A stretch of DNA of 63,488 nt, taken from contig NZ_ATUT01000012.1 of assembly GCF_000420345.1 (NCBI RefSeq), forward strand, positions 1-63,488, read 5' to 3'. The notes beneath the pieces are model-generated. The model saw nothing but the letters and a program-made list of their open reading frames with translations, ran no database searches and was not told the origin of the DNA. This DNA comes from Faecalicoccus pleomorphus DSM 20574 (lineage in GTDB: Bacteria > Bacillota_I > Bacilli_A > Erysipelotrichales > Erysipelotrichaceae). Positions 1 through 63,488 of this stretch are shown in pieces (the first letter of the stretch is position 1; every line of letters starts with the position of its first letter). A program made the position numbers and the translations under genes.

Positions 1-231
1 TCCATATTTTGTATCAAACTTTCTTTGATAGGAACCATTTCTAGAATTTTCGTTATTGGTTCTAGCGTATGGTTCATAATCAAGAAAAGCCGTCAACTCA
101 TATGCGAGTATTTCATTGAGAGATTTCTCCAACTCTGAACGAAACAGTTCAGTTACAGCCTGTTCAAAAGCTGGAAGATTGTTGTCATTAGAAAATAGGT
201 TTTTCATTAAAGATGTAGTAAAATAGTTCAT
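1..231 (-). mobile_element. IS256-family transposase, N-terminal part, cut by the window edge
   Basis: The minus strand reads from an ATG at 231 to the window edge with no stop (77 codons). The peptide contains FEQAVTELFRSELEKSL, ELTAFLDYE and NSRNGSYQRKFDTKYG, the usual N-terminal pattern of IS256/Mutator-type transposases. A GGAA-containing Shine-Dalgarno lies just upstream of the start. The DDE catalytic part would lie outside the window, so it cannot be told whether the element is intact. The terminal inverted repeat should lie within the next 100 bases or so to the right, but I could not place it. Confidence 0.8.
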
Positions 232-392
232 GGGTATATTCCTTTCGTAAATTGTTTTTGGTCGAACTAATTTTACTAAGGATATACCTTTTTTTCTATA
301 TTTCCAGAAAAACGAATTTACACAAGATATTTTATGCTATCAAATATCAGAAATGATAATACAAATAAGGAGTTCGAATAGTATATAAAATT

Positions 393-458
393 AAAAAGCT
401 GTTTAACGTTACCAAAATCGATAAAATGTCAAAAATGGTAAAGTTAAATGGCTTTTTT
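393..458 (+). terminator. Long hairpin with T run
   Basis: Bases 393-414 pair with 436-457 in a stem of 22 positions with one mismatch and two G-U pairs around a 21-base loop, and the right arm ends in six T. It looks like an intrinsic terminator but is longer than usual. It could also be a small structured RNA or part of a mobile element end. No gene in the window reads into it on the plus strand. Confidence 0.55.
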
Positions 459-474
459 AGGTTCTCCAAACTTT

Positions 475-556
475 AACGGGGCATTACCAAACTAGTTGGG
501 TATTTAACTAGGATCTGTGATTTATCCAAAGTTAGTTGGGGAACTTAACCGGGTTC
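475..556. repeat. Three imperfect short repeats
   Basis: Three related units follow each other: CCAAACTTTAACGGGG, CCAAACTAGTTGGGTATTT (then AACTAGG) and CCAAAGTTAGTTGGGGAAC (then TTAACCGGG). The second contains the inverted pair CTAGTT/AACTAG and the third a similar pair. The pattern suggests a repeat-containing mobile element end or a binding array. I do not recognise it. Confidence 0.45.
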
Positions 557-568
557 TAAGAATAGTGA

Positions 569-603
569 AACCTCTGGAAGATATAGAATCCAGAGGTTTT
601 TTT
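569..603 (+). terminator. Intrinsic terminator-like hairpin
   Basis: AACCTCTGGA (569-578) pairs perfectly with TCCAGAGGTT (589-598) around a ten-base loop and runs into T at 597-603. It closes the repeat region and would insulate the downstream operon from read-through. Confidence 0.75.
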
Positions 604-938
604 AATGTCCAGACATTGATGATAAATTTGAAATAAAAAATATTAGAAATCTTCAGGGACGATCAAGACAAACCCTAGTGCAAACATGCCGTATTCAAGT
701 CATTAATATGTATTAGTAATGTTAGTTTCATATAATTTTTAATATCTTATTTAATCTCTTTATATAGGGACTACTTTATTTAAAGCAATAGGTTTCCTTT
801 ACTTCCTACAGGATTTTATACTTTAGACGATAAACAGATTTTAATAAATGATACTATCTTTCTTGAAAAAACTCCTCCTTGATCTATAAATAATAATGCT
901 ATAATGAAGAAGCAAATAAAAACGGAAAGAAATTTATT

Positions 939-3788
939 ATGGAAAAATATTTTGTATCGAATAATAAACTGCTAGGTACTAAAGTGCTCACAACTGTTGA
1001 AAATGAATTATCTAAATGCACTTCTTTTTCTATTAGTGTAGCTTTTATTACTTATGGTGGATTGGTTACTTTATTAGAAACGCTACGAACCTTAGAACAA
1101 AAACAAATACCTGGCTATATTTTGACGACAGATTATTTATTGTTTAGTGATCCTAAGGCATTAGATAAATTAAGCCAATTTTCAAACATTGATTTAAGAA
1201 TGTATTGTTGTGATGGTAAGGATTTAGGTTTTCATACCAAAGGATATATTTTCGATACTGATAATGAATATCATGTTCTAATGGGAAGCTCTAATCTTAC
1301 TTTAAATGCACTTACAAAAAATATTGAATGGAACACCCATCTTGTGATTGATCAAGATGATGCGTATAAGACTTCTTTATTTAATGAGTTTAACCAATTG
1401 TGGAATTCAAAAAACACAATACCGTATGCATCGATAAAATCTACATATCAAGAACGCTATAGTAATACTAAGTTCTTAAAAGGTGTCTTAAACTCGTTAT
1501 CTCAAAAAGCGCAATATCAAGTGTTAAAGCCAAATTTAATGCAAGAGGCAGTTATAAAACATCTACAAGATTCATATAATAGAGGAGATCAAAGAGGTTT
1601 ACTAATTTCGGCAACAGGTACAGGAAAGACATACGCTTCAGCTTTTGCGATACAAAGTGTAAAGCCTAAAAGAGTTTTGTTTTTGGTTCATAGAGAACAA
1701 ATCGCAAAACAAGCGTTGGAGAGTTATAAAAAAGTATTTAAAGAGTATGGAAGCTATGGGCTTTTATCAGGAAACTCTAAAGAATACGATGCGACATTCT
1801 TATTCTCAACGATGCAGATGATGGCTAAAGATGAATCGCTGTCCCATTTTTCAAAAGGTGCATTTGATGTGATCGTAATTGATGAAGTACATCGAGCAGG
1901 TGCCAGGAGTTATCAAAAAATTATGTACTATTTTGAGCCTAAATATTGGTTTGGAATGAGTGCTAGTCCTGAAAGAACGGATGATTTTGATATCTATTCT
2001 CTATTTGATCACAACATTTTATATGAGATTCGGCTTCAACAAGCTCTAGAAGATAATCTATTATGCCCGTTTCATTATTTTGGAATTCGTGATTTAGAAA
2101 TTGATGGTGAGGTATTTGATGATACAACAGGGTATCGGAAGTTTTCTAAGCTAGTTAGCGATCTTCGTGTGGAATATATTATTGATCGAGCTAATTTTTA
2201 TGGTTATTCGGGTGATCGACCCAAAGGCCTAATTTTCTGTAGTAATAAAGAAGAAGCAAAAGAGCTATCTAGAAAATTCAATGAAAGAGGTATTCCGTCT
2301 GTTGCTTTGACTGGGGCTGATTCACAAGAGCATCGGGAGGATTGTATTGAACGTTTAGTCAGTGATACAAGAAAAGATTATTTAGAGTATATTTTCACTA
2401 TTGATATTTTTAATGAAGGAGTGGACATTCCAGAAATTAATCAAGTTTTAATGTTGCGGCCAACACAAAGTGCAATTATTTTTGTCCAACAATTAGGTCG
2501 TGGGCTAAGAAAAACAAAAGATAAAGAGTTTGTAGTGATTATTGATTTTATTGGAAATTATAAAAATAACTTTTTGATTCCTATTGCCTTATCCGGTGAT
2601 CGTTCCTATAACAAAGATACGATACGAAGATATTTACAGGAAGGAAATAAAATGATTCCGGGAAGCTCTACAATTCATTTTGATGAAATATCGAAAAAAA
2701 GAATTTATGACTCAATCGATACCGCAAACTTTAATGACGTACGATTGATTAAAGATTCTTATTTACAACTAAAGTATAAGTTGGGTAGGATGCCAAATTT
2801 AATGGATTTTGACGTTTTTGGGTCTATTGATCCTTTACGTATATTTGATAATAAGAATTTGGGTTCTTATCATATGTTTTTAAAAAAATATGAGAAACAA
2901 TATGAGGTATCTTTTACACTATTAGAAGAAAAGTTCTTAGAATTCATCTCCAGAAAATTTGCTTCTGGTAAAAGGCCACATGAGCTATTAGCCATTCATC
3001 ATTTAATTTATCAAGGGGAAAATTTATTTTCTTATTTAAAAGAGGCACTAAAAGATCAATATCAAATTGAAATGACAGAACAGACAAAAGTAAATTTAAT
3101 TAATTTATTAACTAATGAATTTGCGACAGGAAGCGGGAAAAAGACATATGCGAAATGTATTTTCATTCAATCGGATGGAGAAGATTATCGGATATCAAAT
3201 GTATTTGCTAGCTTGTTAGAAAACAAGGAATTTAAAAAACAAGTCGATGAGGTTGTACAATTCGGATTATATAGAAATCATCAGGAATACAGTCGACGTT
3301 ATGAAAACACATCTTTTCAACTATATTCTAAATACACCTATGAAGATGTCTGTCGTCTTTTAGAGTGGGAAAAGGGAGAGGTTCCGTTAAATATTGGTGG
3401 ATATAAGTACGATAAAAATACAAATACGTATCCTGTATTTATCAATTATGATAAAGAAGAAGGGATTGCGGATACAGTAAAGTACGAAGATCACTTAGTC
3501 TCTCCGGATAAGTTAATTGCGATTTCAAAGTCAAATCGTACTGTTAGCTCTGATGATGTGCAAACCGCATTAAACTCCGAAAAAAGGGGAGTAGATATGG
3601 AATTATTTATTCGTAAGAATAAAGATGATAAAATATCGAAAGAATTTTATTATATGGGAAAAATTATCCCTACAGGTTCGTACAAAGAATTTGTTATGCC
3701 AAATACTGATTCTACAGCAGTAGAAATAGAGTATCAGCTTAAGACACCTGTAAAAGAAGATTTGTATGATTATATTGTAAATTCATAA
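939..3788 (+). CDS. PLD nuclease-SF2 helicase-DUF3427 fusion protein, putative defence effector
   Basis: This 949-residue protein fuses three parts. Residues 1-140 form a phospholipase D-type nuclease domain with the motif H99-x-K101-x4-D106 followed by GSSN (116-119). Residues 195-560 form a superfamily 2 helicase of the type III restriction/UvrB-like class, with Walker A ATGTGKT at 225-231, a DEVH box near 315 and the motif VI stretch QQLGRGLR near 517. Residues from about 690 to the end match DUF3427 (GGYKYDKNTNTYPVFINY, SKSNRT, FYYMG). A single PLD motif implies dimerisation to complete the active site. The start has a GGAAAG Shine-Dalgarno. It heads a four-gene operon with two nucleotide hydrolases and a second nuclease-helicase. 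The domain order is known from predicted defence islands. The biological role here is inferred. Confidence 0.9.
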   Translation: MEKYFVSNNKLLGTKVLTTVENELSKCTSFSISVAFITYGGLVTLLETLRTLEQKQIPGYILTTDYLLFSDPKALDKLSQFSNIDLRMYCCDGKDLGFHTKGYIFDTDNEYHVLMGSSNLTLNALTKNIEWNTHLVIDQDDAYKTSLFNEFNQLWNSKNTIPYASIKSTYQERYSNTKFLKGVLNSLSQKAQYQVLKPNLMQEAVIKHLQDSYNRGDQRGLLISATGTGKTYASAFAIQSVKPKRVLFLVHREQIAKQALESYKKVFKEYGSYGLLSGNSKEYDATFLFSTMQMMAKDESLSHFSKGAFDVIVIDEVHRAGARSYQKIMYYFEPKYWFGMSASPERTDDFDIYSLFDHNILYEIRLQQALEDNLLCPFHYFGIRDLEIDGEVFDDTTGYRKFSKLVSDLRVEYIIDRANFYGYSGDRPKGLIFCSNKEEAKELSRKFNERGIPSVALTGADSQEHREDCIERLVSDTRKDYLEYIFTIDIFNEGVDIPEINQVLMLRPTQSAIIFVQQLGRGLRKTKDKEFVVIIDFIGNYKNNFLIPIALSGDRSYNKDTIRRYLQEGNKMIPGSSTIHFDEISKKRIYDSIDTANFNDVRLIKDSYLQLKYKLGRMPNLMDFDVFGSIDPLRIFDNKNLGSYHMFLKKYEKQYEVSFTLLEEKFLEFISRKFASGKRPHELLAIHHLIYQGENLFSYLKEALKDQYQIEMTEQTKVNLINLLTNEFATGSGKKTYAKCIFIQSDGEDYRISNVFASLLENKEFKKQVDEVVQFGLYRNHQEYSRRYENTSFQLYSKYTYEDVCRLLEWEKGEVPLNIGGYKYDKNTNTYPVFINYDKEEGIADTVKYEDHLVSPDKLIAISKSNRTVSSDDVQTALNSEKRGVDMELFIRKNKDDKISKEFYYMGKIIPTGSYKEFVMPNTDSTAVEIEYQLKTPVKEDLYDYIVNS

Positions 3789-3799
3789 AGGAAGGAAAA

Positions 3800-4192
3800 A
3801 TGGAAAGAAAAATAGTAGAAGTCGTGGCAGCTGTAATACGAGATCAAGATAAGATTTTTGCGACACAGCGTGGTTATGGTGAGTTTAAAGATGGTTGGGA
3901 ATTTCCTGGTGGAAAGATAGAATCAGGTGAAACACCTCAACAAGCTTTAATTCGAGAAATACAAGAAGAATTGGATACAGAAATAGAAGTAGGGAAATTA
4001 ATTGATATTGTAGAGTATGACTATCCTACATTCCATTTAAAGATGCATTGTTTTTGGGCCGGAATAAAAAAAGGTGATTTAATTCTAAAAGAACATGAAG
4101 CATCGAAATGGTTGACTAAGGAAACGATACATTCAGTAGAGTGGCTTCCTGCAGATTTAGGACTTATTGATAGGATTGAAGAATTGTTATGA
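3800..4192 (+). CDS. NUDIX hydrolase, MutT-like (deoxy)nucleoside triphosphate pyrophosphohydrolase
   Basis: This 130-residue protein carries a NUDIX box at about residues 38-60 (GGKIESGE, then REIQEELD), in which the metal-binding REXXEE core is intact and the usual following glycine is replaced. The N-terminus (VEVVAAVIRDQDKIFATQR) and the motif WEFPGGK resemble MutT/8-oxo-dGTPase-type enzymes that hydrolyse NTPs or dNTPs to the monophosphate and pyrophosphate. It starts 11 bases after the helicase stop behind AAGGAAGG, so it is clearly co-transcribed. The substrate is not known. In this operon it may act on modified or signalling nucleotides rather than in general housekeeping. Confidence 0.9.
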   Translation: MERKIVEVVAAVIRDQDKIFATQRGYGEFKDGWEFPGGKIESGETPQQALIREIQEELDTEIEVGKLIDIVEYDYPTFHLKMHCFWAGIKKGDLILKEHEASKWLTKETIHSVEWLPADLGLIDRIEELL

Positions 4193-4235
4193 TTTGATAT
4201 TGAAATTAGATACATTGGTTTTAAAGGAGATAAAA

Positions 4236-4550
4236 ATGCAACAGGCGATAAAAGAGATTTTAGAGTTCAACCAAGAACGAGATTGGGATCAATTTCACTC
4301 TCCAGAAAACTTGGCGAAATCTATTTCGATTGAAGCAGGAGAGTTGTTAGAATGTTTTCAATGGGATTCTGAATATGATAAAGAACACGTGTGTGAAGAG
4401 TTAGCTGATGTAGTAAATTATTGTATTTTGATGGCAGATCGATTAGGTGTAGATTTACAAAAAATTTTATTAGAGAAATTAGAGAAAAATAGGCAAAAAT
4501 ATCCAGTCGATAAGGCAAAAGGAAATTCTAAAAAATATAACGAATTATGA
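4236..4550 (+). CDS. MazG-like nucleotide pyrophosphohydrolase
   Basis: This 104-residue protein has the helical MazG/NTP-PPase signature: SISIEAGELLECFQWD near residue 28, then EELADVVNYCILMADRLG with the second acidic motif, and a basic tail ending QKYPVDKAKGNSKKY. Such enzymes cleave (d)NTPs to monophosphates with Mg2+. I chose the ATG at 4236 because AAAGGAGA lies six bases upstream. An earlier in-frame ATG at 4167 lies inside the NUDIX gene and lacks a ribosome site. The last codon overlaps the next gene by four bases (ATGA), showing translational coupling. A second nucleotide hydrolase in one operon is notable. Confidence 0.88.
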   Translation: MQQAIKEILEFNQERDWDQFHSPENLAKSISIEAGELLECFQWDSEYDKEHVCEELADVVNYCILMADRLGVDLQKILLEKLEKNRQKYPVDKAKGNSKKYNEL

Positions 4551-6412
4551 TTGTTTATCAAGAAACGAAACAACAGTTTTTAGATGATGTGCGACTGGAT
4601 TTAATCGAAGAAAAAATCGAGGAAAAAGTTAGAGAAAAGCTACACAAAAAAACTGCCTATAATGAGTTTCTATCTTGGATGAACTCTATGCAATATATGT
4701 ATAAAGTGATGGAAGATAAGCGAATTCCAAAAGACAGTAAGATAGCCATAGAATATAGAATTCCAAATTCAAATAAACGAGTAGATTTTATCATTTGCGG
4801 CGAAGACTCATGTCATAGAGAAAGTGCTGTAGTAATCGAGCTAAAACAATGGCAGCATGTGGAAAAAGTAGAGACCAAAGATGCAATCGTGAAAACACCA
4901 TTACAAGGGCGATTGACAGAAACTAGCCATCCATCTTATCAAGCTTGGTCATATGTTTCTTTGATAAAAGACTATAACGAAGATGTGCGAAAATATAAGA
5001 TTTTTTTACAGCCATGTGCTTATTTGCACAATTATAGATTGCAAGAAGAAGATGATTTAACCGCTTCTTGTTATGAATATTATATGGAAAAGGCCCCAGT
5101 ATTTACACGAGGGGATACAAATAAACTAGCTTCTTTTATCGCAAAATATATTAAGAAGGGAAATCCTGAGGTTTTATATCATATCGATAATGGAAAAATT
5201 ATTCCTAGTAAGTCCTTACAGGACAGTTTAACTTCTATGTTAAAAGGAAATCAAGAATTTACTCTAATCGATGAACAGAAAGTGGTTTTTGAAAAAGCAA
5301 TTGAAATTTCGAAAAAAGAAACAAAAAGGAAAAAAGTATATATAATTCATGGGGGACCTGGTACAGGTAAATCTGTTTTGGCTATTAATTTATTAGTTTC
5401 TATTTTGAATTTAAGTCAGAATGTAATGTATATTACAAAGAATTCAGCACCAAGAGAAGTTTATAGAAAAAAACTGACAGATGGTAAATATCGAAAAGCG
5501 TATATAGATAATTTATTTAAAGGATCGGGCTCATTTACTGAATCGGAAAACAATGATTTTGATTGTTTAATTGTAGATGAAGCGCATCGACTAAATGAAA
5601 AGTCGGGAATGTTTCAAAATAAAGGTGAAAATCAAGTTAAGGAAATAATTCATGCATCCAAAACAAGCATTTTCTTTGTAGATGATTTTCAGATGGTGAC
5701 GACTAAAGATATTGGAAGTACGAATGAAATCAAGAAATGGAGCAACTATTTTAATGCCGAAATATATGAAGATACATTATTATCACAATTTCGGTGCAAT
5801 GGGAGTGATTCTTATCTTTCTTGGATCGATAACGTTTTAGAAATCAATACAGAATCGATCGATGAGTTTGATTGGGATTATGATATTCGCATATGTGACA
5901 CACCTCAAGATGTATATAATTTGATTTTAGAGAAAAATAAAACCAATAATAAATCTAGAATGGTGGCAGGATATTGTTGGAATTGGATATCTAGTGGTAA
6001 AAATAATACCAATGTCTATGATATTCAAATAGAAGATTTTGGAATGTCTTGGAATTTGGGAGCTTCAAATACATGGGCAATTGATCCAGAATCAGTTCAT
6101 GAAATCGGATGTATTCACACATGTCAAGGATTAGAATTTGATTATGTTGGAGTTATTATTGGGGATGATTTACGTTATGATCATGGAATAATTACAGATT
6201 TCACAAAAAGGGCGAAAACGGATCAATCTATTAAAGGTTTGAAAGGAATGCATAAGAATAATCCGAAAAAAGCGGAAGAAATTGCAGATCGTATTATAAA
6301 AAATACATATCGTACGCTTTTAACACGTGGGCAAAAGGGGTGTTACATTTACTGTGTTGATGAAAAGCTACAAGAGTATTTGAAAATGAGATTGGCAAAA
6401 TCAGGAAAATAG
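4547..6412 (+). CDS. PD-(D/E)XK nuclease fused to DUF2075 P-loop helicase/ATPase
   Basis: This protein has 621 residues. The N-terminal about 170 residues show a restriction-nuclease-like core: E69, then RVD with D80, a strand, then VIELKQW with E98-x-K100, the layout of PD-(D/E)XK nucleases. Residues from about 255 match DUF2075, with Walker A GGPGTGKS at 269-276, Walker B DEAH at 344-347, and late motifs IHTCQGLEFDYVGVIIG and LLTRGQKGCYIY that resemble UvrD/SF1 helicase motifs V and VI. It therefore appears to be a nuclease-helicase. It overlaps the MazG-like gene by four bases and ends the operon. DUF2075 proteins are known from phage-defence neighbourhoods. The function here is inferred. 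Confidence 0.87.
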   Translation: MIVYQETKQQFLDDVRLDLIEEKIEEKVREKLHKKTAYNEFLSWMNSMQYMYKVMEDKRIPKDSKIAIEYRIPNSNKRVDFIICGEDSCHRESAVVIELKQWQHVEKVETKDAIVKTPLQGRLTETSHPSYQAWSYVSLIKDYNEDVRKYKIFLQPCAYLHNYRLQEEDDLTASCYEYYMEKAPVFTRGDTNKLASFIAKYIKKGNPEVLYHIDNGKIIPSKSLQDSLTSMLKGNQEFTLIDEQKVVFEKAIEISKKETKRKKVYIIHGGPGTGKSVLAINLLVSILNLSQNVMYITKNSAPREVYRKKLTDGKYRKAYIDNLFKGSGSFTESENNDFDCLIVDEAHRLNEKSGMFQNKGENQVKEIIHASKTSIFFVDDFQMVTTKDIGSTNEIKKWSNYFNAEIYEDTLLSQFRCNGSDSYLSWIDNVLEINTESIDEFDWDYDIRICDTPQDVYNLILEKNKTNNKSRMVAGYCWNWISSGKNNTNVYDIQIEDFGMSWNLGASNTWAIDPESVHEIGCIHTCQGLEFDYVGVIIGDDLRYDHGIITDFTKRAKTDQSIKGLKGMHKNNPKKAEEIADRIIKNTYRTLLTRGQKGCYIYCVDEKLQEYLKMRLAKSGK

Positions 6413-6608
6413 GCAGTTATTAGAGTTCTATATAAATTGGCTATATTTGTAACTCTACTAAAATAAGAGAAAAAGCTATACTTTGAGTGTTTAGATAAAC
6501 AAAATGATTTAGTTTATTTTGCTTTTAGTTAGTTTAAATTAGTAAGGTTTTAGCTTTTATTTGACACGAATATAAATATATTTAGCTTATTTATCGAAGG
6601 GGGATCTT

Positions 6609-7091
6609 ATGAATATACGTACCGCATCCATGCAGGATATTGAAGAAATCAGTGCCATTGAAAACGAGTGTTTTCCACCAGAACAGGCATGTACAAGAGA
6701 ACAGTTTAAACAAAGACTGACCTATTATCCCGAGCATTTTTGGCTATTAGAAAAAGATGGAGAAATTATCAGCTTTGTTGACGGATTCTGCACGGATGAA
6801 GAAACGCTAACGGATGAAATGTATGAAAAGGCAGAACTGCATAATGAATCAGGAAAGATACAGATGATCTTTGGTGTCAACACATTACCGGCTTATCGTA
6901 AAAAAGGATATGCTTCCTTATTGATTCGATATATAATAGAACAGTCGCAAAAACAAGGACGTAAAGCCATCATATTGACATGTAAAGAAGAAAAAATTCC
7001 ATTTTATGAACATTTAGGATTTGAAAATCAAGGCTTATCTTCTTCCGTACATGGTGATGTGCAGTGGTATCAAATGATAAGGAGACTTTAA
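6609..7091 (+). CDS. GNAT-family N-acetyltransferase
   Basis: This 160-residue single-domain GNAT protein transfers an acetyl group from acetyl-CoA to an unidentified amine. The N-terminus (IRTASMQDIEEISAIENECFPPEQA) and the acetyl-CoA loop region LPAYRKKGYASLLIRYIIEQ near residue 95 are typical, followed by ILTCKEEKIPFYEHLGFENQG. The start follows GAAGGGGG with good spacing. It sits three bases before the FMN-dependent dehydrogenase gene, so the two are probably one operon. TTGACA at 6561 could be its -35 box, but the -10 is poor. No specific substrate can be called. Confidence 0.85.
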   Translation: MNIRTASMQDIEEISAIENECFPPEQACTREQFKQRLTYYPEHFWLLEKDGEIISFVDGFCTDEETLTDEMYEKAELHNESGKIQMIFGVNTLPAYRKKGYASLLIRYIIEQSQKQGRKAIILTCKEEKIPFYEHLGFENQGLSSSVHGDVQWYQMIRRL

Positions 7092-7094
7092 AAG

Positions 7095-8108
7095 ATGAAG
7101 GTAGAACAAATATTACAAAAATCCAGAGAGAATATGAATGATTTATGTAAGTCATGTCCGGTTTGTAATGGAAGAGCTTGCCGCAATACGATACCGGGGC
7201 CCGGTGCAAAAGGTAGCGGTACGGTCGCCATTCGAAATTATGATGCCTGGAAAAATATTCATCTTGTGATGGATACGATTTGTGAAAATACACCGGTATC
7301 AACGCAGACGAATCTATTTGGCCATACATTCCGCCTACCAGTGTTTGCAGGACCGGTAGGTGCTGTAAGTATGCATTACGGAGATGCTTATGTGGATCAA
7401 ACCTACAACAAAGTGCTGATCAAAGCCTGTAAAGATGCCGGAATTATGGCTTTTACCGGCGATGGAATGGATGATCAGATCATGATCGGAGCAACCCAAA
7501 ACATCAAGGAAAATGATGGAATCGGTGTTCCTACTATTAAACCATGGGCTAAAGAAATGGTGGTCGAAAAATTAAAGCTGGCTAAAGAAGCCGGTGCTTT
7601 GGCCATCGCCATGGATATTGATGCAGCCGGTTTACCATTCTTAAAAGGGTTTGTACCACCGGCAGGAAGAAAAAATGTAAAAGAATTAAAAGAAATCGTG
7701 CAGGAAATCAATGTACCTTTTATTGTGAAAGGAATTTTGAGTGTGAAAGGGGCCTTAAAGGCTAAAGAAGCAGGCGCTTCTTGCATCGTTGTCAGCAATC
7801 ACGGTGGTCGTGTTTTAGATGATACGCCAGCTACGGCCGATGTATTAGAAGAAATCGTACAAGCTGTAGGTAAAGATATGACCATTCTGGTTGATGGAGG
7901 TATTCGCAACGGGCAAGATATTTTTAAGGCGCTGGCACTAGGAGCGGATGGTGTTTTGATTGCTCGACCTTTTGTGAATATGATTTATGGTGCACAAGAG
8001 GAAGGCGTCAAGGCACTTGTTGATCAACTGGAACAAGAACTGATAGATACGATGGAAATGTGCGGCGCATCTACAATTCAGGAAATCACACGCGATATGG
8101 TACGATAA
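7095..8108 (+). CDS. FMN-dependent alpha-hydroxy-acid dehydrogenase family protein
   Basis: This 337-residue TIM-barrel flavoprotein belongs to the lactate oxidase/glycolate oxidase superfamily. Visible hallmarks are VSNHGGRVLDDTPATADVL (catalytic His and phosphate-contact Arg region), VDGGIRNGQDIFKALALGADGVLIARP (FMN phosphate site) and the early PVFAGPVGA strand. The N-terminus has a cysteine-rich CKSCPVCNGRAC segment seen in anaerobe homologues but not in classic lactate oxidases, which could hold a metal or redox disulfide. It likely oxidises a 2-hydroxy acid. The electron acceptor is unknown, and an oxygen-using reaction is unlikely in an anaerobe. It is followed by a strong terminator. 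Confidence 0.85.
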   Translation: MKVEQILQKSRENMNDLCKSCPVCNGRACRNTIPGPGAKGSGTVAIRNYDAWKNIHLVMDTICENTPVSTQTNLFGHTFRLPVFAGPVGAVSMHYGDAYVDQTYNKVLIKACKDAGIMAFTGDGMDDQIMIGATQNIKENDGIGVPTIKPWAKEMVVEKLKLAKEAGALAIAMDIDAAGLPFLKGFVPPAGRKNVKELKEIVQEINVPFIVKGILSVKGALKAKEAGASCIVVSNHGGRVLDDTPATADVLEEIVQAVGKDMTILVDGGIRNGQDIFKALALGADGVLIARPFVNMIYGAQEEGVKALVDQLEQELIDTMEMCGASTIQEITRDMVR

Positions 8109-8112
8109 TGAG

Positions 8113-8159
8113 AAACTATAACGTTTGAAATGAAGAATCAATCGTTATAGTTTTTTTTT
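8113..8159 (+). terminator. Intrinsic terminator after the FMN-dependent dehydrogenase gene
   Basis: AAACTATAACG (8113-8123) pairs with CGTTATAGTTT (8143-8153) and runs into nine T (8151-8159). Confidence 0.85.
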
Positions 8160-8257
8160 ACAATATTCAAGGTAGGAAGCAAATTTCACTGAAGATAAAC
8201 AGACATCTTTTCCCAAAAGATATAAATATCTCTTCATAGAACATATGAATTCGTATA

Positions 8258-8266
8258 TGCTATAAT
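8258..8266 (+). promoter_or_regulatory. Extended -10 promoter for the rRNA methyltransferase gene
   Basis: TGCTATAAT is a perfect extended -10 box 24 bases before the ATG at 8291. The -35 position (8238-8243, AGAACA) is weak, as is common with extended -10 promoters. Confidence 0.65.
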
Positions 8267-8290
8267 GAGGTGCAAAAAAGGAGATATGTT

Positions 8291-9634
8291 ATGTCAATTC
8301 AATTACCGAAAAACTATATACAACAGATGAAAGAGCTTCTTAAAGATGAATTTGAAGCTTATATGCAAAGTTTTGAACAAGAACGCTATTATGGTTTGCG
8401 CATCAATACAAACAAAATCAGTGTAGAAGACTTTTTGAAAATATCTCCTTTTCAATTAAAACCAATTCCCTGGGCAGATAATGGCTTTTATTATCAAGGC
8501 AATCAAAAGCCTGCCAAGCATCCATATTATTATGCCGGTTTATACTACCTTCAGGAACCTTCGGCCATGTTGCCGGCACAAGTTTTGCCGATAGAAGAAG
8601 GTGAATATGTGTTAGATACTTGTGCTGCACCGGGTGGAAAAAGTACAGAGCTGGCAGCTAAATTACAGAATACTGGTTTATTATTATCCAATGATATCAG
8701 TACATCGCGCTGTCAGGGATTGATCAAAAACATTGAATTGTCTGGCTCTTACAATACTTGGGTATGTAGCGAAGATCTTGTAGATCTTTCAAAACGATTT
8801 AAAGAAACATTTGATAAGATTTTAGTGGATGCACCGTGTAGCGGAGAAGGGATGTTTCGAAAAGAGCCGCATTTAATCAGCAGCTGGCAAGAAAGAGATG
8901 ATACGTATTATCCACCCATTCAAAAAGACATTCTTTCCTGTGCCGTAGACATGTTGAAACCGGGAGGAAAAATCGTGTACTCGACATGCACTTTCTCAAT
9001 AAAGGAAAATGAAGAAGTCATTCAGGATGTATTGCAGCGACATTCCGATCTGCATCTAGTTCCTATTTCTAAAATGCCAGGCTTTGCAAGTGGCGTTGGC
9101 ATGGAAGAATGTGTGCGACTCTATCCTCATAAAATAAAAGGAGAAGGGCACTTTGTGGCTCTGTTACAAAAAGAGGGGGATGCTACTAAAAAGATCTGCA
9201 AAAAGGAGAACATTTCCTTACCGGAATCTTTTAAAGAATTTTTACAGATGTGTTCCTTTGATTTCTCTAAAGGGTGCTTTTCGATCAAAAACGATAAGAT
9301 CATCTGGAGTCCTCAACAGCTTTCTGAACAGAAAAGGTGGCGTTTATTACGTTCTGGTCTAATTTGTGGGGGAATCAAAAAAAACCATTTTGAACCAAGT
9401 CAGGCATTCGCCCTTGCCCTTAAAAAAGAGGAATTTAAGAATACGGCAGATTTATCTGTGGATGATCCAAGAGTGATTAAATATTTAAAAGGGGAAACGA
9501 TTGATATCAAAGATCAGGATACTACATCAAAAGGATGGATTTTAGTTTGTGTAGATGGATATCCATTAGGTTTTGGAAAGATAGATAAAGGAATCATAAA
9601 AAATAAATATGCGAAAGGATGGCGTTGGCAGTGA
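8291..9634 (+). CDS. NOL1/NOP2/Sun-family rRNA (cytosine-C5) methyltransferase, RsmF-like
   Basis: This 447-residue SAM-dependent RNA methyltransferase has the order LPAQVLPIEEGEYVLDTCAAPGGKSTELA (SAM site), then LVDAPCSGEGMFR with the motif IV Pro-Cys, then VYSTCTFSIKENEEV with the catalytic Cys. These two cysteines are diagnostic of m5C RNA methyltransferases. The C-terminal third (GLICGGIKKNHFEPSQAFALAL and GWILVCVDGYPLGFGK) matches the RsmF/YebU-type RNA-binding extension, so 16S rRNA is the likely target. The ATG at 8291 was chosen because AAAAGGAGAT ends about seven bases upstream. It overlaps the pseudouridine synthase gene by four bases. Confidence 0.9.
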   Translation: MSIQLPKNYIQQMKELLKDEFEAYMQSFEQERYYGLRINTNKISVEDFLKISPFQLKPIPWADNGFYYQGNQKPAKHPYYYAGLYYLQEPSAMLPAQVLPIEEGEYVLDTCAAPGGKSTELAAKLQNTGLLLSNDISTSRCQGLIKNIELSGSYNTWVCSEDLVDLSKRFKETFDKILVDAPCSGEGMFRKEPHLISSWQERDDTYYPPIQKDILSCAVDMLKPGGKIVYSTCTFSIKENEEVIQDVLQRHSDLHLVPISKMPGFASGVGMEECVRLYPHKIKGEGHFVALLQKEGDATKKICKKENISLPESFKEFLQMCSFDFSKGCFSIKNDKIIWSPQQLSEQKRWRLLRSGLICGGIKKNHFEPSQAFALALKKEEFKNTADLSVDDPRVIKYLKGETIDIKDQDTTSKGWILVCVDGYPLGFGKIDKGIIKNKYAKGWRWQ

Positions 9635-10323
9635 GACTGGATAAATTTCTTTCCCATATGGGATATGGAACTCGAAATGAAGTTAAAAACATCATCAAAA
9701 ACGGATGGGTGACGATTGAAGGTAAAACCATTAAAAAAGCAGATTTTCAAGTTAAAGAAGACCAAACGGTTTATGTGGATGATGTACCCGTCTCTTATGT
9801 TCGTTATGAGTATTATATTTTAAATAAGCCGGCTGGATATGTCAGTGCAACAGAAGATACTTTGCATCCTACAGTTATGGAATTAATCCCAAGTATTCGA
9901 AATGATCTCTATCCTGTTGGTCGTCTTGACCTGGATACGGAAGGCTTATTGTTGGTTTGTAACGATGGACAGCTCACCCATGAGCTTTTGTCTCCCAAAA
10001 AGCATGTTTTGAAAAAGTATTATGCAGAGTTTGAAGGAACCTTGCCGGAAAATGCTGTTGAAATCTTTGCTCAACCTATGGACTTAGATGACTTTATTAC
10101 CAAGCCTGCTAAATTGGAGGTTTTAGATCAAGATAAAGCGTATTTGACAATCAGTGAAGGAAAGTTCCATCAAGTGAAACGAATGTTTCTAAAGGTAGGT
10201 TGTGAAGTAACGTATTTACAAAGAGTATGTTTTGGACCATTGGAACTCAAAGACCTAGAAATTGGCCAAGCTAGAGCGCTTACACCGGAGGAGATAGAAT
10301 TGTTAAAAACACACAACGATTAA
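9631..10323 (+). CDS. 16S/23S rRNA pseudouridine synthase, RsuA/RluB family
   Basis: This protein of about 230 residues starts with an S4 RNA-binding domain (RLDKFLSHMGYGTRNEVKNIIKNGWVTI), followed by the RsuA-type catalytic domain with the motif PVGRLDLDTEGLLLVCNDG, in which the Asp is the nucleophile. I prefer the GTG start at 9631 over the ATG at 9619, because the AAAGG motif directly abuts that ATG but is well spaced for the GTG. The GTGA overlap with the upstream methyltransferase stop then gives classic coupling of two rRNA-modification genes. The exact uridine cannot be told from sequence. Confidence 0.88.
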   Translation: MRLDKFLSHMGYGTRNEVKNIIKNGWVTIEGKTIKKADFQVKEDQTVYVDDVPVSYVRYEYYILNKPAGYVSATEDTLHPTVMELIPSIRNDLYPVGRLDLDTEGLLLVCNDGQLTHELLSPKKHVLKKYYAEFEGTLPENAVEIFAQPMDLDDFITKPAKLEVLDQDKAYLTISEGKFHQVKRMFLKVGCEVTYLQRVCFGPLELKDLEIGQARALTPEEIELLKTHND

Positions 10324-10385
10324 ATATTTATTTAATGTTTATGTAAATTTTGATGTTTATATAAATCCAATAGGGGTTCTAAAAA

Positions 10386-10438
10386 TTTACAAAATCTCCT
10401 AAATCAATTATAATAACCACGCATTTTGTGTTTAGGAG
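10386..10438 (+). promoter_or_regulatory. pnuC promoter flanked by an inverted repeat
   Basis: TTTACA (10386-10391) and TATAAT (10409-10414) with a 17-base spacer form a strong promoter. CTCCTAAA (10396-10403) in the spacer is the exact inverted partner of TTTAGGAG (10431-10438) in the early transcript. The arms straddle the -10 box, which suggests an operator for an NAD-responsive or other repressor. The AGTTTTT after the right arm could make it terminator-like, but the left arm lies upstream of the start site. Confidence 0.6.
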
Positions 10439-10472
10439 AGTTTTTATTGAATTCAACGGAGGGAGATTTTGT

Positions 10473-11702
10473 ATGATTCAGTTTTTTCAAAAAAATATAG
10501 AACCAAATAAAAAATTAAAGACTTTCGAAATAATTGTCCTAATTCTATTGATCATAGGGTCTATTGTTTCGTATGGAGTAGGATTATCTAAAGTGCATTC
10601 GAATGTAGGCAATCTTCAATTTGTTCAAAGTTTGCAAATGACACGTGATACGGAACTGGAAGATTACGATGGTGAAGAAAATGCGATGTGTGATGTAACA
10701 TATCGAAATGGTGATAAAGAATTGGTTATTACGCTACCTTATGAAGAGTATGAGCAGCTAGATTCTGAAACCATTACTGCATATGAGTTTGAAAGTGCTA
10801 ATGGAACGAAGCTTTATTTTGATCATGAAGATGTCAGTCAACAAGAGGCACAGTATTCTTATGAGCAGACAATGGCCAATCAGTCCATGCCGATCTTTAA
10901 CTTTGCCAATGCATCGATCATTCTGGTCTTGTCTCTTTTGATCATGATGTTGTTTTCAAGACAATTTACGACCTATGAGAAATCTTGGTTTATGTCAATC
11001 ATGGTGTTGGCTACCATATTCTCTGTGTTATTCCCGGAAGAAAGTGCAAATGGAATCAATGGAATATTGATCATGTTGTTGTATCTGTTAGATACGTTCT
11101 TAAATATTTTGTGTGAACTTCTAATATCAAAACAATCCAGGTATAATTTCTTGGTTTCAGTGTTAGTGGAAATCACCGAAATTGTCATGTCTCTAGTCTT
11201 GATGTATCGTTTTGCGACACTGGCAACGACATTGTTGTTCTGGTTGCCGATCGACATCATCAGTTACATCAACTGGTCAAGGCATAAGGATGAAAAAGAA
11301 AGTGAATTAACGGTTGTTCGCCGCTTAAAAGGATGGCAGGAAGTGCTGGTGATTGCCGGAATTATCGTATGGACAGTAGTCATTGGATACTTTATCAGTG
11401 GATTGGATATCACAACGGATTTCTATCATAACCAAACACTGGAAACAGCGGTTGTCTATATTGATGCTTGTGCCTCGGCTGTGGGTATTGCCAATGGATT
11501 GTTTATCTTTTTCAGATTCAGAGAACAATGGATTGCCTGGTATATTTGTGCGGCTTTAGAAGCAGTGATCAACATTATTTCCGGACAGTACGTGTTGTTG
11601 ATCCTAAAACTGGGATACTTTACCAATACAACATACGGATATATTAAATGGAGCAAATATATCAAATCCCATCAGGAACAGGAGAAACTATCGATCTTCT
11701 GA
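10473..11702 (+). CDS. pnuC: PnuC-family nicotinamide riboside/NMN transporter with extra N-terminal domain
   Basis: This 409-residue membrane protein imports a pyridine-nucleotide precursor for NAD synthesis. The C-terminal about 250 residues show PnuC features: a run of hydrophobic helices, the WIAWYICAALEAVINI segment and the family-typical NTTYGYIKWSKY end. Unusually, residues 15-140 add one membrane helix (IIVLILLIIGSIVSYGVGL) and a polar region rich in Asp and Glu that is probably outside the cell. Classic PnuC is only about 230 residues. The ATG at 10473 follows ACGGAGGGAG. An in-frame upstream start would fall on the inverted repeat of the promoter. Confidence 0.83.
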   Translation: MIQFFQKNIEPNKKLKTFEIIVLILLIIGSIVSYGVGLSKVHSNVGNLQFVQSLQMTRDTELEDYDGEENAMCDVTYRNGDKELVITLPYEEYEQLDSETITAYEFESANGTKLYFDHEDVSQQEAQYSYEQTMANQSMPIFNFANASIILVLSLLIMMLFSRQFTTYEKSWFMSIMVLATIFSVLFPEESANGINGILIMLLYLLDTFLNILCELLISKQSRYNFLVSVLVEITEIVMSLVLMYRFATLATTLLFWLPIDIISYINWSRHKDEKESELTVVRRLKGWQEVLVIAGIIVWTVVIGYFISGLDITTDFYHNQTLETAVVYIDACASAVGIANGLFIFFRFREQWIAWYICAALEAVINIISGQYVLLILKLGYFTNTTYGYIKWSKYIKSHQEQEKLSIF

Positions 11703-11709
11703 TAAATTC

Positions 11710-11738
11710 TTGAGGATATGATTTAGAACTGATACAAT
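11710..11738 (+). promoter_or_regulatory. efp promoter
   Basis: TTGAGG (11710-11715) and TACAAT (11733-11738) with a 17-base spacer lie 36 bases before the efp start codon. Confidence 0.7.
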
Positions 11739-11774
11739 AAACTATGTAGAAAATAAGAAATGGGAGTGAAAATT

Positions 11775-12332
11775 ATGGCTATTTCTGCAGGAGATTTTAG
11801 AACAGGATTAACATTGATCGTAGATGGAGATCCATGGCAGGTTTTAGATTTTCAACATGTAAAACCGGGAAAGGGAGCTGCCATCTTAAAAACAAAGATG
11901 AAAAACTTAAAAACAGGCAATACACAAGAACGAAATTTTAACGCTTCAACAAAATTTGAACAGGCACAAATTTCTAAGAAGACAGCACAGTACTCTTACC
12001 AGGCCGATAATACTTACTATTTTATGGATATGGAAACATACGATACTTATGAACTGAGTGAAGATCAGGTTGGATTCAATAAATATTTTATCGTGGAAGG
12101 GGCAGAAGTTTCTCTGATGTTCTTTGAAGGGGACTTGTTATCTGTATCCGTTCCGGAAAAAGTTGAATTGACAGTAGCTGAAACAGATGCGGCCATCAAG
12201 GGAGCACCGTCTAACCAGACCAAAGATGCAGTGACCGATACAGGACTTTCATTGCGAGTTCCACAGTTCATCGAACCAGGCGAAAAAATCATTGTATTCT
12301 CAACGGATGGGAAGTATGCAGGAAGAGCTTAA
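11775..12332 (+). CDS. efp: Translation elongation factor P
   Basis: This 185-residue factor has the usual EF-P length and resolves ribosomes stalled at polyproline. The N-terminal KOW-like domain carries the modified-lysine loop KPGKGAAILKTKMKNL (Lys about residue 32), and the C-terminus ends in the OB-fold motif FIEPGEKIIVFSTDGKYAGRA. The ATG at 11775 follows GGGAGTG. No EpmA/EpmB or EarP modification gene is nearby, as expected for Bacillota. Its own terminator overlaps the stop codon. Confidence 0.95.
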   Translation: MAISAGDFRTGLTLIVDGDPWQVLDFQHVKPGKGAAILKTKMKNLKTGNTQERNFNASTKFEQAQISKKTAQYSYQADNTYYFMDMETYDTYELSEDQVGFNKYFIVEGAEVSLMFFEGDLLSVSVPEKVELTVAETDAAIKGAPSNQTKDAVTDTGLSLRVPQFIEPGEKIIVFSTDGKYAGRA

Positions 12333-12347
12333 TTGGCTCTTCTTTTT
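12322..12347 (+). terminator. efp terminator overlapping the stop codon
   Basis: GAAGAGC (12322-12328) pairs perfectly with GCTCTTC (12336-12342) and is followed by five T. The TAA stop of efp (12330-12332) lies in the seven-base loop, so a ribosome reaching the stop would cover the hairpin. Confidence 0.85.
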
Positions 12348-12353
12348 CACATT

Positions 12354-13100
12354 ATGAACAAAGTTGTTTTAATTACCGGCGGGGCTTGTGGTATCGGCAG
12401 AGCTATCGCCTTGGAATTAGCCAAAAATAAATATGATATCGTGATCAATTATCTGACTTCAAAAAAAGCAGCACTATCTTTAGAAAAAGAAATCGTGCAA
12501 ACCTATAGAGTGCGTTGCATGTCAATTTGTGCAGATGTTTCTGATGTGGAACAGGTCGATCAGATGGTGACAAAAATAGAGGAAGAATTGGGCGGTGTTG
12601 ATATCCTGATCAATAATGCGGCAATCGATCTTTCTAATTTATTTCATTTGAAGAATGCAGAGGAATTTCGTCGAACACTGGATGTGAATGTGGTTGGTGC
12701 TTTTAACTGCAGCAAACGTGTATATCGATATATGTTGGATCAGGAGTATGGTCGGATCATAAACATTGCTTCTACAAATGGGATCAATACATATTATCCG
12801 ATGTGTATCGATTATGATGCTTCCAAAGCAGCTTTGATTTCTGTAACGCATAATTTAGCTTTTGAGTTTGCTCCCTATATTCATGTGAATTGTATTGCGC
12901 CGGGATTTATCGGAACAGAAAATGAGTTGGATGGCTATGATGAAGAATTTTTAAAGGAAGAAGTGGAGAAAATAATGGTAAAGCGATATGGAGATCCAAA
13001 GGAAGTAGCCTATCTTGTAAAGTTTTTGATCAGTGAGGAAGCAGATTATATAAACAATACTGTCATACGAATCGATGGCGGCCAGGTAGGCAGTTGCTAA
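12354..13100 (+). CDS. Short-chain dehydrogenase/reductase, FabG-like
   Basis: This 248-residue classical SDR has the NAD(P)-binding TGGACGIG near the N-terminus, NNAA, the catalytic Ser of IASTNG and the YDASKAA Tyr-Lys pair. It is closest in pattern to 3-oxoacyl-ACP reductases, but the FabG-type function is not proven by context because no fatty acid genes adjoin it. The start is odd. The ATG at 12354 fits the Rossmann N-terminus but has no Shine-Dalgarno, and the efp terminator lies directly upstream, so expression may be weak or depend on read-through. A TTG at 12333 is an unlikely alternative. Confidence 0.85.
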   Translation: MNKVVLITGGACGIGRAIALELAKNKYDIVINYLTSKKAALSLEKEIVQTYRVRCMSICADVSDVEQVDQMVTKIEEELGGVDILINNAAIDLSNLFHLKNAEEFRRTLDVNVVGAFNCSKRVYRYMLDQEYGRIINIASTNGINTYYPMCIDYDASKAALISVTHNLAFEFAPYIHVNCIAPGFIGTENELDGYDEEFLKEEVEKIMVKRYGDPKEVAYLVKFLISEEADYINNTVIRIDGGQVGSC

Positions 13101-13378
13101 AACGAAGATGGGATATATCAAACTTTTTAATGATTGAGATTTCTTGTCTATAAATTTTGATGTTTCGAGTATAACTGAGTTAAATTTCAAACAAATTGAG
13201 AAAATACTTTTTGAATAAAAACTTTTTCTATTTCTTTTTAAATTCAATCTAAACAAACAACACACCACGTCGCACTCTCTCATAGAGCGAGGGATAGAAA
13301 TGTTGACTTGATGATGACTATACATAGATGTACGAATTAAAACATTAAATGATCCCAACAAATGAATTATCACATAAG
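13101..13378. other. Intergenic stretch without a convincing gene
   Basis: About 280 AT-rich bases lie between the SDR gene and the terminator hairpin at 13379. A long minus-strand open frame here (12951-13487) has biased composition, no family signal and no ribosome site, so it is treated as spurious. TTGACT at 13303 has no matching -10. Nothing further could be supported. Confidence 0.5.
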
Positions 13379-13403
13379 AAATGCACTTTTTGTGCATTTT
13401 TTT
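13379..13403 (+). terminator. Intrinsic terminator upstream of the polyamine operon
   Basis: AAATGCAC (13379-13386) and GTGCATTT (13392-13399) form a perfect stem with a T5 loop, followed by a T run to 13403. It lies 280 bases after the SDR stop, so it either ends a long 3' UTR or an unannotated transcript. Confidence 0.8.
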
Positions 13404-13413
13404 CATCTTTGTA

Positions 13414-13441
13414 TTGATTCCTTCTTTAAACCATGTATAAT
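13414..13441 (+). promoter_or_regulatory. Promoter of the regulator-potABCD operon
   Basis: TTGATT (13414-13419) and TATAAT (13436-13441) are separated by 16 bases, 59 bases upstream of the regulator start. Confidence 0.7.
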
Positions 13442-13499
13442 ATTTTTGTTTCTTTAAATAAACTAAAAGTTTAGTATCAGAAAACAAAGAGGTGATATC

Positions 13500-14033
13500 A
13501 TGAAGATAGGTGCCAAAATCAAAGAATTAAGAACACGTAATGGTCTGACACTGGAAGAACTAGCTTCCCGCAGTGAACTGACCAAAGGATTTTTGTCGCA
13601 GTTAGAAAGAGATTTGACATCACCTAGTATCTCTACCTTAGAAGATATATTAGAAGCTCTAGGTACAAATTTAAGTGAGTTTTTTCAATCTACACCGGAA
13701 CAACAAATCACCTTTGGTAAAAATGATTTCTTTGTGGACGAAAGAGATGAGCATACCGTTGAATGGATCGTTCCCAATGCACAGAAAAATGAAATGGAGC
13801 CTATACGCATCACGATTCATCCTGGATGTACTTCCTTTATTATGAAGGCAAACGAAGGTCAGGAATTTGGCTATGTACTCAATGGGCAGGTAGAGCTTGT
13901 CATCGGTAAAAAAGTGTATTCTATGAAGGCAAAAGAAACATTTTATCTGAACGGAGCACGAAGCCATTTTATTCGAAACAAAGGCAAAAAAGATGCGGTT
14001 CTATTGTGGATTGCAACACCACCGATGTTTTAA
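13500..14033 (+). CDS. XRE-family regulator with C-terminal cupin domain
   Basis: This 177-residue protein has an N-terminal helix-turn-helix (LRTRNGLTLEELASRSELTKGFLSQLERDLTSPS, residues 10-43) and a C-terminal cupin barrel (HPGCTSFIMKANEGQEFGYVLNGQVELVIGKK). This architecture is shared with PuuR-type polyamine-responsive regulators. It is the first gene of the potABCD operon, starting behind AAAGAGGTGAT and ending 22 bases before potA. It most likely senses a polyamine or related small molecule through the cupin domain and controls its own operon. The effector is inferred from context only. Confidence 0.88.
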   Translation: MKIGAKIKELRTRNGLTLEELASRSELTKGFLSQLERDLTSPSISTLEDILEALGTNLSEFFQSTPEQQITFGKNDFFVDERDEHTVEWIVPNAQKNEMEPIRITIHPGCTSFIMKANEGQEFGYVLNGQVELVIGKKVYSMKAKETFYLNGARSHFIRNKGKKDAVLLWIATPPMF

Positions 14034-14055
14034 CAGAAAGGGGAATTGACAGATT

Positions 14056-15636
14056 ATGGAGAATGAAAGAAGAAAATTGATCCAATTTCAGAATATCGTA
14101 AAAGATTTTGACGGACAGATCGTTTTAAAAGGGATTGATTTGGATATTTATGAGAATGAATTTGTGACACTGTTAGGACCCAGTGGTTGCGGAAAGACAA
14201 CCTTATTAAGAATTTTAGGAGGATTTCTGGAACCGACAGAAGGCCATGTGATCTTTGATGGACATGATATTTTAAAATTGCCTCCTTATAAAAGAGAATT
14301 AAATACAGTTTTTCAAAAATATGCTCTTTTTCCGCATATGAATGTATATGACAATATAGCCTTTGGCTTGAAGATCAAAAAAATGTCAAAGGATATTATT
14401 GAACAAAAAGTCATGAAAATGTTGAAATTGATCAATCTGGAAGGTTATGAGAAAAAGAATGTTACTTTGCTTTCCGGTGGGCAACAACAGCGTGTTGCGA
14501 TTGCCCGTGCTTTAGTCAATGAACCATCTGTTCTTTTGTTGGATGAGCCGTTAGGAGCCTTAGATCTAAAGCTTCGAAAAGAAATGCAGTATGAGTTGAA
14601 ACGTATCCAACAGGAAGTAGGAATCACCTTTATTTATGTAACACATGATCAGGAAGAAGCTTTGACGATGTCCGATAAGATCGTTGTGATGAAAGACGGG
14701 GAGATTCAACAAGCCGGCACACCACAAGATATCTACAATGAACCGGTAAATCGATATGTAGCTAACTTTATCGGAGAAAGTAATATTGTGCCTGGGCGTA
14801 TGCTGGAAGATAAAAAAGTTCGATTTGATGACATAACATTTGACTGTGTGGATGTCGGTTTCAAGGAAAATGAGCCGGTTGATGTTGTGATCCGTCCGGA
14901 AGATATTGACATTGTTTCTGCTGAGCAAGGTAAAATGACTGGAACAGTGGAAAGTGTTCTCTTTAAAGGAGTTCACTATGAAGTGATGGTGGAGACTGTT
15001 CCCGGAACACATGTTACGGTAAATATGCATGTTCGAAAAAATGAAAATATCTATAGTGAAGATCGAAAAGAGGCTATCAGCGCCAATGACTTTTATCTGG
15101 ATCTGGAAGATATGAAAGATATCGACGATAAAGAAATTGTAGCTCGTGCGGATGCGCAGGCTTGGAATCCAGAGACAGAAGAATATATTTCAATTAAAGT
15201 TGATACCGATCTCAAAGAGGAGATCGGAGAATATGCGGTTACCTTCTCTACTAACTCCGGAACGCAGGTCACAAGAAAAATTTGGGTTGTGGATCAGCGC
15301 GTTGTTGAGAATAAAAAGGCGAATGAAGCTGTCAGTGCTTTTAACTTCTTTAAATCAAAAGATGAAATCTTAGAATCGCCGGCCTTGGATACGGATTTAA
15401 AAACTTGGGCCAATGCACAGGGATGGAAGCTGGATAATGAAGAAGAAGGCATCGATCTAAGCGTAGATTATGACTTTGATCCGGAAACGATAACGGAAGG
15501 AATTTACAAGGTTACATTCTGGACAACAGGACGTGAATTTAAGATTCATACAACAGATTTTGTGGAAGAAGGCAAAGAGGTCGGCTTAACTTTCTTCCCG
15601 GAAGATATTCATGTTATGGAGAAGATGGAGTTTTAA
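14056..15636 (+). CDS. potA: Spermidine/putrescine ABC transporter ATP-binding protein PotA, with repeat insertion
   Basis: This 526-residue ATPase energises polyamine import and is about 150 residues longer than usual PotA. The ATPase part is standard: Walker A GPSGCGKT at 41-48, Q-loop [20 protein letters not shown], signature LSGGQ near 140, Walker [12 protein letters not shown] and the H-loop THDQ. The C-terminal TOBE domain begins normally (VIRPEDIDI) and ends normally ([15 protein letters not shown]). Between these, residues about 342-501 are an insertion of two related units of roughly 75 residues, each containing SA-F, a WA/AQ-W motif and a Y-VTF-T core like Ig-fold surface repeats. 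The insertion should be cytoplasmic, which is unusual for such repeats. Confidence 0.92.
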
Positions 15637-16470
15637 ATGAAACGTTTTTCACAATTGGCCATTCCGTATGTAGTTTGGGTTATTTTGATGATTTTGTTGC
15701 CAATGTTGTTGATATTGTTTTACGCGTTTACCACACAAGGAAACGAAATTGTCAACTTTACCTTTACGTTTGACCATTTTATTCGTTTTTTTACCGACCA
15801 TGACTTTTTATTGATTTTATGGAGATCTTTAGTTATTGCGTTTAAAACCACTGTGATTTGTGTGTTGTTAGGGTATCCGATTGCGTATTTTATTGCGCGA
15901 AGTTCAGATCGGGTTCGAAATATCCTGGTACTGGCTATTACATTACCAACCTGGATCAATATGCTGGTGCGAACCTATTCCTGGATTGGGCTTCTTTCGG
16001 AAGGGGGTATTCTACAAAACTTGTTTGGATTGCAAGATACAGAGCTTCTTTATACAGAAGGGGCTGTACTGCTGGGAATGGTTTATAACTTTATTCCATT
16101 TATGATCTTGCAGATCAATACTTCTCTTTGTAAGATGGATTCTTCATTGCTGGAAGCCAGTGCTGATCTTGGTGCCAATAAGCTGCAGACGTTTTTGCGC
16201 GTAACTTTCCCATTGTCGCTTTCTGGCGTGATCAGTGGAATTGCCTTAGTATTCTTACCGGCTGTAAGTTCCTTCTTTATTCCAAAACTGTTAGGAGGCG
16301 GACAGTTCTTCCTGATCGGTAATGTGATTGAAAACCAGTTTATTACGGTTGGTGAGTGGAACTTCGGTAGTGCTATTTCCATGATCATGGCCGTGATCAT
16401 GATGCTTTGTATGTATCTGATCCGTCGTGTGGATGAGCATAATAACGGAGGGAGGCAGAAGAAGGCATGA
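15637..16470 (+). CDS. potB: Spermidine/putrescine ABC transporter permease PotB
   Basis: This 277-residue permease has about six membrane helices and forms the channel with PotC. It opens with a signal-anchor helix (YVVWVILMILLPMLLILFYAF). The cytoplasmic coupling loop LLEASADLGANKLQTFLRVTFPLSLSG carries the EAA motif of binding-protein-dependent permeases. The ATG directly follows the potA stop codon with no spacer, which implies tight coupling, and its 3' end overlaps potC by four bases. Confidence 0.93.
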   Translation: MKRFSQLAIPYVVWVILMILLPMLLILFYAFTTQGNEIVNFTFTFDHFIRFFTDHDFLLILWRSLVIAFKTTVICVLLGYPIAYFIARSSDRVRNILVLAITLPTWINMLVRTYSWIGLLSEGGILQNLFGLQDTELLYTEGAVLLGMVYNFIPFMILQINTSLCKMDSSLLEASADLGANKLQTFLRVTFPLSLSGVISGIALVFLPAVSSFFIPKLLGGGQFFLIGNVIENQFITVGEWNFGSAISMIMAVIMMLCMYLIRRVDEHNNGGRQKKA

Positions 16471-17273
16471 AAAAAGAAAAACGCATTTTTGGTAAAGTGC
16501 TGATGGTGCTTTCTTTATTGTTCTTCTACGTTCCGATTTTATATATGATCGTATTTTCTTTCAATTCAGGACGATCTTTGACGAATTTTGAAGGTTTCAG
16601 TCTTCGCTGGTATGAGCACATGTTACAAAATCGTGACATGATGGAATCACTTTATACAACGATTACGATTGCTTTGTTAGCAACAGTAGTATCAACGCTT
16701 TTAGGAACCATCAGTGCCATCGGACTTTCAAAAAGCCGAAAGTTTCTACAAAAAATCATCTTACAGCTGAATGATTTCCCCATCATGAATCCAGAAATCG
16801 TGACCGCAATCGGATTTATGTTGTTGTTTATCACATTCCATGTTGAAAAAGGATATATGACGATGCTTTTAGCGCATATAGCCTTTTGTACGCCATATGT
16901 GATTTTAAGTGTCATGCCTAAAATTCGCTCATTAGATCCAAATTTGGCGGATGCGGCTATGGATTTAGGAGCTACACCGTGGCAGGCGTTGATCAAAGTG
17001 CTTGTACCGCAGATTATGCCGGGTATCGTTTCGGGAGCTTTGATCGCATTTACAATGTCGTTTGATGATTTCATCATTTCCTATTTTGTAACGGGTGGAG
17101 GCGTAAAAAACTTAAGTATTATGGTTTACACCATGAGCAAGCGCATCAATCCAAGCATCAATGCAATATCTACACTGGTTGTAGTATTGATAACGGTAGT
17201 CCTTGTGATTATCAATGTAGTACCTATGATTAAGGAGAGAAGGGAGAAAAAACATGAAAAAATTATTGGCTAG
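16467..17273 (+). CDS. potC: Spermidine/putrescine ABC transporter permease PotC
   Basis: This 268-residue second permease subunit has several hydrophobic helices and the EAA coupling loop DAAMDLGATPWQALIKVLVPQIMPGI. The later segment SFDDFIISYFVTGGGVKNL is strongly typical of PotC. It overlaps potB by four bases (ATGA) and potD by 20 bases. Confidence 0.94.
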   Translation: MKKEKRIFGKVLMVLSLLFFYVPILYMIVFSFNSGRSLTNFEGFSLRWYEHMLQNRDMMESLYTTITIALLATVVSTLLGTISAIGLSKSRKFLQKIILQLNDFPIMNPEIVTAIGFMLLFITFHVEKGYMTMLLAHIAFCTPYVILSVMPKIRSLDPNLADAAMDLGATPWQALIKVLVPQIMPGIVSGALIAFTMSFDDFIISYFVTGGGVKNLSIMVYTMSKRINPSINAISTLVVVLITVVLVIINVVPMIKERREKKHEKIIG

Positions 17274-18339
17274 TGCCCTAGTGGGTGCCTTGGCACTGGG
17301 CATGACCGGATGTTCAGGATCCGGCGGGCAGGAACGTGAGTTCGAAGGACAGGAGCTTCATCTGTATAACTGGGGCGAATATATGGGAGAAAATTTAATC
17401 TCGGATTTTGAAGAACAGACAGGTGCCACTGTGAATGTGGATTACTTTGAATCCAATGAACAGATGTATATCAAGGTGGCCAATGGGGAATCTTTTGATG
17501 TTTTGGTTCCTAGCGACTATATGATCGAACGTTTGATTCAGGAAGATCTGCTTCAACCATTAGATAAGGATAAACTGACAAACCTGGATCAGTTATCGGA
17601 TGGTGTCATGGGATTGGATTACGATCCAAATAATGATTACTCGATTCCTTATTTTTGGGGAACTGTAGGTATCGTTTACGATAAAACAAAGGTTAGTGAA
17701 GAAGATCTGGAAAAAGAAGGATACAACATTTTCCTGGATACAAAATATAAAGGTGACATTTATCTGTACGATTCAGAACGTGACAGTTTTATGATGGCTT
17801 TAAAGGCATTAGGTTATTCGATGAATACGACAAATCAGGATGAATTGAATAAGGCGTATGACTGGCTGGTGCAGTGTGTAGAAACAATGGAACCGGAAAT
17901 TGTAACCGATGAAATTATCGACAATATGGCGCAGGGACGTAAAGCATTAGGCTTGATCTACTCGGGGGATGCAGCCTATGTTATGTCAGAAAATGAAGAC
18001 ATGGGCTTCTATATGCCGGAAACAGGAACCAACTTATGGAGTGATGCCATGGTTATTCCTAAGAATGCGGAAAATCCGGAACTAGCCCATGCGTTCATTG
18101 ATTATGTATGTAATTATGATGCGGCTATGGATAACTCCAGCTATGTTGGATATACTTCACCAAATGAAGAAGTTATGAATGAATTAAGTGGTGAAGGTGG
18201 AGATTTTGAAGGTATCAATGCCTATATTCCACGTACTGGAAATGATAAAGACGAAGTGTTCAAATATGATGAACAAACGCGTACAATCATTGCCGAACTT
18301 TTCAGTAAAGTAAAAGTTGCCGCCAGCAACGTTCAATAA
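17254..18339 (+). CDS. potD: Spermidine/putrescine-binding lipoprotein PotD
   Basis: This 361-residue extracellular binding protein delivers polyamine to PotBC. It begins with a lipoprotein signal (MKKLLASALVGALALGMTGC) in which Cys20 would be lipidated, then enters the mature domain with LHLYNWGEYMGENLISDFEEQTGATVNVDYFESNEQMY. Acidic and aromatic residues that usually hold the amine groups are present, including YFWGTVGIVYD and IYSGDAAYVM. The start lies inside potC behind an AAGGAGAGAAGGGAG stretch. A strong terminator follows, closing the operon. Confidence 0.94.
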   Translation: MKKLLASALVGALALGMTGCSGSGGQEREFEGQELHLYNWGEYMGENLISDFEEQTGATVNVDYFESNEQMYIKVANGESFDVLVPSDYMIERLIQEDLLQPLDKDKLTNLDQLSDGVMGLDYDPNNDYSIPYFWGTVGIVYDKTKVSEEDLEKEGYNIFLDTKYKGDIYLYDSERDSFMMALKALGYSMNTTNQDELNKAYDWLVQCVETMEPEIVTDEIIDNMAQGRKALGLIYSGDAAYVMSENEDMGFYMPETGTNLWSDAMVIPKNAENPELAHAFIDYVCNYDAAMDNSSYVGYTSPNEEVMNELSGEGGDFEGINAYIPRTGNDKDEVFKYDEQTRTIIAELFSKVKVAASNVQ

Positions 18340-18346
18340 GATAGTA

Positions 18347-18396
18347 AAAAATGCGACTTTTCTTGATCGATGGATTGGATCATAAGTCGCATTTTT
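18347..18396. terminator. Bidirectional terminator between potD and the DeoR gene
   Basis: AAAAATGCGACTT (18347-18359) pairs perfectly with AAGTCGCATTTTT (18384-18396). The A-rich left arm and T-rich right arm let it terminate both potD and the converging minus-strand regulator gene. Confidence 0.88.
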
Positions 18397-18399
18397 ATT

Positions 18400-19197
18400 T
18401 TATTGGTCAACGCTTTGATATCCGTAGAAAGGACGTACGGTTTGAATGGCCAACGATGTATATTTAAAATCTTCTAATTGTTCTTTCTGTACTCGAAAAT
18501 CAGTGATCAACAGATCGAACACATCTGCTTTGGCAACGCTGAACTGGTGAATGTTGGCAACTTTGGTCGCATCGGCCAATAGAATCTTTTTTCCCGTACA
18601 TCGAGAGATCATTGCTTCATTGATGGAAACTTCCGGCAGAATGACTGTTGTCATTCCGATTTCGGCATCAATACCGCTGCAGCCTAAAAAGCTCTTGTCA
18701 GCAGAAACGCGGTTGACGTTGTTTAAGGCAAAATCACCGACCATGCTTTCTTTGGGATATCGTATTTCTCCACCGGTCAAGACAACGGTGATTTTTGGAT
18801 CATAGTCGATGAATAACGCTTTTCCATTATTGGTAATGACGGTCACATGCTTGTCATGAATATACCGAAGCATCAATAGTGCAGTCGAACTTGTATTGAT
18901 AAATATCGTATCGCCTTCTTCTACCAGATTTGCCGCATATTTGGCGATTGCATGTTTATAAGGTTCATTATTGTCTTTGATCTGGTCGTTATTGACAAAG
19001 GATTGAATCAGTTTGGCTCCGCCATAATAGCGGATAACAGCTCCCATATCTTCCCAGTATTGCAGATCGCGTCGTATGGTCAAAGGTGCTACATTAAGCT
19101 CTTTTGCCAGCTCTTCCACGTTCACTTTTCCTTGTATCTGAATCTTTTCCATGATTTTTTTACGCCGTGCATCGACGATCTCTTTACTCATTTTCAT
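18400..19197 (-). CDS. DeoR-family transcriptional regulator, possibly UlaR/IolR type
   Basis: This 265-residue regulator has an N-terminal HTH (KVNVEELAKELNVAPLTIRRDLQYWEDMG, residues 23-51) and the C-terminal DeoR sensor domain with NTSSTALLMLRYI, VLTGGEIRYPKESMVGDFA and FLGCSGIDAEIGMT, which binds a phosphosugar. The gene sits beside remnants of ulaG and a transketolase, so it may once have regulated an ascorbate or pentose pathway. That is inference. The start has GAGGTGG upstream and overlaps the end of the neighbouring membrane protein gene by 14 bases. Confidence 0.88.
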   Translation of the reverse strand: MKMSKEIVDARRKKIMEKIQIQGKVNVEELAKELNVAPLTIRRDLQYWEDMGAVIRYYGGAKLIQSFVNNDQIKDNNEPYKHAIAKYAANLVEEGDTIFINTSSTALLMLRYIHDKHVTVITNNGKALFIDYDPKITVVLTGGEIRYPKESMVGDFALNNVNRVSADKSFLGCSGIDAEIGMTTVILPEVSINEAMISRCTGKKILLADATKVANIHQFSVAKADVFDLLITDFRVQKEQLEDFKYTSLAIQTVRPFYGYQSVDQ

Positions 19198-19921
19198 GAT
19201 TTACCACCTCGATGATTTTTGAAGTTCCTCCGATTTGCCGAATCTTTTTTATACATTCTTCTTCCATGGAATGATTGTGCATGACTCTGCAAAGATTGCT
19301 AAACTGGTAATAATAATGAAGCTTTTCACGATTGTTCAAGTTTTGTATATTTGTCTTTTTAAAGCAGTTAAAGCTTTGCTTGTAGTCTTTTCTACTAAAT
19401 AAGTAGAGGGCATCAATAAAGTCCCAATTATATAAAGGTGATAATTTGTGCCCTTTTACTTTGGCATCTTTCATACGGATGATTTTTGTATATTCTTCCT
19501 GAACAATCTTTGTATCCTTTAATAGAAAATGTGCATATAACTGGTTATAATGCCAGATCAAAAGGTTATCTATATTTTGATGAAACATTTTATAATGAGT
19601 TTCCATAGTTTCCAACAACGAAGAGGGTTCCAGCATATCGGCATAATACAAAGTATCATAAATCACCTTAGAAGAATTATAAGCTTTAAATATATCTTTT
19701 TTTAAAAGATCATCATATTCTTTTTTCCCTTTTTGCGGCATCACATCATAGGCAATCGTTTGAATCGCATGTTGATATAGATGACGTAAATATTCAGCAT
19801 AAAGTGCTATGGAAAATATCAGGATAAAAAGGATGCCAAATAATAATTTTTGACTGAACTTTTGTGCCGTCATGATAATATAGATAGAATAGATGGCAAA
19901 GATGATATAAATGATGCCCAT
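19184..19921 (-). CDS. Hypothetical two-helix membrane protein
   Basis: This 245-residue protein is not recognised. Residues 1-20 and 25-42 form two closely spaced hydrophobic helices (IIYIIFAIYSIYIIM and LLFGILFILIFSIALYAEYL), and the rest is a polar, helical, lysine- and tyrosine-rich cytoplasmic or external domain. The arrangement of short helical segments (e.g. LHYYYQFSNLCRV) is compatible with TPR-like repeats, but none is clear. It is co-transcribed with the DeoR regulator. Its start lies at the very edge of the degraded ulaG remnant and no good Shine-Dalgarno is visible, so the true start could differ. Confidence 0.6.
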   Translation of the reverse strand: MGIIYIIFAIYSIYIIMTAQKFSQKLLFGILFILIFSIALYAEYLRHLYQHAIQTIAYDVMPQKGKKEYDDLLKKDIFKAYNSSKVIYDTLYYADMLEPSSLLETMETHYKMFHQNIDNLLIWHYNQLYAHFLLKDTKIVQEEYTKIIRMKDAKVKGHKLSPLYNWDFIDALYLFSRKDYKQSFNCFKKTNIQNLNNREKLHYYYQFSNLCRVMHNHSMEEECIKKIRQIGGTSKIIEVVNHENE

Positions 19922-19935
19922 AATAAAGTTGCGGG

Positions 19936-20094
19936 CTTCTTGTGGAAATGCGGTGGTTAGGCTGTGCCGGAATTTGGTTTAAAACACCACAGGCAAACAT
20001 TACCGTCGATCTTTGGGCCGGTAATGGAAAAAGAACGCATGGCGATGGCAAAATGAAGGTAGGACATCAGATGGCAAATATGTGCGGATGTCGA
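19936..20094 (+). pseudogene. ulaG: Fragment of L-ascorbate-6-phosphate lactonase UlaG
   Basis: The translated piece VEMRWLGCAGIWFKTPQ, then DLWAGNGKRTHG and KMKVGHQMANMCGCR, matches the conserved N-terminal metallo-beta-lactamase region of UlaG-type lactonases. The preceding residues and the whole C-terminal part are missing. It has no start of its own and breaks off into transketolase sequence in another frame. It cannot encode an active lactonase. Confidence 0.7.
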
Positions 20095-20557
20095 AGGCCC
20101 ATGTTATGTAAGACCGGGACGATTGGGCGTAGAGGATGTGTATGATGACAGTTATACGTGGGAATACGGCAAGGGACAGATACTCAAAAAAGGAAGCAAG
20201 ATCGCCATCATTGCGACAGGACTGATGGTACAGGAGTCTTTAAAAGCTATCGAACAGCTAAAAGACATCGAACCGACACTGATCAATATTTCCACGATCA
20301 AGCCAATCGATGAAGAATTGATCCTGGAAACGGCGAAAACACACGATGTGATCGTAACGATCGAGGAACACAATGTGATCGGCGGCCTGGGCGGAGCAGT
20401 AGCCGAAACTCTGGCACCATATGGACTACCATGTCGTCAGTACATGATGGGTATGCAGGACAGTTTTGGACGAAGCGGCAAACCAAAAGACTTATTAGCC
20501 CGCTATCATTTGGATGCTTCAAGCATTGCCCAAAAGATCAAAGAAATCATGAAGTAA
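20081..20557 (+). pseudogene. C-terminal fragment of transketolase
   Basis: From the sequence ADVEGPCYVRPGRLGVEDVYDD onward this frame matches the C-terminal part of transketolase (second-subunit type), ending with SFGRSGKPKDLLARYHLDASSIAQKIKEIM. The N-terminal two-thirds, including most of the pyrimidine-binding domain, is absent. The frame is open for about 155 codons, so an ATG at 20123 could still give a 144-residue peptide, but it would lack the catalytic core. It is fused in a different frame to the ulaG fragment, most simply by a deletion. Confidence 0.75.
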
Positions 20558-20572
20558 AAATTACATCTCAAA

Positions 20573-20608
20573 CAAGCAGTGATGATATCGAATCGTTGCT
20601 GCTTTTTT
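20573..20608 (+). terminator. Terminator after the transketolase remnant
   Basis: AAGCAG (20574-20579) and CTGCTT (20599-20604) form an interrupted stem followed by a T run to about 20608. Confidence 0.6.
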
Positions 20609-20626
20609 ATGTAGAAATGAATGGTG

Positions 20627-20632
20627 TATAAT
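20627..20632 (+). promoter_or_regulatory. TATAAT box directly before the GH25 gene
   Basis: A perfect -10 box ends eight bases before the ATG at 20641. The predicted transcription start would fall at about 20639, almost on the start codon, and no Shine-Dalgarno is seen. Confidence 0.5.
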
Positions 20633-20640
20633 AGAAACCG

Positions 20641-21435
20641 ATGAAAAGGAAAAGAAAAGCTAAAAAGTTACGTATATTTATTTTGATGATGGTCTTGCTT
20701 GGTGTACTGACTTTTGTCATTCATTCACTTTTTTCACAAGCGGAAACGACTCCCTCATCCTACTATGATTTAGATCGTTTTGAAAATGCAAGCACAGGCT
20801 TTAAGTTCTATAACGATCCGGATTATGAAAGTGAGATTGGAATTGATGTCAGTGAGCACAATGGTACGATTGACTGGGATGCAGTTACAAACACCGGAAT
20901 CGATTTTGCGTTTATACGTGTCGGGTATCGAGGAGGGATTGAAGGAAAGATTCATGAGGATGCCACATTCGCATACAACATGGAACAGGCACAAGATAGA
21001 GGCCTGAAACTGGGTGTTTATTGGTATTCCAGTGCCATCAACACTATTGAACTTCAGGAGGAAATCGATTTTGTGCTGTCTTTAGTTTCTTCGTATTCCA
21101 TTGATTTGCCAATTGTCTTTGATATGGAATTTTTTGATGAACAAGAAGGTCGAATCAATACATTGAGTATCGAAGAGAAAACAGATTTAGCCTTGATGTT
21201 TTGTGATGCGATGGAAGAACATGGGTATGAATCCATGATTTATGGAAACTTAGACTGGTTCTATAATCAACTTGATTTCAGTCGGATTCAGGACAGAAAT
21301 CTCTGGTATGCGGCTTATCAAGATAAACCGGCCATGCAGGATCGATTCATGATTTGGCAATATTCTCATACAGGAACACTTCCCGGAATATCGACCAATG
21401 TGGATATGAACATCATGCCGGTGAAAAATAAATAG
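20641..21435 (+). CDS. Glycoside hydrolase family 25 muramidase, membrane-anchored or secreted
   Basis: This 264-residue protein starts with a basic segment and a membrane helix (IFILMMVLLGVLTFVIHSLF), then a GH25 barrel: IGIDVSEHNGTIDWDAV, FAFIRVGYRGG, LKLGVYWYSSA and LPIVFDMEFFDEQEGR, which carries the catalytic acids. It cleaves the N-acetylmuramic acid-GlcNAc bond of peptidoglycan. It ends nine bases before a nuclease gene, so the two secreted hydrolases form an operon. The start follows a T-rich leader with no ribosome site and may be translated from a nearly leaderless message. Confidence 0.9.
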   Translation: MKRKRKAKKLRIFILMMVLLGVLTFVIHSLFSQAETTPSSYYDLDRFENASTGFKFYNDPDYESEIGIDVSEHNGTIDWDAVTNTGIDFAFIRVGYRGGIEGKIHEDATFAYNMEQAQDRGLKLGVYWYSSAINTIELQEEIDFVLSLVSSYSIDLPIVFDMEFFDEQEGRINTLSIEEKTDLALMFCDAMEEHGYESMIYGNLDWFYNQLDFSRIQDRNLWYAAYQDKPAMQDRFMIWQYSHTGTLPGISTNVDMNIMPVKNK

Positions 21436-21444
21436 GAGATTTTC

Positions 21445-22137
21445 ATGAAAAAGGGCAATAGAAATGCATTGTTGAGTTTGTGTGTTGTAGTATGTATTTG
21501 TATCGTGTGTTTTGTCGTATATATGTCACTAAAAGAAGATGAAATATCCTTAGATACACTTCCGGAATATAGCCAAAATGCTTATGTCGCGATTAATGAT
21601 AATGAACCAGATTTTGAAGAATATGAGATTACAGAAGCACAAACATCCTTTGAAACCTATAATCAACTCGATGAATTAGGACGGTGTACGATGGCGAAAG
21701 CCAGTGTCGGAAAAGAGACGATGCCAAAGACAGATCGAGAAAGCATCAGCTCTGTCAAACCAAGTGGATGGCAGAATGAACGTTATGATTTCGTGCCGGG
21801 TGGCTGGGTGTATAACCGGTGTCATTTGATTGGATATCAGTTAACCGGTGAAAATGCCAATGCGAGAAACCTGATTACGGGTACCCGCTATATGAATACG
21901 GAAGGAATGCTTCCTTTTGAGAACGAGATTGCCGAGTATGTGAAAGCTACCGGTGAAAATGTTCTTTATGAAGTGACACCGATTTATGAAGGTGAAAATC
22001 TGGTTGCCAGTGGTGTGCATATGCAGGCATGTTCGGTAGAAGATGATTGCGAAAGCCTGGCATTTAATGTTTATGCATACAATGTTCAACCGGGTGTAGA
22101 GATAGATTATGCGACCGGAGAAAACGAGAAAGAATAA
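21445..22137 (+). CDS. DNA/RNA non-specific endonuclease, exported (EndA-like)
   Basis: This 230-residue protein has an N-terminal export helix (LLSLCVVVCICIVCFVVYMSL) and a beta-beta-alpha-metal nuclease domain with YNRCHLIGYQLTGENANARNLITGTRYMN, which corresponds to the catalytic DRGH/NRSH region and the downstream Asn that binds metal. It is similar to EndA/DNA-entry nucleases. It may scavenge DNA or process it on the cell surface. ComFA and ComFC are also in the window, so a link to DNA uptake is possible but speculative. It follows AGGAGA 10 bases after the GH25 gene. Confidence 0.88.
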   Translation: MKKGNRNALLSLCVVVCICIVCFVVYMSLKEDEISLDTLPEYSQNAYVAINDNEPDFEEYEITEAQTSFETYNQLDELGRCTMAKASVGKETMPKTDRESISSVKPSGWQNERYDFVPGGWVYNRCHLIGYQLTGENANARNLITGTRYMNTEGMLPFENEIAEYVKATGENVLYEVTPIYEGENLVASGVHMQACSVEDDCESLAFNVYAYNVQPGVEIDYATGENEKE

Positions 22138-22149
22138 GGAGGAAACGAT

Positions 22150-23610
22150 ATGTCTTGTACAACAATTTTAGTGGGTAAAAAAGCTAGTTTTGATGGTTCA
22201 ACGATCATCGCGCGCAACGATGATTCCGGAGCCGGACAATTTACCGAAAAGAAGCTGGTGGTTGTAGAACCAGATCAACAGCCCAAAACCTATAAAAGTG
22301 TGATCTCGCATGTAGAGATTGAATTGCCGGATCAGCCTATGCGATATACGGCAGCTCCCAATGCGGTAGAGGGAGAAGGCGTTTGGGCTGCTTTTGGTAT
22401 AAATGAAGCAGGTGTTGGTATGACGGCTACGGAAACGATTACTTCGAATGCTCGTGTATTAGGAGCTGATCCTTTGGTTGTTTATGATGAAAAGACACAG
22501 ACACCTGGTGGAATTGGAGAAGAAGATCTTGTTACTCTTGTTTTACCCTATATTCACACTGCGCGAGAAGGTGTACTTCGCCTGGGAAAATTATTAGAAG
22601 AATATGGTACCTATGAGATGAATGGAATTGCCTTTTCAGACAAAGATGAAATCTGGTGGTTAGAGACGATTGGCGGACATCATTGGATGGCTCGCAGAGT
22701 TCCGGATACTGTTTATGTTGCTATGCCTAATCAATTAGGAATTGATTCTTTTGACTGGAAGGATGCCTATGGTGCACAAAAAGAGTGTATGTGCTCTAGT
22801 GATCTGAAAGAATTTGTGGAACAAAATCATTTAGATCTTTCGATGAATGATGTATTTGATCCACGCTGTGCGTTTGGATCTCATGATGATGCCGATCATG
22901 TATATAACACGCCTAGAGCCTGGTATATTGAAAAAACATTAAATCCACATACAAAAAAATGGGAAGGCAAACAGGCAGACTATACACCGGAATCCGATGA
23001 TATTCCGTGGTGCATGGTTCCCGAGAAAAAGATCACAATCGAAGATGTGAAATATTTGTTGTCATCGACTTTTCAGGGAACGGATTATGATCCATATAAA
23101 AGCTATGGGGATCGATCAAAAGCCGGTATGTATCGTTCCATTGGTGTGAATCGTACCAGTGTGCTTGGACTGATTCATCAACGTCCGGATCGAGAAGTCT
23201 TAGAATGGATTGCCTTTGCGGCTAACAACATGAATGTGATGATTCCTTTCTATCCTCATGTGGATAGTGTGCCGGAATATCTGTCCAATACTACCGACAA
23301 GGTTTCTACGGATAACTTTTATTGGACAAGTCGTCTGATTGCCGCGATGGCGGATGCCAGCTTTAAACAATCTCGTAACTTGATTGAACGATATCAAAAT
23401 AAAGTGGCTGCCAAAGCGCATGAAATAATTCATCAAACTGATGCATTGCTGGCAAAAGAAGAAACAGAACAGCGTAAAAAAGAAATTCGTACACAAGCCA
23501 ATCAAGCCATTGCCAATATGGTCAAAGAAGCTGCTGATGAAACTCTAGGTAAAGTTTTGTTTGAATTAAGTTCAATCATGAAGAATGCATATGCCCGCAG
23601 CGATGCCTAA
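22150..23610 (+). CDS. C69-family dipeptidase
   Basis: This 486-residue Ntn-type peptidase has the likely nucleophile Cys3 in MSCTTILVGKKASFDGSTI. Supporting family stretches are ARNDDSGAG, MRYTAAPNAVEGEGVWAAFGINEAGVGMT and ATETITSN. The length matches the PepD/C69 family of broad dipeptidases, with no signal peptide. It sits 12 bases after the nuclease gene behind AAGGAGGAAACG and probably belongs to the same nutrient-scavenging operon. An additional gene overlaps its 3' end. Confidence 0.9.
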   Translation: MSCTTILVGKKASFDGSTIIARNDDSGAGQFTEKKLVVVEPDQQPKTYKSVISHVEIELPDQPMRYTAAPNAVEGEGVWAAFGINEAGVGMTATETITSNARVLGADPLVVYDEKTQTPGGIGEEDLVTLVLPYIHTAREGVLRLGKLLEEYGTYEMNGIAFSDKDEIWWLETIGGHHWMARRVPDTVYVAMPNQLGIDSFDWKDAYGAQKECMCSSDLKEFVEQNHLDLSMNDVFDPRCAFGSHDDADHVYNTPRAWYIEKTLNPHTKKWEGKQADYTPESDDIPWCMVPEKKITIEDVKYLLSSTFQGTDYDPYKSYGDRSKAGMYRSIGVNRTSVLGLIHQRPDREVLEWIAFAANNMNVMIPFYPHVDSVPEYLSNTTDKVSTDNFYWTSRLIAAMADASFKQSRNLIERYQNKVAAKAHEIIHQTDALLAKEETEQRKKEIRTQANQAIANMVKEAADETLGKVLFELSSIMKNAYARSDA

Positions 23611-24100
23611 TAAAGTGGAACGAGAAGTAACGCTGTTTATTGCCATGAGCCTGGATGGCTATATTGCCAGTGAGGATGGATGCATAGATTGGCTGCAGGT
23701 TTTTGAAAATCAGGAAGGTACTACGAATTCCTATGATATGTTTATAAAAAATACTGATTCTATTATTATGGGCTATACCACATATCATCAATTGATTACC
23801 GAAATTACACCTAATCAATGGCCGTATGCCAAACAGGACACATATGTAATTACTCATCGCACTTTAAAAGACAAATCGAATATTTGTTTTGTGAGCCAGG
23901 ATCCTGTATCTCTGCTCCATGACCTAAAACAAAAAGAAGGTAAAGGAATTTGGGTTTGTGGAGGCGCACAGATTATCACACCTTTAATTGAACAGCAGAT
24001 GATTGATGTGTATCACATCTCTGTGATTCCTGTTTTACTGGGGAATGGGATTCGGCTATTTCAAAAACAAAAGAGTTTCCAGCCTTTAGAGTTGATATGA
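23585..24100 (+). CDS. RibD C-terminal/dihydrofolate reductase-like protein
   Basis: This protein of about 170 residues has VTLFIAMSLDGYIASEDGCIDWL at the start, then an internal PYAKQDTYVITHR and IWVCGGAQIITPLIEQQMID near the end. This pattern is shared by DHFR/RibD-C family reductases (YwjB/YyaP type). The substrate is unknown. The start is uncertain. It overlaps the C69 gene and could begin at 23585, 23591 or 23603, none with a good ribosome site. Confidence 0.8.
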   Translation: MHMPAAMPNKVEREVTLFIAMSLDGYIASEDGCIDWLQVFENQEGTTNSYDMFIKNTDSIIMGYTTYHQLITEITPNQWPYAKQDTYVITHRTLKDKSNICFVSQDPVSLLHDLKQKEGKGIWVCGGAQIITPLIEQQMIDVYHISVIPVLLGNGIRLFQKQKSFQPLELI

Positions 24101-24163
24101 ACAGTTTCATATAATGGAATCACAGATTTAATTTATAAGACAAAATAAAAAAGGAAAATCACG

Positions 24164-24694
24164 ATGTATAGAACAACTTATGACAGCTCATTTAACAGAA
24201 TTTACTTATCCAGTGATGGCCAATATCTAACCGGGTTATGGTTTGAAGGCTCTAGAGATGAAGTCAAACATGGAAAGAATTTTATTGATCAAGAATTGCC
24301 CATTTTTGAACAAACGAAAAAATGGCTGGATATTTATTTTTCGGGCAAAGAACCATCATTTTTGCCGACCTATAGGTTAGAACATGTAACACCGTTTCGT
24401 CAGCTTGTCATGGATCAATTATTTCAAATTCCTTTTGGAAAGGTAGTAACGTATAGAGATATAGCCGAAAATATCGCAAAGATCAAAGGATTGGATAAAA
24501 TGTCAGCTCAGGCGGTAGGCGGTGCGATTGGTTGGAATCCCATCTGCATCGTAATTCCCTGCCATCGTGTGGTTGGCTCGAATGGAAGTCTTACGGGCTA
24601 TAGCGGCGGTATGGCCAATAAAATCAAACTATTAGAAAATGAAGGACATGATGTATCAAAATTTCTTGTTCCAAAAAAAGGAAGTGCTTTATGA
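24164..24694 (+). CDS. ogt: Methylated-DNA--[protein]-cysteine S-methyltransferase
   Basis: This 176-residue suicide repair enzyme moves the methyl group of O6-methylguanine to its own Cys. The core shows PFGKVVTYRDIAENIAKIKG, AQAVGGAIGWNP, then IVIPCHRVVGSNGSLTGYSGG, with the catalytic Cys in PCHR. It lacks an Ada activation domain. AAAAGGAAAA precedes the ATG. It overlaps tag by four bases (ATGA), pairing two alkylation-repair enzymes. Confidence 0.94.
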   Translation: MYRTTYDSSFNRIYLSSDGQYLTGLWFEGSRDEVKHGKNFIDQELPIFEQTKKWLDIYFSGKEPSFLPTYRLEHVTPFRQLVMDQLFQIPFGKVVTYRDIAENIAKIKGLDKMSAQAVGGAIGWNPICIVIPCHRVVGSNGSLTGYSGGMANKIKLLENEGHDVSKFLVPKKGSAL

Positions 24695-25233
24695 AACGAT
24701 GCAGCTGGTGTAATCTGAATAATCCCTTATATATTCGCTATCATGACGAAGAATGGGGACAACCTAATTTTGATGAGCGATATCTTTTGGAGATGTTGAT
24801 CTTGGAGTCCTTTCAGGCCGGTCTATCCTGGGAATGTGTATTGAATAAACGAGAAGCGTTTCGTCAGGCTTATAATCAGTTTGATTTGAATAAAATTTGT
24901 TCGTATGATGAAACGAAGCTACAAGAACTTGCCCAAAATAAAGGGATCATACGCAATCGTTTAAAAATCAAAGCCAGTGTGGAAAATGCGAAGATCTTTA
25001 AAGCCATACAAAAAGAGTATGGTAGCTTTTATAACTACTTAAAAATCTTTACACAAGGAAAGACATTTTATGAAGTAGGACTGACACGTTCAAAGCTTTC
25101 TGATTGCTTATCTGCGGATCTCAAGAAAAAAGGTATGAAATTTGTCGGTACGACCATCATTTACTCGTATTTACAGGCAATCGGTATCATTTATTCTCAT
25201 GATGAAAATTGTGATCTCTATCATGCGACATAG
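24691..25233 (+). CDS. tag: DNA-3-methyladenine glycosylase I
   Basis: This 180-residue Tag-type glycosylase removes 3-methyladenine from DNA. The N-terminal MKRCSWCNLNNPLYIRYHDEEWG carries the Cys and His zinc ligands, followed by DERYLLEMLILESFQAGLSWECVLNKREAFRQAY, which is strongly conserved in the family. The expected C-terminal GTTIIYSYLQAIGIIYSHDENC holds the remaining zinc ligands. It is translationally coupled to ogt, and a short terminator overlaps its stop codon. Confidence 0.95.
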   Translation: MKRCSWCNLNNPLYIRYHDEEWGQPNFDERYLLEMLILESFQAGLSWECVLNKREAFRQAYNQFDLNKICSYDETKLQELAQNKGIIRNRLKIKASVENAKIFKAIQKEYGSFYNYLKIFTQGKTFYEVGLTRSKLSDCLSADLKKKGMKFVGTTIIYSYLQAIGIIYSHDENCDLYHAT

Positions 25234-25251
25234 AACCCTCGGGTTCTTTTT
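25232..25251 (+). terminator. tag terminator
   Basis: AGAACC (25232-25237) and GGTTCT (25242-25247) pair across a CTCG tetraloop and run into five T. The stem begins inside the tag stop codon and its T run touches the end of the converging LysR gene. Confidence 0.75.
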
Positions 25252-26092
25252 ATGTTTCAGGAAGCAGGGCTTTAAAGATATCCTGATCTTTTCGATGATA
25301 AGCTAAATAGAAAGTGGTCGAGGCATCATGGTCTACGATAGGAATTTCCAGGCGCTTTTCTTGTCTGGGATATATGTTCCAGCTGATATTGGTGGTAAAA
25401 GCAGGCAAAGAAGAACTTGCCAAAAGCACACTGAGATCTTGCATTTGATCTTGCACGATAAAACGAGAATGAGAAAGTTTTTCATTGACAACATCTTTCC
25501 AGATTCCCAACGAACCATGTAGAAGAAATGTTTCTCCATCGATCTCCTGAAAGGAGATTTTTTCTTTTTGGGAGGCCGGATGAGCAGGCATCACCGATAA
25601 ATACAAATGTTCGGTAAATATTTTGGAGGAGATAATATTCGGATCTTTTACAGGGGCGGATACAATGGCCAATTGGCATTTGTTCTGTTTTAAGGCTCCG
25701 ATGATTTTTCCTTCAGAATTTGTTAAATGGGATTGTACAGAATATGTAGAAAAAAGCAAAGCTAAGCGCTGTTGAAGATAAATCATGGGGGCTGGCGCAC
25801 AGCTTTCTAGAAAAATGGTGTGCTTACTTTGTTCCAAATGTGTGACCTGATCGATCATTTCCTGTTCTAATTGAAGGATGCGTTTTGCGTATTCGCTGGC
25901 TAATAGACCGTTTTCATTGATTTCGATACGATTGGCGTGATGATCAAAAAGAGCAAATCCAAATAGTTGTTCCAGCTTCTTCATTGAGCGTGTTAGCGCC
26001 GGTTGTGTGATATGCAAGGCATCAGCAGCGGCCAAAAGTGTTTTGTGTTTGGCAACAGCTACTAGCTGTTCCAGTAGATACATCTCAATCAT
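25250..26092 (-). CDS. LysR-family transcriptional regulator
   Basis: This 280-residue LysR regulator has the N-terminal HTH (LLEQLVAVAKHKTLLAAADALHITQPALTRSMKKLEQLFG) and a periplasmic-binding-like effector domain. I chose the start at 26092 because AGGAGAACG precedes it, whereas an upstream in-frame ATG at 26143 lacks a ribosome site. It diverges from two aldo/keto reductases across a 133-base AT-rich spacer. LysR genes usually control the divergent target, so those reductases are the likely regulon. Confidence 0.88.
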   Translation of the reverse strand: MIEMYLLEQLVAVAKHKTLLAAADALHITQPALTRSMKKLEQLFGFALFDHHANRIEINENGLLASEYAKRILQLEQEMIDQVTHLEQSKHTIFLESCAPAPMIYLQQRLALLFSTYSVQSHLTNSEGKIIGALKQNKCQLAIVSAPVKDPNIISSKIFTEHLYLSVMPAHPASQKEKISFQEIDGETFLLHGSLGIWKDVVNEKLSHSRFIVQDQMQDLSVLLASSSLPAFTTNISWNIYPRQEKRLEIPIVDHDASTTFYLAYHRKDQDIFKALLPET

Positions 26093-26225
26093 AATCGTTC
26101 TCCTAGTATTACTTATAATTATAGCAGAATGTTTAAAAAGCATTATATTTTTTAGATAATTTCAATTATATTTTGATTGTATTCAATATAAAGCATGCAT
26201 ACAAGTTATATAAGGAGGTTGTATT

Positions 26226-27077
26226 ATGCAGTATGTGACATTGAATAATGGCGATAAAATGCCGTTAGAAGGTTTTGGTGTTTTTCAAATTACGGATCCT
26301 CTTGAATGCGAAAAGGTCGTGTTACAGGCACTTGAAAACGGATATCGTTTGATAGATACCGCAGCTGCTTATTTTAATGAACAGGCGGTTGGTCAAGCAA
26401 TTCGTAAATCACAAATAGCACGACAAGAAATATTTGTGACCACGAAGCTTTGGATACAGGATTATGGTTATGAAAATGCGAAAAAAGCCATTGATACATG
26501 TCTTGAAAATCTAGGCCTGGAGTATATTGATCTTATCCTCCTGCATCAGGCATTCGGTGATTATTATGGTGCGTATAGAGCTTTAGAAGATGCTTATAAA
26601 GAAGGGAAAGTCAAAGCAATTGGTGTTGCCAATTTTTATCCAGATCGTTTAGTGGATCTTTGTATGAATATGGAAATAACACCGGCTGTTAATCAAATTG
26701 AATGCCATCCGTTCTTCCAGCGCGAAGAAGATATAAAAATTGCACAGGAATACGGTGTTCAAATTGAAGCGTGGGGCCCTTTTGCCGAAGGAGGTCATAA
26801 TATATTCCGGCATCCGGTTTTGATAGAAATCGGTGAAAAATATGGAAAAAGTGCAGCACAGGTTGTCTTACGATGGAATATACAACGAGGAGTAATTGTT
26901 ATTCCGAAATCGGTGCATGAAAATCGAATCCGAGAAAATATAGACATTTGGGATTTTGAATTATCTGAAAGAGATATGAACGAGATTCGACAGTTAAATA
27001 TCGGAAAAACGGAAATCATCGATCATTATTCGATTCCGGTGGTAAAAATGTTAAATACACATAAAATTCATGAATAA
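26226..27077 (+). CDS. Aldo/keto reductase
   Basis: This 283-residue TIM-barrel NAD(P)H-dependent reductase reduces aldehydes or ketones. Catalytic signatures are the Asp of RLIDTAAAYFNEQAVGQAI, the Tyr in the same stretch, the Lys of VTTKLWIQDYG and the His of LILLHQAFGDYYGAYRALED. The cofactor site IPKSVHENRIRENIDIWDFELSERDM is also present. It is closely related to the next gene, so the pair probably arose by duplication. AGGAGG precedes the ATG. Confidence 0.92.
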   Translation: MQYVTLNNGDKMPLEGFGVFQITDPLECEKVVLQALENGYRLIDTAAAYFNEQAVGQAIRKSQIARQEIFVTTKLWIQDYGYENAKKAIDTCLENLGLEYIDLILLHQAFGDYYGAYRALEDAYKEGKVKAIGVANFYPDRLVDLCMNMEITPAVNQIECHPFFQREEDIKIAQEYGVQIEAWGPFAEGGHNIFRHPVLIEIGEKYGKSAAQVVLRWNIQRGVIVIPKSVHENRIRENIDIWDFELSERDMNEIRQLNIGKTEIIDHYSIPVVKMLNTHKIHE

Positions 27078-27091
27078 AGAGGAGGGGCAGT

Positions 27092-27943
27092 ATGCCAAGC
27101 ATAACTTTAAATGATGGAACTAAGATTCCTGCGATTGGATTTGGAGTTTTTATGGTTCCGGGAGATGGAACAGCTTATGAAATGGTGAAAGAGGCATTGC
27201 GGGCAGGCTATCGTCATATCGATACGGCAGCGGCTTATTTTAATGAAGAAGATGTAGGAAAAGCAATTCGTGATAGTGGAATCGATCGAAAAGACATTTT
27301 TGTGACCAGTAAATTGTGGCTGCAAGATCATGGCTATGAAAACGCAAAGAAAGGTATCGATCGCTCTTTAAGAAAATTGGGACTGGATTATATCGATTTA
27401 TATTTAATTCATCAACCGTATGGAGATGTGATTGAAACGTGGCATGCTATGGAGGAAGCAAAAAAAGAAGGAAAACTTCGCTCCATCGGTGTCAGCAACA
27501 TGACACCAAAAATCTGGAATCAGTTTGTACCGCAGTTTGAAATAAAGCCGGCTGTCAATCAGGTGGAATTTAACCCTTTCTTCCAACAAAGAGAATTAAG
27601 AGCCTTGATGGAAAAAGACAATGTCAGACTAGAGGCCTGGTATCCATTAGGGCATGGAAATAAAGACTTGTTGACACATCCTGTTTTTGAAAATTTAGCG
27701 CAAAAGTATCATAAAAATCCAGGTCAGATCATTTTGCGTTTTGAGTTGCAGGAAGGCGCGATTGTATTACCAAAATCAACCAATATAAGTCGTATCCAGA
27801 GCAATCTGAATCTCTTTGATTTTGAACTCACTGCAGAAGAAATGCAAAGTATTCGTGCTTTAGATACGAAAAAAGGCTCGCATGATCCAGATGCCCCCGG
27901 TGTAGCACAAGCTTTATTGAATGCTTTTAAAATTGAAGACTGA
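27092..27943 (+). CDS. Aldo/keto reductase, paralogue of the previous gene
   Basis: This 283-residue enzyme has the same length as the neighbour. It carries HIDTAAAYFNEEDVGKAI (catalytic Asp, Tyr), VTSKLWLQDHG (Lys), IDLYLIHQPYGDVIETWHAMEE (His) and LPKSTNISRIQSNLNLFDFELTAEEM (cofactor binding). It starts 15 bases after the first reductase behind AGAGGAGGGGC. The exact carbonyl substrate cannot be called. Confidence 0.93.
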   Translation: MPSITLNDGTKIPAIGFGVFMVPGDGTAYEMVKEALRAGYRHIDTAAAYFNEEDVGKAIRDSGIDRKDIFVTSKLWLQDHGYENAKKGIDRSLRKLGLDYIDLYLIHQPYGDVIETWHAMEEAKKEGKLRSIGVSNMTPKIWNQFVPQFEIKPAVNQVEFNPFFQQRELRALMEKDNVRLEAWYPLGHGNKDLLTHPVFENLAQKYHKNPGQIILRFELQEGAIVLPKSTNISRIQSNLNLFDFELTAEEMQSIRALDTKKGSHDPDAPGVAQALLNAFKIED

Positions 27944-27974
27944 TAAAAAGATGAAATAAAAAAGAAAAAAAGTC

Positions 27975-28005
27975 TTGACCTAAAGTTAACTTTAAGTAGT
28001 ACTTT
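27975..28005 (+). promoter_or_regulatory. MerR-type promoter for the flavodoxin operon
   Basis: TTGACC (27975-27980) and TACTTT (28000-28005) are separated by 19 bases, longer than the normal 17. The spacer is filled by a near-perfect palindrome, ACCTAAAGTTAACTTTAAGT (27978-27997). This is the layout of MerR-family activator promoters and resembles AdhR-type aldehyde-response sites. No MerR gene is in the window, so the regulator would be encoded elsewhere. Confidence 0.75.
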
Positions 28006-28045
28006 ATATTTGAATTAATACGACGATAGAAAAGGTGGGGTAATA

Positions 28046-28522
28046 ATGTCAAAATGCTTAGTTGTATATTTTAGTGCCAGCGGTAACACAAGAGAGGTTT
28101 CAAAACGATTGGCAGAAAAAATGGAAGAGTCACTTTTTGAAATACAGCCACAACAATCATATTCAAGAGCGGATTTAAACTGGAACGACTCTGAAAGCAG
28201 AAGTTCTTTGGAGATGAAAGATCCAAATAGCCGTCCTGCCATTAAAAACCAAGTTCAAAACATGGATCAATACGATGTGATTTTTATCGGTTTCCCAATT
28301 TGGTGGTATAGAGAGCCATCTATTATTGATACCTTTATGGAAAGCTATGATTTCAGTGGCAAGACGATCGTTCCATTTGCGACATCTGGAGGAAGCGGTA
28401 TGGGAAATTCTTCACAGAATCTACAGAAATTAGCACCGAATGCCGATGTAAAAGAAGGAAAACGTTTTGGATCTCGTGTATCAGGAACAGAACTTGCGAA
28501 GTGGGCAGCAGCCTATCTTTAA
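28046..28522 (+). CDS. Flavodoxin-like protein
   Basis: This 158-residue protein has the FMN phosphate loop SASGNTREVSKRLAEK near the N-terminus and the isoalloxazine-binding patterns FIGFPIWWYREPSIIDTFMES and PFATSGGSGMGNSSQNL. It likely shuttles electrons and may serve the Fe-S reductase next to it. The Trp-Tyr pair after the first loop is typical of the short flavodoxin_4 group. The gene lies 16 bases before the Fe-S aldo/keto reductase. Confidence 0.9.
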   Translation: MSKCLVVYFSASGNTREVSKRLAEKMEESLFEIQPQQSYSRADLNWNDSESRSSLEMKDPNSRPAIKNQVQNMDQYDVIFIGFPIWWYREPSIIDTFMESYDFSGKTIVPFATSGGSGMGNSSQNLQKLAPNADVKEGKRFGSRVSGTELAKWAAAYL

Positions 28523-28538
28523 TAAGCTGGTGAATTGA

Positions 28539-29633
28539 ATGGAATATAGAATCAATCAACGAACAAAAGATAAAATCAGTATGATAGGCCTCGGAACCGG
28601 GCCACTGTTTGAAGCAGGTGAAGAAGAAGCTATGCAGCTTTTAGAAACGGCTTATCAAAAAGGAATCAATTATGTGGATTTGGCAACGGCCGGAGGCAAG
28701 ACATTCTCTTATCTTGGGAAAGCTTATTCTTCTGTTCGAGATCAAATGTTGTATCAAATTCATTTTGGCGCCGATTATAAAACTGGCGAATATAGCTGGA
28801 CTACCAATTTAGATACAGTGAAAGAACAAATTGATTGGCAGTTAAAAGAATTAAAGACAAATTACATTGATTACGGATTCATTCATTGTTTAGATGAGCA
28901 GTCGGATTGGATCGCATATCAAAGAAACGGTGTTTTGGACTATTTGTTGAAGATGAAAAAACAAGGAGTTGTTCATCATATCGGACTCTCTTCGCATACA
29001 CCAAAACTCGCAAAAGAGATTATTGAAACCGGTTTAGTGGATCAGCTGATGTTTTCTATCAATCCGGGTTATGATATGCAGTATGGTGAATTTGCCAACG
29101 GCAGTACATCGGAAAGAATGGAGTTATATCGGCTTTGTGAGGCCAAGGGAATCGGAATTTCCGTGATGAAGCCTTTTTCGGCCGGACAGCTTTTAAATGC
29201 CAAAACTTCACCGTTTAAAAAAGAACTTTCAATTTATCAATGCATCCAATATGCGTTGGATAAACCGGGTGTTTTAACAGTTCTTCCGGGCATAGGAAAC
29301 ATCAAAGATTTAGAAGAAATCTTACACTTCTTTGATGTGGATCCTTCATTTAGAGATTATTCGATTTTAGGAGAGCTAAGCCCGGAAAAGACAACAGGAA
29401 CTTGTGTGTATTGTAATCATTGTCAACCTTGTCCGGCAGGATTAAATATTGGCTTGATCAATAAATATTACGATCTGGCAAAGATTGGCGATCCAATGGC
29501 AAAAGAGCATTATTTAAATCTTGATAAGAAGGCAAGTGACTGTATCGCATGTGGACATTGTGATCAAAGATGTCCTTTTCATGTGAAACAAAGTCAACGT
29601 ATGAAAGAGATTGCCTCTTATTTTAATGAGTAA
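28539..29633 (+). CDS. Aldo/keto reductase with C-terminal 4Fe-4S domain
   Basis: This 364-residue protein has an N-terminal aldo/keto reductase barrel (ISMIGLGTGPLFEAGEEEAMQLLETAYQKGINYVDLATAGGKTF and GISVMKPFSAGQLL). The last 80 residues hold two ferredoxin-like Cys sets: CVYCNHCQPCPAGLNI and CIACGHCDQRCPF. The combination matches YdhR/YqkF-like oxidoreductases that couple NAD(P)H chemistry to Fe-S electron transfer. It is in line with the flavodoxin and DUF362 genes, so all three probably act together. Confidence 0.9.
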   Translation: MEYRINQRTKDKISMIGLGTGPLFEAGEEEAMQLLETAYQKGINYVDLATAGGKTFSYLGKAYSSVRDQMLYQIHFGADYKTGEYSWTTNLDTVKEQIDWQLKELKTNYIDYGFIHCLDEQSDWIAYQRNGVLDYLLKMKKQGVVHHIGLSSHTPKLAKEIIETGLVDQLMFSINPGYDMQYGEFANGSTSERMELYRLCEAKGIGISVMKPFSAGQLLNAKTSPFKKELSIYQCIQYALDKPGVLTVLPGIGNIKDLEEILHFFDVDPSFRDYSILGELSPEKTTGTCVYCNHCQPCPAGLNIGLINKYYDLAKIGDPMAKEHYLNLDKKASDCIACGHCDQRCPFHVKQSQRMKEIASYFNE

Positions 29634-29648
29634 TGAAAGGAGAAGGAT

Positions 29649-30539
29649 ATGAAGTCAAAAGTATATTTCACCAAAGAAATCACACCGGAAAAAGTCGTGG
29701 AAATGTATCATGCCTTAGGAAAAGAACTTCCCGGCAAAGTGGCGGTCAAGGTGCATTCCGGTGAAAAAGGAAATCAAAACTTTTTACACCCTGAATTCTG
29801 GAAGCCGATGGTTGAAGAAGTGCATGGAACGATTGTTGAATGTAATACGGCCTATGGTGATGCATCGGGTGGTGTCAGAGATCATACCGAATCGCATTTG
29901 AAGCTATTGGAAGAACACGGGTGGAACAAATATTTTGATGTAGATTTGATGGATGCCCAGGGGCCGGATGTAGTATGGAGCATTCCTAATGGAAAAGTAT
30001 TAAAAGAAAATAAAGTCGGGAAAAACATTGAGAACTATGATTCGATGTTAGTGCTTGCCCATTTTAAGGGACATCCTATGGGTGGTTATGGCGGAGCTTT
30101 AAAACAATTATCCATTGGTTGCGCATCTCGTGCCGGAAAAGCTTTGATTCATTCCGCAGGCAAAACCGAAGATCGCTTTGAAACGTGGAATCAACATGCC
30201 GACAGCATAGCTTTCCCGGAAGCTATGGCGGATGCTGCCAGCAGTGTAGTCAATCATTTTAAAGACAACATTCTTTACATCAATGTGATGAAAAATCTAT
30301 CCGTAGATTGTGATTGTTGTGCTGTGGCCGAAGATCCATGCATGAAAGATATCGGGATTTTAGCTTCGGATGATCCTGTGGCCATCGATCAAGCCTGTAT
30401 TGACTTGGTTATAAATTCAAAGGATCCTGGTAAAGAGCATTTCATGGAACGAGTTAACAGTCGCAATGGAATCCATACGATCGAGGCTGCAGCTGATCTT
30501 GGTATAGGCTCTAGGAAATATGAGCTGATTGAGCTATAA
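29649..30539 (+). CDS. DUF362-domain protein
   Basis: This 296-residue protein matches the DUF362 pattern, with VAVKVHSGEKGNQNFLHPEFWKPMVEE, DASGGVRDHTESH, LAHFKGHPMGGYGGALKQLSIGCASRAGK and CDCCAVAEDPCMKDIGILASDDPVAIDQACIDL. The CDCC cluster may bind a metal or Fe-S centre, although a separate ferredoxin domain is missing. DUF362 proteins often accompany Fe-S oxidoreductases, but their reaction is unresolved. It is the last gene of the redox operon. Confidence 0.85.
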   Translation: MKSKVYFTKEITPEKVVEMYHALGKELPGKVAVKVHSGEKGNQNFLHPEFWKPMVEEVHGTIVECNTAYGDASGGVRDHTESHLKLLEEHGWNKYFDVDLMDAQGPDVVWSIPNGKVLKENKVGKNIENYDSMLVLAHFKGHPMGGYGGALKQLSIGCASRAGKALIHSAGKTEDRFETWNQHADSIAFPEAMADAASSVVNHFKDNILYINVMKNLSVDCDCCAVAEDPCMKDIGILASDDPVAIDQACIDLVINSKDPGKEHFMERVNSRNGIHTIEAAADLGIGSRKYELIEL

Positions 30540-30553
30540 TTTTTAAGACTTGC

Positions 30554-30582
30554 TTGAAATTGAAGTTGTATCATGGTATGAT
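30554..30582 (+). promoter_or_regulatory. rpmE promoter
   Basis: TTGAAA (30554-30559), a 17-base spacer and TATGAT (30577-30582) preceded by TGG give an almost ideal extended promoter. Confidence 0.8.
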
Positions 30583-30596
30583 GCCTACGCACTTAC

Positions 30597-30637
30597 TTTA
30601 AGCTCAAATGTAGCTTAAGGCGGAAGGAGGATACGAC
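30597..30637 (+). promoter_or_regulatory. Candidate L31 leader hairpin
   Basis: TTAAGCT (30598-30604) pairs perfectly with AGCTTAA (30612-30618) in the short leader, just upstream of AAGGAGG. This fits the protein-binding hairpin through which L31 represses its own synthesis in Firmicutes. I cannot verify a match to the known leader family. Confidence 0.55.
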
Positions 30638-30856
30638 ATGAAAAAGGGAATTCATCCGGAATACCATCGTGTTAAATGTATCTGTACATCTTGCGGCGCA
30701 GAATTTGAAACAGGAAGTACGATCAAAAAAGACGAATTGCGTGTAGATACTTGCAGTAACTGTCACCCATTCTTCACTGGTCGTCAGCGTTTCGCAGCTG
30801 CTCAGGGACGTATTGAGAAATTTAACAAGAAATATGGTCTGAAAAGCGGACAATAA
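30638..30856 (+). CDS. rpmE: 50S ribosomal protein L31, zinc-binding form
   Basis: This 72-residue L31 has the conserved ends [20 protein letters not shown] and [15 protein letters not shown]. The paired CxxC motifs (CTSC and CSNC) make it the zinc-containing type, as opposed to the zinc-free stress paralogue. It has its own promoter, leader and terminator. Confidence 0.96.
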
Positions 30857-30868
30857 GTGATACAATAG

Positions 30869-30893
30869 AAACAGCGTTAAACGCTGTTTTTTT
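30869..30893 (+). terminator. rpmE terminator
   Basis: AAACAGCGT (30869-30877) and ACGCTGTTT (30881-30889) pair around a TAA loop and end in a T run to 30893. Confidence 0.88.
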
Positions 30894-30912
30894 CATATAC
30901 AGGAGAAATTAT

Positions 30913-32082
30913 ATGCATATCAAATCAAAACGAATGGAAGTTTTTAAGCCTTCTGTCTTTACAGGTTTAAAATATTTGAAACAAGACTATACAAAGAAAA
31001 CAGGAAAAGACACGATTGATTTTTCTATCGGTTCGCCCAATATTGCCCCAGAGCCATCGATCATGAAAGTCATGCAGGAATCTGTGATGGTGCCTGAAAA
31101 TTATAAGTATGCCATTACTGATCTTCCCCAGATGAAAGAGGCCATTCATGACTGGTATAAAAATCGTTATGATGTAGAATTAGAACAGAATGAAATGGTT
31201 TGCCTGCAAGGTTCGCAGGAAGCGTTGAGTACTTTGTTTTTGGCGACTTGTGATCAAGGTGATATTGTTTTAGTGCCAGATCCTTATTATCCTATTTTCA
31301 GTGATGGACCTAAGATTGCCGGTGCGACTGTGGAGTATATGCCTTTATTGGAAGAAAATGGATATTTGATTGATTTTGATGCGATTGATCCAGAAATAGC
31401 GCAAAAGGCAAAAATGATGATCGTATCGTATCCAAACAATCCTACTTGTGCAATTGCCCCGGATTCTTTCTATGAAGAACTGATCGCCTTTGCGAAAAAA
31501 TATGATATCATGATACTCCATGATAATGCGTATAGTGAACTTGTCTTTGATGGAAAGATCGGTAAAAGCTTTTTATCGTTTGAAGGTGCCAAAGAGATTG
31601 GTATTGAATTAAATTCATTCTCTAAAACATTTGGTATGGCTGGTGCCCGCTTAGGTGTTTGTGTGGGTAACAAAGATATTATCGAAGTTTACAGTACATT
31701 AAAATCCAATATGGATTATGGTATCTTTTTGCCGGTTCAATTTGCCGGTATTGAAGCGTTACGTCATGGTGGTCAAGGCATTCATTCTACATGCCAGGCT
31801 TATCAGGATCGAAGAGATGTGCTTGTCAAAGAATTTACCGAAGTCGGCTGGACCATTCCTAAAAGTCCGGCAACGATGTTTTCCTGGGCAAAAATCCCGG
31901 ATCATTATGAAGACTCCAAAGCCTTTGTATTAGACTTGTTGGAAAAAACCGGCATTGTCGTAACACCGGGTCAGGCTTTTGGTAAGCAGGGAGAACGCTA
32001 TGTCCGATTAGCTTTGGTGCAGGATGAAAGTGCCATCAAAGAAGCGGCCAGACGATTAAAAGAAACACATTTCTTTAAATAA
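30913..32082 (+). CDS. Class I/II PLP-dependent aminotransferase
   Basis: This 389-residue aminotransferase has the nucleotide-free fold type I signatures GSQEALSTLFLATCDQGD, YPNNPTCA (Asn in the pyridine contact) and NSFSKTFGMAGARLG, where the Lys forms the Schiff base with PLP. The pattern is close to LL-diaminopimelate/aspartate-type enzymes, but the amino acid substrate cannot be fixed. It starts behind CAGGAGAAA close to the rpmE terminator and is followed by a strong terminator, so it is monocistronic. Confidence 0.9.
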   Translation: MHIKSKRMEVFKPSVFTGLKYLKQDYTKKTGKDTIDFSIGSPNIAPEPSIMKVMQESVMVPENYKYAITDLPQMKEAIHDWYKNRYDVELEQNEMVCLQGSQEALSTLFLATCDQGDIVLVPDPYYPIFSDGPKIAGATVEYMPLLEENGYLIDFDAIDPEIAQKAKMMIVSYPNNPTCAIAPDSFYEELIAFAKKYDIMILHDNAYSELVFDGKIGKSFLSFEGAKEIGIELNSFSKTFGMAGARLGVCVGNKDIIEVYSTLKSNMDYGIFLPVQFAGIEALRHGGQGIHSTCQAYQDRRDVLVKEFTEVGWTIPKSPATMFSWAKIPDHYEDSKAFVLDLLEKTGIVVTPGQAFGKQGERYVRLALVQDESAIKEAARRLKETHFFK

Positions 32083-32093
32083 AGTAAAAGAAG

Positions 32094-32126
32094 TCATTCA
32101 AGAAAAAATTTCTTGAATGATTTTTT
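32094..32126 (+). terminator. Terminator after the aminotransferase gene
   Basis: TCATTCAAGAAA (32094-32105) pairs perfectly with TTTCTTGAATGA (32109-32120) and is followed by six T. Confidence 0.9.
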
Positions 32127-32150
32127 GTCTTTTTTGGACTTTTTTTCGTA

Positions 32151-33308
32151 ATGAATAGTATGCGATGTCCAAGATGTAAGAATGAAGATCCAAGATTATT
32201 TGGATATGACAATGGTGTTTATTATTGTCGAAGATGTATTTCTTTTTCCAGAGTGAATATAGGGGATTCCATTTTGCCTTGTACTTTATCTAAGAAGGTT
32301 TGGAAGGAAAAACCAAAACTAGATTATGAATTGACCGATGCACAAAAAGAGGCTTCTTCTAAGGCACTTTCGTATTTAAAACAAGGAAAGGATGTGTTTG
32401 TATATGCCGCAACCGGTGCCGGTAAGACGGAGATCACGTTTGAAAGTATTTGTTATTACCTGGCATTCGGAAAGAAAGTAGCCTTTGCGATCAGCCGCAG
32501 GCAGGTGGTTTTAGAAATCGCCCAACGTTTGCGCAAAGCCTTTAAAGGCTTATCTGTTGTAGAAGTGGCACAGGATTATACATCCATCACAGATGGAGAT
32601 TTGATTGTCTGTACGATGCATCAGTTATATCGTTACCCTTATGGATTTGATTTGTTGATATTGGATGAAGTGGATGCCTTTCCTTATGCCGGGAATCAAC
32701 TATTAGAACAGATCGTGCAGCTTTCCTGTAAAGGACAGAAAATGTATCTCAGTGCCACACCGTCAAAAGAAATACTACTTCAGATTCAACAAAAAAAGAT
32801 GGAAATGGTAGAGTTGTTTGTACGACCTCACGGACATCCTTTGATTATTCCCAAAGTGATCCAGGCAGCCCTATGGAGACAAGTTTTAATCCTTATTTGC
32901 TTTTGCAGGGGCTGTAAGAAAGAAAATAAACAAGTTTTAGTGTTTGTACCACGCCGCAATGATTGCCTTTGGATGACAATTTTACTGAACTTTTTTGTTA
33001 AGACGAAGGGAGTTCATTCCCAGACAGAAGATAAAGATCAGATTTTAGAAGATTACCGACAAAAGAAAATTGATGTTTTAGTGTGCACAACTTTGTTAGA
33101 AAGAGGAATTACAATCCCAAGTGTGCAGGTTGCGGTGTTTGAAGGACAACACGCAGTTTATACCGCGGCCAGTTTGATTCAGATTTTCGGCCGTATCGGA
33201 AGATCTATGAAAGATCCCTCCGGGAAAGGAATTTGCTTATGTCAATACGCCAGTTCATCCATACGAGAGTGTGTTCGTATTTTGAAGCAAATGAACGCTT
33301 CTGTCTGA
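32151..33308 (+). CDS. comFA: ComFA-like ATP-dependent DNA translocase
   Basis: This 385-residue late-competence helicase helps pull DNA into the cell. A zinc finger made of CPRC and CRRC opens the protein, followed by Walker A AATGAGKTE near residue 86, the box LDEVDAFPY and the helicase C-terminus with LLERGITIPSVQVAVFEG and IQIFGRIGRS. It overlaps comFC by 70 bases. Residues about 238-262 look unlike the family and may be out of frame. A neighbouring frame gives GSPMETSFNPYLLLQGL there. The ATG at 32151 has no obvious ribosome site. Confidence 0.88.
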   Translation: MNSMRCPRCKNEDPRLFGYDNGVYYCRRCISFSRVNIGDSILPCTLSKKVWKEKPKLDYELTDAQKEASSKALSYLKQGKDVFVYAATGAGKTEITFESICYYLAFGKKVAFAISRRQVVLEIAQRLRKAFKGLSVVEVAQDYTSITDGDLIVCTMHQLYRYPYGFDLLILDEVDAFPYAGNQLLEQIVQLSCKGQKMYLSATPSKEILLQIQQKKMEMVELFVRPHGHPLIIPKVIQAALWRQVLILICFCRGCKKENKQVLVFVPRRNDCLWMTILLNFFVKTKGVHSQTEDKDQILEDYRQKKIDVLVCTTLLERGITIPSVQVAVFEGQHAVYTAASLIQIFGRIGRSMKDPSGKGICLCQYASSSIRECVRILKQMNASV

Positions 33309-33925
33309 TTTGTAATGAGTCTTTAGACTCCATACAAAATGTAGATTTACTTTCTTATTGTCTTTGTAAAAGATGTCGCAAACAATTTCGAATGTGTAAG
33401 AAAATCTATAAAATCAATCAAGTGGAATGGCATGTATTGTATGAATATGATGATTTTTTAGAGCGCCTATTTTTCCGTTATAAAGAACAATGTGATCGTA
33501 TGTTGGCACCGGTCTTTTTAGAACCAATTCATCCGTATTTACATAAAATGAAAAAATACACGGTTTGTTCGCTTTGTTCCAGTGATCAAAAGCGTATGCA
33601 AAGAGGGTTTGATCCATTATCTGATATTTTTGGTTTTTATGATGTACCGATCGTATCTCCTTTATATAAAAAGAAAGAGCATAAACAAAGCAAGCTTTCT
33701 AAAGAAGAGCGAGAAAAGGTGAACGATGTGATTTTCAGAAAAGAACAATATACACTTGCCGATAAGCCAATTTTACTGGTTGATGATGTCTGTACGACCG
33801 GCTCCAGTTTACAAAGAGGAATTGAATTATTGTCTCCAAACAAAGTTTTTGTGATTGCCGCTCATCCGTTATGGCTTTCCAAACATCAAGAAATGATTGT
33901 AGAAAAAAAGAGCCTCTTTTGGTAG
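33239..33925 (+). CDS. comFC: ComFC-like phosphoribosyltransferase-domain competence protein
   Basis: This 228-residue protein has an N-terminal pair of zinc cysteines (CLICNESL and CKRCRKQF) and a C-terminal PRTase-like domain with ILLVDDVCTTGSSLQRGIELL, the PRPP-binding signature. ComFC is needed for transformation together with ComFA. I prefer the ATG at 33239, which follows GGGAAAGGA with eight bases spacing, over a TTG at 33233. The start lies 70 bases inside comFA. Confidence 0.88.
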   Translation: MSIRQFIHTRVCSYFEANERFCLICNESLDSIQNVDLLSYCLCKRCRKQFRMCKKIYKINQVEWHVLYEYDDFLERLFFRYKEQCDRMLAPVFLEPIHPYLHKMKKYTVCSLCSSDQKRMQRGFDPLSDIFGFYDVPIVSPLYKKKEHKQSKLSKEEREKVNDVIFRKEQYTLADKPILLVDDVCTTGSSLQRGIELLSPNKVFVIAAHPLWLSKHQEMIVEKKSLFW

Positions 33926-33948
33926 AATGAAGCAAAAGGGGAGTTGTT

Positions 33949-35220
33949 ATGACCGCAAGAAAACCGAAAGACGAAATTTCCAGACTGTTGGATTCTTTTC
34001 AGGAAGAAGAAGTACTGGAAGAAAAAATGGAAGGTTTTACCGCACAGAAAAGAAGACAGGATCGCATGCAGCGAGCTTCCAGACAGACGGTAGAGCCAAA
34101 ACCGGTTCAAAATGAAACGAATGATACGATCGTTTTGCGTCCGGAACCAAAGAAAACAGAATCGGCTGGAACCACTGTTATGTTTGATCCGGAAAAGATC
34201 GAGGAAGAAGATACAGATACCAATAAAACCGTTGTGATCAACGATAATGAGATTCAATCTCTACTGGATGAGGATAAACCACCAAAATTACGGCGAGAGG
34301 TTGTATCGCATGGTGGTTCTTCACATCGAAAAGAGCCTATGCCGCATAAAAGGCCAACGAAGAAAAAAGGACTTTCACCGGCTGCTATTGTGGGGATTGT
34401 AGTGGGTGGCATATTAGTGTTTGTGCTAGCTGTGACGTTAGTACTTGCTGCTACAGGTAAGTTGTCTTCATGGCTTTTCGATAATGTTGATAAGACCGAA
34501 GAAGTCACCAGGAAACAAGAGCGCGCTTATGATTCGATCGTGGATTGGCTGGATTCTTTAACCGGCGATGATTATGATGGAATTGAAGATTGGGAAGAAG
34601 ACTATGACTCTTTGACAAAAGAGCAGAAGAAAAAGTTAAATGATTACTTTGAGAAGATCACCGGTTCTACTTTTGATGAGCTTTTGGCAAAGGCAAAATC
34701 GGACAGTAAAAAAGACTCTTCGAACAATAATGCCAAAATCGCAGAGTTAAAAGCGCAATTAAAAAGTTTACAGTCTCAATTATCGGATGCACAGTCGGAT
34801 TTGAATGACGCGAATTCTCGTTTATCAAGCGCACAAAATGATTATGATAACTGGAATAATAAGCTTTCGACCTGGCAAAATACAAATGCGCAATTGGAGC
34901 AGAAACAAACGGAACTCAGTACTTTGGAAGCACGTATGAAAGAACTCCAGAATATTCCGGCTGATCAGATTTCAGAAGAGGAATTGACAGAGCTTACACA
35001 GTCATATAAGAAACAAGCTTCCTTACAGCAGGAGATTTCTAATCTGCAGGGGCAATTAAATGGAATTGGGGATTATTCTTCCATTCAGTCACATGTGAAT
35101 TCTGCATCCTCTGAAGTTTCACAGGCACAGTCGGATGTGGATTCGGCACAAAGCACGATTGATCAGTTAACTTCGCAAATTCAGGAAGTACAAGATCGAA
35201 TCGATGCGTTAGAGTCATGA
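33949..35220 (+). CDS. Hypothetical single-pass membrane protein with long coiled coil
   Basis: This 423-residue protein is not matched to a known family. Residues 1-145 are polar and likely intracellular, with patches such as DTIVLRPEPKKTE and TNKTVVINDNEIQSLL. One membrane helix follows (AAIVGIVVGGILVFVLAVTLVLAA, about residues 145-168). The remaining 250 residues are probably outside: a short acidic helical domain, then a heptad coiled coil rich in Gln and Ser (KIAELKAQLKSLQSQLSDAQSDL and later repeats). It follows comFC by 24 bases behind AGGGGAG. A role at the envelope, for example cell division or wall spanning, is conceivable but unproven. Confidence 0.75.
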   Translation: MTARKPKDEISRLLDSFQEEEVLEEKMEGFTAQKRRQDRMQRASRQTVEPKPVQNETNDTIVLRPEPKKTESAGTTVMFDPEKIEEEDTDTNKTVVINDNEIQSLLDEDKPPKLRREVVSHGGSSHRKEPMPHKRPTKKKGLSPAAIVGIVVGGILVFVLAVTLVLAATGKLSSWLFDNVDKTEEVTRKQERAYDSIVDWLDSLTGDDYDGIEDWEEDYDSLTKEQKKKLNDYFEKITGSTFDELLAKAKSDSKKDSSNNNAKIAELKAQLKSLQSQLSDAQSDLNDANSRLSSAQNDYDNWNNKLSTWQNTNAQLEQKQTELSTLEARMKELQNIPADQISEEELTELTQSYKKQASLQQEISNLQGQLNGIGDYSSIQSHVNSASSEVSQAQSDVDSAQSTIDQLTSQIQEVQDRIDALES

Positions 35221-35226
35221 TTTTAC

Positions 35227-35253
35227 AAAGGGTTTAAAAACCCTTTCTTTTTC
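35227..35253 (+). terminator. Terminator after the coiled-coil membrane protein gene
   Basis: AAAGGGTT (35227-35234) pairs with AACCCTTT (35239-35246), followed by CTTTTTC. Confidence 0.8.
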
Positions 35254-35282
35254 TTTAACTGTGAATTGATTTTTGTTATGAT
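35254..35282 (+). promoter_or_regulatory. Promoter of the glmU-like gene
   Basis: TTTAAC (35254-35259) and TATGAT (35277-35282) are spaced by 17 bases, 32 bases before the ATG. Confidence 0.6.
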
Positions 35283-35314
35283 GTTAAGGGTAAAACGTTA
35301 AGGACGGTGATTGC

Positions 35315-36304
35315 ATGCGCAATGCGATTATAATGGCAGCGGGCAAAGGAACCCGAATGAAGTCAACACTCAGTAAGGTCATGCACCCTATCATTGACAG
35401 ACCAATGTTGGGGTATATTGTCGATGCACTAAGAGCGGTACATGTTGAAAGAATTCTGATTGTTGTCGGCTATCAGGCACAAAGCATTCAAGATGCGTTC
35501 AGTGATTGTGAATTTGCTTTGCAGGAACCACAGTTGGGTACCGGCCATGCGATCATGCAGTGTAAGCAGTTGGCAGATGCAAAGGGAGATACGTTGATCA
35601 TCAACGGAGATGGCCCTTGTATTCAGCCGGAAACATTGGAAAAACTGTTTCAGGCCAATCAGGATGCCTCGTTAACGTTACTCAGTGCTGTGTTGGAAGA
35701 TGGTGCCCATTACGGACGTATCGTTCGAGATGAAAATGGCAATGTCTTATCCATCGTAGAGGCAAAAGATTGTACGCCAAAACAAAGAGAAATTCGTGAA
35801 ATCAATGCAGGCATGTATTGTTTTAAAAACGAGGATCTTTTTGCTCATATTGATGATCTTCAACCAAACAATGCACAAAATGAATATTATTTAACGGATA
35901 TGGTCAGCATTCTGGCGAATCTGGGAAAGAAAGTCAATGCGTGTGTGATCGAAGATCGAGATGAAGTGATGGGAATCAACGATTGTGTAGAGTTAAATAA
36001 AGCATATGTATGGATGCGAAATCACATCAATACAGGATGGATGAAGCAAGGCGTGCAGATCGTAGATCCGCTGAGAACCGTCATCGGAAAAGATGTAAAG
36101 ATCGGACACGATGTGATCATTCATCCCAACGTAGAAATATTAGGAGAAACGGAAATCGGAGATTTTGTGGAAATTCTTCCGGGTTCGTATATAAAGGATG
36201 CAGTCATCGGCAATCATGCCATGATTGATTCCAGTAAGGTCGTCAGCACCAGGGTAGAAGCTAATCAAAGTGTAGGCCCGATGGCGTACCTTCATTCAGG
36301 ATAA
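35315..36304 (+). CDS. GlmU-like UDP-GlcNAc pyrophosphorylase with truncated acetyltransferase domain
   Basis: This 329-residue enzyme transfers UMP to GlcNAc-1-phosphate. The N-terminal uridylyltransferase core is complete: AAGKGTRMKS, KVMHPIIDRPML, QLGTGHAIMQ, NGDGP and YLTDMVSIL. The C-terminal left-handed beta-helix is very short, about 80 residues of hexapeptide repeats, where full-length GlmU (about 450-460 residues) carries glucosamine-1-phosphate acetyltransferase. The acetyl-CoA site is therefore absent and the first step must be done elsewhere. Prs follows, which fits an old glmU-prs pair. Confidence 0.85.
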   Translation: MRNAIIMAAGKGTRMKSTLSKVMHPIIDRPMLGYIVDALRAVHVERILIVVGYQAQSIQDAFSDCEFALQEPQLGTGHAIMQCKQLADAKGDTLIINGDGPCIQPETLEKLFQANQDASLTLLSAVLEDGAHYGRIVRDENGNVLSIVEAKDCTPKQREIREINAGMYCFKNEDLFAHIDDLQPNNAQNEYYLTDMVSILANLGKKVNACVIEDRDEVMGINDCVELNKAYVWMRNHINTGWMKQGVQIVDPLRTVIGKDVKIGHDVIIHPNVEILGETEIGDFVEILPGSYIKDAVIGNHAMIDSSKVVSTRVEANQSVGPMAYLHSG

Positions 36305-36361
36305 AACTATCGCGTATCAAAAACAGACAAAATAGTATCAGGGAAGAGGAAAGGAACAATC

Positions 36362-37315
36362 ATGGAAAACACTATTGTATTTGGATTATCATCCAGCAAG
36401 AATTTGGCAGAACATATCTGCGAAGAATTAGGAATGGAATTAGGAAAAAGCAAGGTCAATCACTTTGCGGATGGAGAAGTTTTGGTGGAACTGGGAGAAA
36501 GTGTGCGTGGAAAACACGTTTATTTTATCCAGAGTACCAACTGCCCGGTCAATGATAATTTAATGGAAATCTTGATCGGAATCGATGCTTGTAAGCGAGC
36601 CAGTGCCGCCAGCATCAACTGTATCATTCCTTATTTTGGTTATGCACGTCAGGATCGTAAGGCAAAACCTCGTCAGCCGATTTCGGCAAAGCTGGTTGCC
36701 AGTCTTTTGGAAAGGGCCGGAGCTACGCGTGTTGTGACAGTTGATCTGCATGCCAATCAGATTCAGGGATTCTTCGATATCCCGGCGGATGATATCACAA
36801 GTATGGGATTGATCGGTGATTATTTTAACCACAAGGAAGGCTTAGGTGAAGTGGTTGTCGTAAGTCCGGATCATGGAGGAACAGTCAGAGCCCGTAATTT
36901 GGCTGATATTTTAGGTGCGCCGGTGGCAATCATTGATAAACGTCGTCCAAAACCAAATGTGGCAGTGGCGATGAATTTGTTGGGAGATGTCAAAGATAAA
37001 ACAGCTATCTTGATCGATGATATGGTCGATACGGCTGGAACGCTTGTTTCCGGTGTGGAAATGTTGAAAAAACAGGGTGCCAAGGAAGTGTATGCGGCTT
37101 GCAGCCACGGTGTTTTATCCGGGCCGGCTGTAGAACGCTTGAAAAACAGTGGATTGAAAGAATTTGTTTGTACGGATACCATTGATCAGACGGAAAACCA
37201 GAAAAATCTTCCGAACCTAGTTGTATTGTCGATTGCACCGTTGATTGCTGCCTTGATTCAGGCAGTGGAAACTAACTCTTCGCTAAGTGTAGCCCTGTCA
37301 CATGCTTTTGAATAA
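36362..37315 (+). CDS. prs: Ribose-phosphate pyrophosphokinase
   Basis: This 317-residue PRPP synthase makes PRPP from ribose-5-phosphate and ATP. Supporting motifs are CKRASAASINCIIPYFGYARQDRK (ATP), VTVDLHANQIQGFFDIPADD and the PRPP loop ILIDDMVDTAGTL. It starts behind GAGGAAAGGA 57 bases after the glmU-like gene and is immediately followed by an ArsC/Spx-like gene that overlaps its stop codon by one base. Confidence 0.96.
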   Translation: MENTIVFGLSSSKNLAEHICEELGMELGKSKVNHFADGEVLVELGESVRGKHVYFIQSTNCPVNDNLMEILIGIDACKRASAASINCIIPYFGYARQDRKAKPRQPISAKLVASLLERAGATRVVTVDLHANQIQGFFDIPADDITSMGLIGDYFNHKEGLGEVVVVSPDHGGTVRARNLADILGAPVAIIDKRRPKPNVAVAMNLLGDVKDKTAILIDDMVDTAGTLVSGVEMLKKQGAKEVYAACSHGVLSGPAVERLKNSGLKEFVCTDTIDQTENQKNLPNLVVLSIAPLIAALIQAVETNSSLSVALSHAFE

Positions 37316-37671
37316 TGAAGACGTTATTTATAGGATATCCTAAATGTTCCACATGCCAGAAAGCGTATAAGGCATTGGAAGAGCTTGGTATTCATGCCGA
37401 GTATCGTAACATCAAAGAAGAGAATCCAACCAAAGAAGAGATTCAGTCATGGATTGATCAGGGTGTTGCGCTTTCCAAACTCTTTAATACCAGTGGCATG
37501 TTGTATAGAGAATTAAATCTTAAGGAAAAACGAAAGACATATTCTGACCAACAGTTGGTGGAGCTTTTGGCAACCGATGGTATGTTGGTTAAAAGACCGA
37601 TCGTTATACAGGGCAATACGATCATTGTCGGTAAAAAAGAAGACGAATATGCTCGTTTGGAAAAAGACTAA
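37315..37671 (+). CDS. ArsC/Spx-family thioredoxin-fold protein
   Basis: This 118-residue protein has the thioredoxin-like active motif YPKCSTCQKAYKALEELG. The later KRPIVIQGNTIIVGKKEDEY is typical of the ArsC family. The CSTC pair fits ArsC-like reductases and also Spx/MgsR regulators. No RNA polymerase-binding or arsenic operon context is visible, so the function is open. The start codon overlaps the prs stop (TAATG). Confidence 0.85.
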   Translation: MKTLFIGYPKCSTCQKAYKALEELGIHAEYRNIKEENPTKEEIQSWIDQGVALSKLFNTSGMLYRELNLKEKRKTYSDQQLVELLATDGMLVKRPIVIQGNTIIVGKKEDEYARLEKD

Positions 37672-37677
37672 AGACTG

Positions 37678-37708
37678 ATCCCGAAGATGTGTGATCCTCG
37701 GGATTTTT
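37678..37708 (+). terminator. Terminator after the ArsC/Spx-like gene
   Basis: ATCCCGA (37678-37684) pairs with TCGGGAT (37698-37704) and is followed by T to 37708. Confidence 0.8.
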
Positions 37709-37755
37709 CTTGTTTATTGAATACTATAAAATGGATAGGACAAAAGGGGGTCTTT

Positions 37756-38637
37756 ATGCGAATTCGAATCGGAACCAGAAAATCAAAGCTTGCGATCTTA
37801 CAGACAAAACTTGTGATCGATCAGATCAAAGCTATAGAACCGGATGCGAAGACAGATATTGTAATGATGACGACTAAAGGTGATAAAGATCGCCAAACAC
37901 CGCTCTATGCGATGGGATCAACTGGCGTATTTGTTAAGGATATTGAACAGGCACTATTGGATGGAAGTATTGATATGGCGGTTCATTCTTTAAAGGATGT
38001 CAGTTCTGTCATGGATGAACGTTTAATGTTGTTGCCGTTTATGGTGTTTGAAGATAAAAGGGATTGTTTGATCACTAAAGAACATAAAACGTTAGATACG
38101 TTAAAACCCAATGCGATATTGGCAACCAGCAGTATGCGAAGAATGGCTTGTATTCATCGTGTTCGGCCGGATATTCAGTTTATATCGATTCGCGGAAATG
38201 TGAATACACGCCTTGAAAAGCTGCAAACGGAAAATATCGATGGATTAGTGTTGGCGGCTGCCGGCTTAAAAAGACTGCATTTAGAATCCTATATCGATGA
38301 GATCATTTCCCCGGATGTGATTGTACCGGCCTGCGGGCAGGGAACGATTGCGGTGCAGATTCGTAAAGAAGACTATCCTCTTTTTGATGCATGGGTAAAA
38401 CCATCGATTGCTCTGCAGGAAGTACAGATTGAAAGAGAATTTCTGGCTTTATGTAAAGCTGGCTGTCATTATCCGGTAGGGTGTATGGCGACGATAAAAA
38501 AGGAAACGGTCGATGTCTATGCTTGTTTAGGGACAACGATCGAAGATACAGCCTTTGCTCATGAAACATATTCTGTCAAAGAGTTGGATCAGGTGGCTGA
38601 AAAAATCTATCGAAAAGTAGGTGAGAAACGAAGATGA
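37756..38637 (+). CDS. hemC: Hydroxymethylbilane synthase (porphobilinogen deaminase)
   Basis: This 293-residue enzyme joins four porphobilinogen units into the linear tetrapyrrole. Motifs include RIGTRKSKLAILQT, GDKDRQ, GVFVKDIEQALLDGSIDMAVHSLKD, and the cofactor-binding Cys in CKAGCHYPVG. The ATG at 37756 follows AAAGGGGG; an earlier in-frame ATG at 37687 lies in the terminator. It is the first gene of a siroheme operon and overlaps the next gene by four bases. HemA, HemL and HemB are not in the window. Confidence 0.94.
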   Translation: MRIRIGTRKSKLAILQTKLVIDQIKAIEPDAKTDIVMMTTKGDKDRQTPLYAMGSTGVFVKDIEQALLDGSIDMAVHSLKDVSSVMDERLMLLPFMVFEDKRDCLITKEHKTLDTLKPNAILATSSMRRMACIHRVRPDIQFISIRGNVNTRLEKLQTENIDGLVLAAAGLKRLHLESYIDEIISPDVIVPACGQGTIAVQIRKEDYPLFDAWVKPSIALQEVQIEREFLALCKAGCHYPVGCMATIKKETVDVYACLGTTIEDTAFAHETYSVKELDQVAEKIYRKVGEKRR

Positions 38638-40016
38638 TCTGGTTTGTAGGAGCCGGATGTTATCATCCGGATATGTTGACCATCGGTGCTAAAAAGCTTT
38701 TAGAGCAGGCAGATTGCGTATTGTACGATCATTTGGTCAATCTTGAATTTTTAGAATATACCAAGGAAGAATGCGAATGTATCTGTGTAGGAAAACGTGG
38801 CCATCATCCTTCTTTTTTACAGGAAGATATTTTGACTTTGCTTGTGGAAAAGGATCAGGAATATTCACAAGTAGTTCGTTTAAAGGGCGGCGATCCGTTT
38901 CTGTTTGCCAGAGGCAGCGAAGAAATGCGCTATGTGTTGGAGCACGGTTGTGACTGTCAATATGTACCAGGCATCAGCAGTGCGATTGGTGCTTTGGGGT
39001 ATGCCGGCATACCGGTGACACAGCGTCATACGGCTACCGGTTTTATCGTGCATACGATGCATTATCAAGATGGAAAAGATCATTTGAATTACGATGCGAT
39101 TGCCCATGAAAAGAATACCCAAATCTTTTTTATGGGATCGCATAAGATCAAATATTTAGTACAAAAGTGTCTGGAACATGGGATGCATCCGGATACATCC
39201 ATTGCTGTAGGATCCCATTTAAGCTATCCGAATCAAAAGGTGATTTGTTCGACGCTAAAAGAAATGAGTCAGCAGGATGTAAGTCGTTGCTCTGCACCTT
39301 TACTGATCGTGATAGGAGAGGTTGTCAAAGAACAAGCTCTTTTAAATAATGCATCCAGACTAACCTGTTATTCCAGACAAGTGTTGTTTTGCAGTGTGGA
39401 TATGACACCATGGCCGATTGATGATTTATTGTTGAAAAAAGGAATCTTTACGCATACAAGACAAGTAGCGCAACCGGTTTATGAATATGAAAAGACTTGG
39501 ACTCCCGAAAAATATGAGGTTCTTGTTTTCAGTTCCCGTCATGCCGTCAAAGGCTTTTTTAAAGCTTTACGGGAAGAAAGAATAGATATACGGTCGCTGT
39601 CACAAAAATTCTATTGTATTGGTCAAAAGACAAAGGAACAATTAGAAGAAAAAGGGGTATTCTGCCAACAGGTGTTTTCCTGTTATAAAGACTTGATTGA
39701 ACAGATAAACGAAACCGAAAAAATTTGTTATATCAAGGCCGAAGATGTGGAAACCAAACTTCCTTCTTTTAGCTGTTACAAAATGGCAGAAATGAAGTTT
39801 GATCTGCCTGCCCAGCCCCTAGATGCGATTGCGGTTACCTGCCCGCAAGCTTTAAAGATCTTAGACAAAAAAGGAATCGATAAAAATATACCGGTTTTCT
39901 GTTTTGGGCACAAATCCAGAGAGATGGCAGAGCGATTAGGATTCTCATCAATTCATGTCTGCCCCTCCTCTAAAGAAGGAATTGTGCATGAAATTGTATC
40001 GTATTTTGAGGGATAA
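38634..40016 (+). CDS. Uroporphyrinogen-III C-methyltransferase fused to uroporphyrinogen-III synthase
   Basis: This 460-residue fusion does two steps of siroheme synthesis. Residues 1-235 are a CobA/SUMT methyltransferase, with FVGAGCYHPDMLTIGAKKLLEQADCVLYDHLV, VVRLKGGDPFLFARGSEEM and the YVPGISSAIGALGYAGIPVTQR loop; the usual GAGPGDPD is degenerate here as GAGCYHPD. Residues 240-460 are a HemD-type synthase domain (VFSSRHAVKGFFKAL, FYCIGQKTKEQLEEKG, VCPSSKEGIVHEI). Cells with this fusion would make precorrin-2 directly from hydroxymethylbilane. Confidence 0.9.
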   Translation: MIWFVGAGCYHPDMLTIGAKKLLEQADCVLYDHLVNLEFLEYTKEECECICVGKRGHHPSFLQEDILTLLVEKDQEYSQVVRLKGGDPFLFARGSEEMRYVLEHGCDCQYVPGISSAIGALGYAGIPVTQRHTATGFIVHTMHYQDGKDHLNYDAIAHEKNTQIFFMGSHKIKYLVQKCLEHGMHPDTSIAVGSHLSYPNQKVICSTLKEMSQQDVSRCSAPLLIVIGEVVKEQALLNNASRLTCYSRQVLFCSVDMTPWPIDDLLLKKGIFTHTRQVAQPVYEYEKTWTPEKYEVLVFSSRHAVKGFFKALREERIDIRSLSQKFYCIGQKTKEQLEEKGVFCQQVFSCYKDLIEQINETEKICYIKAEDVETKLPSFSCYKMAEMKFDLPAQPLDAIAVTCPQALKILDKKGIDKNIPVFCFGHKSREMAERLGFSSIHVCPSSKEGIVHEIVSYFEG

Positions 40017-40017
40017 T

Positions 40018-41040
40018 ATGCGTATTTGTTTAGATATTGAATTTGAAAAAGAAATTGTTTGTATTTTAGGTGGTGGGAAACTGGCCTTGCGTAAGGCAAA
40101 ACAGTTTTTAGAAGCTGGATCGATCATTTATATCAGTGCATTGGCTTATGAAGAAGAATTTGATGCTTTGCCAGTGCATAAAGTGGATCGTGATCAACTG
40201 CATCAGGCTTTAAAAGAAGCCAAACTGGCTATTGCCTGTACCGATGATGAACAGGAAAACCGAGAGTTTTTAAAATTGGCCAAAACGTACAAAGTATTGA
40301 CGATGGCTGCTCGAAAAGAGCAGGGACAGGATACGTTTAGTCTAACGCAGTTTCGCTTGCCGCAGATGGTGTTGGCCAGCTCTACACAGGGAGCTTTTCC
40401 AGCGGCAAATCGCTATCTTTTGCAGGACTGGCAAAGAAGGCTTTCTATCTTAGGGATGATTCGTAATAAGCTGCATGATCATTCATTGTGTAAGGATTTA
40501 CTCAAAGTAACCGAAGAGCAACTGTTCTTTTTACAGGAAGCGTTGAAACAAGAACAAGCCATCGTTTATTTACTTCATGGCAATGCTTCTTTAAAAGCAC
40601 ATAGACAATGTGAGAATCTGGTGCAGTCGGCAAAAGAGAAATGGAATACGTATGCGATTGCCACTTTCTTTTTGGCTAAAAAGTATAAGAATATGGATTT
40701 AGAAACATGGTGTGCTATCTTAAAGGATTTAAACATTCAAATGCATTTTGTGCTGATATTCTGGCAAAGAGGAAACTATGTGAATCAGGCTGAAAAGATC
40801 TTAACATCGTATTCGTTTTCAAAACAATGCATCTTTTTGCGGCCACAGACATTGGTAAAAGAAAATCAAGACTACATTCTTCATATTCAGTCTGAAAAAG
40901 TGAAAAAAGACAGTGTAGTTTTGAGTATTCTGGATTCACCGTATATGCGAAAACTGTATCCGGAGCATCGTTTTATCGCTGCTTTTGATCAGGAAAAACA
41001 AATAGAAAGGATCGTTCATGAAACCAATCCAACTGTTTAG
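40018..41040 (+). CDS. Precorrin-2 dehydrogenase (Met8/CysG-N-like) fused to a CbiX-like region
   Basis: This 340-residue protein completes siroheme synthesis. Residues 1-150 match the Met8/CysG N-terminal dehydrogenase: EKEIVCILGGGKLALRKAKQFLEAG (NAD site), AIACTDDEQENREFL and VLASSTQGAFPAANRYL. From about residue 180 it resembles a divergent CbiX ferrochelatase (VYLLHGNASLKAHRQCENLVQ, TFFLAKKYKNMDLETW, HFVLIFWQRGNYVNQ); the first His is kept but the second metal-ligand His of GGH is missing. Iron insertion by this region is thus plausible but uncertain. The ATG at 40018 follows TTTTGAGGGA; an earlier start lies inside cobA-hemD. Confidence 0.8.
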   Translation: MRICLDIEFEKEIVCILGGGKLALRKAKQFLEAGSIIYISALAYEEEFDALPVHKVDRDQLHQALKEAKLAIACTDDEQENREFLKLAKTYKVLTMAARKEQGQDTFSLTQFRLPQMVLASSTQGAFPAANRYLLQDWQRRLSILGMIRNKLHDHSLCKDLLKVTEEQLFFLQEALKQEQAIVYLLHGNASLKAHRQCENLVQSAKEKWNTYAIATFFLAKKYKNMDLETWCAILKDLNIQMHFVLIFWQRGNYVNQAEKILTSYSFSKQCIFLRPQTLVKENQDYILHIQSEKVKKDSVVLSILDSPYMRKLYPEHRFIAAFDQEKQIERIVHETNPTV

Positions 41041-41566
41041 TCGCACAGCTTTATTTCTGGCATTAATGATCCTATCAGCCTATTTACAAATTACTTTGCC
41101 TACCCCCTTTTTTTCCATGCATATTACCATGCAGCTGTTTACCAGCATCGTATGTGGTTTCTGTTTACCGGTTTCCTACAGTGCGCTATGTATAGGCGTC
41201 TATATCTTGATTGGATTGGCCGGCCTTCCGGTATTTGCCAGCGGCGGCGGCATCCAATATTTGATGAAGCCTACATTTGGTTTTATTCTGGGTTTTCTTT
41301 TCTGCAGCATGGCTTGTTCTTATTTTCGCCAAAGAAAAAATCCAACAAGCCAGAAAGAATATTTTCTCATTGGTCTTATCGGATTGTTTCTGTTTTATTT
41401 GATGGGAAATGTTTATCATTACTTTTCATTTCCGATTTTGATGCAGACAAGAATTCCCTTATGGCTTTCCTTGTTTAATGGAGTGATCGTATCGATCTTA
41501 CCTGATCTCTGTCTTTGTTTCTTTGCCTGCCGTGTTTCAAAAGCTTTACAAGTACTTATCCAGTAA
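41018..41566 (+). CDS. bioY: BioY-family biotin transporter substrate-binding subunit
   Basis: This 182-residue, mostly hydrophobic protein has about six helices. Family patterns are FFSMHITMQLFTSIVCGFCLP, YILIGLAGLPVFASGGGIQYLMKPTFGFILGF and NGVIVSILPDLCLCFF. BioY binds biotin and works alone or with an ECF module. It overlaps the end of the siroheme gene and starts behind GAAAGGA. It is the last gene of that operon and its 3' end overlaps the end of the converging reductase gene by 21 bases. Confidence 0.88.
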   Translation: MKPIQLFSRTALFLALMILSAYLQITLPTPFFSMHITMQLFTSIVCGFCLPVSYSALCIGVYILIGLAGLPVFASGGGIQYLMKPTFGFILGFLFCSMACSYFRQRKNPTSQKEYFLIGLIGLFLFYLMGNVYHYFSFPILMQTRIPLWLSLFNGVIVSILPDLCLCFFACRVSKALQVLIQ

Positions 41567-43081
41567 CGCCTGCCATTGGTCGGCGTTTTCTTTTTGCCAT
41601 TTGTCAAATGTACTGTTTGCCTGTGAGATCATTTGTCCTAACTCTGTAAAGAAAGGCAGAATGTCGGTCTGTAAAATGACACCGGCATCTTTACCAAAAT
41701 GAGTATCTGTCATTGAAGCATTGCCATGAAGGCTCATTTTGAAGGCAGGATACGGTTTTTTGTCGATGACTTTGGTAAATCCCTGTAAGCCGATTGCCCC
41801 AACTTGATTTGTACCACAGGAACTTGGACATCCGGAGATGTAGATGCGCGGAAGTACATGATCTTTAAACTGATAGGAGCGTAAGTCTTGAATCAACTGT
41901 TCTAAGACATGATTGGAATCACGCAATCCCACCTGACATGTGGCAGCACCGATACAGGACACACTGGTTTCAAAGGCGGTTTGAGCGCCATCCTGCGTGT
42001 GCTCTAAAACAACTTTAGCTTCTTCCATCGTTAAGTTGACAATATACAAATCTTCCTGTGGGGTTAAACGAATTTCCACTTCGTCTATATCTTTTAAAAT
42101 TTCATAAAGTTCCTGCCATTTGGCTGCTGACATGTTTCCACAGATCGGATGATAATAAACCGCATATAAGCCTTCCTGTTTTTGTGCGATTACACGGTTG
42201 GGAAGTTCATTGACTAAAGAACCTGTTTTTTGAATTTCACAAGGAGTAATGACAACATCATGATTCAGATATTTCTTGGCGATTTCCACTTTTTCTTTAA
42301 ATTCTTCTTGAATTCTTTCAACGCCTAATGTTTCCTGCATATAGCGTGAGCGAGCCTTGGCACGATTGGTATAATTGCCATGTTCCATAAACATTAAAAC
42401 CATCGTATTGACATAATACAAAATATCTTTTGGATCGATATGGCTTCCAACTTGTACACCCATCTTTGGATTGTTGCCTAAGCCTCCGCAACAATAGACA
42501 TCGAAAGTGTGATCATCATTGGCAATAAAACCTAAATCACGGAAATTGGCATGAACTTCATTGGTTTCTGAATTGGAAAATGCCACTTTTAATTTTCTTG
42601 GCAGCGAATATTTATTGATGATCTTCAACAAATATTCTCCGGCCGCCTTCGCATATGGATAGACATCAAAGGCTTCTTTGGGATCCACACCGGATAAAGG
42701 TGAGCACATCACGTTACGTGGATAATCCCCACCGCCGCCACGAATCACAATATCATTCTCCAAAGCTTCTTTCATAATAGCTGTTAAAGCTTCGGGCTTT
42801 AAATCATGAAATTGTACGGTCTGACACGTTGTACAATGTGTTCTTAGCACTTGATGTTTTTGGCATTGCGATACGATAAACGCCAGTTTTTCTTTCGTAA
42901 TGCGCCCTTGATTCATACGTAACCGAAGCATGAAGGCATCGCCGCCTCGTTGTGCATAGGAACCAAATCCGCCGCTATAGCCTTTATAATCTTTTACAGA
43001 CATTTCTTTATGGTAGAAAAGTTGTGTCTTTTTTTCAAATTCAGGAAGCTCCTGAAGTAATTCCTGTTGTAAAGTATCCAT
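41546..43081 (-). CDS. Siroheme-containing nitrite/sulfite reductase
   Basis: This 511-residue reductase has the siroheme/4Fe-4S ligand sites SCIGAATCQVGLRD (Cys-x5-Cys) and ISGCPSSCGTNQVGAIGLQG (Cys-x3-Cys), the paired NiR/SiR ferredoxin-like domains, and RGGGGDYPRNVMCSPLSG. It is on the opposite strand but converges with the siroheme operon, so the cofactor genes and their user sit together. Sulfite or nitrite cannot be told apart by eye. The ATG at 43081 follows GGGAGG; an upstream TTG at 43099 would place that Shine-Dalgarno inside the gene. Confidence 0.9.
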   Translation of the reverse strand: MDTLQQELLQELPEFEKKTQLFYHKEMSVKDYKGYSGGFGSYAQRGGDAFMLRLRMNQGRITKEKLAFIVSQCQKHQVLRTHCTTCQTVQFHDLKPEALTAIMKEALENDIVIRGGGGDYPRNVMCSPLSGVDPKEAFDVYPYAKAAGEYLLKIINKYSLPRKLKVAFSNSETNEVHANFRDLGFIANDDHTFDVYCCGGLGNNPKMGVQVGSHIDPKDILYYVNTMVLMFMEHGNYTNRAKARSRYMQETLGVERIQEEFKEKVEIAKKYLNHDVVITPCEIQKTGSLVNELPNRVIAQKQEGLYAVYYHPICGNMSAAKWQELYEILKDIDEVEIRLTPQEDLYIVNLTMEEAKVVLEHTQDGAQTAFETSVSCIGAATCQVGLRDSNHVLEQLIQDLRSYQFKDHVLPRIYISGCPSSCGTNQVGAIGLQGFTKVIDKKPYPAFKMSLHGNASMTDTHFGKDAGVILQTDILPFFTELGQMISQANSTFDKWQKENADQWQALLDKYL

Positions 43082-43144
43082 ATGTTCCTCCCTTTTCAAC
43101 TATTACTATTTTAACATAGACGAATCGATCTAAGGGGCAGTGCC

Positions 43145-43891
43145 TTAAAAAAGTGATAAGAAATTTTTCTCGATCTGTGTACAAACTTCTTCTTCAGGAA
43201 GACCTTTGAGTTCGGCCACCTTTTGGGCGACATATTTGACATACATCGGCTCGTTTTGTTTTCCCCGATGAGGGACCGGTGTCAGATAAGGTGAATCCGT
43301 TTCTGTCAACAACCGATCTAGAGGACATGCCTGCACACATTCTGGGGCATGGCGGGCATTTTTAAAAGTCAAAGGGCCCGCAAAAGAAATCAGAGAATCC
43401 ATTTTTAGACATTCTTTCATCGTCTCTTTTGTGCCGCTGAAACAATGGAAGATGATTTTTGTCTTTGCGTATTGTCTAAGTATATCCAGACAATCTTTGG
43501 TTGATTCTCGCATATGGATAGAAATGGGAAGATGGGCAGTATTGGCGATTTCAATTTGATGGATAAATAACTCTTTTTGAAGATCGTTGAAAGAAGTATC
43601 CCAATAATAGTCCAAACCAATTTCACCTAAACAATCAATTTGATGCGAATATGCGATATTTTTTAATTGTTCTAATTTTGAAGCATCGATTTCTTTGGCA
43701 TCACCGGGGAACCAGCCGAAGGCCACTTTGAAGCGAGAGTCCTTTTCTTTGAGCTTTAATGCTCGTTTGAGTTCCTCTATATTGGTACACATGATCATAC
43801 AATGAGAGAGTGTATGCATGTTTTGTATAACTTCATCAATTCGAGTATATAAATCATCACAGGTGATGTGCGCATGACTGTCTGTGTACAT
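43145..43891 (-). CDS. TatD-family metal-dependent hydrolase/DNase
   Basis: This 248-residue TIM-barrel hydrolase has metal ligands at TDSHAHI near the N-terminus, GEIGLDYYWD, LPISIHMRES, IFHCFSGTKE and LLTETDSPYL. TatD proteins degrade DNA in vitro and act in DNA repair or turnover. It lies 63 bases upstream of the reductase gene on the same strand and could be co-transcribed. The shorter-than-usual length (about 248 versus 255-265) is normal. Confidence 0.92.
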   Translation of the reverse strand: MYTDSHAHITCDDLYTRIDEVIQNMHTLSHCMIMCTNIEELKRALKLKEKDSRFKVAFGWFPGDAKEIDASKLEQLKNIAYSHQIDCLGEIGLDYYWDTSFNDLQKELFIHQIEIANTAHLPISIHMRESTKDCLDILRQYAKTKIIFHCFSGTKETMKECLKMDSLISFAGPLTFKNARHAPECVQACPLDRLLTETDSPYLTPVPHRGKQNEPMYVKYVAQKVAELKGLPEEEVCTQIEKNFLSLF

Positions 43892-43965
43892 AGTGTTTCT
43901 CCTTGTCTTTACGTATAATTGTGAACAAAATAAAAGAAGAAATCAAGTCTAGTGTTTCAGGATGA

Positions 43966-43994
43966 TTGACAATAATTTTGAGTTTTGATAAACT
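43966..43994 (+). promoter_or_regulatory. Promoter of the CNNM-type transporter leader
   Basis: TTGACA (43966-43971) and TAAACT (43989-43994) with a 17-base spacer. The leader from here to the ATG is about 117 bases. Confidence 0.6.
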
Positions 43995-44000
43995 TTGCTC

Positions 44001-44095
44001 AAGATGAATAGCACAGAAGACCCGAGTCGAAGTTGCTGCGGGATGAATAAATAGAGAAGATAAAGACATATTCTGGAAACAGATTATGTCTTTTT
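44001..44095 (+). promoter_or_regulatory. Structured leader with terminator hairpin (candidate riboswitch or attenuator)
   Basis: About 60 transcribed bases hold a small hairpin (CCCG/CGGG within 44022-44042). They are followed by an almost complete terminator: AAAGACATA (44062-44070) pairs with TATGTCTTT (44085-44093), and TCTG/CAGA extends it to a GAAA tetraloop with one internal mismatch. Five T follow. The terminator sits directly before the ribosome site of a transporter gene, so transcription is probably conditional. The layout resembles a metal-sensing riboswitch, but I recognise no named class. Confidence 0.6.
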
Positions 44096-44117
44096 GTGCT
44101 TTTTTGGAGGAGTAGTA

Positions 44118-45431
44118 ATGATTTTTGCGTTATTGTTACAGATTATATTGATTTGCGTTAATGCGGTTTTTGCCGGTGCAGAGATTGCCGTGGTTTCTAT
44201 GAACGGAGCGACTTTGCAGGCAAGAGCCGAAGAAGGTAACCGCAAGGCGAAAGTATTGATGCGCCTGGTCGAAAATCCATCACGCTTTCTGGCAACCATT
44301 CAGGTGGCCATCACGCTGGCAGGATATTTAGGCAGTGCCTATGCGACAGATAGCTTTGCCGACCCCTTGGTGGATTTGCTTCATTCCTGGAATGTACCGA
44401 TTTCAGAAGGAACTCTGCGTTCTTTTTGTCCATTGGTCATCACTTTAATCATGTCTTTTTTCTCAATCGTTTTTGGAGAATTGGTTCCTAAACGGATTGC
44501 CATGCAGAATAAAGAAAAGGTTTCTTATGCTTTATCGGGAACACTTTCTTTTATTTCCAAAGCTTTTGCTCCCTTAGTTTGGCTGCTGACCAACAGTACA
44601 AATCTTGTGTTGCGTCTATGCCGAATTGATCCGGAAGAGGAAGAAGAAGTGACGGAAGAAGAAATTCGTATGATGGTTTCGCAAAGCTTATCGCAGGGGC
44701 AGATTGAACAAGATGAAAATGCGATGATTCAAAATATCTTTGATTTCAATGATGTAACATTGGATGAAATTTGTACCCATCGAAAAGATGTAACAGGTCT
44801 GGACTTAGAAGATGATTTAGATGTCTGGGATGAAAAAATCAATCAAACTTCTTATGACTGTTATCCGGTATATAAAGAAAGCCAGGATCAAATCATGGGA
44901 GTACTGGATGCCAAAAAGTATTTACGTATGGCTAATCGTACCAAAGAAGAAGTGTTGAAAAAGACGGTGTTAAAGCCTTTGTTTGTGCTGGAAGGCATGA
45001 AAGCCGATCATTTGTTGTTGAAGATGAAGCAGACCAAGACAACCTTTGCGATCGTGTTGGATGAGTATGGTGGATTTGTCGGTGTTGTCACATTAAAAGA
45101 TTTGCTGGTGCTGCTGGTAGAGGATTTGGAAGAAGAAGGTCATTCCAATGAGTCAGAAGGCATCGTTCTTTTAGAAGATCATACTTGGCGGATTCAAGGC
45201 GATGCGATGGTGGAAGACGTTAATAAGATCCTGGGATTACAACTGAGTGATGAAGAGTATGATACTTTCAGTGGTTATGTCTTAGATGCTTTAGGAGGAA
45301 CCTTGCCAGATTCGAATACATGTTTCGATATAAAAACTCAAGATATGATGATCAAAGCACGGATGGGTAACGATCATCGTGTAGAAGAAGCTATTGTGCA
45401 GGTTCTTGAAAAAGACAATGAAGAAGAGTAA
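44118..45431 (+). CDS. CNNM/CorC-type transporter with CBS pair, hemolysin-like family
   Basis: This 437-residue membrane protein has an N-terminal DUF21/CNNM domain of about four helices (FALLLQIILICVNAVFAGAEIAVVSM and PLVITLIMSFFSIVFGELVPKRIAM), an acidic linker (PEEEEEVTEEEIRMMVSQSL), two CBS motifs (DEICTHRKDVTGL and PVYKESQDQIMGVLDAKKYL) and a C-terminal CorC_HlyC domain. It is probably a magnesium or cobalt efflux/transport protein. The ATG at 44118 follows TTGGAGGAG. The terminator in its leader suggests control by metal or another signal. Confidence 0.92.
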   Translation: MIFALLLQIILICVNAVFAGAEIAVVSMNGATLQARAEEGNRKAKVLMRLVENPSRFLATIQVAITLAGYLGSAYATDSFADPLVDLLHSWNVPISEGTLRSFCPLVITLIMSFFSIVFGELVPKRIAMQNKEKVSYALSGTLSFISKAFAPLVWLLTNSTNLVLRLCRIDPEEEEEVTEEEIRMMVSQSLSQGQIEQDENAMIQNIFDFNDVTLDEICTHRKDVTGLDLEDDLDVWDEKINQTSYDCYPVYKESQDQIMGVLDAKKYLRMANRTKEEVLKKTVLKPLFVLEGMKADHLLLKMKQTKTTFAIVLDEYGGFVGVVTLKDLLVLLVEDLEEEGHSNESEGIVLLEDHTWRIQGDAMVEDVNKILGLQLSDEEYDTFSGYVLDALGGTLPDSNTCFDIKTQDMMIKARMGNDHRVEEAIVQVLEKDNEEE

Positions 45432-45441
45432 GGAAATAAAG

Positions 45442-45487
45442 CTTCCTGTCGGTCACATTTATTTTGCGAAAGACAGGAAGTTTTTTT
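45442..45487. terminator. Terminator between the CNNM gene and the GntR gene
   Basis: CTTCCTGTC (45442-45450) pairs perfectly with GACAGGAAG (45472-45480), followed by seven T. It faces the CNNM transcript. Confidence 0.85.
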
Positions 45488-45526
45488 GAATGGCAAAATT
45501 GATGAAGGAAAAACAGAAAATAAGGT

Positions 45527-46225
45527 TTATTGTGCTAGATGAAATGTAAAAGAATTGGTGTCGCCTCTGTATTTGGAAATGGAATATTCGATGGGGATTC
45601 CCTTGTCGTCATAACCATAGGAGTGAAAATAGAATAAAGGGCTTCCTACTTGAATTTGGAGCAGATCTGCCAGTGTTTCATCGGCTGCTGCCACTTCTAA
45701 ATGGCGGGTAATGGATGTAATAGGATGTCCGCTTCTTTTACATTGCTCATAAAAAGAATCTCTGGCGAAATCAATGGTTTCAAAATGGGAGAATAATTCA
45801 TAGGGCATATAGGTTGTGACAAATACATTAGGTGTATCGTCGATAGAACGAAGGCGAACCAATTTAAAAACATATTCACAACGTAGTACGCGTTTGACTT
45901 CATCAGATGCTGGTTCTTTATAAAAGGCCAAAACCTGTGTTTGGCTGGTATGCCCTTTTTGATGCATTTCGGAATCAAAACTGTTGATTCGTTGTGTAAA
46001 AGATTGATCAATTTTTGGCGGACAGACAATGGTTCCGCGTTTTCGCTTTCTTTCTAAGATTCCTTGTTCGACTAAAAGCGAAATGGCTTGCCGGACGGTA
46101 GGACGACTGACTTGATATTCTTTGGCTAATATGGTTTCGGCAGGAATCGTGTCTCCGACAGGATACACACCGGTTTTAATCTTTTGTAAAAGGTCTTTTT
46201 GTATTTGTAAATAAATGGCAGACAT
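45527..46225 (-). CDS. GntR/HutC-family regulator with UTRA domain
   Basis: This 232-residue regulator has an N-terminal winged HTH (YPVGDTIPAETILAKEYQVSRPTVRQAISLLVEQGILERKRKRGTIV) and a C-terminal UTRA effector domain (LFSHFETIDFARDSFYEQ, HLEVAAADETLADLLQIQVGSPLFYFHSYGYDDKGIPIEYSIS). It is divergent from deoC-rpiA with a symmetric operator between them. It likely represses that operon and its own gene until a phosphosugar or deoxynucleoside-derived metabolite binds. Confidence 0.92.
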   Translation of the reverse strand: MSAIYLQIQKDLLQKIKTGVYPVGDTIPAETILAKEYQVSRPTVRQAISLLVEQGILERKRKRGTIVCPPKIDQSFTQRINSFDSEMHQKGHTSQTQVLAFYKEPASDEVKRVLRCEYVFKLVRLRSIDDTPNVFVTTYMPYELFSHFETIDFARDSFYEQCKRSGHPITSITRHLEVAAADETLADLLQIQVGSPLFYFHSYGYDDKGIPIEYSISKYRGDTNSFTFHLAQ

Positions 46226-46248
46226 AGTAAAACTCTCTTTCTATACAT

Positions 46249-46312
46249 AATATAAACATTTTATGAATTTATGTCAATTTATATTGACATAATATTTACA
46301 TAATGATACATT
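46249..46312. promoter_or_regulatory. Divergent GntR/deoC promoters sharing a symmetric operator
   Basis: TTATGTCAAT (46269-46278) and ATTGACATAA (46283-46292) are perfect 10-base arms around TTAT. Each arm contains a -35 box. Plus strand: TTGACA 46284-46289, then TACATT 46307-46312 (17-base spacer). Minus strand: TTGACA 46277-46272, then TATATT 46254-46249 (17-base spacer). A half site TTGACATA also lies at 46317-46324. GntR binding would block both promoters. Confidence 0.8.
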
Positions 46313-46340
46313 TTCCTTGACATAGAAGGAGGATCTATTT

Positions 46341-47030
46341 ATGGATTCATCAAAATTGACAAAAGAATCATTGGCAAAGTTATTTGATCATACGTTTTTA
46401 AAAGCGTATGCCACCAGCGATGATTTAAAATCGCTTTGCGAGCAGGCCAAAACTATGAATACGGCTATGGTTGCGATCAACACGGCATGGACAGCTTTCT
46501 GTAAAAAGGAGTTGGAAGGAACCGATGTGCATGTAGGAGCCGCTATCGGATTTCCGCTAGGACAATGCGGATTGGAAACAAAGCTGTTCGAGTGCAACTA
46601 TGCGATTGAACAAGGCGCTGACGAAATCGATTACGTGATTGATGTAGGACAGGCTAAAATGCATAACTGGGCGTATATTCGGGAAGAAATGGAAAAAATG
46701 ACGGCAATTTGTAAAGAAAAAAACATATTGATCAAAGTCATTTTTGAAAACTGTTATTTAGAGAAAGAAGAGATTCAGAAGTTAAGCGAGATTGCCAAAG
46801 AAGTAAAACCAGATTTCATTAAGACAAGTACAGGATTTGGTACAGGCGGTGCTACGGTAGAAGATGTAAAACTGATGAAGGATACAGTACAAGATGCGGT
46901 GCAGGTTAAGGCTGCCGGTGGAATTCGTGACTGGAAGACGTGTAAGGCTATGATTGATGCCGGCGCTACGCGTATCGGAACCAGTTCCAGTATTCAGATC
47001 TTAAAAGAATTTGAGGAGGCCACAAAATGA
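46341..47030 (+). CDS. deoC: Deoxyribose-phosphate aldolase
   Basis: This 229-residue aldolase splits 2-deoxyribose-5-phosphate into glyceraldehyde-3-phosphate and acetaldehyde. The Schiff-base Lys is in PDFIKTSTGFGTGGAT, with supporting LFDHTFLKAYAT, GAAIGFPLGQ, DEIDYVIDVG and KAAGGIRDWKT. GGAGGATC precedes the ATG. It leads an operon with a sugar-nucleotide-like dehydrogenase and RpiA, and a divergent GntR repressor controls it. A second deoC lies at 53661-54389. Confidence 0.93.
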   Translation: MDSSKLTKESLAKLFDHTFLKAYATSDDLKSLCEQAKTMNTAMVAINTAWTAFCKKELEGTDVHVGAAIGFPLGQCGLETKLFECNYAIEQGADEIDYVIDVGQAKMHNWAYIREEMEKMTAICKEKNILIKVIFENCYLEKEEIQKLSEIAKEVKPDFIKTSTGFGTGGATVEDVKLMKDTVQDAVQVKAAGGIRDWKTCKAMIDAGATRIGTSSSIQILKEFEEATK

Positions 47031-47893
47031 AAAAAATCTTAGTAACAGGCGCTAACGGTTATTTAGCCAGTTATATCCGAAAAGAAAATCAGGATGTTTT
47101 TGAATGGGTCTGCATGACAAGAAAGGATGCGGATTTAAATAATCCGGAAAGTGTAGAATCGTTTTTGAAAACACAGGATTTTGACATTTGTTTTCATACG
47201 GCGGCGAATGCGACAACCGCAGTATGTGAAGAAAATCCAGAAATGGCACATCGTATCAATGTGGAATCTACGCAAAAAATCATTGATGCCTGTAAAAGAA
47301 ATCATGCACGTTTGATCTTTTGTGGAACGGAACAATCTTTTAATGGGAAAGAAGAACATGGACCTTTCAAAGAAGAGGATTCTTTAAAGGCGGTAACGGT
47401 ATATGGACAAAACAAAATCGAATGTGAACAAAAGATTCAAGACCAGTTACAAGACTACATTATTTTACGTTATACATGGATGATGGGATTATCTTTTGAT
47501 GGAATCAAAGCCAGTCCGAGCATTGTAAAGAATGTTATGAATGCTTTGTTGCATCAAAAGCCAACTTTGTTTACATGTAACGAAAAACGAGGAATGACTT
47601 ATGCCAAGTATTTGGCAAAGCAGTTTCAACAAATTTCTGAGTTAGAAACAGGGATTTATCATGTTGCCGCCAGCAATGATAAGACGACTTATGAAAGCGC
47701 CGTCTACGTTGCCAAAGAATTAGGAGCCAATCAAGAAGCCATTGAGAAATATATACTTCCAAATACGGAAAGATACAGCGATCGTTTTAGAGATTATCGC
47801 TTGGATGCATCAAAACTGGCATCGAAAGGAATTACATTTGGCACATTTGAATCCAATGTGGATGAATTACTAAAAGACTTTGGATGGAAGTAA
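47027..47893 (+). CDS. RmlD-like NAD-dependent epimerase/dehydratase family protein
   Basis: This 288-residue extended SDR starts with the Rossmann motif VTGANGYLASYI, then HTAANATTAVCEENPEMAHRINVESTQKIIDAC and ILRYTWMMGL. The middle region YGQNKIECEQ supplies the Tyr-Lys pair. It resembles dTDP-4-dehydrorhamnose reductases (RmlD type), but the context is pentose catabolism, so it may act on another sugar. It overlaps deoC by four bases (ATGA) and is followed closely by rpiA. Confidence 0.85.
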   Translation: MKKILVTGANGYLASYIRKENQDVFEWVCMTRKDADLNNPESVESFLKTQDFDICFHTAANATTAVCEENPEMAHRINVESTQKIIDACKRNHARLIFCGTEQSFNGKEEHGPFKEEDSLKAVTVYGQNKIECEQKIQDQLQDYIILRYTWMMGLSFDGIKASPSIVKNVMNALLHQKPTLFTCNEKRGMTYAKYLAKQFQQISELETGIYHVAASNDKTTYESAVYVAKELGANQEAIEKYILPNTERYSDRFRDYRLDASKLASKGITFGTFESNVDELLKDFGWK

Positions 47894-47895
47894 GA

Positions 47896-48561
47896 ATGAA
47901 TTCTAAACAAAGGTGTGCAAGGTATGCGCAAAGTCTGATCAAAGAGGGGATGATCGTCGGTTTAGGCGGTGGGCAGACCATCCAGTATCTGATTGAAGAA
48001 ATCAAAGAAAAGAATCGAAACTTAAAGATTGTTACACCATCTGCCAAAACGGCGATGCTGTGTGTGCAAAAAGGCATGGATGTTGTGCCGCTGCAATGGA
48101 TTCATTCGCTAGATATGGCCTTTGACGGATGTGATGAAGTGGATGCACAATTTTGTGCTCTAAAAAGTGGAGGCGGAATTCATACACTGGAAAAAATCAC
48201 AGCTTCAATGGCTAAGGAATATATCTTGATGGTTGATGAAACCAAATATGCGCAAACGTTAAAATATACACATCCAATCGTACTGGAAGTTTTACCAGAA
48301 GCTTATTCTTTTATCTGTGAAAGATTGAAAGAGTTGAATTTTATCTTTGCATATCGCCAAACAAATAAAAAAGACGGATTTCTATTCAGTGAACATGGAA
48401 ATGTTTTGATCGATGTATATCTTTCATCGTATATAGATCCCAAAACATTGTATGATTTATTGAAATCCATAACAGGTGTTGTAGAAGTCAGTTTATTTGT
48501 CAAAGAAGTGACCGGTATTTTGTTGGCAAGAGAAGATAGGGTTGAATTTTTAAGAAAGTAA
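47896..48561 (+). CDS. rpiA: Ribose-5-phosphate isomerase A
   Basis: This 221-residue isomerase interconverts ribose-5-phosphate and ribulose-5-phosphate. It keeps the active-site patterns IVGLGGGQTIQYLIE, SLDMAFDGCDEVDAQ and LKSGGGIHTLEKITA, with Asp and Glu from the DGCDEVD stretch. I use the ATG at 47896, which follows GGAAGTAAG; an earlier ATG at 47884 lies inside the previous gene. It ends the deoC operon, linking deoxyribose breakdown to the pentose pathway. Confidence 0.92.
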   Translation: MNSKQRCARYAQSLIKEGMIVGLGGGQTIQYLIEEIKEKNRNLKIVTPSAKTAMLCVQKGMDVVPLQWIHSLDMAFDGCDEVDAQFCALKSGGGIHTLEKITASMAKEYILMVDETKYAQTLKYTHPIVLEVLPEAYSFICERLKELNFIFAYRQTNKKDGFLFSEHGNVLIDVYLSSYIDPKTLYDLLKSITGVVEVSLFVKEVTGILLAREDRVEFLRK

Positions 48562-48587
48562 ACTCTGCCTGTATGCTTTGAAAGGCT

Positions 48588-48690
48588 TGTTATAATCGGT
48601 ATGAAAAAGGGCAGTTCAATACATTGTCCTGAATGTTAGTGACTCATCAAAAAAAACTACCAGGCTTTATAAAGGCTCAGGTAGCTTTTT
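48588..48690 (+). ncRNA. Candidate short transcript ending at a strong terminator
   Basis: After rpiA, TGTTATAAT (48588-48596) is a perfect extended -10 box, and about 85 bases later CTACC/GGTAG (48657-48661 with 48680-48684) closes a terminator with A8 and T6 flanks. A 12-codon frame (MKKGSSIHCPEC) starts at 48601, just where transcription would begin. It may be a small RNA, a leaderless micropeptide or simply the 3' end of rpiA. No -35 box is evident. Confidence 0.35.
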
Positions 48691-48695
48691 TGATG
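48645..48695. terminator. Bidirectional terminator between rpiA and the membrane protein gene
   Basis: CATCAAAAAA (48645-48654) and TTTTTTGATG (48686-48695) flank the CTACC/GGTAG stem, so the hairpin has poly-A and poly-T sides. It can serve the rpiA transcript and the converging minus-strand gene. Confidence 0.8.
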
Positions 48696-48719
48696 TCATT
48701 TAGTTTGATTGTTTTCTGC

Positions 48720-49559
48720 CTAATAACGTTTTTTGAATCGTCCGGTTAGTCGATTGAGTTCTTGATAAGCTTCTTCCAATCTTTGTTGTGCTTGCTTTAA
48801 TTGCTCAGAATTGAAGTTCGTACGGAATTTCTGGTGCAATAGATTCCGGCATTCCTTCTGAGCTGTTTTGTAATCTTTTTTCAGTTTCTTATATTTCTTT
48901 GTCAAGCGGGAAGGAAGTACTTTAAACTCAGGATAGGCTTGATAAATCCGTCGTAATAATAAGTTCTTGTTTTGTAGCAATGCATGTACTTGTATTGAAA
49001 TTTCTTCGGTATTATCTCCATCGGTGGTATCAATTTCTTTCTTAACGATATTCATTAAGAAATGCGAAATTACATAATCAAAAAGCATACAAACAAGGAT
49101 GGCCCATGCGAATACGCCTAAAAGGAAAGGGTTCCATGTTTCTATAAAGTCAAAGTAATGGGGAGCAATCCATTTTACGATAATTAACGAAGCCAAACCA
49201 AACAAAATTAGATTGCCGATCCATATTCTGCCATTAAGGTTCATAGGTTTGGAAGAATAATCCCACCATCGGGCATGGAACATTTTTTCCATATAGAAAC
49301 TAGTCATATATTCAAGAAATCCACAGATCACAAAACCTGCCATAAAGGTTTCGGCATAGGTTCCTTCTCGACCGATCAAGCCACCAACCAGAATCGTAAC
49401 ACCGACAACCCCAAAGCCATAGATGGGGCAATAAGGGCCAATTAAAAAGCCGCGGTTAATGAAACGGTGGTATTGTATGAATTTCAGTGTAACTTCCATG
49501 ATCCAGCCAAGGATAGAAAAAATAAATGCCATAATAACAAACTCATAAAATAATGTCAT
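48720..49559 (-). CDS. ABC-transporter type IV-like membrane protein (PF06541 type)
   Basis: This 279-residue protein has five or so helices in the first 180 residues, with IMAFIFSILGWIMEVTLKFI, GPYCPIYGFGVVGVTILVGG, FLEYMTSFYMEKMFHARWWDYSSKPMNLNGRIWIGN and FAWAILVCMLFDYVI. The WWDYS/NLNGR signature is typical of this uncharacterised family. The C-terminal about 100 residues are charged and helical, with a Gln/Lys-rich coiled coil. It is a single-gene unit preceded by a 9-base inverted repeat at its promoter. Confidence 0.85.
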   Translation of the reverse strand: MTLFYEFVIMAFIFSILGWIMEVTLKFIQYHRFINRGFLIGPYCPIYGFGVVGVTILVGGLIGREGTYAETFMAGFVICGFLEYMTSFYMEKMFHARWWDYSSKPMNLNGRIWIGNLILFGLASLIIVKWIAPHYFDFIETWNPFLLGVFAWAILVCMLFDYVISHFLMNIVKKEIDTTDGDNTEEISIQVHALLQNKNLLLRRIYQAYPEFKVLPSRLTKKYKKLKKDYKTAQKECRNLLHQKFRTNFNSEQLKQAQQRLEEAYQELNRLTGRFKKRY

Positions 49560-49563
49560 ATTT

Positions 49564-49610
49564 GCACCTTTCCGATTTAAAAACTATGTTTATTGTACCA
49601 TGAAAGGTGC
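49564..49610 (-). promoter_or_regulatory. Inverted repeat around the promoter of the membrane protein gene
   Basis: GCACCTTTC (49564-49572) and GAAAGGTGC (49602-49610) are perfect partners. On the minus strand the right copy overlaps the Shine-Dalgarno region before the ATG at 49559, and TACAAT (49597-49592) lies between the arms as the likely -10 box. The arrangement suggests an operator rather than an RNA hairpin, since the distal arm is upstream of the transcription start. Confidence 0.4.
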
Positions 49611-49628
49611 ATTCTCTGAATAGAAGTC

Positions 49629-50423
49629 TTAAATGAACTGAAATTGTTGTAGGGTTTTTTGAATACTGTCCTGATAGCTGGCATCACAGATGAAATCTGC
49701 ATATGGAAATAAGGAAGTGTCCCCATTTCTCATCGCAATGGCTAATTTGGCGTTTTGCAGCATTTCTTTATCGTTTAAAGAATCACCAAAAGCCATGTAG
49801 TCATTTTCATGTAGGCCCCAATAATGCATCATAGATTGAATGCCGGTATATTTATTGACGCCTTCTTTAATCAAATCGACGATGCATCCGGATGATTTTT
49901 GCAGGCGCAGGGAAGGAATACATAAAAAGTCAGAGTAGTCATAATCATAGCCTTCAAACATGCTGGTCATTTCAACGTTGTCTTCGGGTTTCCAGGGGCG
50001 AATTTGGTTAGGAATCTGTACGTGGAAACGGGCTAGAACTTCTTTTGCTTTTGAATCGTCTTCGGTCAAAAAGGCGTGACTTCCGTTAACGTACAGGCAG
50101 AGGTGTTTTTGATGGGCTATCGCAAATATGGTTTGCAGCTCTTGATTGGTAAAACCATTTTTTTGAATGAGGTTTAAATGTTCATCGTACACAGTATTAC
50201 CGGCGCTTCCTATAAACCCATCCCATTCTATATCGTTAAATACGCAAAGTTCCTGTGCCATTTTCAACGGTCTGCCAGAACATAATGCGATTTTATATCC
50301 ATTCTCTTTTGCCTTTTGTATGGCTTCCATCGAAGATGGCAAAATTTGATTTGTGACATGATCAAAGAAAGTGCCATCAATGTCTAAAAATATAGCTTTA
50401 ATTTTTTGATGTAATTTTTCCAT
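49629..50423 (-). CDS. Cof-type HAD-IIB phosphatase
   Basis: This 264-residue HAD hydrolase dephosphorylates small phospho-metabolites, often sugar phosphates. It has the catalytic motif IFLDIDGTFFD near the N-terminus, ALCSGRPLKMAQELC for motif II, and the metal-binding FGDSLNDKEMLQNAKLAIAMRNG for motif IV. The cap domain is of C2B type. The natural substrate is unknown. It is divergent from bioY. Confidence 0.92.
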   Translation of the reverse strand: MEKLHQKIKAIFLDIDGTFFDHVTNQILPSSMEAIQKAKENGYKIALCSGRPLKMAQELCVFNDIEWDGFIGSAGNTVYDEHLNLIQKNGFTNQELQTIFAIAHQKHLCLYVNGSHAFLTEDDSKAKEVLARFHVQIPNQIRPWKPEDNVEMTSMFEGYDYDYSDFLCIPSLRLQKSSGCIVDLIKEGVNKYTGIQSMMHYWGLHENDYMAFGDSLNDKEMLQNAKLAIAMRNGDTSLFPYADFICDASYQDSIQKTLQQFQFI

Positions 50424-50482
50424 AGTTTAATCTCCTTTAAACATTATAACATTATAATCTTAACAAGAAAGATTCTTTTATT

Positions 50483-50510
50483 TTGAACTTCAAAACAAAT
50501 AGTATATAAT
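50483..50510 (+). promoter_or_regulatory. Promoter of the second bioY
   Basis: TTGAAC (50483-50488) and TATAAT (50505-50510) are spaced by 16 bases, 34 bases before the start codon. I saw no obvious BirA operator. Confidence 0.65.
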
Positions 50511-50543
50511 GCAGCTTATGGAAAGAAAAAAGGTTAGAATGAT

Positions 50544-51077
50544 ATGACAATTAAAGAAATAACCTATGGTGGCTTATCGATTGCTCTATTATCCATTTGT
50601 TCCTGGATCTCTATTCCGTTAGCTGTTCCTTTTACGATGCAGTCCTTTGCGGTATTCTTCCTATGTTTTTTGTGGGGTGGCAAAAGAGGTTCCATTTACG
50701 TCTTTGTTTATATTTTGTGTGGTTTATTAGGAATGCCGGTGTTTTCTGGATTTCAAGGCGGAGTACACGTGATTTTTGGATTAACGGGCGGCTATATTGT
50801 CGGCTTTCTTTTGAGTGCTCTTCTTTTATGGGGAACACAACGGGTATGGAGTCCTTGTAAGAAGATCAGCCTTTTATTTGCTTTGATGGGTCTAGTCATT
50901 TGTTATGGATTTGGGACAACCTGGTTTTTGCTTGTCAGTCAGCAACAAGACTCGATTTTGACAATCGGCAGTGTTTTGATGACCTGTGTGGTTCCTTTTA
51001 TTCTTCCGGATTGTATTAAACTTTTTCTGGCTTATCGATTGGCCGGTCGTCTACGATTCTATATTTCAGCATTATAG
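50544..51077 (+). CDS. bioY: BioY-family biotin transporter substrate-binding subunit (second copy)
   Basis: This 177-residue membrane protein has the BioY pattern: GLSIALLSICSWISIPLAVPFTMQSFAVFFLCFLWGGKRG, YILCGLLGMPVFSGFQGGVHVIFGLTGGYIVGFL and CVVPFILPDCIKLFLAYRL. It is a paralogue of the BioY at 41018-41566 and has its own promoter. Two independently regulated BioY proteins suggest two affinity classes or that one imports another vitamin. Confidence 0.88.
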   Translation: MTIKEITYGGLSIALLSICSWISIPLAVPFTMQSFAVFFLCFLWGGKRGSIYVFVYILCGLLGMPVFSGFQGGVHVIFGLTGGYIVGFLLSALLLWGTQRVWSPCKKISLLFALMGLVICYGFGTTWFLLVSQQQDSILTIGSVLMTCVVPFILPDCIKLFLAYRLAGRLRFYISAL

Positions 51078-51078
51078 A

Positions 51079-51107
51079 TTGTATCTACGGCTTACTTGTG
51101 CTATATT
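51079..51107 (+). promoter_or_regulatory. Promoter of the ABC-F leader
   Basis: TTGTAT (51079-51084) and TATATT (51102-51107) with a 17-base spacer and a TGC just before the -10 box. Transcription would start near 51114, just upstream of a short leader open frame. Confidence 0.7.
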
Positions 51108-51122
51108 GTATCCGGTGATAGC

Positions 51123-51158
51123 ATGAAGATGATCAGACAAGAGGATACTTTACGATAA
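51123..51158 (+). CDS. Leader peptide of the ABC-F gene (candidate)
   Basis: ATG at 51123 opens an 11-codon frame, MKMIRQEDTLR, ending in TAA. GGTGATA lies just before it at a usable Shine-Dalgarno distance. It lies between the promoter and a terminator that precedes an Lsa-like ribosome-protection gene, the typical place for a regulatory leader peptide on which drug-bound ribosomes stall. No similarity to a known leader is claimed. Confidence 0.45.
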   Translation: MKMIRQEDTLR

Positions 51159-51168
51159 ACAAACAAAA

Positions 51169-51282
51169 ACAGAACCGTTTTTTGTGATGGAAGTGTGTAT
51201 TTTTAGTCTGATAGTCAATGCATAAACCAATTGAAAACAAAATTTATAAAAACATTCGGTACTGTTTCAGTGCCGTTTTTTT
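51169..51282 (+). promoter_or_regulatory. Attenuator: antiterminator and terminator before the ABC-F gene
   Basis: The terminator is CGGTACTG (51257-51264) paired with CAGTGCCG (51268-51275), followed by seven T ending six bases before the Shine-Dalgarno. Upstream, ACAGAACCG (51169-51177) matches the left arm of the terminator with one mismatch and could form the antiterminator. The segment CAGAACCGTTTTTTGTG upstream is a near copy of CAGTGCCGTTTTTTTGTG at the terminator. Confidence 0.6.
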
Positions 51283-51303
51283 GTGCAAAGGAGGAATGTT
51301 AGT

Positions 51304-52764
51304 ATGTCTATGATTCAGGTAGAACATTTAAGCTTTTCGTATGACAGTCAACAGGAAATGTTGTTTGATGATGTCAGTTTTTCTATAGATACCGATTGGA
51401 AGTTAGGACTAGTGGGAAGAAATGGACGCGGTAAAACAACATTTCTATCGTTGTTGATGAAAAAATATCCGTACCAAGGAAAGATTCGTTCTTCTGTATC
51501 TTTTGATTATTTCCCTTTTGTCGTGGCAGATCAAGAACAATGGACCATCGATGTCGTGCGATCTATCTATCCGCTTGTCGAAGATTGGCAAATACAAAGA
51601 GAGCTTTCTTATCTGCAGGTAGAAGATGACGTTTTGTGGAGAGAGTTTTCAACATTATCCCAAGGAGAGCAGACGAAAGTCTTATTGGCGGTCTTGTTTT
51701 TGAAACCTGGAAATTTTTTATTGATCGATGAACCCACCAATCATTTAGATGCCAAAGCCAGAGTCGTATTGATGCATTATCTGCAAAGAAAAAAAGGATT
51801 TATTTTAGTATCGCATGATCGAAAGGTCTTAGATGGCTGCGTCGATCATATTCTTGCGATCAATCGTCAGACGATTGAAGTACAGGCCGGAAATTATTCA
51901 TCCTGGTTTGACCGATTTGAAACACAACAGGAAAAAGAGCTTCAGGAAGATAAGCGATTGCGTAAAGATATTCGTCGATTAAAATCTTCTGCTTTACGAA
52001 CTTCGATGTGGTCGGATAAAATCGAAGCATCCAAGATTGGTGCTGCGGACAAAGGGTTTGTCGGTCATAAATCGGCGAAGATGATGCAAAGAAGTAAAAA
52101 TATCGCAAAGCGTCAACAGGCAGCCATTGAACAAAAAGAAGATCTTTTAAAAAATGTAGAGGAAATGGAAAGCCTACAGATGAAACCTTTAAATCATCCT
52201 GCTTCAGTTCTGATATCGTTGGACGAAGTAACTCCACTTTATGATGGCAAAGTCATCGGAAAGCCACAAAGCTTTTTGATTGAAAAAGGACAGCGTATAT
52301 TTTTGGATGGGAAAAACGGATGCGGAAAGAGCAGTTTACTCAAACTATTGGTGGATCCAAAAAGAGAGCATCGTGGCAAGATTCAATGGGCATCGAATTT
52401 GATTGTATCTTATGTATCGCAGGATGCATCTTTTTTACAGGGAACATTGAGTCAATATGCGAAGCAGTATGAAATTGATAAAACTTTGTATCGAACCTTA
52501 TTAAGGAAAATGGGATTTGAGCGTTGGCAGTTTGATCAAGAGATTCAATCGTATTCCGATGGGCAGAAGAAAAAAGTCATGCTCGCAAGAAGCCTTTGTG
52601 AAAAAGCGCATCTCTATATATGGGATGAACCCTTAAACTTTATTGATATTTATACACGTATGCAGATTGAAAAAATGATCTTGTCCAGTCAGGCAACAAT
52701 TTTGATCGTTGAACACGATATAGCGTTTCGTGAAAATGTAGCAACAAAAGTCGTAGTTCTTTGA
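51304..52764 (+). CDS. ABC-F ATPase of the Lsa/CplR-type ribosome-protection group
   Basis: This 486-residue twin-ATPase protein has no membrane domain. ATPase 1 has GRNGRGKTTFLSLL and LLIDEPTNHLDAKAR; ATPase 2 has GKNGCGKSSLLKLL and a degenerate YSDGQKKKVMLARSL signature with IWDEPLNFID. The interdomain linker WSDKIEASKIGAADKGFVG and KSAKMMQRSKNIAKRQQ is highly typical of Lsa/CplR proteins, which displace lincosamides, streptogramin A and pleuromutilins from the ribosome. Length and start (AAGGAGGA before 51304) fit. The drug class is inferred from family. Its leader carries an attenuator. Confidence 0.87.
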   Translation: MSMIQVEHLSFSYDSQQEMLFDDVSFSIDTDWKLGLVGRNGRGKTTFLSLLMKKYPYQGKIRSSVSFDYFPFVVADQEQWTIDVVRSIYPLVEDWQIQRELSYLQVEDDVLWREFSTLSQGEQTKVLLAVLFLKPGNFLLIDEPTNHLDAKARVVLMHYLQRKKGFILVSHDRKVLDGCVDHILAINRQTIEVQAGNYSSWFDRFETQQEKELQEDKRLRKDIRRLKSSALRTSMWSDKIEASKIGAADKGFVGHKSAKMMQRSKNIAKRQQAAIEQKEDLLKNVEEMESLQMKPLNHPASVLISLDEVTPLYDGKVIGKPQSFLIEKGQRIFLDGKNGCGKSSLLKLLVDPKREHRGKIQWASNLIVSYVSQDASFLQGTLSQYAKQYEIDKTLYRTLLRKMGFERWQFDQEIQSYSDGQKKKVMLARSLCEKAHLYIWDEPLNFIDIYTRMQIEKMILSSQATILIVEHDIAFRENVATKVVVL

Positions 52765-52795
52765 TCTTTCGTGTACAATAAGAACAGGTGGTTGT

Positions 52796-53554
52796 ATGCT
52801 AGCAAGTGAACGCTTTGAAAAGATCGTGGAGATCGTAAATCAAAAAGGTTTTATCAGTACGAAAGAATTATCCGTTACGATGCAGGTGACGGAAACTACG
52901 ATTCGGCGAGATTGTGAAGAACTGGAAAAACAAGGGCTGTTGTTAAGAGTGCATGGCGGGGCCAAAAGTGTTCATCCGAAAGTGATCTTATCGACAAAAG
53001 ATGAAAAAACAATGAAAGAGAGAAAAGAGTTCTTTTATGAAAAAGATATCGTATGTAAAAAAGCCGCAACTTTTGTCAAAGATGGCGATTGTATCTTTTT
53101 GGATGGGGGAACGAGCATCGTACCAATCCTTCCGTATATTCAAGAGAAGAAAATTAAGATCGTAACTCATTCTCATTTGATCGTGGATGCGTTTTCTGGG
53201 ACAGAATCGGAATTGTTTGTGGTCGGAGGACGCTATATTCCTGAATATGCCATGAGTGTGGGGCCCATTACGATCAGTGAACTGGATCGATTTAATTTTG
53301 ATTTGGCTTTTTTGAGTTGTGCGGGTATTGATTTGGATCGTAAGCTGGTTTATACAGCAGAGATGGATACGATGGCTGTAAAACAAAAGGCCATGTCTTT
53401 ATCGGCCCAAAAGTATTTATTGATCGATCGTTCGAAAATTGCCATTAAAGGTTTTTGCAGCTTTATTGATAGTGATGATTTTGATGCGATCATTTGTGAT
53501 CAGAGCAAGGAACTGGATATGGAAACCTTACCGGAAAATTACATTTTGGTATAA
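52796..53554 (+). CDS. DeoR-family transcriptional regulator
   Basis: This 252-residue regulator has an N-terminal HTH (ISTKELSVTMQVTETTIRRDCEELEKQGLLLRVHGGAKS) and the DeoR sensor domain with FLDGGTSIVPILPYI, ELFVVGGRYIPEYAMSVGP and LAFLSCAGIDLDR. It lies directly upstream of the second deoC and is likely its repressor, sensing a phosphosugar such as deoxyribose-5-phosphate. The spacer between the genes has several AACAAAAACGAA-like repeats that could be its operator. CAGGTGG precedes the ATG. Confidence 0.9.
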   Translation: MLASERFEKIVEIVNQKGFISTKELSVTMQVTETTIRRDCEELEKQGLLLRVHGGAKSVHPKVILSTKDEKTMKERKEFFYEKDIVCKKAATFVKDGDCIFLDGGTSIVPILPYIQEKKIKIVTHSHLIVDAFSGTESELFVVGGRYIPEYAMSVGPITISELDRFNFDLAFLSCAGIDLDRKLVYTAEMDTMAVKQKAMSLSAQKYLLIDRSKIAIKGFCSFIDSDDFDAIICDQSKELDMETLPENYILV

Positions 53555-53563
53555 AACGAACAA

Positions 53564-53628
53564 AAACGAAAAAATAAATACAAAAACAAACATTAAATAT
53601 TTACAAATAAAGAAAAGAATGCTAGAGT
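53564..53628 (+). promoter_or_regulatory. Promoter and repeat operator before the second deoC
   Basis: TTTACA (53600-53605) and TAGAGT (53623-53628) with a 17-base spacer and a TGC before the -10 box form the promoter. Upstream, ACGAACAAAAACGAAAAA and ATACAAAAACAAAC are A-rich repeats of the sort bound by DeoR-type proteins. Confidence 0.6.
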
Positions 53629-53634
53629 GAAATC

Positions 53635-53663
53635 AGGAGGAAAGCATTCTTTTTGAATGCATG
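53635..53663 (+). promoter_or_regulatory. Ribosome site separated from the start by a hairpin
   Basis: The Shine-Dalgarno AGGAGG (53635-53640) is 20 bases from the ATG at 53661, too far for normal use. The gap holds GCATTC-TTTTT-GAATGC (53644-53660), a perfect 6-base hairpin directly abutting the start codon. Folding would bring the two elements close. An in-frame ATT at 53646 is a rare-codon alternative. Confidence 0.5.
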
Positions 53664-54389
53664 AAACGTATGAAACATCCAAATAAAAAAGCAAGTGAAA
53701 TGAGTTTAAAGGAATTGGCTTCCTACATCGATTATTCAGTTTTAAAGCCTGAATTTACGGAAGATCAGATTGTCGAATTGACAAAGGATGGTGTTGAGCT
53801 GGGCTGTGCCACAATCTGTATCAATCCAGGGTACATGGAACTTTGTAAGCCCTATGTAGAAGGGTCTGAAACAAAACTTTGTCCGGTCTGTGACTTCCCG
53901 TTTGGGACAAGTTCGACAGAGTCTAAGGTGGCACAGGCTAAGATCTTGGTGGATCATTATGCCGATGTGATTGGAGAACTGGATGTTGTGGCAAACTTTG
54001 GCTGGATTCGCAGTGGAAAATATGATGCGGTGACTCAAGATATTAAAGCGGTCGTTGATGTATGCCATGAAAAGGACATTCCGGTGAAGGTGATTTTCGA
54101 AACGGATGCCTTAAATGAAGAGCAGGTGCGTAAGGCTTGTCATTGTGCCATGGATGCCCATGCGGATTTTGTCAAAACAAGTACAGGCTTCCTGACTGGC
54201 TTTGAAGCACATGGTGCCACTCCGGAAATTATAAAAATCATGCAGGAAGAGGTACAGGATGTATGCAAAGTCAAAGGAAGCGGCTGCATTCGTACCAGAG
54301 AACACTTTTTACAATTGATCGATATGGGTATTGATCGTATGGGTGTCGGCTATAAATCGGTACCGGTCGTTCTGGATTTAAAACGTTAA
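53661..54389 (+). CDS. Deoxyribose-phosphate aldolase family protein (second copy)
   Basis: This 242-residue aldolase has IDYSVLKPEFTEDQI, ATICINPGYMELC, DFPFGTSS and the Schiff-base segment HADFVKTSTGFLTGFEAHGA. It differs from the first DeoC, with an extra N-terminal 15 residues and changes around GSGCIRTREHF. It may favour another 2-deoxy or related sugar phosphate. It is controlled by the adjacent DeoR regulator and closed by a strong terminator. Confidence 0.88.
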   Translation: MKRMKHPNKKASEMSLKELASYIDYSVLKPEFTEDQIVELTKDGVELGCATICINPGYMELCKPYVEGSETKLCPVCDFPFGTSSTESKVAQAKILVDHYADVIGELDVVANFGWIRSGKYDAVTQDIKAVVDVCHEKDIPVKVIFETDALNEEQVRKACHCAMDAHADFVKTSTGFLTGFEAHGATPEIIKIMQEEVQDVCKVKGSGCIRTREHFLQLIDMGIDRMGVGYKSVPVVLDLKR

Positions 54390-54401
54390 TGATAAAATAT
54401 G

Positions 54402-54440
54402 AAAAGATCGAGAATTTGATAATCTTCTCGATCTTTTTTT
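54402..54440. terminator. Terminator between the second deoC and the SNF2 gene
   Basis: AAAAGATCGAGAA (54402-54414) pairs perfectly with TTCTCGATCTTTT (54425-54437), with T to 54440. The A-rich left side lets it also serve the converging minus-strand gene. Confidence 0.9.
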
Positions 54441-54456
54441 GTACGTTTTAAAAACA

Positions 54457-57400
54457 TTAATCTCTTTGAAATAGACTTAAAATTTCATCTTTAGACATTT
54501 TTGACAAAGATCCATCGTTTCCCTCGATAAAGGTATCAGCCAGATCCTTTTTTCGCTCCTGCATTTTGACAATTTTTTCTTCGATCGAATTCTTCATGAT
54601 GAGTCGATACACCTGCACATTGGCATTTTGCCCAATGCGATGCGCTCTATCTGTGGCCTGATTTTGGGCCGAGAGATTCCACCAGGGATCAATGTGAATC
54701 ACGGCTTCGGCAGCCGTGAGGTTTAATCCTGTACCGCCGGCTTTTAAAGAAATCAAGAAAACTTGTGTCGTATCGGTTTGAAACGCATGAACCAGCTTTC
54801 GTCTTTCTTCTTTGGATGTACTGCCTGTCAAGATATAGTAGGAAATCTGATTTTGTTCTAACTCTTGTGTCAGCAGGTCAATCAAAGAAGTAAAAGAAGA
54901 AAATAATAAAACTTTTTTATTGTGTTCGGTTAAAATCTGTACTAATTCCATACAAGCCTGTACTTTGGAAGATGGCTTTAGGATATTGTCATATAAAAGT
55001 CTTGGATCACAACACAGTTGTCGCAGTTTCGTTAAGGCAGCCAATACCGCAATATGATCGATATGAGGCTCTTTCATTTTCGCCTGCATTTCTTTACTGG
55101 CTTGTGTTAAGTTGGCAAGATACAGCTTTTCTTCTTCCTTTGAGAAATCAATTAAATACTGATGATCTACTTTATCCGGCAATTCTTTCAACACTTCTTT
55201 TTTGTTTCGCCTTAAAATAAAGGGAGAGACGAAAGAACGCAGCTTTTGAATGCTGTCTTCATTTTGATTTAACACGATCGGACTTTCATATTGTGTCTTA
55301 AAATAAGGGTACGAGAATAAGTAGCCAGGCATTAAAAAGTCAAAGATGGACCAAAGCTCAGCTAATGAGTTTTCAATCGGTGTACCACTTAAAGCCAATC
55401 GGTGTCGTGAATGCAGTTTTTTTACACTGGTCGCATTTTTCGTCTTCTGGTTTTTGATGTTCTGCGCTTCATCCAGTACTACATATTCAAATGTGAGATC
55501 CTGATATTCATCGATATCTCTGCGCAAATAGTCATAAGATGTGATGAGGATGTCGTGTTTGGAAATATCATGCAGTCTTTTTTTACGTTCTTCTTTTGTG
55601 CCGGTAATGCTGATGCAGGAAAGAGATTCTGAAAAACGATGGATTTCATCTTCCCAGTTATACATCAAGGAGGCCGGGCAAACAATCAACGTGTGTTTGT
55701 CTGGGTCTTGTATGGAATCTAAAAGTGCAATGACCTGTAATGTCTTTCCTAATCCCATCTCATCGGCAAGAATTCCATTTAAGTTGTATTGATATAACAT
55801 TAAAAGCCATTCGACTCCTCTTTTTTGATAATCTCTTAAAATAGAAGCATAATGTGGATTACAGGAAATCTTAGATTTTCGCTGTTCAAAGCCTTGAATG
55901 TAATCTGTTAAGGAATCCTCTTTGTACACTTGCAGCGCTTGTGCATGATTGAGTCTTTCATTCATACCTAAGGTTCGATAGAGTTCCAGTTGCAGTTTTC
56001 CCTCTTTGATTTTGTCTTCGTGAATATCAAAGTCTTGCATCAGTTCATCTAATTCCTGAAATTGATCGGATTCCAGATGTAAAAGCTGTCCGTTTTTAAG
56101 TTTAAAGTAGCGTTTTTTACGATGATATGCCTGTAAGATGGCAGGCACTTCATTGACATCAAAATCTGTGGATTCTAATTGAATCTCCAACAAGCCATTG
56201 TCAATACGAATACCGGTCTGCAGGTTATATTTGGTTCGCTTGCCTAACTTTTTTAAGGCATCGCTGATGTACACATCACAATATTTCTGCAGCTGTGTGA
56301 TGCCTTGTTGAAGAAAGTCAAAGGTTCGCTCATCTTCTAGTCCCATATAGATGGTGTGTGCATCTTTATCCACCCATGTTGCATATGACTCTAACAGCTT
56401 TTGAATCAATTCGATGGTCCAGTCATAGTTGATTTGATCATTATATAAAAGCTCAACGGTGTTTGCCTGTTCATCTTTACCGGTGACGTGAAATGAAACT
56501 GTCTCATTTTCATCCATATCGCCATAGACAATGGGATGATGGATAGAAAGAGAGTTCGACACAGGCAGCCATTCTTGTCCTTTTGTGATTTTCAAATATT
56601 CTTTGGCAGGATTTAAAAGGTAGCGTTCAAAGTCTTGATATTCATCAAATGGAATATGAAGAGGATTTTCAGATACAGCGCAAAATAATGTGATGATCGA
56701 AGATTGCGGACAAACGGTATAATGAATGATCTCAAAAGGTCTGTCGCGCAGCGCAAATATTTGATGGTCGCCGGTCAAAATATGTTCTTCTTGATCCCAA
56801 ACTAAAGAAATGGTGTAATGCTTTTCTTCTTTTTCAATATGGATCGGCAATACAAAATCTTCTTCTCGAATGGGTACATGCATATCGTCTTTAAAGGTTG
56901 TATAAAAAGCAGGCAGTAAAGTATGAATACGAATATAGCGTGTATTATTGTAGCGATAATAATATCGATCATAATCCGGTACAGAATACGCCATACGCAT
57001 AAAATCGATGTATTTTTGAGATTGGGGTGTAAATGCGTTTTTTGTATGAATAAAGCCTAGCTGTTTGCCATAACTGTGATATTGTTCGGTATCGATCCGA
57101 TGAAGAAAATCAGGGATGTTTTTGATCGTATATTGTTTTTGTGCGCCTACGGTAAAGCTCAATAAAAAGGCATCAAAATCCAAATAGGAAACCACCGGAA
57201 CCACATCATATTGTTGTGTCTGCAACTCGAGTTGCAGCAGATGATCCTGGTTATCTTTTTGTTGGAGAATCAGATCGCGTGTTCGCTGATACGATTCTTC
57301 CATTTGAATTCTTTTTAGTTCTTCTTCTATTCTTTTGCGGCGAGCCAGATAATCTTCATTGTAAAGAGAAGCGGGGGATGACTCTTTTTGTGAGGCATAA

Positions 57401-57714
57401 GGAAAATTTTGAATATCGACTTTTGTCAAATAGATCATTAACATTCCGATATGTGCGCAGATATGTTCATCATCAAAATACCACGGACATTCGCAATGCG
57501 TGGAATATACAGAATGTAAAGGAACATTGATAAAAAAGTGACAAATATTTTCATAGGCGCTTACTTGTATGGTACCCTCTACTTTATAGATGGCATTTTT
57601 TTCTATTTCATTGACGACGATTCGTTTTAAACATCCTTGTTTCAAATATTTTCTGGCAAGTGCCAACGTGCGAGAATTCATAATTTTTAGATTTTCTTCT
57701 GTGATTAAGACCAT
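54457..57714 (-). CDS. SNF2-family helicase with N-terminal SWIM zinc finger
   Basis: This 1085-residue ATPase has a SWIM zinc finger near residues 74-90 (CECPW and CAHIG) and a long linker of beta-rich SNF2-associated sequence to about residue 620. The SNF2 motor follows: DEMGLGKTLQ near 650, VLDEAQNIKNQ, LALSGTPIENSLAELWSIFDFLMPGY and QNQATDRAHRIGQ near the end. It probably remodels protein-DNA complexes or RNA polymerase, as RapA does. It has no matching nuclease neighbour and is a single-gene unit, so a defence role is not suggested here. Confidence 0.92.
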   Translation of the reverse strand: MVLITEENLKIMNSRTLALARKYLKQGCLKRIVVNEIEKNAIYKVEGTIQVSAYENICHFFINVPLHSVYSTHCECPWYFDDEHICAHIGMLMIYLTKVDIQNFPYASQKESSPASLYNEDYLARRKRIEEELKRIQMEESYQRTRDLILQQKDNQDHLLQLELQTQQYDVVPVVSYLDFDAFLLSFTVGAQKQYTIKNIPDFLHRIDTEQYHSYGKQLGFIHTKNAFTPQSQKYIDFMRMAYSVPDYDRYYYRYNNTRYIRIHTLLPAFYTTFKDDMHVPIREEDFVLPIHIEKEEKHYTISLVWDQEEHILTGDHQIFALRDRPFEIIHYTVCPQSSIITLFCAVSENPLHIPFDEYQDFERYLLNPAKEYLKITKGQEWLPVSNSLSIHHPIVYGDMDENETVSFHVTGKDEQANTVELLYNDQINYDWTIELIQKLLESYATWVDKDAHTIYMGLEDERTFDFLQQGITQLQKYCDVYISDALKKLGKRTKYNLQTGIRIDNGLLEIQLESTDFDVNEVPAILQAYHRKKRYFKLKNGQLLHLESDQFQELDELMQDFDIHEDKIKEGKLQLELYRTLGMNERLNHAQALQVYKEDSLTDYIQGFEQRKSKISCNPHYASILRDYQKRGVEWLLMLYQYNLNGILADEMGLGKTLQVIALLDSIQDPDKHTLIVCPASLMYNWEDEIHRFSESLSCISITGTKEERKKRLHDISKHDILITSYDYLRRDIDEYQDLTFEYVVLDEAQNIKNQKTKNATSVKKLHSRHRLALSGTPIENSLAELWSIFDFLMPGYLFSYPYFKTQYESPIVLNQNEDSIQKLRSFVSPFILRRNKKEVLKELPDKVDHQYLIDFSKEEEKLYLANLTQASKEMQAKMKEPHIDHIAVLAALTKLRQLCCDPRLLYDNILKPSSKVQACMELVQILTEHNKKVLLFSSFTSLIDLLTQELEQNQISYYILTGSTSKEERRKLVHAFQTDTTQVFLISLKAGGTGLNLTAAEAVIHIDPWWNLSAQNQATDRAHRIGQNANVQVYRLIMKNSIEEKIVKMQERKKDLADTFIEGNDGSLSKMSKDEILSLFQRD

Positions 57715-57782
57715 CGAATCACCTCATTCTTTCATTCTATCACAGCTTTGAAAAAACGTCTTTTGAATCGATGATGGCATAC

Positions 57783-57809
57783 AAAAAGCAGTCCTTTTTT
57801 GAACTGCTT
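57783..57809 (-). terminator. Terminator after the C_GCAxxG_C_C gene
   Basis: On the minus strand AAGCAGT (57809-57803) pairs with ACTGCTT (57792-57786) and runs into T (57787-57783). The stem begins in the stop codon of the upstream gene. Confidence 0.75.
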
Positions 57810-58218
57810 AGGTATTGTGTAATTCATTTATAGTTTTCTCTAATGCCTTTCCAGCCGCTTGTACAGTATGAACACAATGAAGTTTAGGATCATACCATGT
57901 TTTGCGGATGTTTCTACATTCCGTATCATGAAGCTCTTCTTTAAAGTTATGAACACAAGTCTGAATGATTGGTCTAAAGGTATCTAGCTGATCATGTGCT
58001 TTTGTCTGAATGAGAAGCTTGGATAAAACGGCAGTGCAGCCAATTAAGGCACCACAAGTTAACCCGGTGTACATACCACTTCCAAAACCAGATAACATTT
58101 TCATGGATTCTTCATCTATATCAAGATGATAGTATTGATTGGCAGCACGAATGATCGTTTCGCTGCAGTTATAGTGTTCTTCAAGGTAAAAGTGATCGAT
58201 CCATTCTTGTAAGTTCAT
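57808..58218 (-). CDS. C_GCAxxG_C_C family putative redox protein
   Basis: This 136-residue protein matches the small family named for its conserved Cys spacing. The central CGALIGC motif (near residue 55), an early Cys in HYNCSETI and two later Cys in TECRNIRKTWYDPKLHCV are present, so it could bind a metal or Fe-S centre or hold a disulfide. It lies one base after the GH4 gene on the same strand, so it is co-transcribed. The reaction is unknown. Confidence 0.8.
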   Translation of the reverse strand: MNLQEWIDHFYLEEHYNCSETIIRAANQYYHLDIDEESMKMLSGFGSGMYTGLTCGALIGCTAVLSKLLIQTKAHDQLDTFRPIIQTCVHNFKEELHDTECRNIRKTWYDPKLHCVHTVQAAGKALEKTINELHNT

Positions 58219-58219
58219 C

Positions 58220-59611
58220 TTATTTTCCTTCTTTCATCAGTTCTTGGACAACGGGATCTTTAATTTGTACGTTTTCTTTTTTCAAGCGCTGAATCGTTGA
58301 TGTGAATTGAGGTAAATAAGCTTCATGGGCTAAAAGAAGTTGGTCTAAGACTTGTTTGGCGCTTTCTCCGGATGGAATCAGAGGATTTAGCGCAAAAGCT
58401 TCCATAGCCATTCCATAGTTTCCGGTGACGGCGGCGTTGATTGTGCATTCCTCCATGGCTTTCATGCACTGCAGCCATCCTCTTTGCGCACTTGGAAATT
58501 TACCCCATGCGATTGGTGTAGCTCCTTTTCCGTCGATGATTGAACTGACTTCAACGATCGAATCCACCGGCAGTTCCGGAATGGCTCCTCTGTTTTGAGT
58601 GCTGACGACCATATGAATCTTCTTGTTGTTGTAAATGGCATTGATGCATTCACAAGCGGCATCGCTATAATAAGCACCCCCTCGCATGCTGAGTTCTTCT
58701 GGTTTATGATCCAATTCTTTGTTTTTATAAAGTTCAAACAGTTTTTCTTCGGTATGTTTTACTTGCTGGCCACGAGTGCCGATCGTATTATATTCTTCCA
58801 AACTATGCGCTAACATTTCTTCCTGTCGGTAATAATAGCGATGATAACCACAGGGAATCATCTGCATCTGTTCAATCTGTTCTTTGAAAAAAGGTACATT
58901 GTTGATATTCGCCGGTAAACCAATATCCTTTCCATCAAATAAGGCATCAATAACCTTTTGTGTTACTTCATGACCCTGTTGATCATATACTTTATGCCAG
59001 TGAAAATGATTGATTCCGGCAAACTGATAGGTTAACGCTTTGGCATCATAACCAATGGCCTCTGGCTCTTTCATCATGGCGATGACAGGTACGTTACAAA
59101 GGCCGATACATTTATCCCAGTGCCCATATTGGATCACGGCTTCTGTGACCATACCGCTTGGATTGGTAAAATTGATGAGCCAGGCATTTGGACATACTTC
59201 TTTCATATCTTTGACGATATCTAAAATCACAGGTATGGTTCGAAAAGCTTTAAAGATGCCGCCGGCTCCATTGGTTTCCTGCCCTAACATGCCATAAGAT
59301 AGAGGGATTCTTTCGTCCTTGATTCGGGCTTCCAAAAATCCTACACGAAATTGCGTTGTCACAAAATCAGCATCCTTCAGTGCCTCTTTTCGATCGAAGC
59401 TGACATGAATTTCTACATCATGACCGGCTGCTTTCCACATCCGTCTTGCCATATCGGCATCAATGTTGACTTTATCCTGTCCGTTTTCTACATCGACCAA
59501 CCAAATTTCATGAATGGGAAGTTCGTTATATCTTCGAATAAATCCTTCCATTAATTCCGGTGTATAACTGCTGCCGCCACCGATCGTAACAATTTTTAAT
59601 CCTTTTTTCAT
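58220..59611 (-). CDS. Glycoside hydrolase family 4, 6-phospho-beta-glucosidase-like
   Basis: This 463-residue NAD- and metal-dependent glycosidase hydrolyses 6-phospho-glycosides. It starts with the Rossmann motif KIVTIGGGSSYTPELMEG. Other family marks are the metal motif CNVP, the GINHFHW segment and the active-site run MLGQETNGAGGIFKAFRTIP. The first group of such enzymes comprises LicH/CelF types, but the sugar cannot be settled. The RpiR regulator upstream and no PTS gene in the window leave its sugar import open. A Shine-Dalgarno AGGAGG precedes the ATG. Confidence 0.92.
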   Translation of the reverse strand: MKKGLKIVTIGGGSSYTPELMEGFIRRYNELPIHEIWLVDVENGQDKVNIDADMARRMWKAAGHDVEIHVSFDRKEALKDADFVTTQFRVGFLEARIKDERIPLSYGMLGQETNGAGGIFKAFRTIPVILDIVKDMKEVCPNAWLINFTNPSGMVTEAVIQYGHWDKCIGLCNVPVIAMMKEPEAIGYDAKALTYQFAGINHFHWHKVYDQQGHEVTQKVIDALFDGKDIGLPANINNVPFFKEQIEQMQMIPCGYHRYYYRQEEMLAHSLEEYNTIGTRGQQVKHTEEKLFELYKNKELDHKPEELSMRGGAYYSDAACECINAIYNNKKIHMVVSTQNRGAIPELPVDSIVEVSSIIDGKGATPIAWGKFPSAQRGWLQCMKAMEECTINAAVTGNYGMAMEAFALNPLIPSGESAKQVLDQLLLAHEAYLPQFTSTIQRLKKENVQIKDPVVQELMKEGK

Positions 59612-59702
59612 ACTCCATTCCTCCTTGCAGGTTCAATATAGATCTGTTTTAGACTAAGAACAATAGGATTGAAAAGAATAGAGATGTTTTCCCGGAAATA
59701 GT

Positions 59703-59728
59703 AAAAAAAGCTTCAAAAAATTGAAACT
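59703..59728 (-). terminator. Terminator downstream of the RpiR gene
   Basis: On the minus strand AGTTTCAA pairs with TTGAAGCT around TTTT and runs into T (59709-59703). The GH4 gene follows on the same strand. Confidence 0.6.
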
Positions 59729-59739
59729 TTCTGAAACTT

Positions 59740-60594
59740 TTAGTCTAAACGATCATCCATAAAATTCATGGATTTCCATACATAGTTTTGATTGTTTTCG
59801 CGATCTAAATTATAAATACACCCAAAAAGCACATCCATTACATATTGTAAGGCAATATGACTGGCATATTGCGATATACGATCTTGCAACTGCTCGGTAT
59901 CACTGAGTGCCAGATGATATGTTACATACTGTGGATAGCTGTTACATCCAATACGAGAGATCAGGATGACAGGGACTTGTTTTTGATCTAACTGTTTTAA
60001 TATTGGAAGAATAAAAGATGCTTTTCCTGAATACGATAAGATCAAAGCAACATGTTTTTTATTTGATGCCAGAGCATATAAACGTTGTTCGTAAAAAGAA
60101 ACAGGACAGTTGATTTCTTTTCCAATCGTCAGCATTTGATCTTGAAAGTTTCTGGCCACATGCATATTATGCGCATGTGTGTAAATATCAATTCTCTGGG
60201 CATGAAACATTAAAGAAGCCACATTTTGCAGAATAGAAGGTTCCAGACAAGCAATCGTATCACGTACACTTGTTTCATAAAGCTTTGCGAGTTTTTCGGC
60301 AATATCCAGCGGTAGATCCGATTTTGTGAACGGATAATTCACATCAATATCATGTTGCGTTAGACGATGATTGGATAGATCTTGTGATAATTGCACTTTG
60401 ACATCATTAAAACCGGTGCATCCGATTTTTTTACAGAAACGATGTATAGCCGACTTGGAAAAATAGAGAGTATTGCTTAGATCTTGCAGGGACATATGAA
60501 TCACATCCTGTGCATGCGTTAGAATATAGTGTGCGATTTCCGTTTCTGCCGGTGTTAAATGTTTACAAGTTCGTATGCGTTTTTCTAATGTCAT
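59740..60594 (-). CDS. RpiR-family regulator with SIS domain
   Basis: This 284-residue regulator has an N-terminal HTH (YILTHAQDVIHMSLQDLSNTLYFSKSAIHRFCKKIGCTGFNDVK) and a C-terminal SIS sugar-binding domain (RIDIYTHAHNMHVARNFQDQML and HVALILSYSGKASFILPILKQLDQKQVPVILISRIG). It lies directly upstream of the GH4 gene and probably controls phospho-glycoside use. Confidence 0.9.
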   Translation of the reverse strand: MTLEKRIRTCKHLTPAETEIAHYILTHAQDVIHMSLQDLSNTLYFSKSAIHRFCKKIGCTGFNDVKVQLSQDLSNHRLTQHDIDVNYPFTKSDLPLDIAEKLAKLYETSVRDTIACLEPSILQNVASLMFHAQRIDIYTHAHNMHVARNFQDQMLTIGKEINCPVSFYEQRLYALASNKKHVALILSYSGKASFILPILKQLDQKQVPVILISRIGCNSYPQYVTYHLALSDTEQLQDRISQYASHIALQYVMDVLFGCIYNLDRENNQNYVWKSMNFMDDRLD

Positions 60595-60701
60595 AAATCC
60601 TCTTTTCCTAATTCTTATACATCGTCATCTTATCATATCCTGGGAAAGATTGTGTAAAAAACAATATTTTGGACTACAATATAGACAAGGAGACACACGG
60701 T

Positions 60702-61445
60702 ATGGATACAAAAGAAATAAAGGAACTGTTACAGAAAGTCCGAGAAATCGGAGAACCATTAAAACAGGTCAAAGATTTACATATACAATCAAAGAATGGA
60801 ATTCAAGATCTTGTGACGGACATGGATAAGGATACAGAAAGAAAGTTAAGAGAAACATTACAAACATTTACACCGGAATGTACATTTATTGGGGAGGAAG
60901 GAGATCAGATCATCAGTGATTCTATGTGGATCATCGATCCCATCGATGGAACGACCAACTTTATCAATGCGCAGGAAGGGTATGCGATCTGCTTAGCTTA
61001 TGTAAAAGAGAAACAACCCCTATTAGGAATCGTATATGATGTGATAGAAGATAAAATGTATTGGGCCTATAAAGGAAAAGGCGCTTTTGTTAATGATAAG
61101 AAGGTGGAACAAGCACTGCCAAAAAGACCACTTTCACAATGTGTATGGGAAGCCAGTTTAAATACATTGTTGGTGTTTCCCAAACTCGTTGATTTATTTA
61201 AACAGACACGAGGTCATCGTTCCCGTGGTTGTTGCAGTTTATCAATCATTTCGACGGCTTTAGGTAAAACCGATTTTTATCTGACCGAACAGGCAAAGTG
61301 TTGGGATTATGCTGCAGCCGACATATTTTTAAAGGAATGTCAGGGAATCTCCTGGTGTAAAAAAGATTATTTCAGTTGTGAATCCAATCTATATATAGCA
61401 GCTGATGTTCAAGAAATGATAGAAACAATAAAAGAATATTTGTAA
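60702..61445 (+). CDS. Inositol monophosphatase-family protein
   Basis: This 247-residue phosphatase has the metal-binding motif EEGDQIISDSMWIIDPIDGTTNFINAQEG, typical of IMPase, FBPase-like and CysQ enzymes, and a C-terminal CWDYAAADIFLKECQG. Possible substrates are inositol-phosphate, NADP or PAP. None can be chosen from context. GACAAGGAG precedes the ATG at 60702; the ATG at 60669 lacks a ribosome site. TACAAT at 60675 is a likely -10 box. Confidence 0.88.
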   Translation: MDTKEIKELLQKVREIGEPLKQVKDLHIQSKNGIQDLVTDMDKDTERKLRETLQTFTPECTFIGEEGDQIISDSMWIIDPIDGTTNFINAQEGYAICLAYVKEKQPLLGIVYDVIEDKMYWAYKGKGAFVNDKKVEQALPKRPLSQCVWEASLNTLLVFPKLVDLFKQTRGHRSRGCCSLSIISTALGKTDFYLTEQAKCWDYAAADIFLKECQGISWCKKDYFSCESNLYIAADVQEMIETIKEYL

Positions 61446-61446
61446 G

Positions 61447-61516
61447 GAATCCAGGTGGGATTCCTTCAGATTGTTGACAAAGTAGCTACTCTTTAAGGAG
61501 AGTGGCTGCTTTTTTT
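61447..61516 (+). terminator. Two hairpins after the inositol-phosphatase gene
   Basis: GGAATCC/GGATTCC (61446-61464) is a short stem without a T run. A second stem, GTAGCTACTCT (61482-61492) with AGAGTGGCTGC (61499-61509), is paired with G-U pairs and followed by seven T. The second is the real terminator. Confidence 0.75.
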
Positions 61517-61584
61517 ATCGGGTTTCTTATGTTTCTTTGTTATATCTTGCTTAAAACCTTCTTTCCATAAAAAAAATAGACCTC

Positions 61585-62974
61585 CTACTGGGTCCACCTG
61601 GCCATTCTTTTTAAATTGTGGAACGCAAAAATCAACGAAACCTGATGCTCGTTCTTCATCAGTCCTCGAAGTCGTGTGTATCTTAAATTGTGCTGCTCCT
61701 TACTGTCGGCAAATACCCGCTCGATCGTTTCCTTTCTCTGCGGATAGATCTCTTTCCACTCCGGTGTATACCGCAGTTCGTTGACCTCTTCCTTATACGC
61801 CTCCCAAATGTGACGTGTCACGGTCTTCTGATGATTCCCTGACTGTGTGCATCGGGACAGAAACGGGCAGCTTTCACAGTCTTTTGGATCGGATTTGTAT
61901 TCTCTGTATCCGTTTCGATTGGTCGTCACATATTCCAGCAGCTTGATTTGCGGGCAAATATAACAGTCATACGCCTCATCATATACATAGTCATATTTTC
62001 TGAAGAACCCCTTCTTTGTCATGGGACGTTTATAAGGTACATACAGCTTCTGTCCCGCCTGAAGAACGGCACGGCAGATCGCCGGGGTAACATATCCTGC
62101 ATCCAGCACCAGATTCTGGATCTTTCCTTTAAACTTCTCGGAAAGGACCGGATAGACATCAAAGAACGATACACTGTCATGCACATTTCCTGGTACCGTC
62201 TTGAACCTTACGACAAAGCCGTGGCGGTCACAGAATGTCTGATGACTGTAGGCGAAGCATCTCTCTTTCTCTCCCTTATGGAAGAGCCCGCTTTCCGGAT
62301 CGGTCCGGCTCTGCTTGATGTGTTTTGTCGGTCGGACCTCGACCTCGATCTCTTCCCCTGTTTCCTCATCGAACTGATATTCTGTATCCCTGGCTTCTTT
62401 CAACGGATTTCTTTCCGTGTGCTTCCCGGTCGGCATTGATCTCTTCTAAAAGCTCGTCCTCATAGATTTTCCGAACGACCTCAACTTCTACATCCTCATA
62501 TTTGTTCTTGTTGGCACTGGCCTTCTGATGGGTCGAATCCCCAAAGAGAGTGGTCAGATCCAGCAGTCCCTGTTCCTGAATCCTGCACAGGATATATTCA
62601 AAGATCTGGGAAAAGATATCGCTGTCTCCATAGCGACGGATATAGTTTTGCGACCATGTCGAATAATCCGGTATCTTTTCCTCGAAGGGGATTCCCAGGA
62701 ACCACCGGTAAGCAACGTTCATATCACATTCTCTGCAGGTTCTGCGCATGGAATTGAAACCAAAGACGATGTTGATGCAGAGCGTCTTGAACAGAATGAC
62801 CGGATCGATGCTGGGGCGACCGGCCGGACTGTACAGATGAGCCACCCGGGAATAGATAAAACGCCAGTCGATACAGCGATCCAGCTTCCTGACAAAGTGA
62901 GTTTCAGGAACCAGAGCTTCCAGACTGGCGTAAATGATACCTTCTCTAAAACAATAATTCATGGTCATGGCCAT
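61585..62974 (-). mobile_element. IS1182-family transposase, frameshifted
   Basis: Two minus-strand frames of one transposase are present. The N-terminal part runs from an ATG near 62974 (MAMTMNYCFREGIIYASLEALVPETHFVRKLD and AGRPSIDPVILFKTLCINIVFG). The C-terminal part ends at 61585 (DAGYVTPAI, CPFLSRC, KETIERVFADSKEQHNLRYTRLRGL). They are joined by a single-base shift near 62407: GKKPLKEARD would be expected, but an extra base gives GKKSVERSQG in one frame and ERNPLKEARD in the other. The element is therefore probably inactive unless a programmed shift is used. Its base composition is richer in G and C than the surroundings, suggesting recent arrival. Confidence 0.85.
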
Positions 62975-63115
62975 TGCGATCACTCCTATCCAACACACCA
63001 TTATTATACCATATAAGGGTATATAAAGAAAGGAAAGAAAAACAGGAAGAGCCTCAAATGTGTGTTAGATAGGCGAAGTCATCTTCCTGCACAACTATTA
63101 TACTAGAATTTAAAA

Positions 63116-63172
63116 AGCCTGTCGAGTTTGTCAACAGGCTGAGCAGAGGAATTAAGCTCCTCTGCTTTTTTT
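63116..63172 (+). terminator. Double hairpin terminator right of the insertion sequence
   Basis: AGCCTGT (63116-63122) pairs with ACAGGCT (63134-63140), then AGCAGAGGA (63142-63150) with TCCTCTGCT (63158-63166), followed by seven T. It resembles the terminator left of the insertion sequence, including the shared TTTGTCAACA/TTGTTGACAA core. Confidence 0.7.
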
Positions 63173-63271
63173 ATGTGACATCTATTGTGACAAATAAAGA
63201 TTTCATTAAATCGTATAAAAAGGCAAAGGTAACCATTGACAAAAATATACAGGGGGGGTACTATTGCCATG

Positions 63272-63310
63272 AGTAGAGATATGGCCATATCTCTACTAGA
63301 GTTATTTTTT
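63272..63310. terminator. Perfect 26-base palindrome with T run before the secreted protein gene
   Basis: Bases 63272-63284 and 63285-63297 are exact inverted partners with no loop, centred on TGG|CCA. A T-rich run follows to about 63312. In RNA it would form a long stem that could end transcription in front of the secreted protein gene. The lack of a loop and the location suggest an attenuator or a protein-binding palindrome. Confidence 0.6.
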
Positions 63311-63353
63311 TTGTACAAAAAAGAAAACTTAGAAAAGATTAGGAGGGGTTTAG

Positions 63354-63488
63354 ATGAATCGCAAAAAAATAACTAAGGCTGCGTTGTCTGGTTTAGTTGC
63401 GGTTACTATGGTACCAGCCATGGCTGCACCACTAGTAGCTAATGCGGAAGGCAATGATGCAACTGCAGAAACACAGCAATCAACAGTA
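63354..63488 (+). CDS. Secreted protein, N-terminal fragment cut by the window edge
   Basis: 45 codons are visible from an ATG at 63354 behind AGGAGGGG. The first 31 residues are a classical signal peptide: basic MNRKKITK, a hydrophobic core (AALSGLVAVTMVPAMAAPLV), and a likely cleavage after ANA. The mature start (EGNDATAETQQSTV) is low-complexity and Thr/Gln/Asp-rich, as in large cell-surface proteins of gut Bacillota. The function cannot be told. Confidence 0.8.
   Translation, partial: MNRKKITKAALSGLVAVTMVPAMAAPLVANAEGNDATAETQQSTV

Follow-up and report, generated by a model that had tools for sequence, protein, structure and literature searches.

What controls the Lsa-like ABC-F gene that lies in the window, the 63,488-nucleotide stretch of Faecalicoccus pleomorphus DSM 20574 analysed here (contig NZ_ATUT01000012.1), is the question raised by this locus. 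The gene (51304-52764, plus strand) encodes a ribosome-protection protein of 486 amino acids, and the drugs that Lsa proteins are known to counter are lincosamides, streptogramin A, and pleuromutilins (PMC10201436). The protein passes the general NCBIfam model for ribosome-protection ABC-F proteins (NF000355; 451.6 bits, cutoff 380), and its best-scoring model is that of the Lsa family (NF000167, ABCF_Lsa_all); however, its 685.1 bits fall under the curated cutoff of 750, and its relatives in the genus score 643-651 bits. The best solved relative is Lsa(A) (PDB 7nhk), with which residues 1-486 align end to end (1-496, E = 3e-124), inter-domain region included, although the inter-domain loop is approx. 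9 residues shorter than in Lsa(A). Because the Lsa cutoff is missed while the general model is passed and homology to Lsa(A) extends over the whole length, the protein is termed Lsa-like; the preliminary description had called the gene Lsa-type. In a quick tree of 84 relatives with long branches outside the genus group, the sequences of the genus cluster together (four members, 100% SH-aLRT) amid others from Erysipelotrichaceae and Clostridia. The surroundings of the ABC-F gene contain two deoxyribose-phosphate-aldolase-like genes and one for a DeoR-type regulator (46341-47030, 52796-53554, and 53661-54389).

The leader of the gene is located on the plus strand and begins with a candidate promoter (51079-51107), which consists of a -35-like TTGTAT (51079-51084), a 17-nt spacer, and an extended -10 element, TGcTATATT (51099-51107). 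In the latter, TATATT (51102-51107) is preceded by TGc and followed, after six bases, by GGTGAT (51114-51119), the Shine-Dalgarno (SD) sequence of a short upstream open reading frame (uORF), which is identical in four genomes of the genus. The extended -10 is kept as GTGYTATAnT in all four members, each time 6 nt before the SD sequence. The promoter, described as good at first sight, rests on this -10 element; its -35 element is weak (3/6), and the -35/-10 pair was not picked up by a 9-of-12 consensus scan. Transcription is predicted to start near 51113-51115, at the SD sequence of the leader frame. The uORF itself (51123-51158) comprises 11 codons and a TAA stop codon at 51156-51158 (ATG AAG ATG ATC AGA CAA GAG GAT ACT TTA CGA TAA) and encodes MKMIRQEDTLR. 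Further downstream, an intrinsic terminator (51257-51282) is formed by an 8-bp stem, CGGTACTG/CAGTGCCG (hairpin 51257-51275, -10.2 kcal/mol), and a run of seven T residues (51276-51282); it is the sole terminator found in the 3 kb scanned. The SD sequence of the ABC-F gene, AAAGGAGG (51287-51294), follows, its AGGAGG (51289-51294) being placed six bases after the terminator.

Between the uORF and the terminator lies an antiterminator (AT) element, AAACAGAACCGTTTTTT (51167-51183), that mimics the terminator right arm together with its U-run. In particular, 51170-51183 directly repeats 51268-51281 with 86% identity over 14 nt, and an inverted repeat (51167-51188 and 51246-51267) takes in the element. 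Its partner, delimited from the repeats and from folding, is a stretch at 51250-51267 that comprises an A-run, the terminator left arm (51257-51264), and the loop. The TTTTTT in the T-run at 51178-51183 also fits the NusG pause motif of vmlR (TTNTTT); this run is not kept in every genus member. The preliminary description had noted the 11-codon frame, the terminator with its six-base distance to the ribosome site, and an element further upstream that matches the terminator left arm and copies its right half, all of which are present in the sequence. It had taken these elements for a complete attenuation leader, yet it missed the anti-antiterminator (AAT), a helix whose 5' arm is formed by the leader frame itself.

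The AAT helix joins a 5' arm at 51121-51148 to a 3' arm at 51197-51221, both of which are placed by the minimum free energy fold, duplex statistics, and covariation; its core pairs AUCAGAC (51132-51138, codons 4-6) with GUCUGAU (51206-51212), and its loop holds the AT element. In the second helix, AAACAG-A-ACCG (51167-51177) pairs with CGGU-A-CUGUUU (51257-51267), and in the window this duplex is lengthened by pairing of the U-run with the A-run ahead of the terminator. The fold of the 187-nt leader has a z-score of -2.55. Relative to dinucleotide-shuffled spacers, the AAT pairing has p = 0.004 in the window and p = 0.003-0.026 in each of the four genomes, with a Fisher value of 7.5e-6 that combines four partly related genomes, two of them close. 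The AT duplex (-11.2 kcal/mol) has p = 0.011 in the window and is weak in each of the other three genomes taken singly (p = 0.08-0.15); it occupies a near-constant leader position (52-56) in the four genomes, and its Fisher value, which combines the same related set, is p = 0.005.

The promoter, ribosome site, peptide start, AAT, AT, and terminator are common to the window and to three further genomes of the genus (4/4), with a protein identity of 60-64%. The leader peptides are MKMIRQEDTLR in the window, MKLLRQIVNIEYFRIQ in genome G003, MKMLKQRGTKE in G002, and MKMFKQRGAKE in G001. All four members thus keep MK[ML]x[RK]Q in codons 1-6, whereas the C-terminus and the position of the stop codon vary; the absence of a conserved frame, which was to speak against the leader, is therefore not what is observed. 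A terminator with TACTGT in its left arm or loop is likewise present in all four. Moreover, both mutually exclusive helices carry compensatory changes, as the preliminary description had proposed to look for in relatives: the AAT core AUCAGAC/GUCUGAU of the window is replaced by CUUCGAC/GUCGGAG, CUCAAAC/GUUUGAG, and UUCAAAC/GUUUGAG in the other genomes. In an alignment of four genomes with helix registers chosen by eye, 97% of AAT cells are paired and three pairs are changed on both sides, and 86% of AT cells are paired and two pairs are changed on both sides; among 500 shuffles a single one attains the covariation score, which none of the six registers tried by sliding does.

The switch was modelled with partition-function folds in which the RNA beneath a ribosome positioned at codon 1, 3, or 6 was masked and pseudoknots were excluded. 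In transcripts that end at the terminator loop, the free RNA of the four genomes forms the AAT (0.96-1.00) and no AT (0.00), whereas a ribosome at any of these codons reduces the AAT to 0 and raises the AT to 0.75-1.00 in all four. The ribosome-dependent capture of the terminator left arm exceeds that of spacer shuffles, with p = 0.007, 0.043, 0.037, and 0.003. When transcripts are extended base by base, the AT lasts until the final one or two bases of the terminator right arm in three of the four genomes; in G003, its main partner is the terminator loop, and it disappears at an earlier point. At equilibrium, the complete terminator is favoured even when a ribosome occupies the frame (0.85-1.00), and the switch can therefore work only kinetically. 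The expectation that a stalled ribosome favours the antiterminator is in this way reproduced in silico: when codons 1-6 are occupied by a ribosome, the AAT is lost and the AT can form while the terminator is still incomplete. A ribosome at the last codon gives no consistent outcome across the four genomes, and the C-terminus and stop are variable; on these grounds, the model points to a stall at codons 1-6 and not at the peptide end.

Genus-wide conservation of the leader, covariation in two exclusive helices, and the modelled switch support the reading that a ribosome-sensing transcription attenuator controls the Lsa-like ABC-F gene, to which we assign a probability of about 85%. Transcription would begin at the SD sequence of the leader frame. 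When no drug is present, ribosomes would clear the frame, its codons would pair with 51197-51221, the AAT loop would sequester the AT element, and RNA polymerase would halt at the terminator (51257-51282). If a ribosome stalls on the first codons, it would instead cover the AAT 5' arm, so that the freed AT element could pair with the emerging terminator left arm and polymerase could read through into the ABC-F gene. Given the gene family and its own anatomy, the leader is probably drug-inducible; the best prediction for the stalling drug is a lincosamide, pleuromutilin, or streptogramin A acting at the start codon. In the leaders of tiaA and are5sc, these three classes have been shown to arrest ribosomes on the start codon of the uORF (PMC12421871).

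The preliminary description stated that such an arrangement is known for other ABC-F genes, and it does match the vmlR (PMC9226507) and cplR (PMC10201436) attenuators. In vmlR of Bacillus subtilis, which encodes an ARE2 ABC-F protein, the AAT/AT/terminator logic has been demonstrated: as in the window, the uORF lies inside the AAT and is followed by an AT and an intrinsic terminator, and a stalled ribosome, as is proposed here, prevents the anti-antiterminator and favours read-through (PMC9226507). However, the vmlR uORF has only three codons (MIN), and the system includes a NusG pause and an SD-hiding hairpin, neither of which is established for the window leader (PMC9226507). In Clostridioides difficile, cplR shares with the model for the window the uORF-dependent attenuation of an ABC-F gene for lincosamide, pleuromutilin, and streptogramin A resistance, and its uORF-stall logic has been tested by mutation; in contrast, its uORF is MRI, and its terminator stem also hides the SD sequence of the gene, which is unsupported for the window leader (PMC10201436).

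Part of the evidence could also be read in other ways. The hairpin might be the terminator of the upstream gene and the short frame a chance occurrence, since bioY (50544-51077), the gene upstream of the leader in the window, ends on the same strand 180 bp before the hairpin. However, the promoter lies after bioY, and the hairpin is located directly ahead of the ABC-F ribosome site. Moreover, in the comparison of the window with G002 and G001 (the G003 contig ends too soon), the latter two carry upstream a gene for a 423-aa protein ending in NAYARSDA (loci L003 and L004), unrelated to bioY, while the frame, its SD sequence, and the two covarying helices are kept. The leader therefore goes with the ABC-F gene, and we regard a bioY terminator as very unlikely. 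Hardly more probable is translational attenuation, in which the leader would mainly hide the SD sequence of the ABC-F gene until a stalled ribosome frees it. Such a mechanism would agree with the joint transcriptional and translational layers of cplR and vmlR (PMC10201436, PMC9226507), and in the window leader folded without the coding sequence, AACAUU, which precedes the terminator, is able to pair with the AAUGUU that follows the SD sequence. Once the first part of the coding sequence is added, however, the SD sequence of the window leader is as accessible in one state as in the other (0.61 versus 0.63), and accessibility does not clearly rise in the other three genomes (0.60 to 0.24, 0.55 to 0.53, and 0.51 to 0.57).

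Among the alternatives, the least improbable, though still unlikely, concerns the signal: instead of peptidyl-transferase drugs that stall ribosomes at the start codon, the peptide itself could cause sequence-specific arrest and thereby sense macrolides or phenicols. The conservation of MK[ML]x[RK]Q at the peptide level is compatible with this proposal, as is K-Q-R, a +X+ pattern, in two orthologues. The window and G003 peptides, however, lack +X+, the C-terminus and stop vary, and RNA pairing also constrains codons 4-6, which explains part of the peptide conservation; in addition, the protein is Lsa-like, and the Lsa spectrum comprises lincosamides, streptogramin A, and pleuromutilins (PMC10201436). 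Finally, a leader that binds a protein or metabolite, e.g., one similar to the L20 leader, in place of sensing ribosomes is the most remote of these proposals: the Rfam L20_leader model gives a weak match (21.5 bits), but this is far below its cutoff of 58.7, and the conserved block consists of the SD sequence and the frame start. No Rfam family reaches its gathering score in the leader, and relaxed thresholds yielded chance-level matches only.

The attenuator proposed here is a new, genus-specific version of a known kind. When the SD sequence and codons 1-6 were sought with two mismatches in 272 genomes of the family, no copy linked to an Lsa-like gene was found beyond the genus; a search of 395 genomes of the class with one mismatch gave a single further match, L134, which this linkage result leaves out. 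The motif MK[ML]x[RK]Q was not found in the open-access literature searched, in which peptide strings were not looked up one by one, and published consensuses for ABC-F uORFs are MIN, MK[L/Q], and MR[I/M], with MAGN for LsaA (PMC10201436). The Lsa(A) leader precedes the same class of gene; however, its peptide and helices differ, and its uORF is far shorter (4 codons versus 11-16; PMC10201436).

Roughly half of the relatives carry another type of leader. A uORF composed of M, 2-4 residues, Cys, and 0-2 residues, together with a ribosome site, precedes 47 of the 84 Lsa-like loci with enough upstream sequence to be classified (the pattern is permissive, and chance probably accounts for a few of these matches), but none of the four genes of the window genus. 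Among the loci near the window clade, the Cys-ending frames are MYNFLCK, MYNFSC, and MINFSCK. As in the window, a strand located downstream, before the terminator, can serve as pairing partner of the uORF codons in these leaders; unlike those of the window genus, their frames, whose common form is M-x-x-x-[S/T]-C(-K/R), have 6-7 codons versus 11-16, with other peptides and other helix sequences. Judged by sequence, the window genus appears to have replaced the Cys-ending leader while keeping its layout, with uORF codons as the AAT 5' arm followed by a terminator. A more specific scenario is tentative, and we hold it slightly less probable than its opposite: one genus would have swapped the common Cys-ending Lsa leader for an unrelated, longer one and rebuilt the three-way switch with new helices and with an AT strand that lies in the AAT loop and mimics the right arm of the terminator together with its U-run. 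The leader would also have gained a new peptide start for stalling, MK[ML]x[RK]Q, by which the range of inducing drugs may be tuned. These findings describe a comparatively supported leader, probably drug-inducible, for an Lsa-like resistance gene from a lineage of the Erysipelotrichaceae; they also suggest that such leaders turn over fast while the switch logic is rebuilt. Moreover, the contrast with the Cys-ending leaders of close relatives provides a natural test of whether the uORF peptide sets the inducing drugs, a question left open by the studies of cplR and vmlR (PMC10201436, PMC9226507).

The Cys-ending leaders match no Rfam family and are unlike the MAGN consensus published for LsaA. 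In some of them, the terminator arm repeats the uORF tail, but this is not general (median match 6 versus a shuffled mean of 5.4); an automatic switch test misplaced several of their terminators and was not relied on. Frames of the form M-x-x-x-[S/T/F]-C(-K/R) are located approx. 160-270 nt before the ABC-F start at L031, L035, L053, L055, L095, L099, L107, and other loci. Loci with such a frame occur in both Clostridia and Erysipelotrichaceae; the tail of the frame, often TTTCTTGC, pairs with a downstream GCAAGAAA. At L107, ATGAAGATGT of the leader frame MKMFSC, which lies approx. 160 nt before the ABC-F start, recurs exactly in the last 110 nt before the gene, possibly as a result of local duplication.
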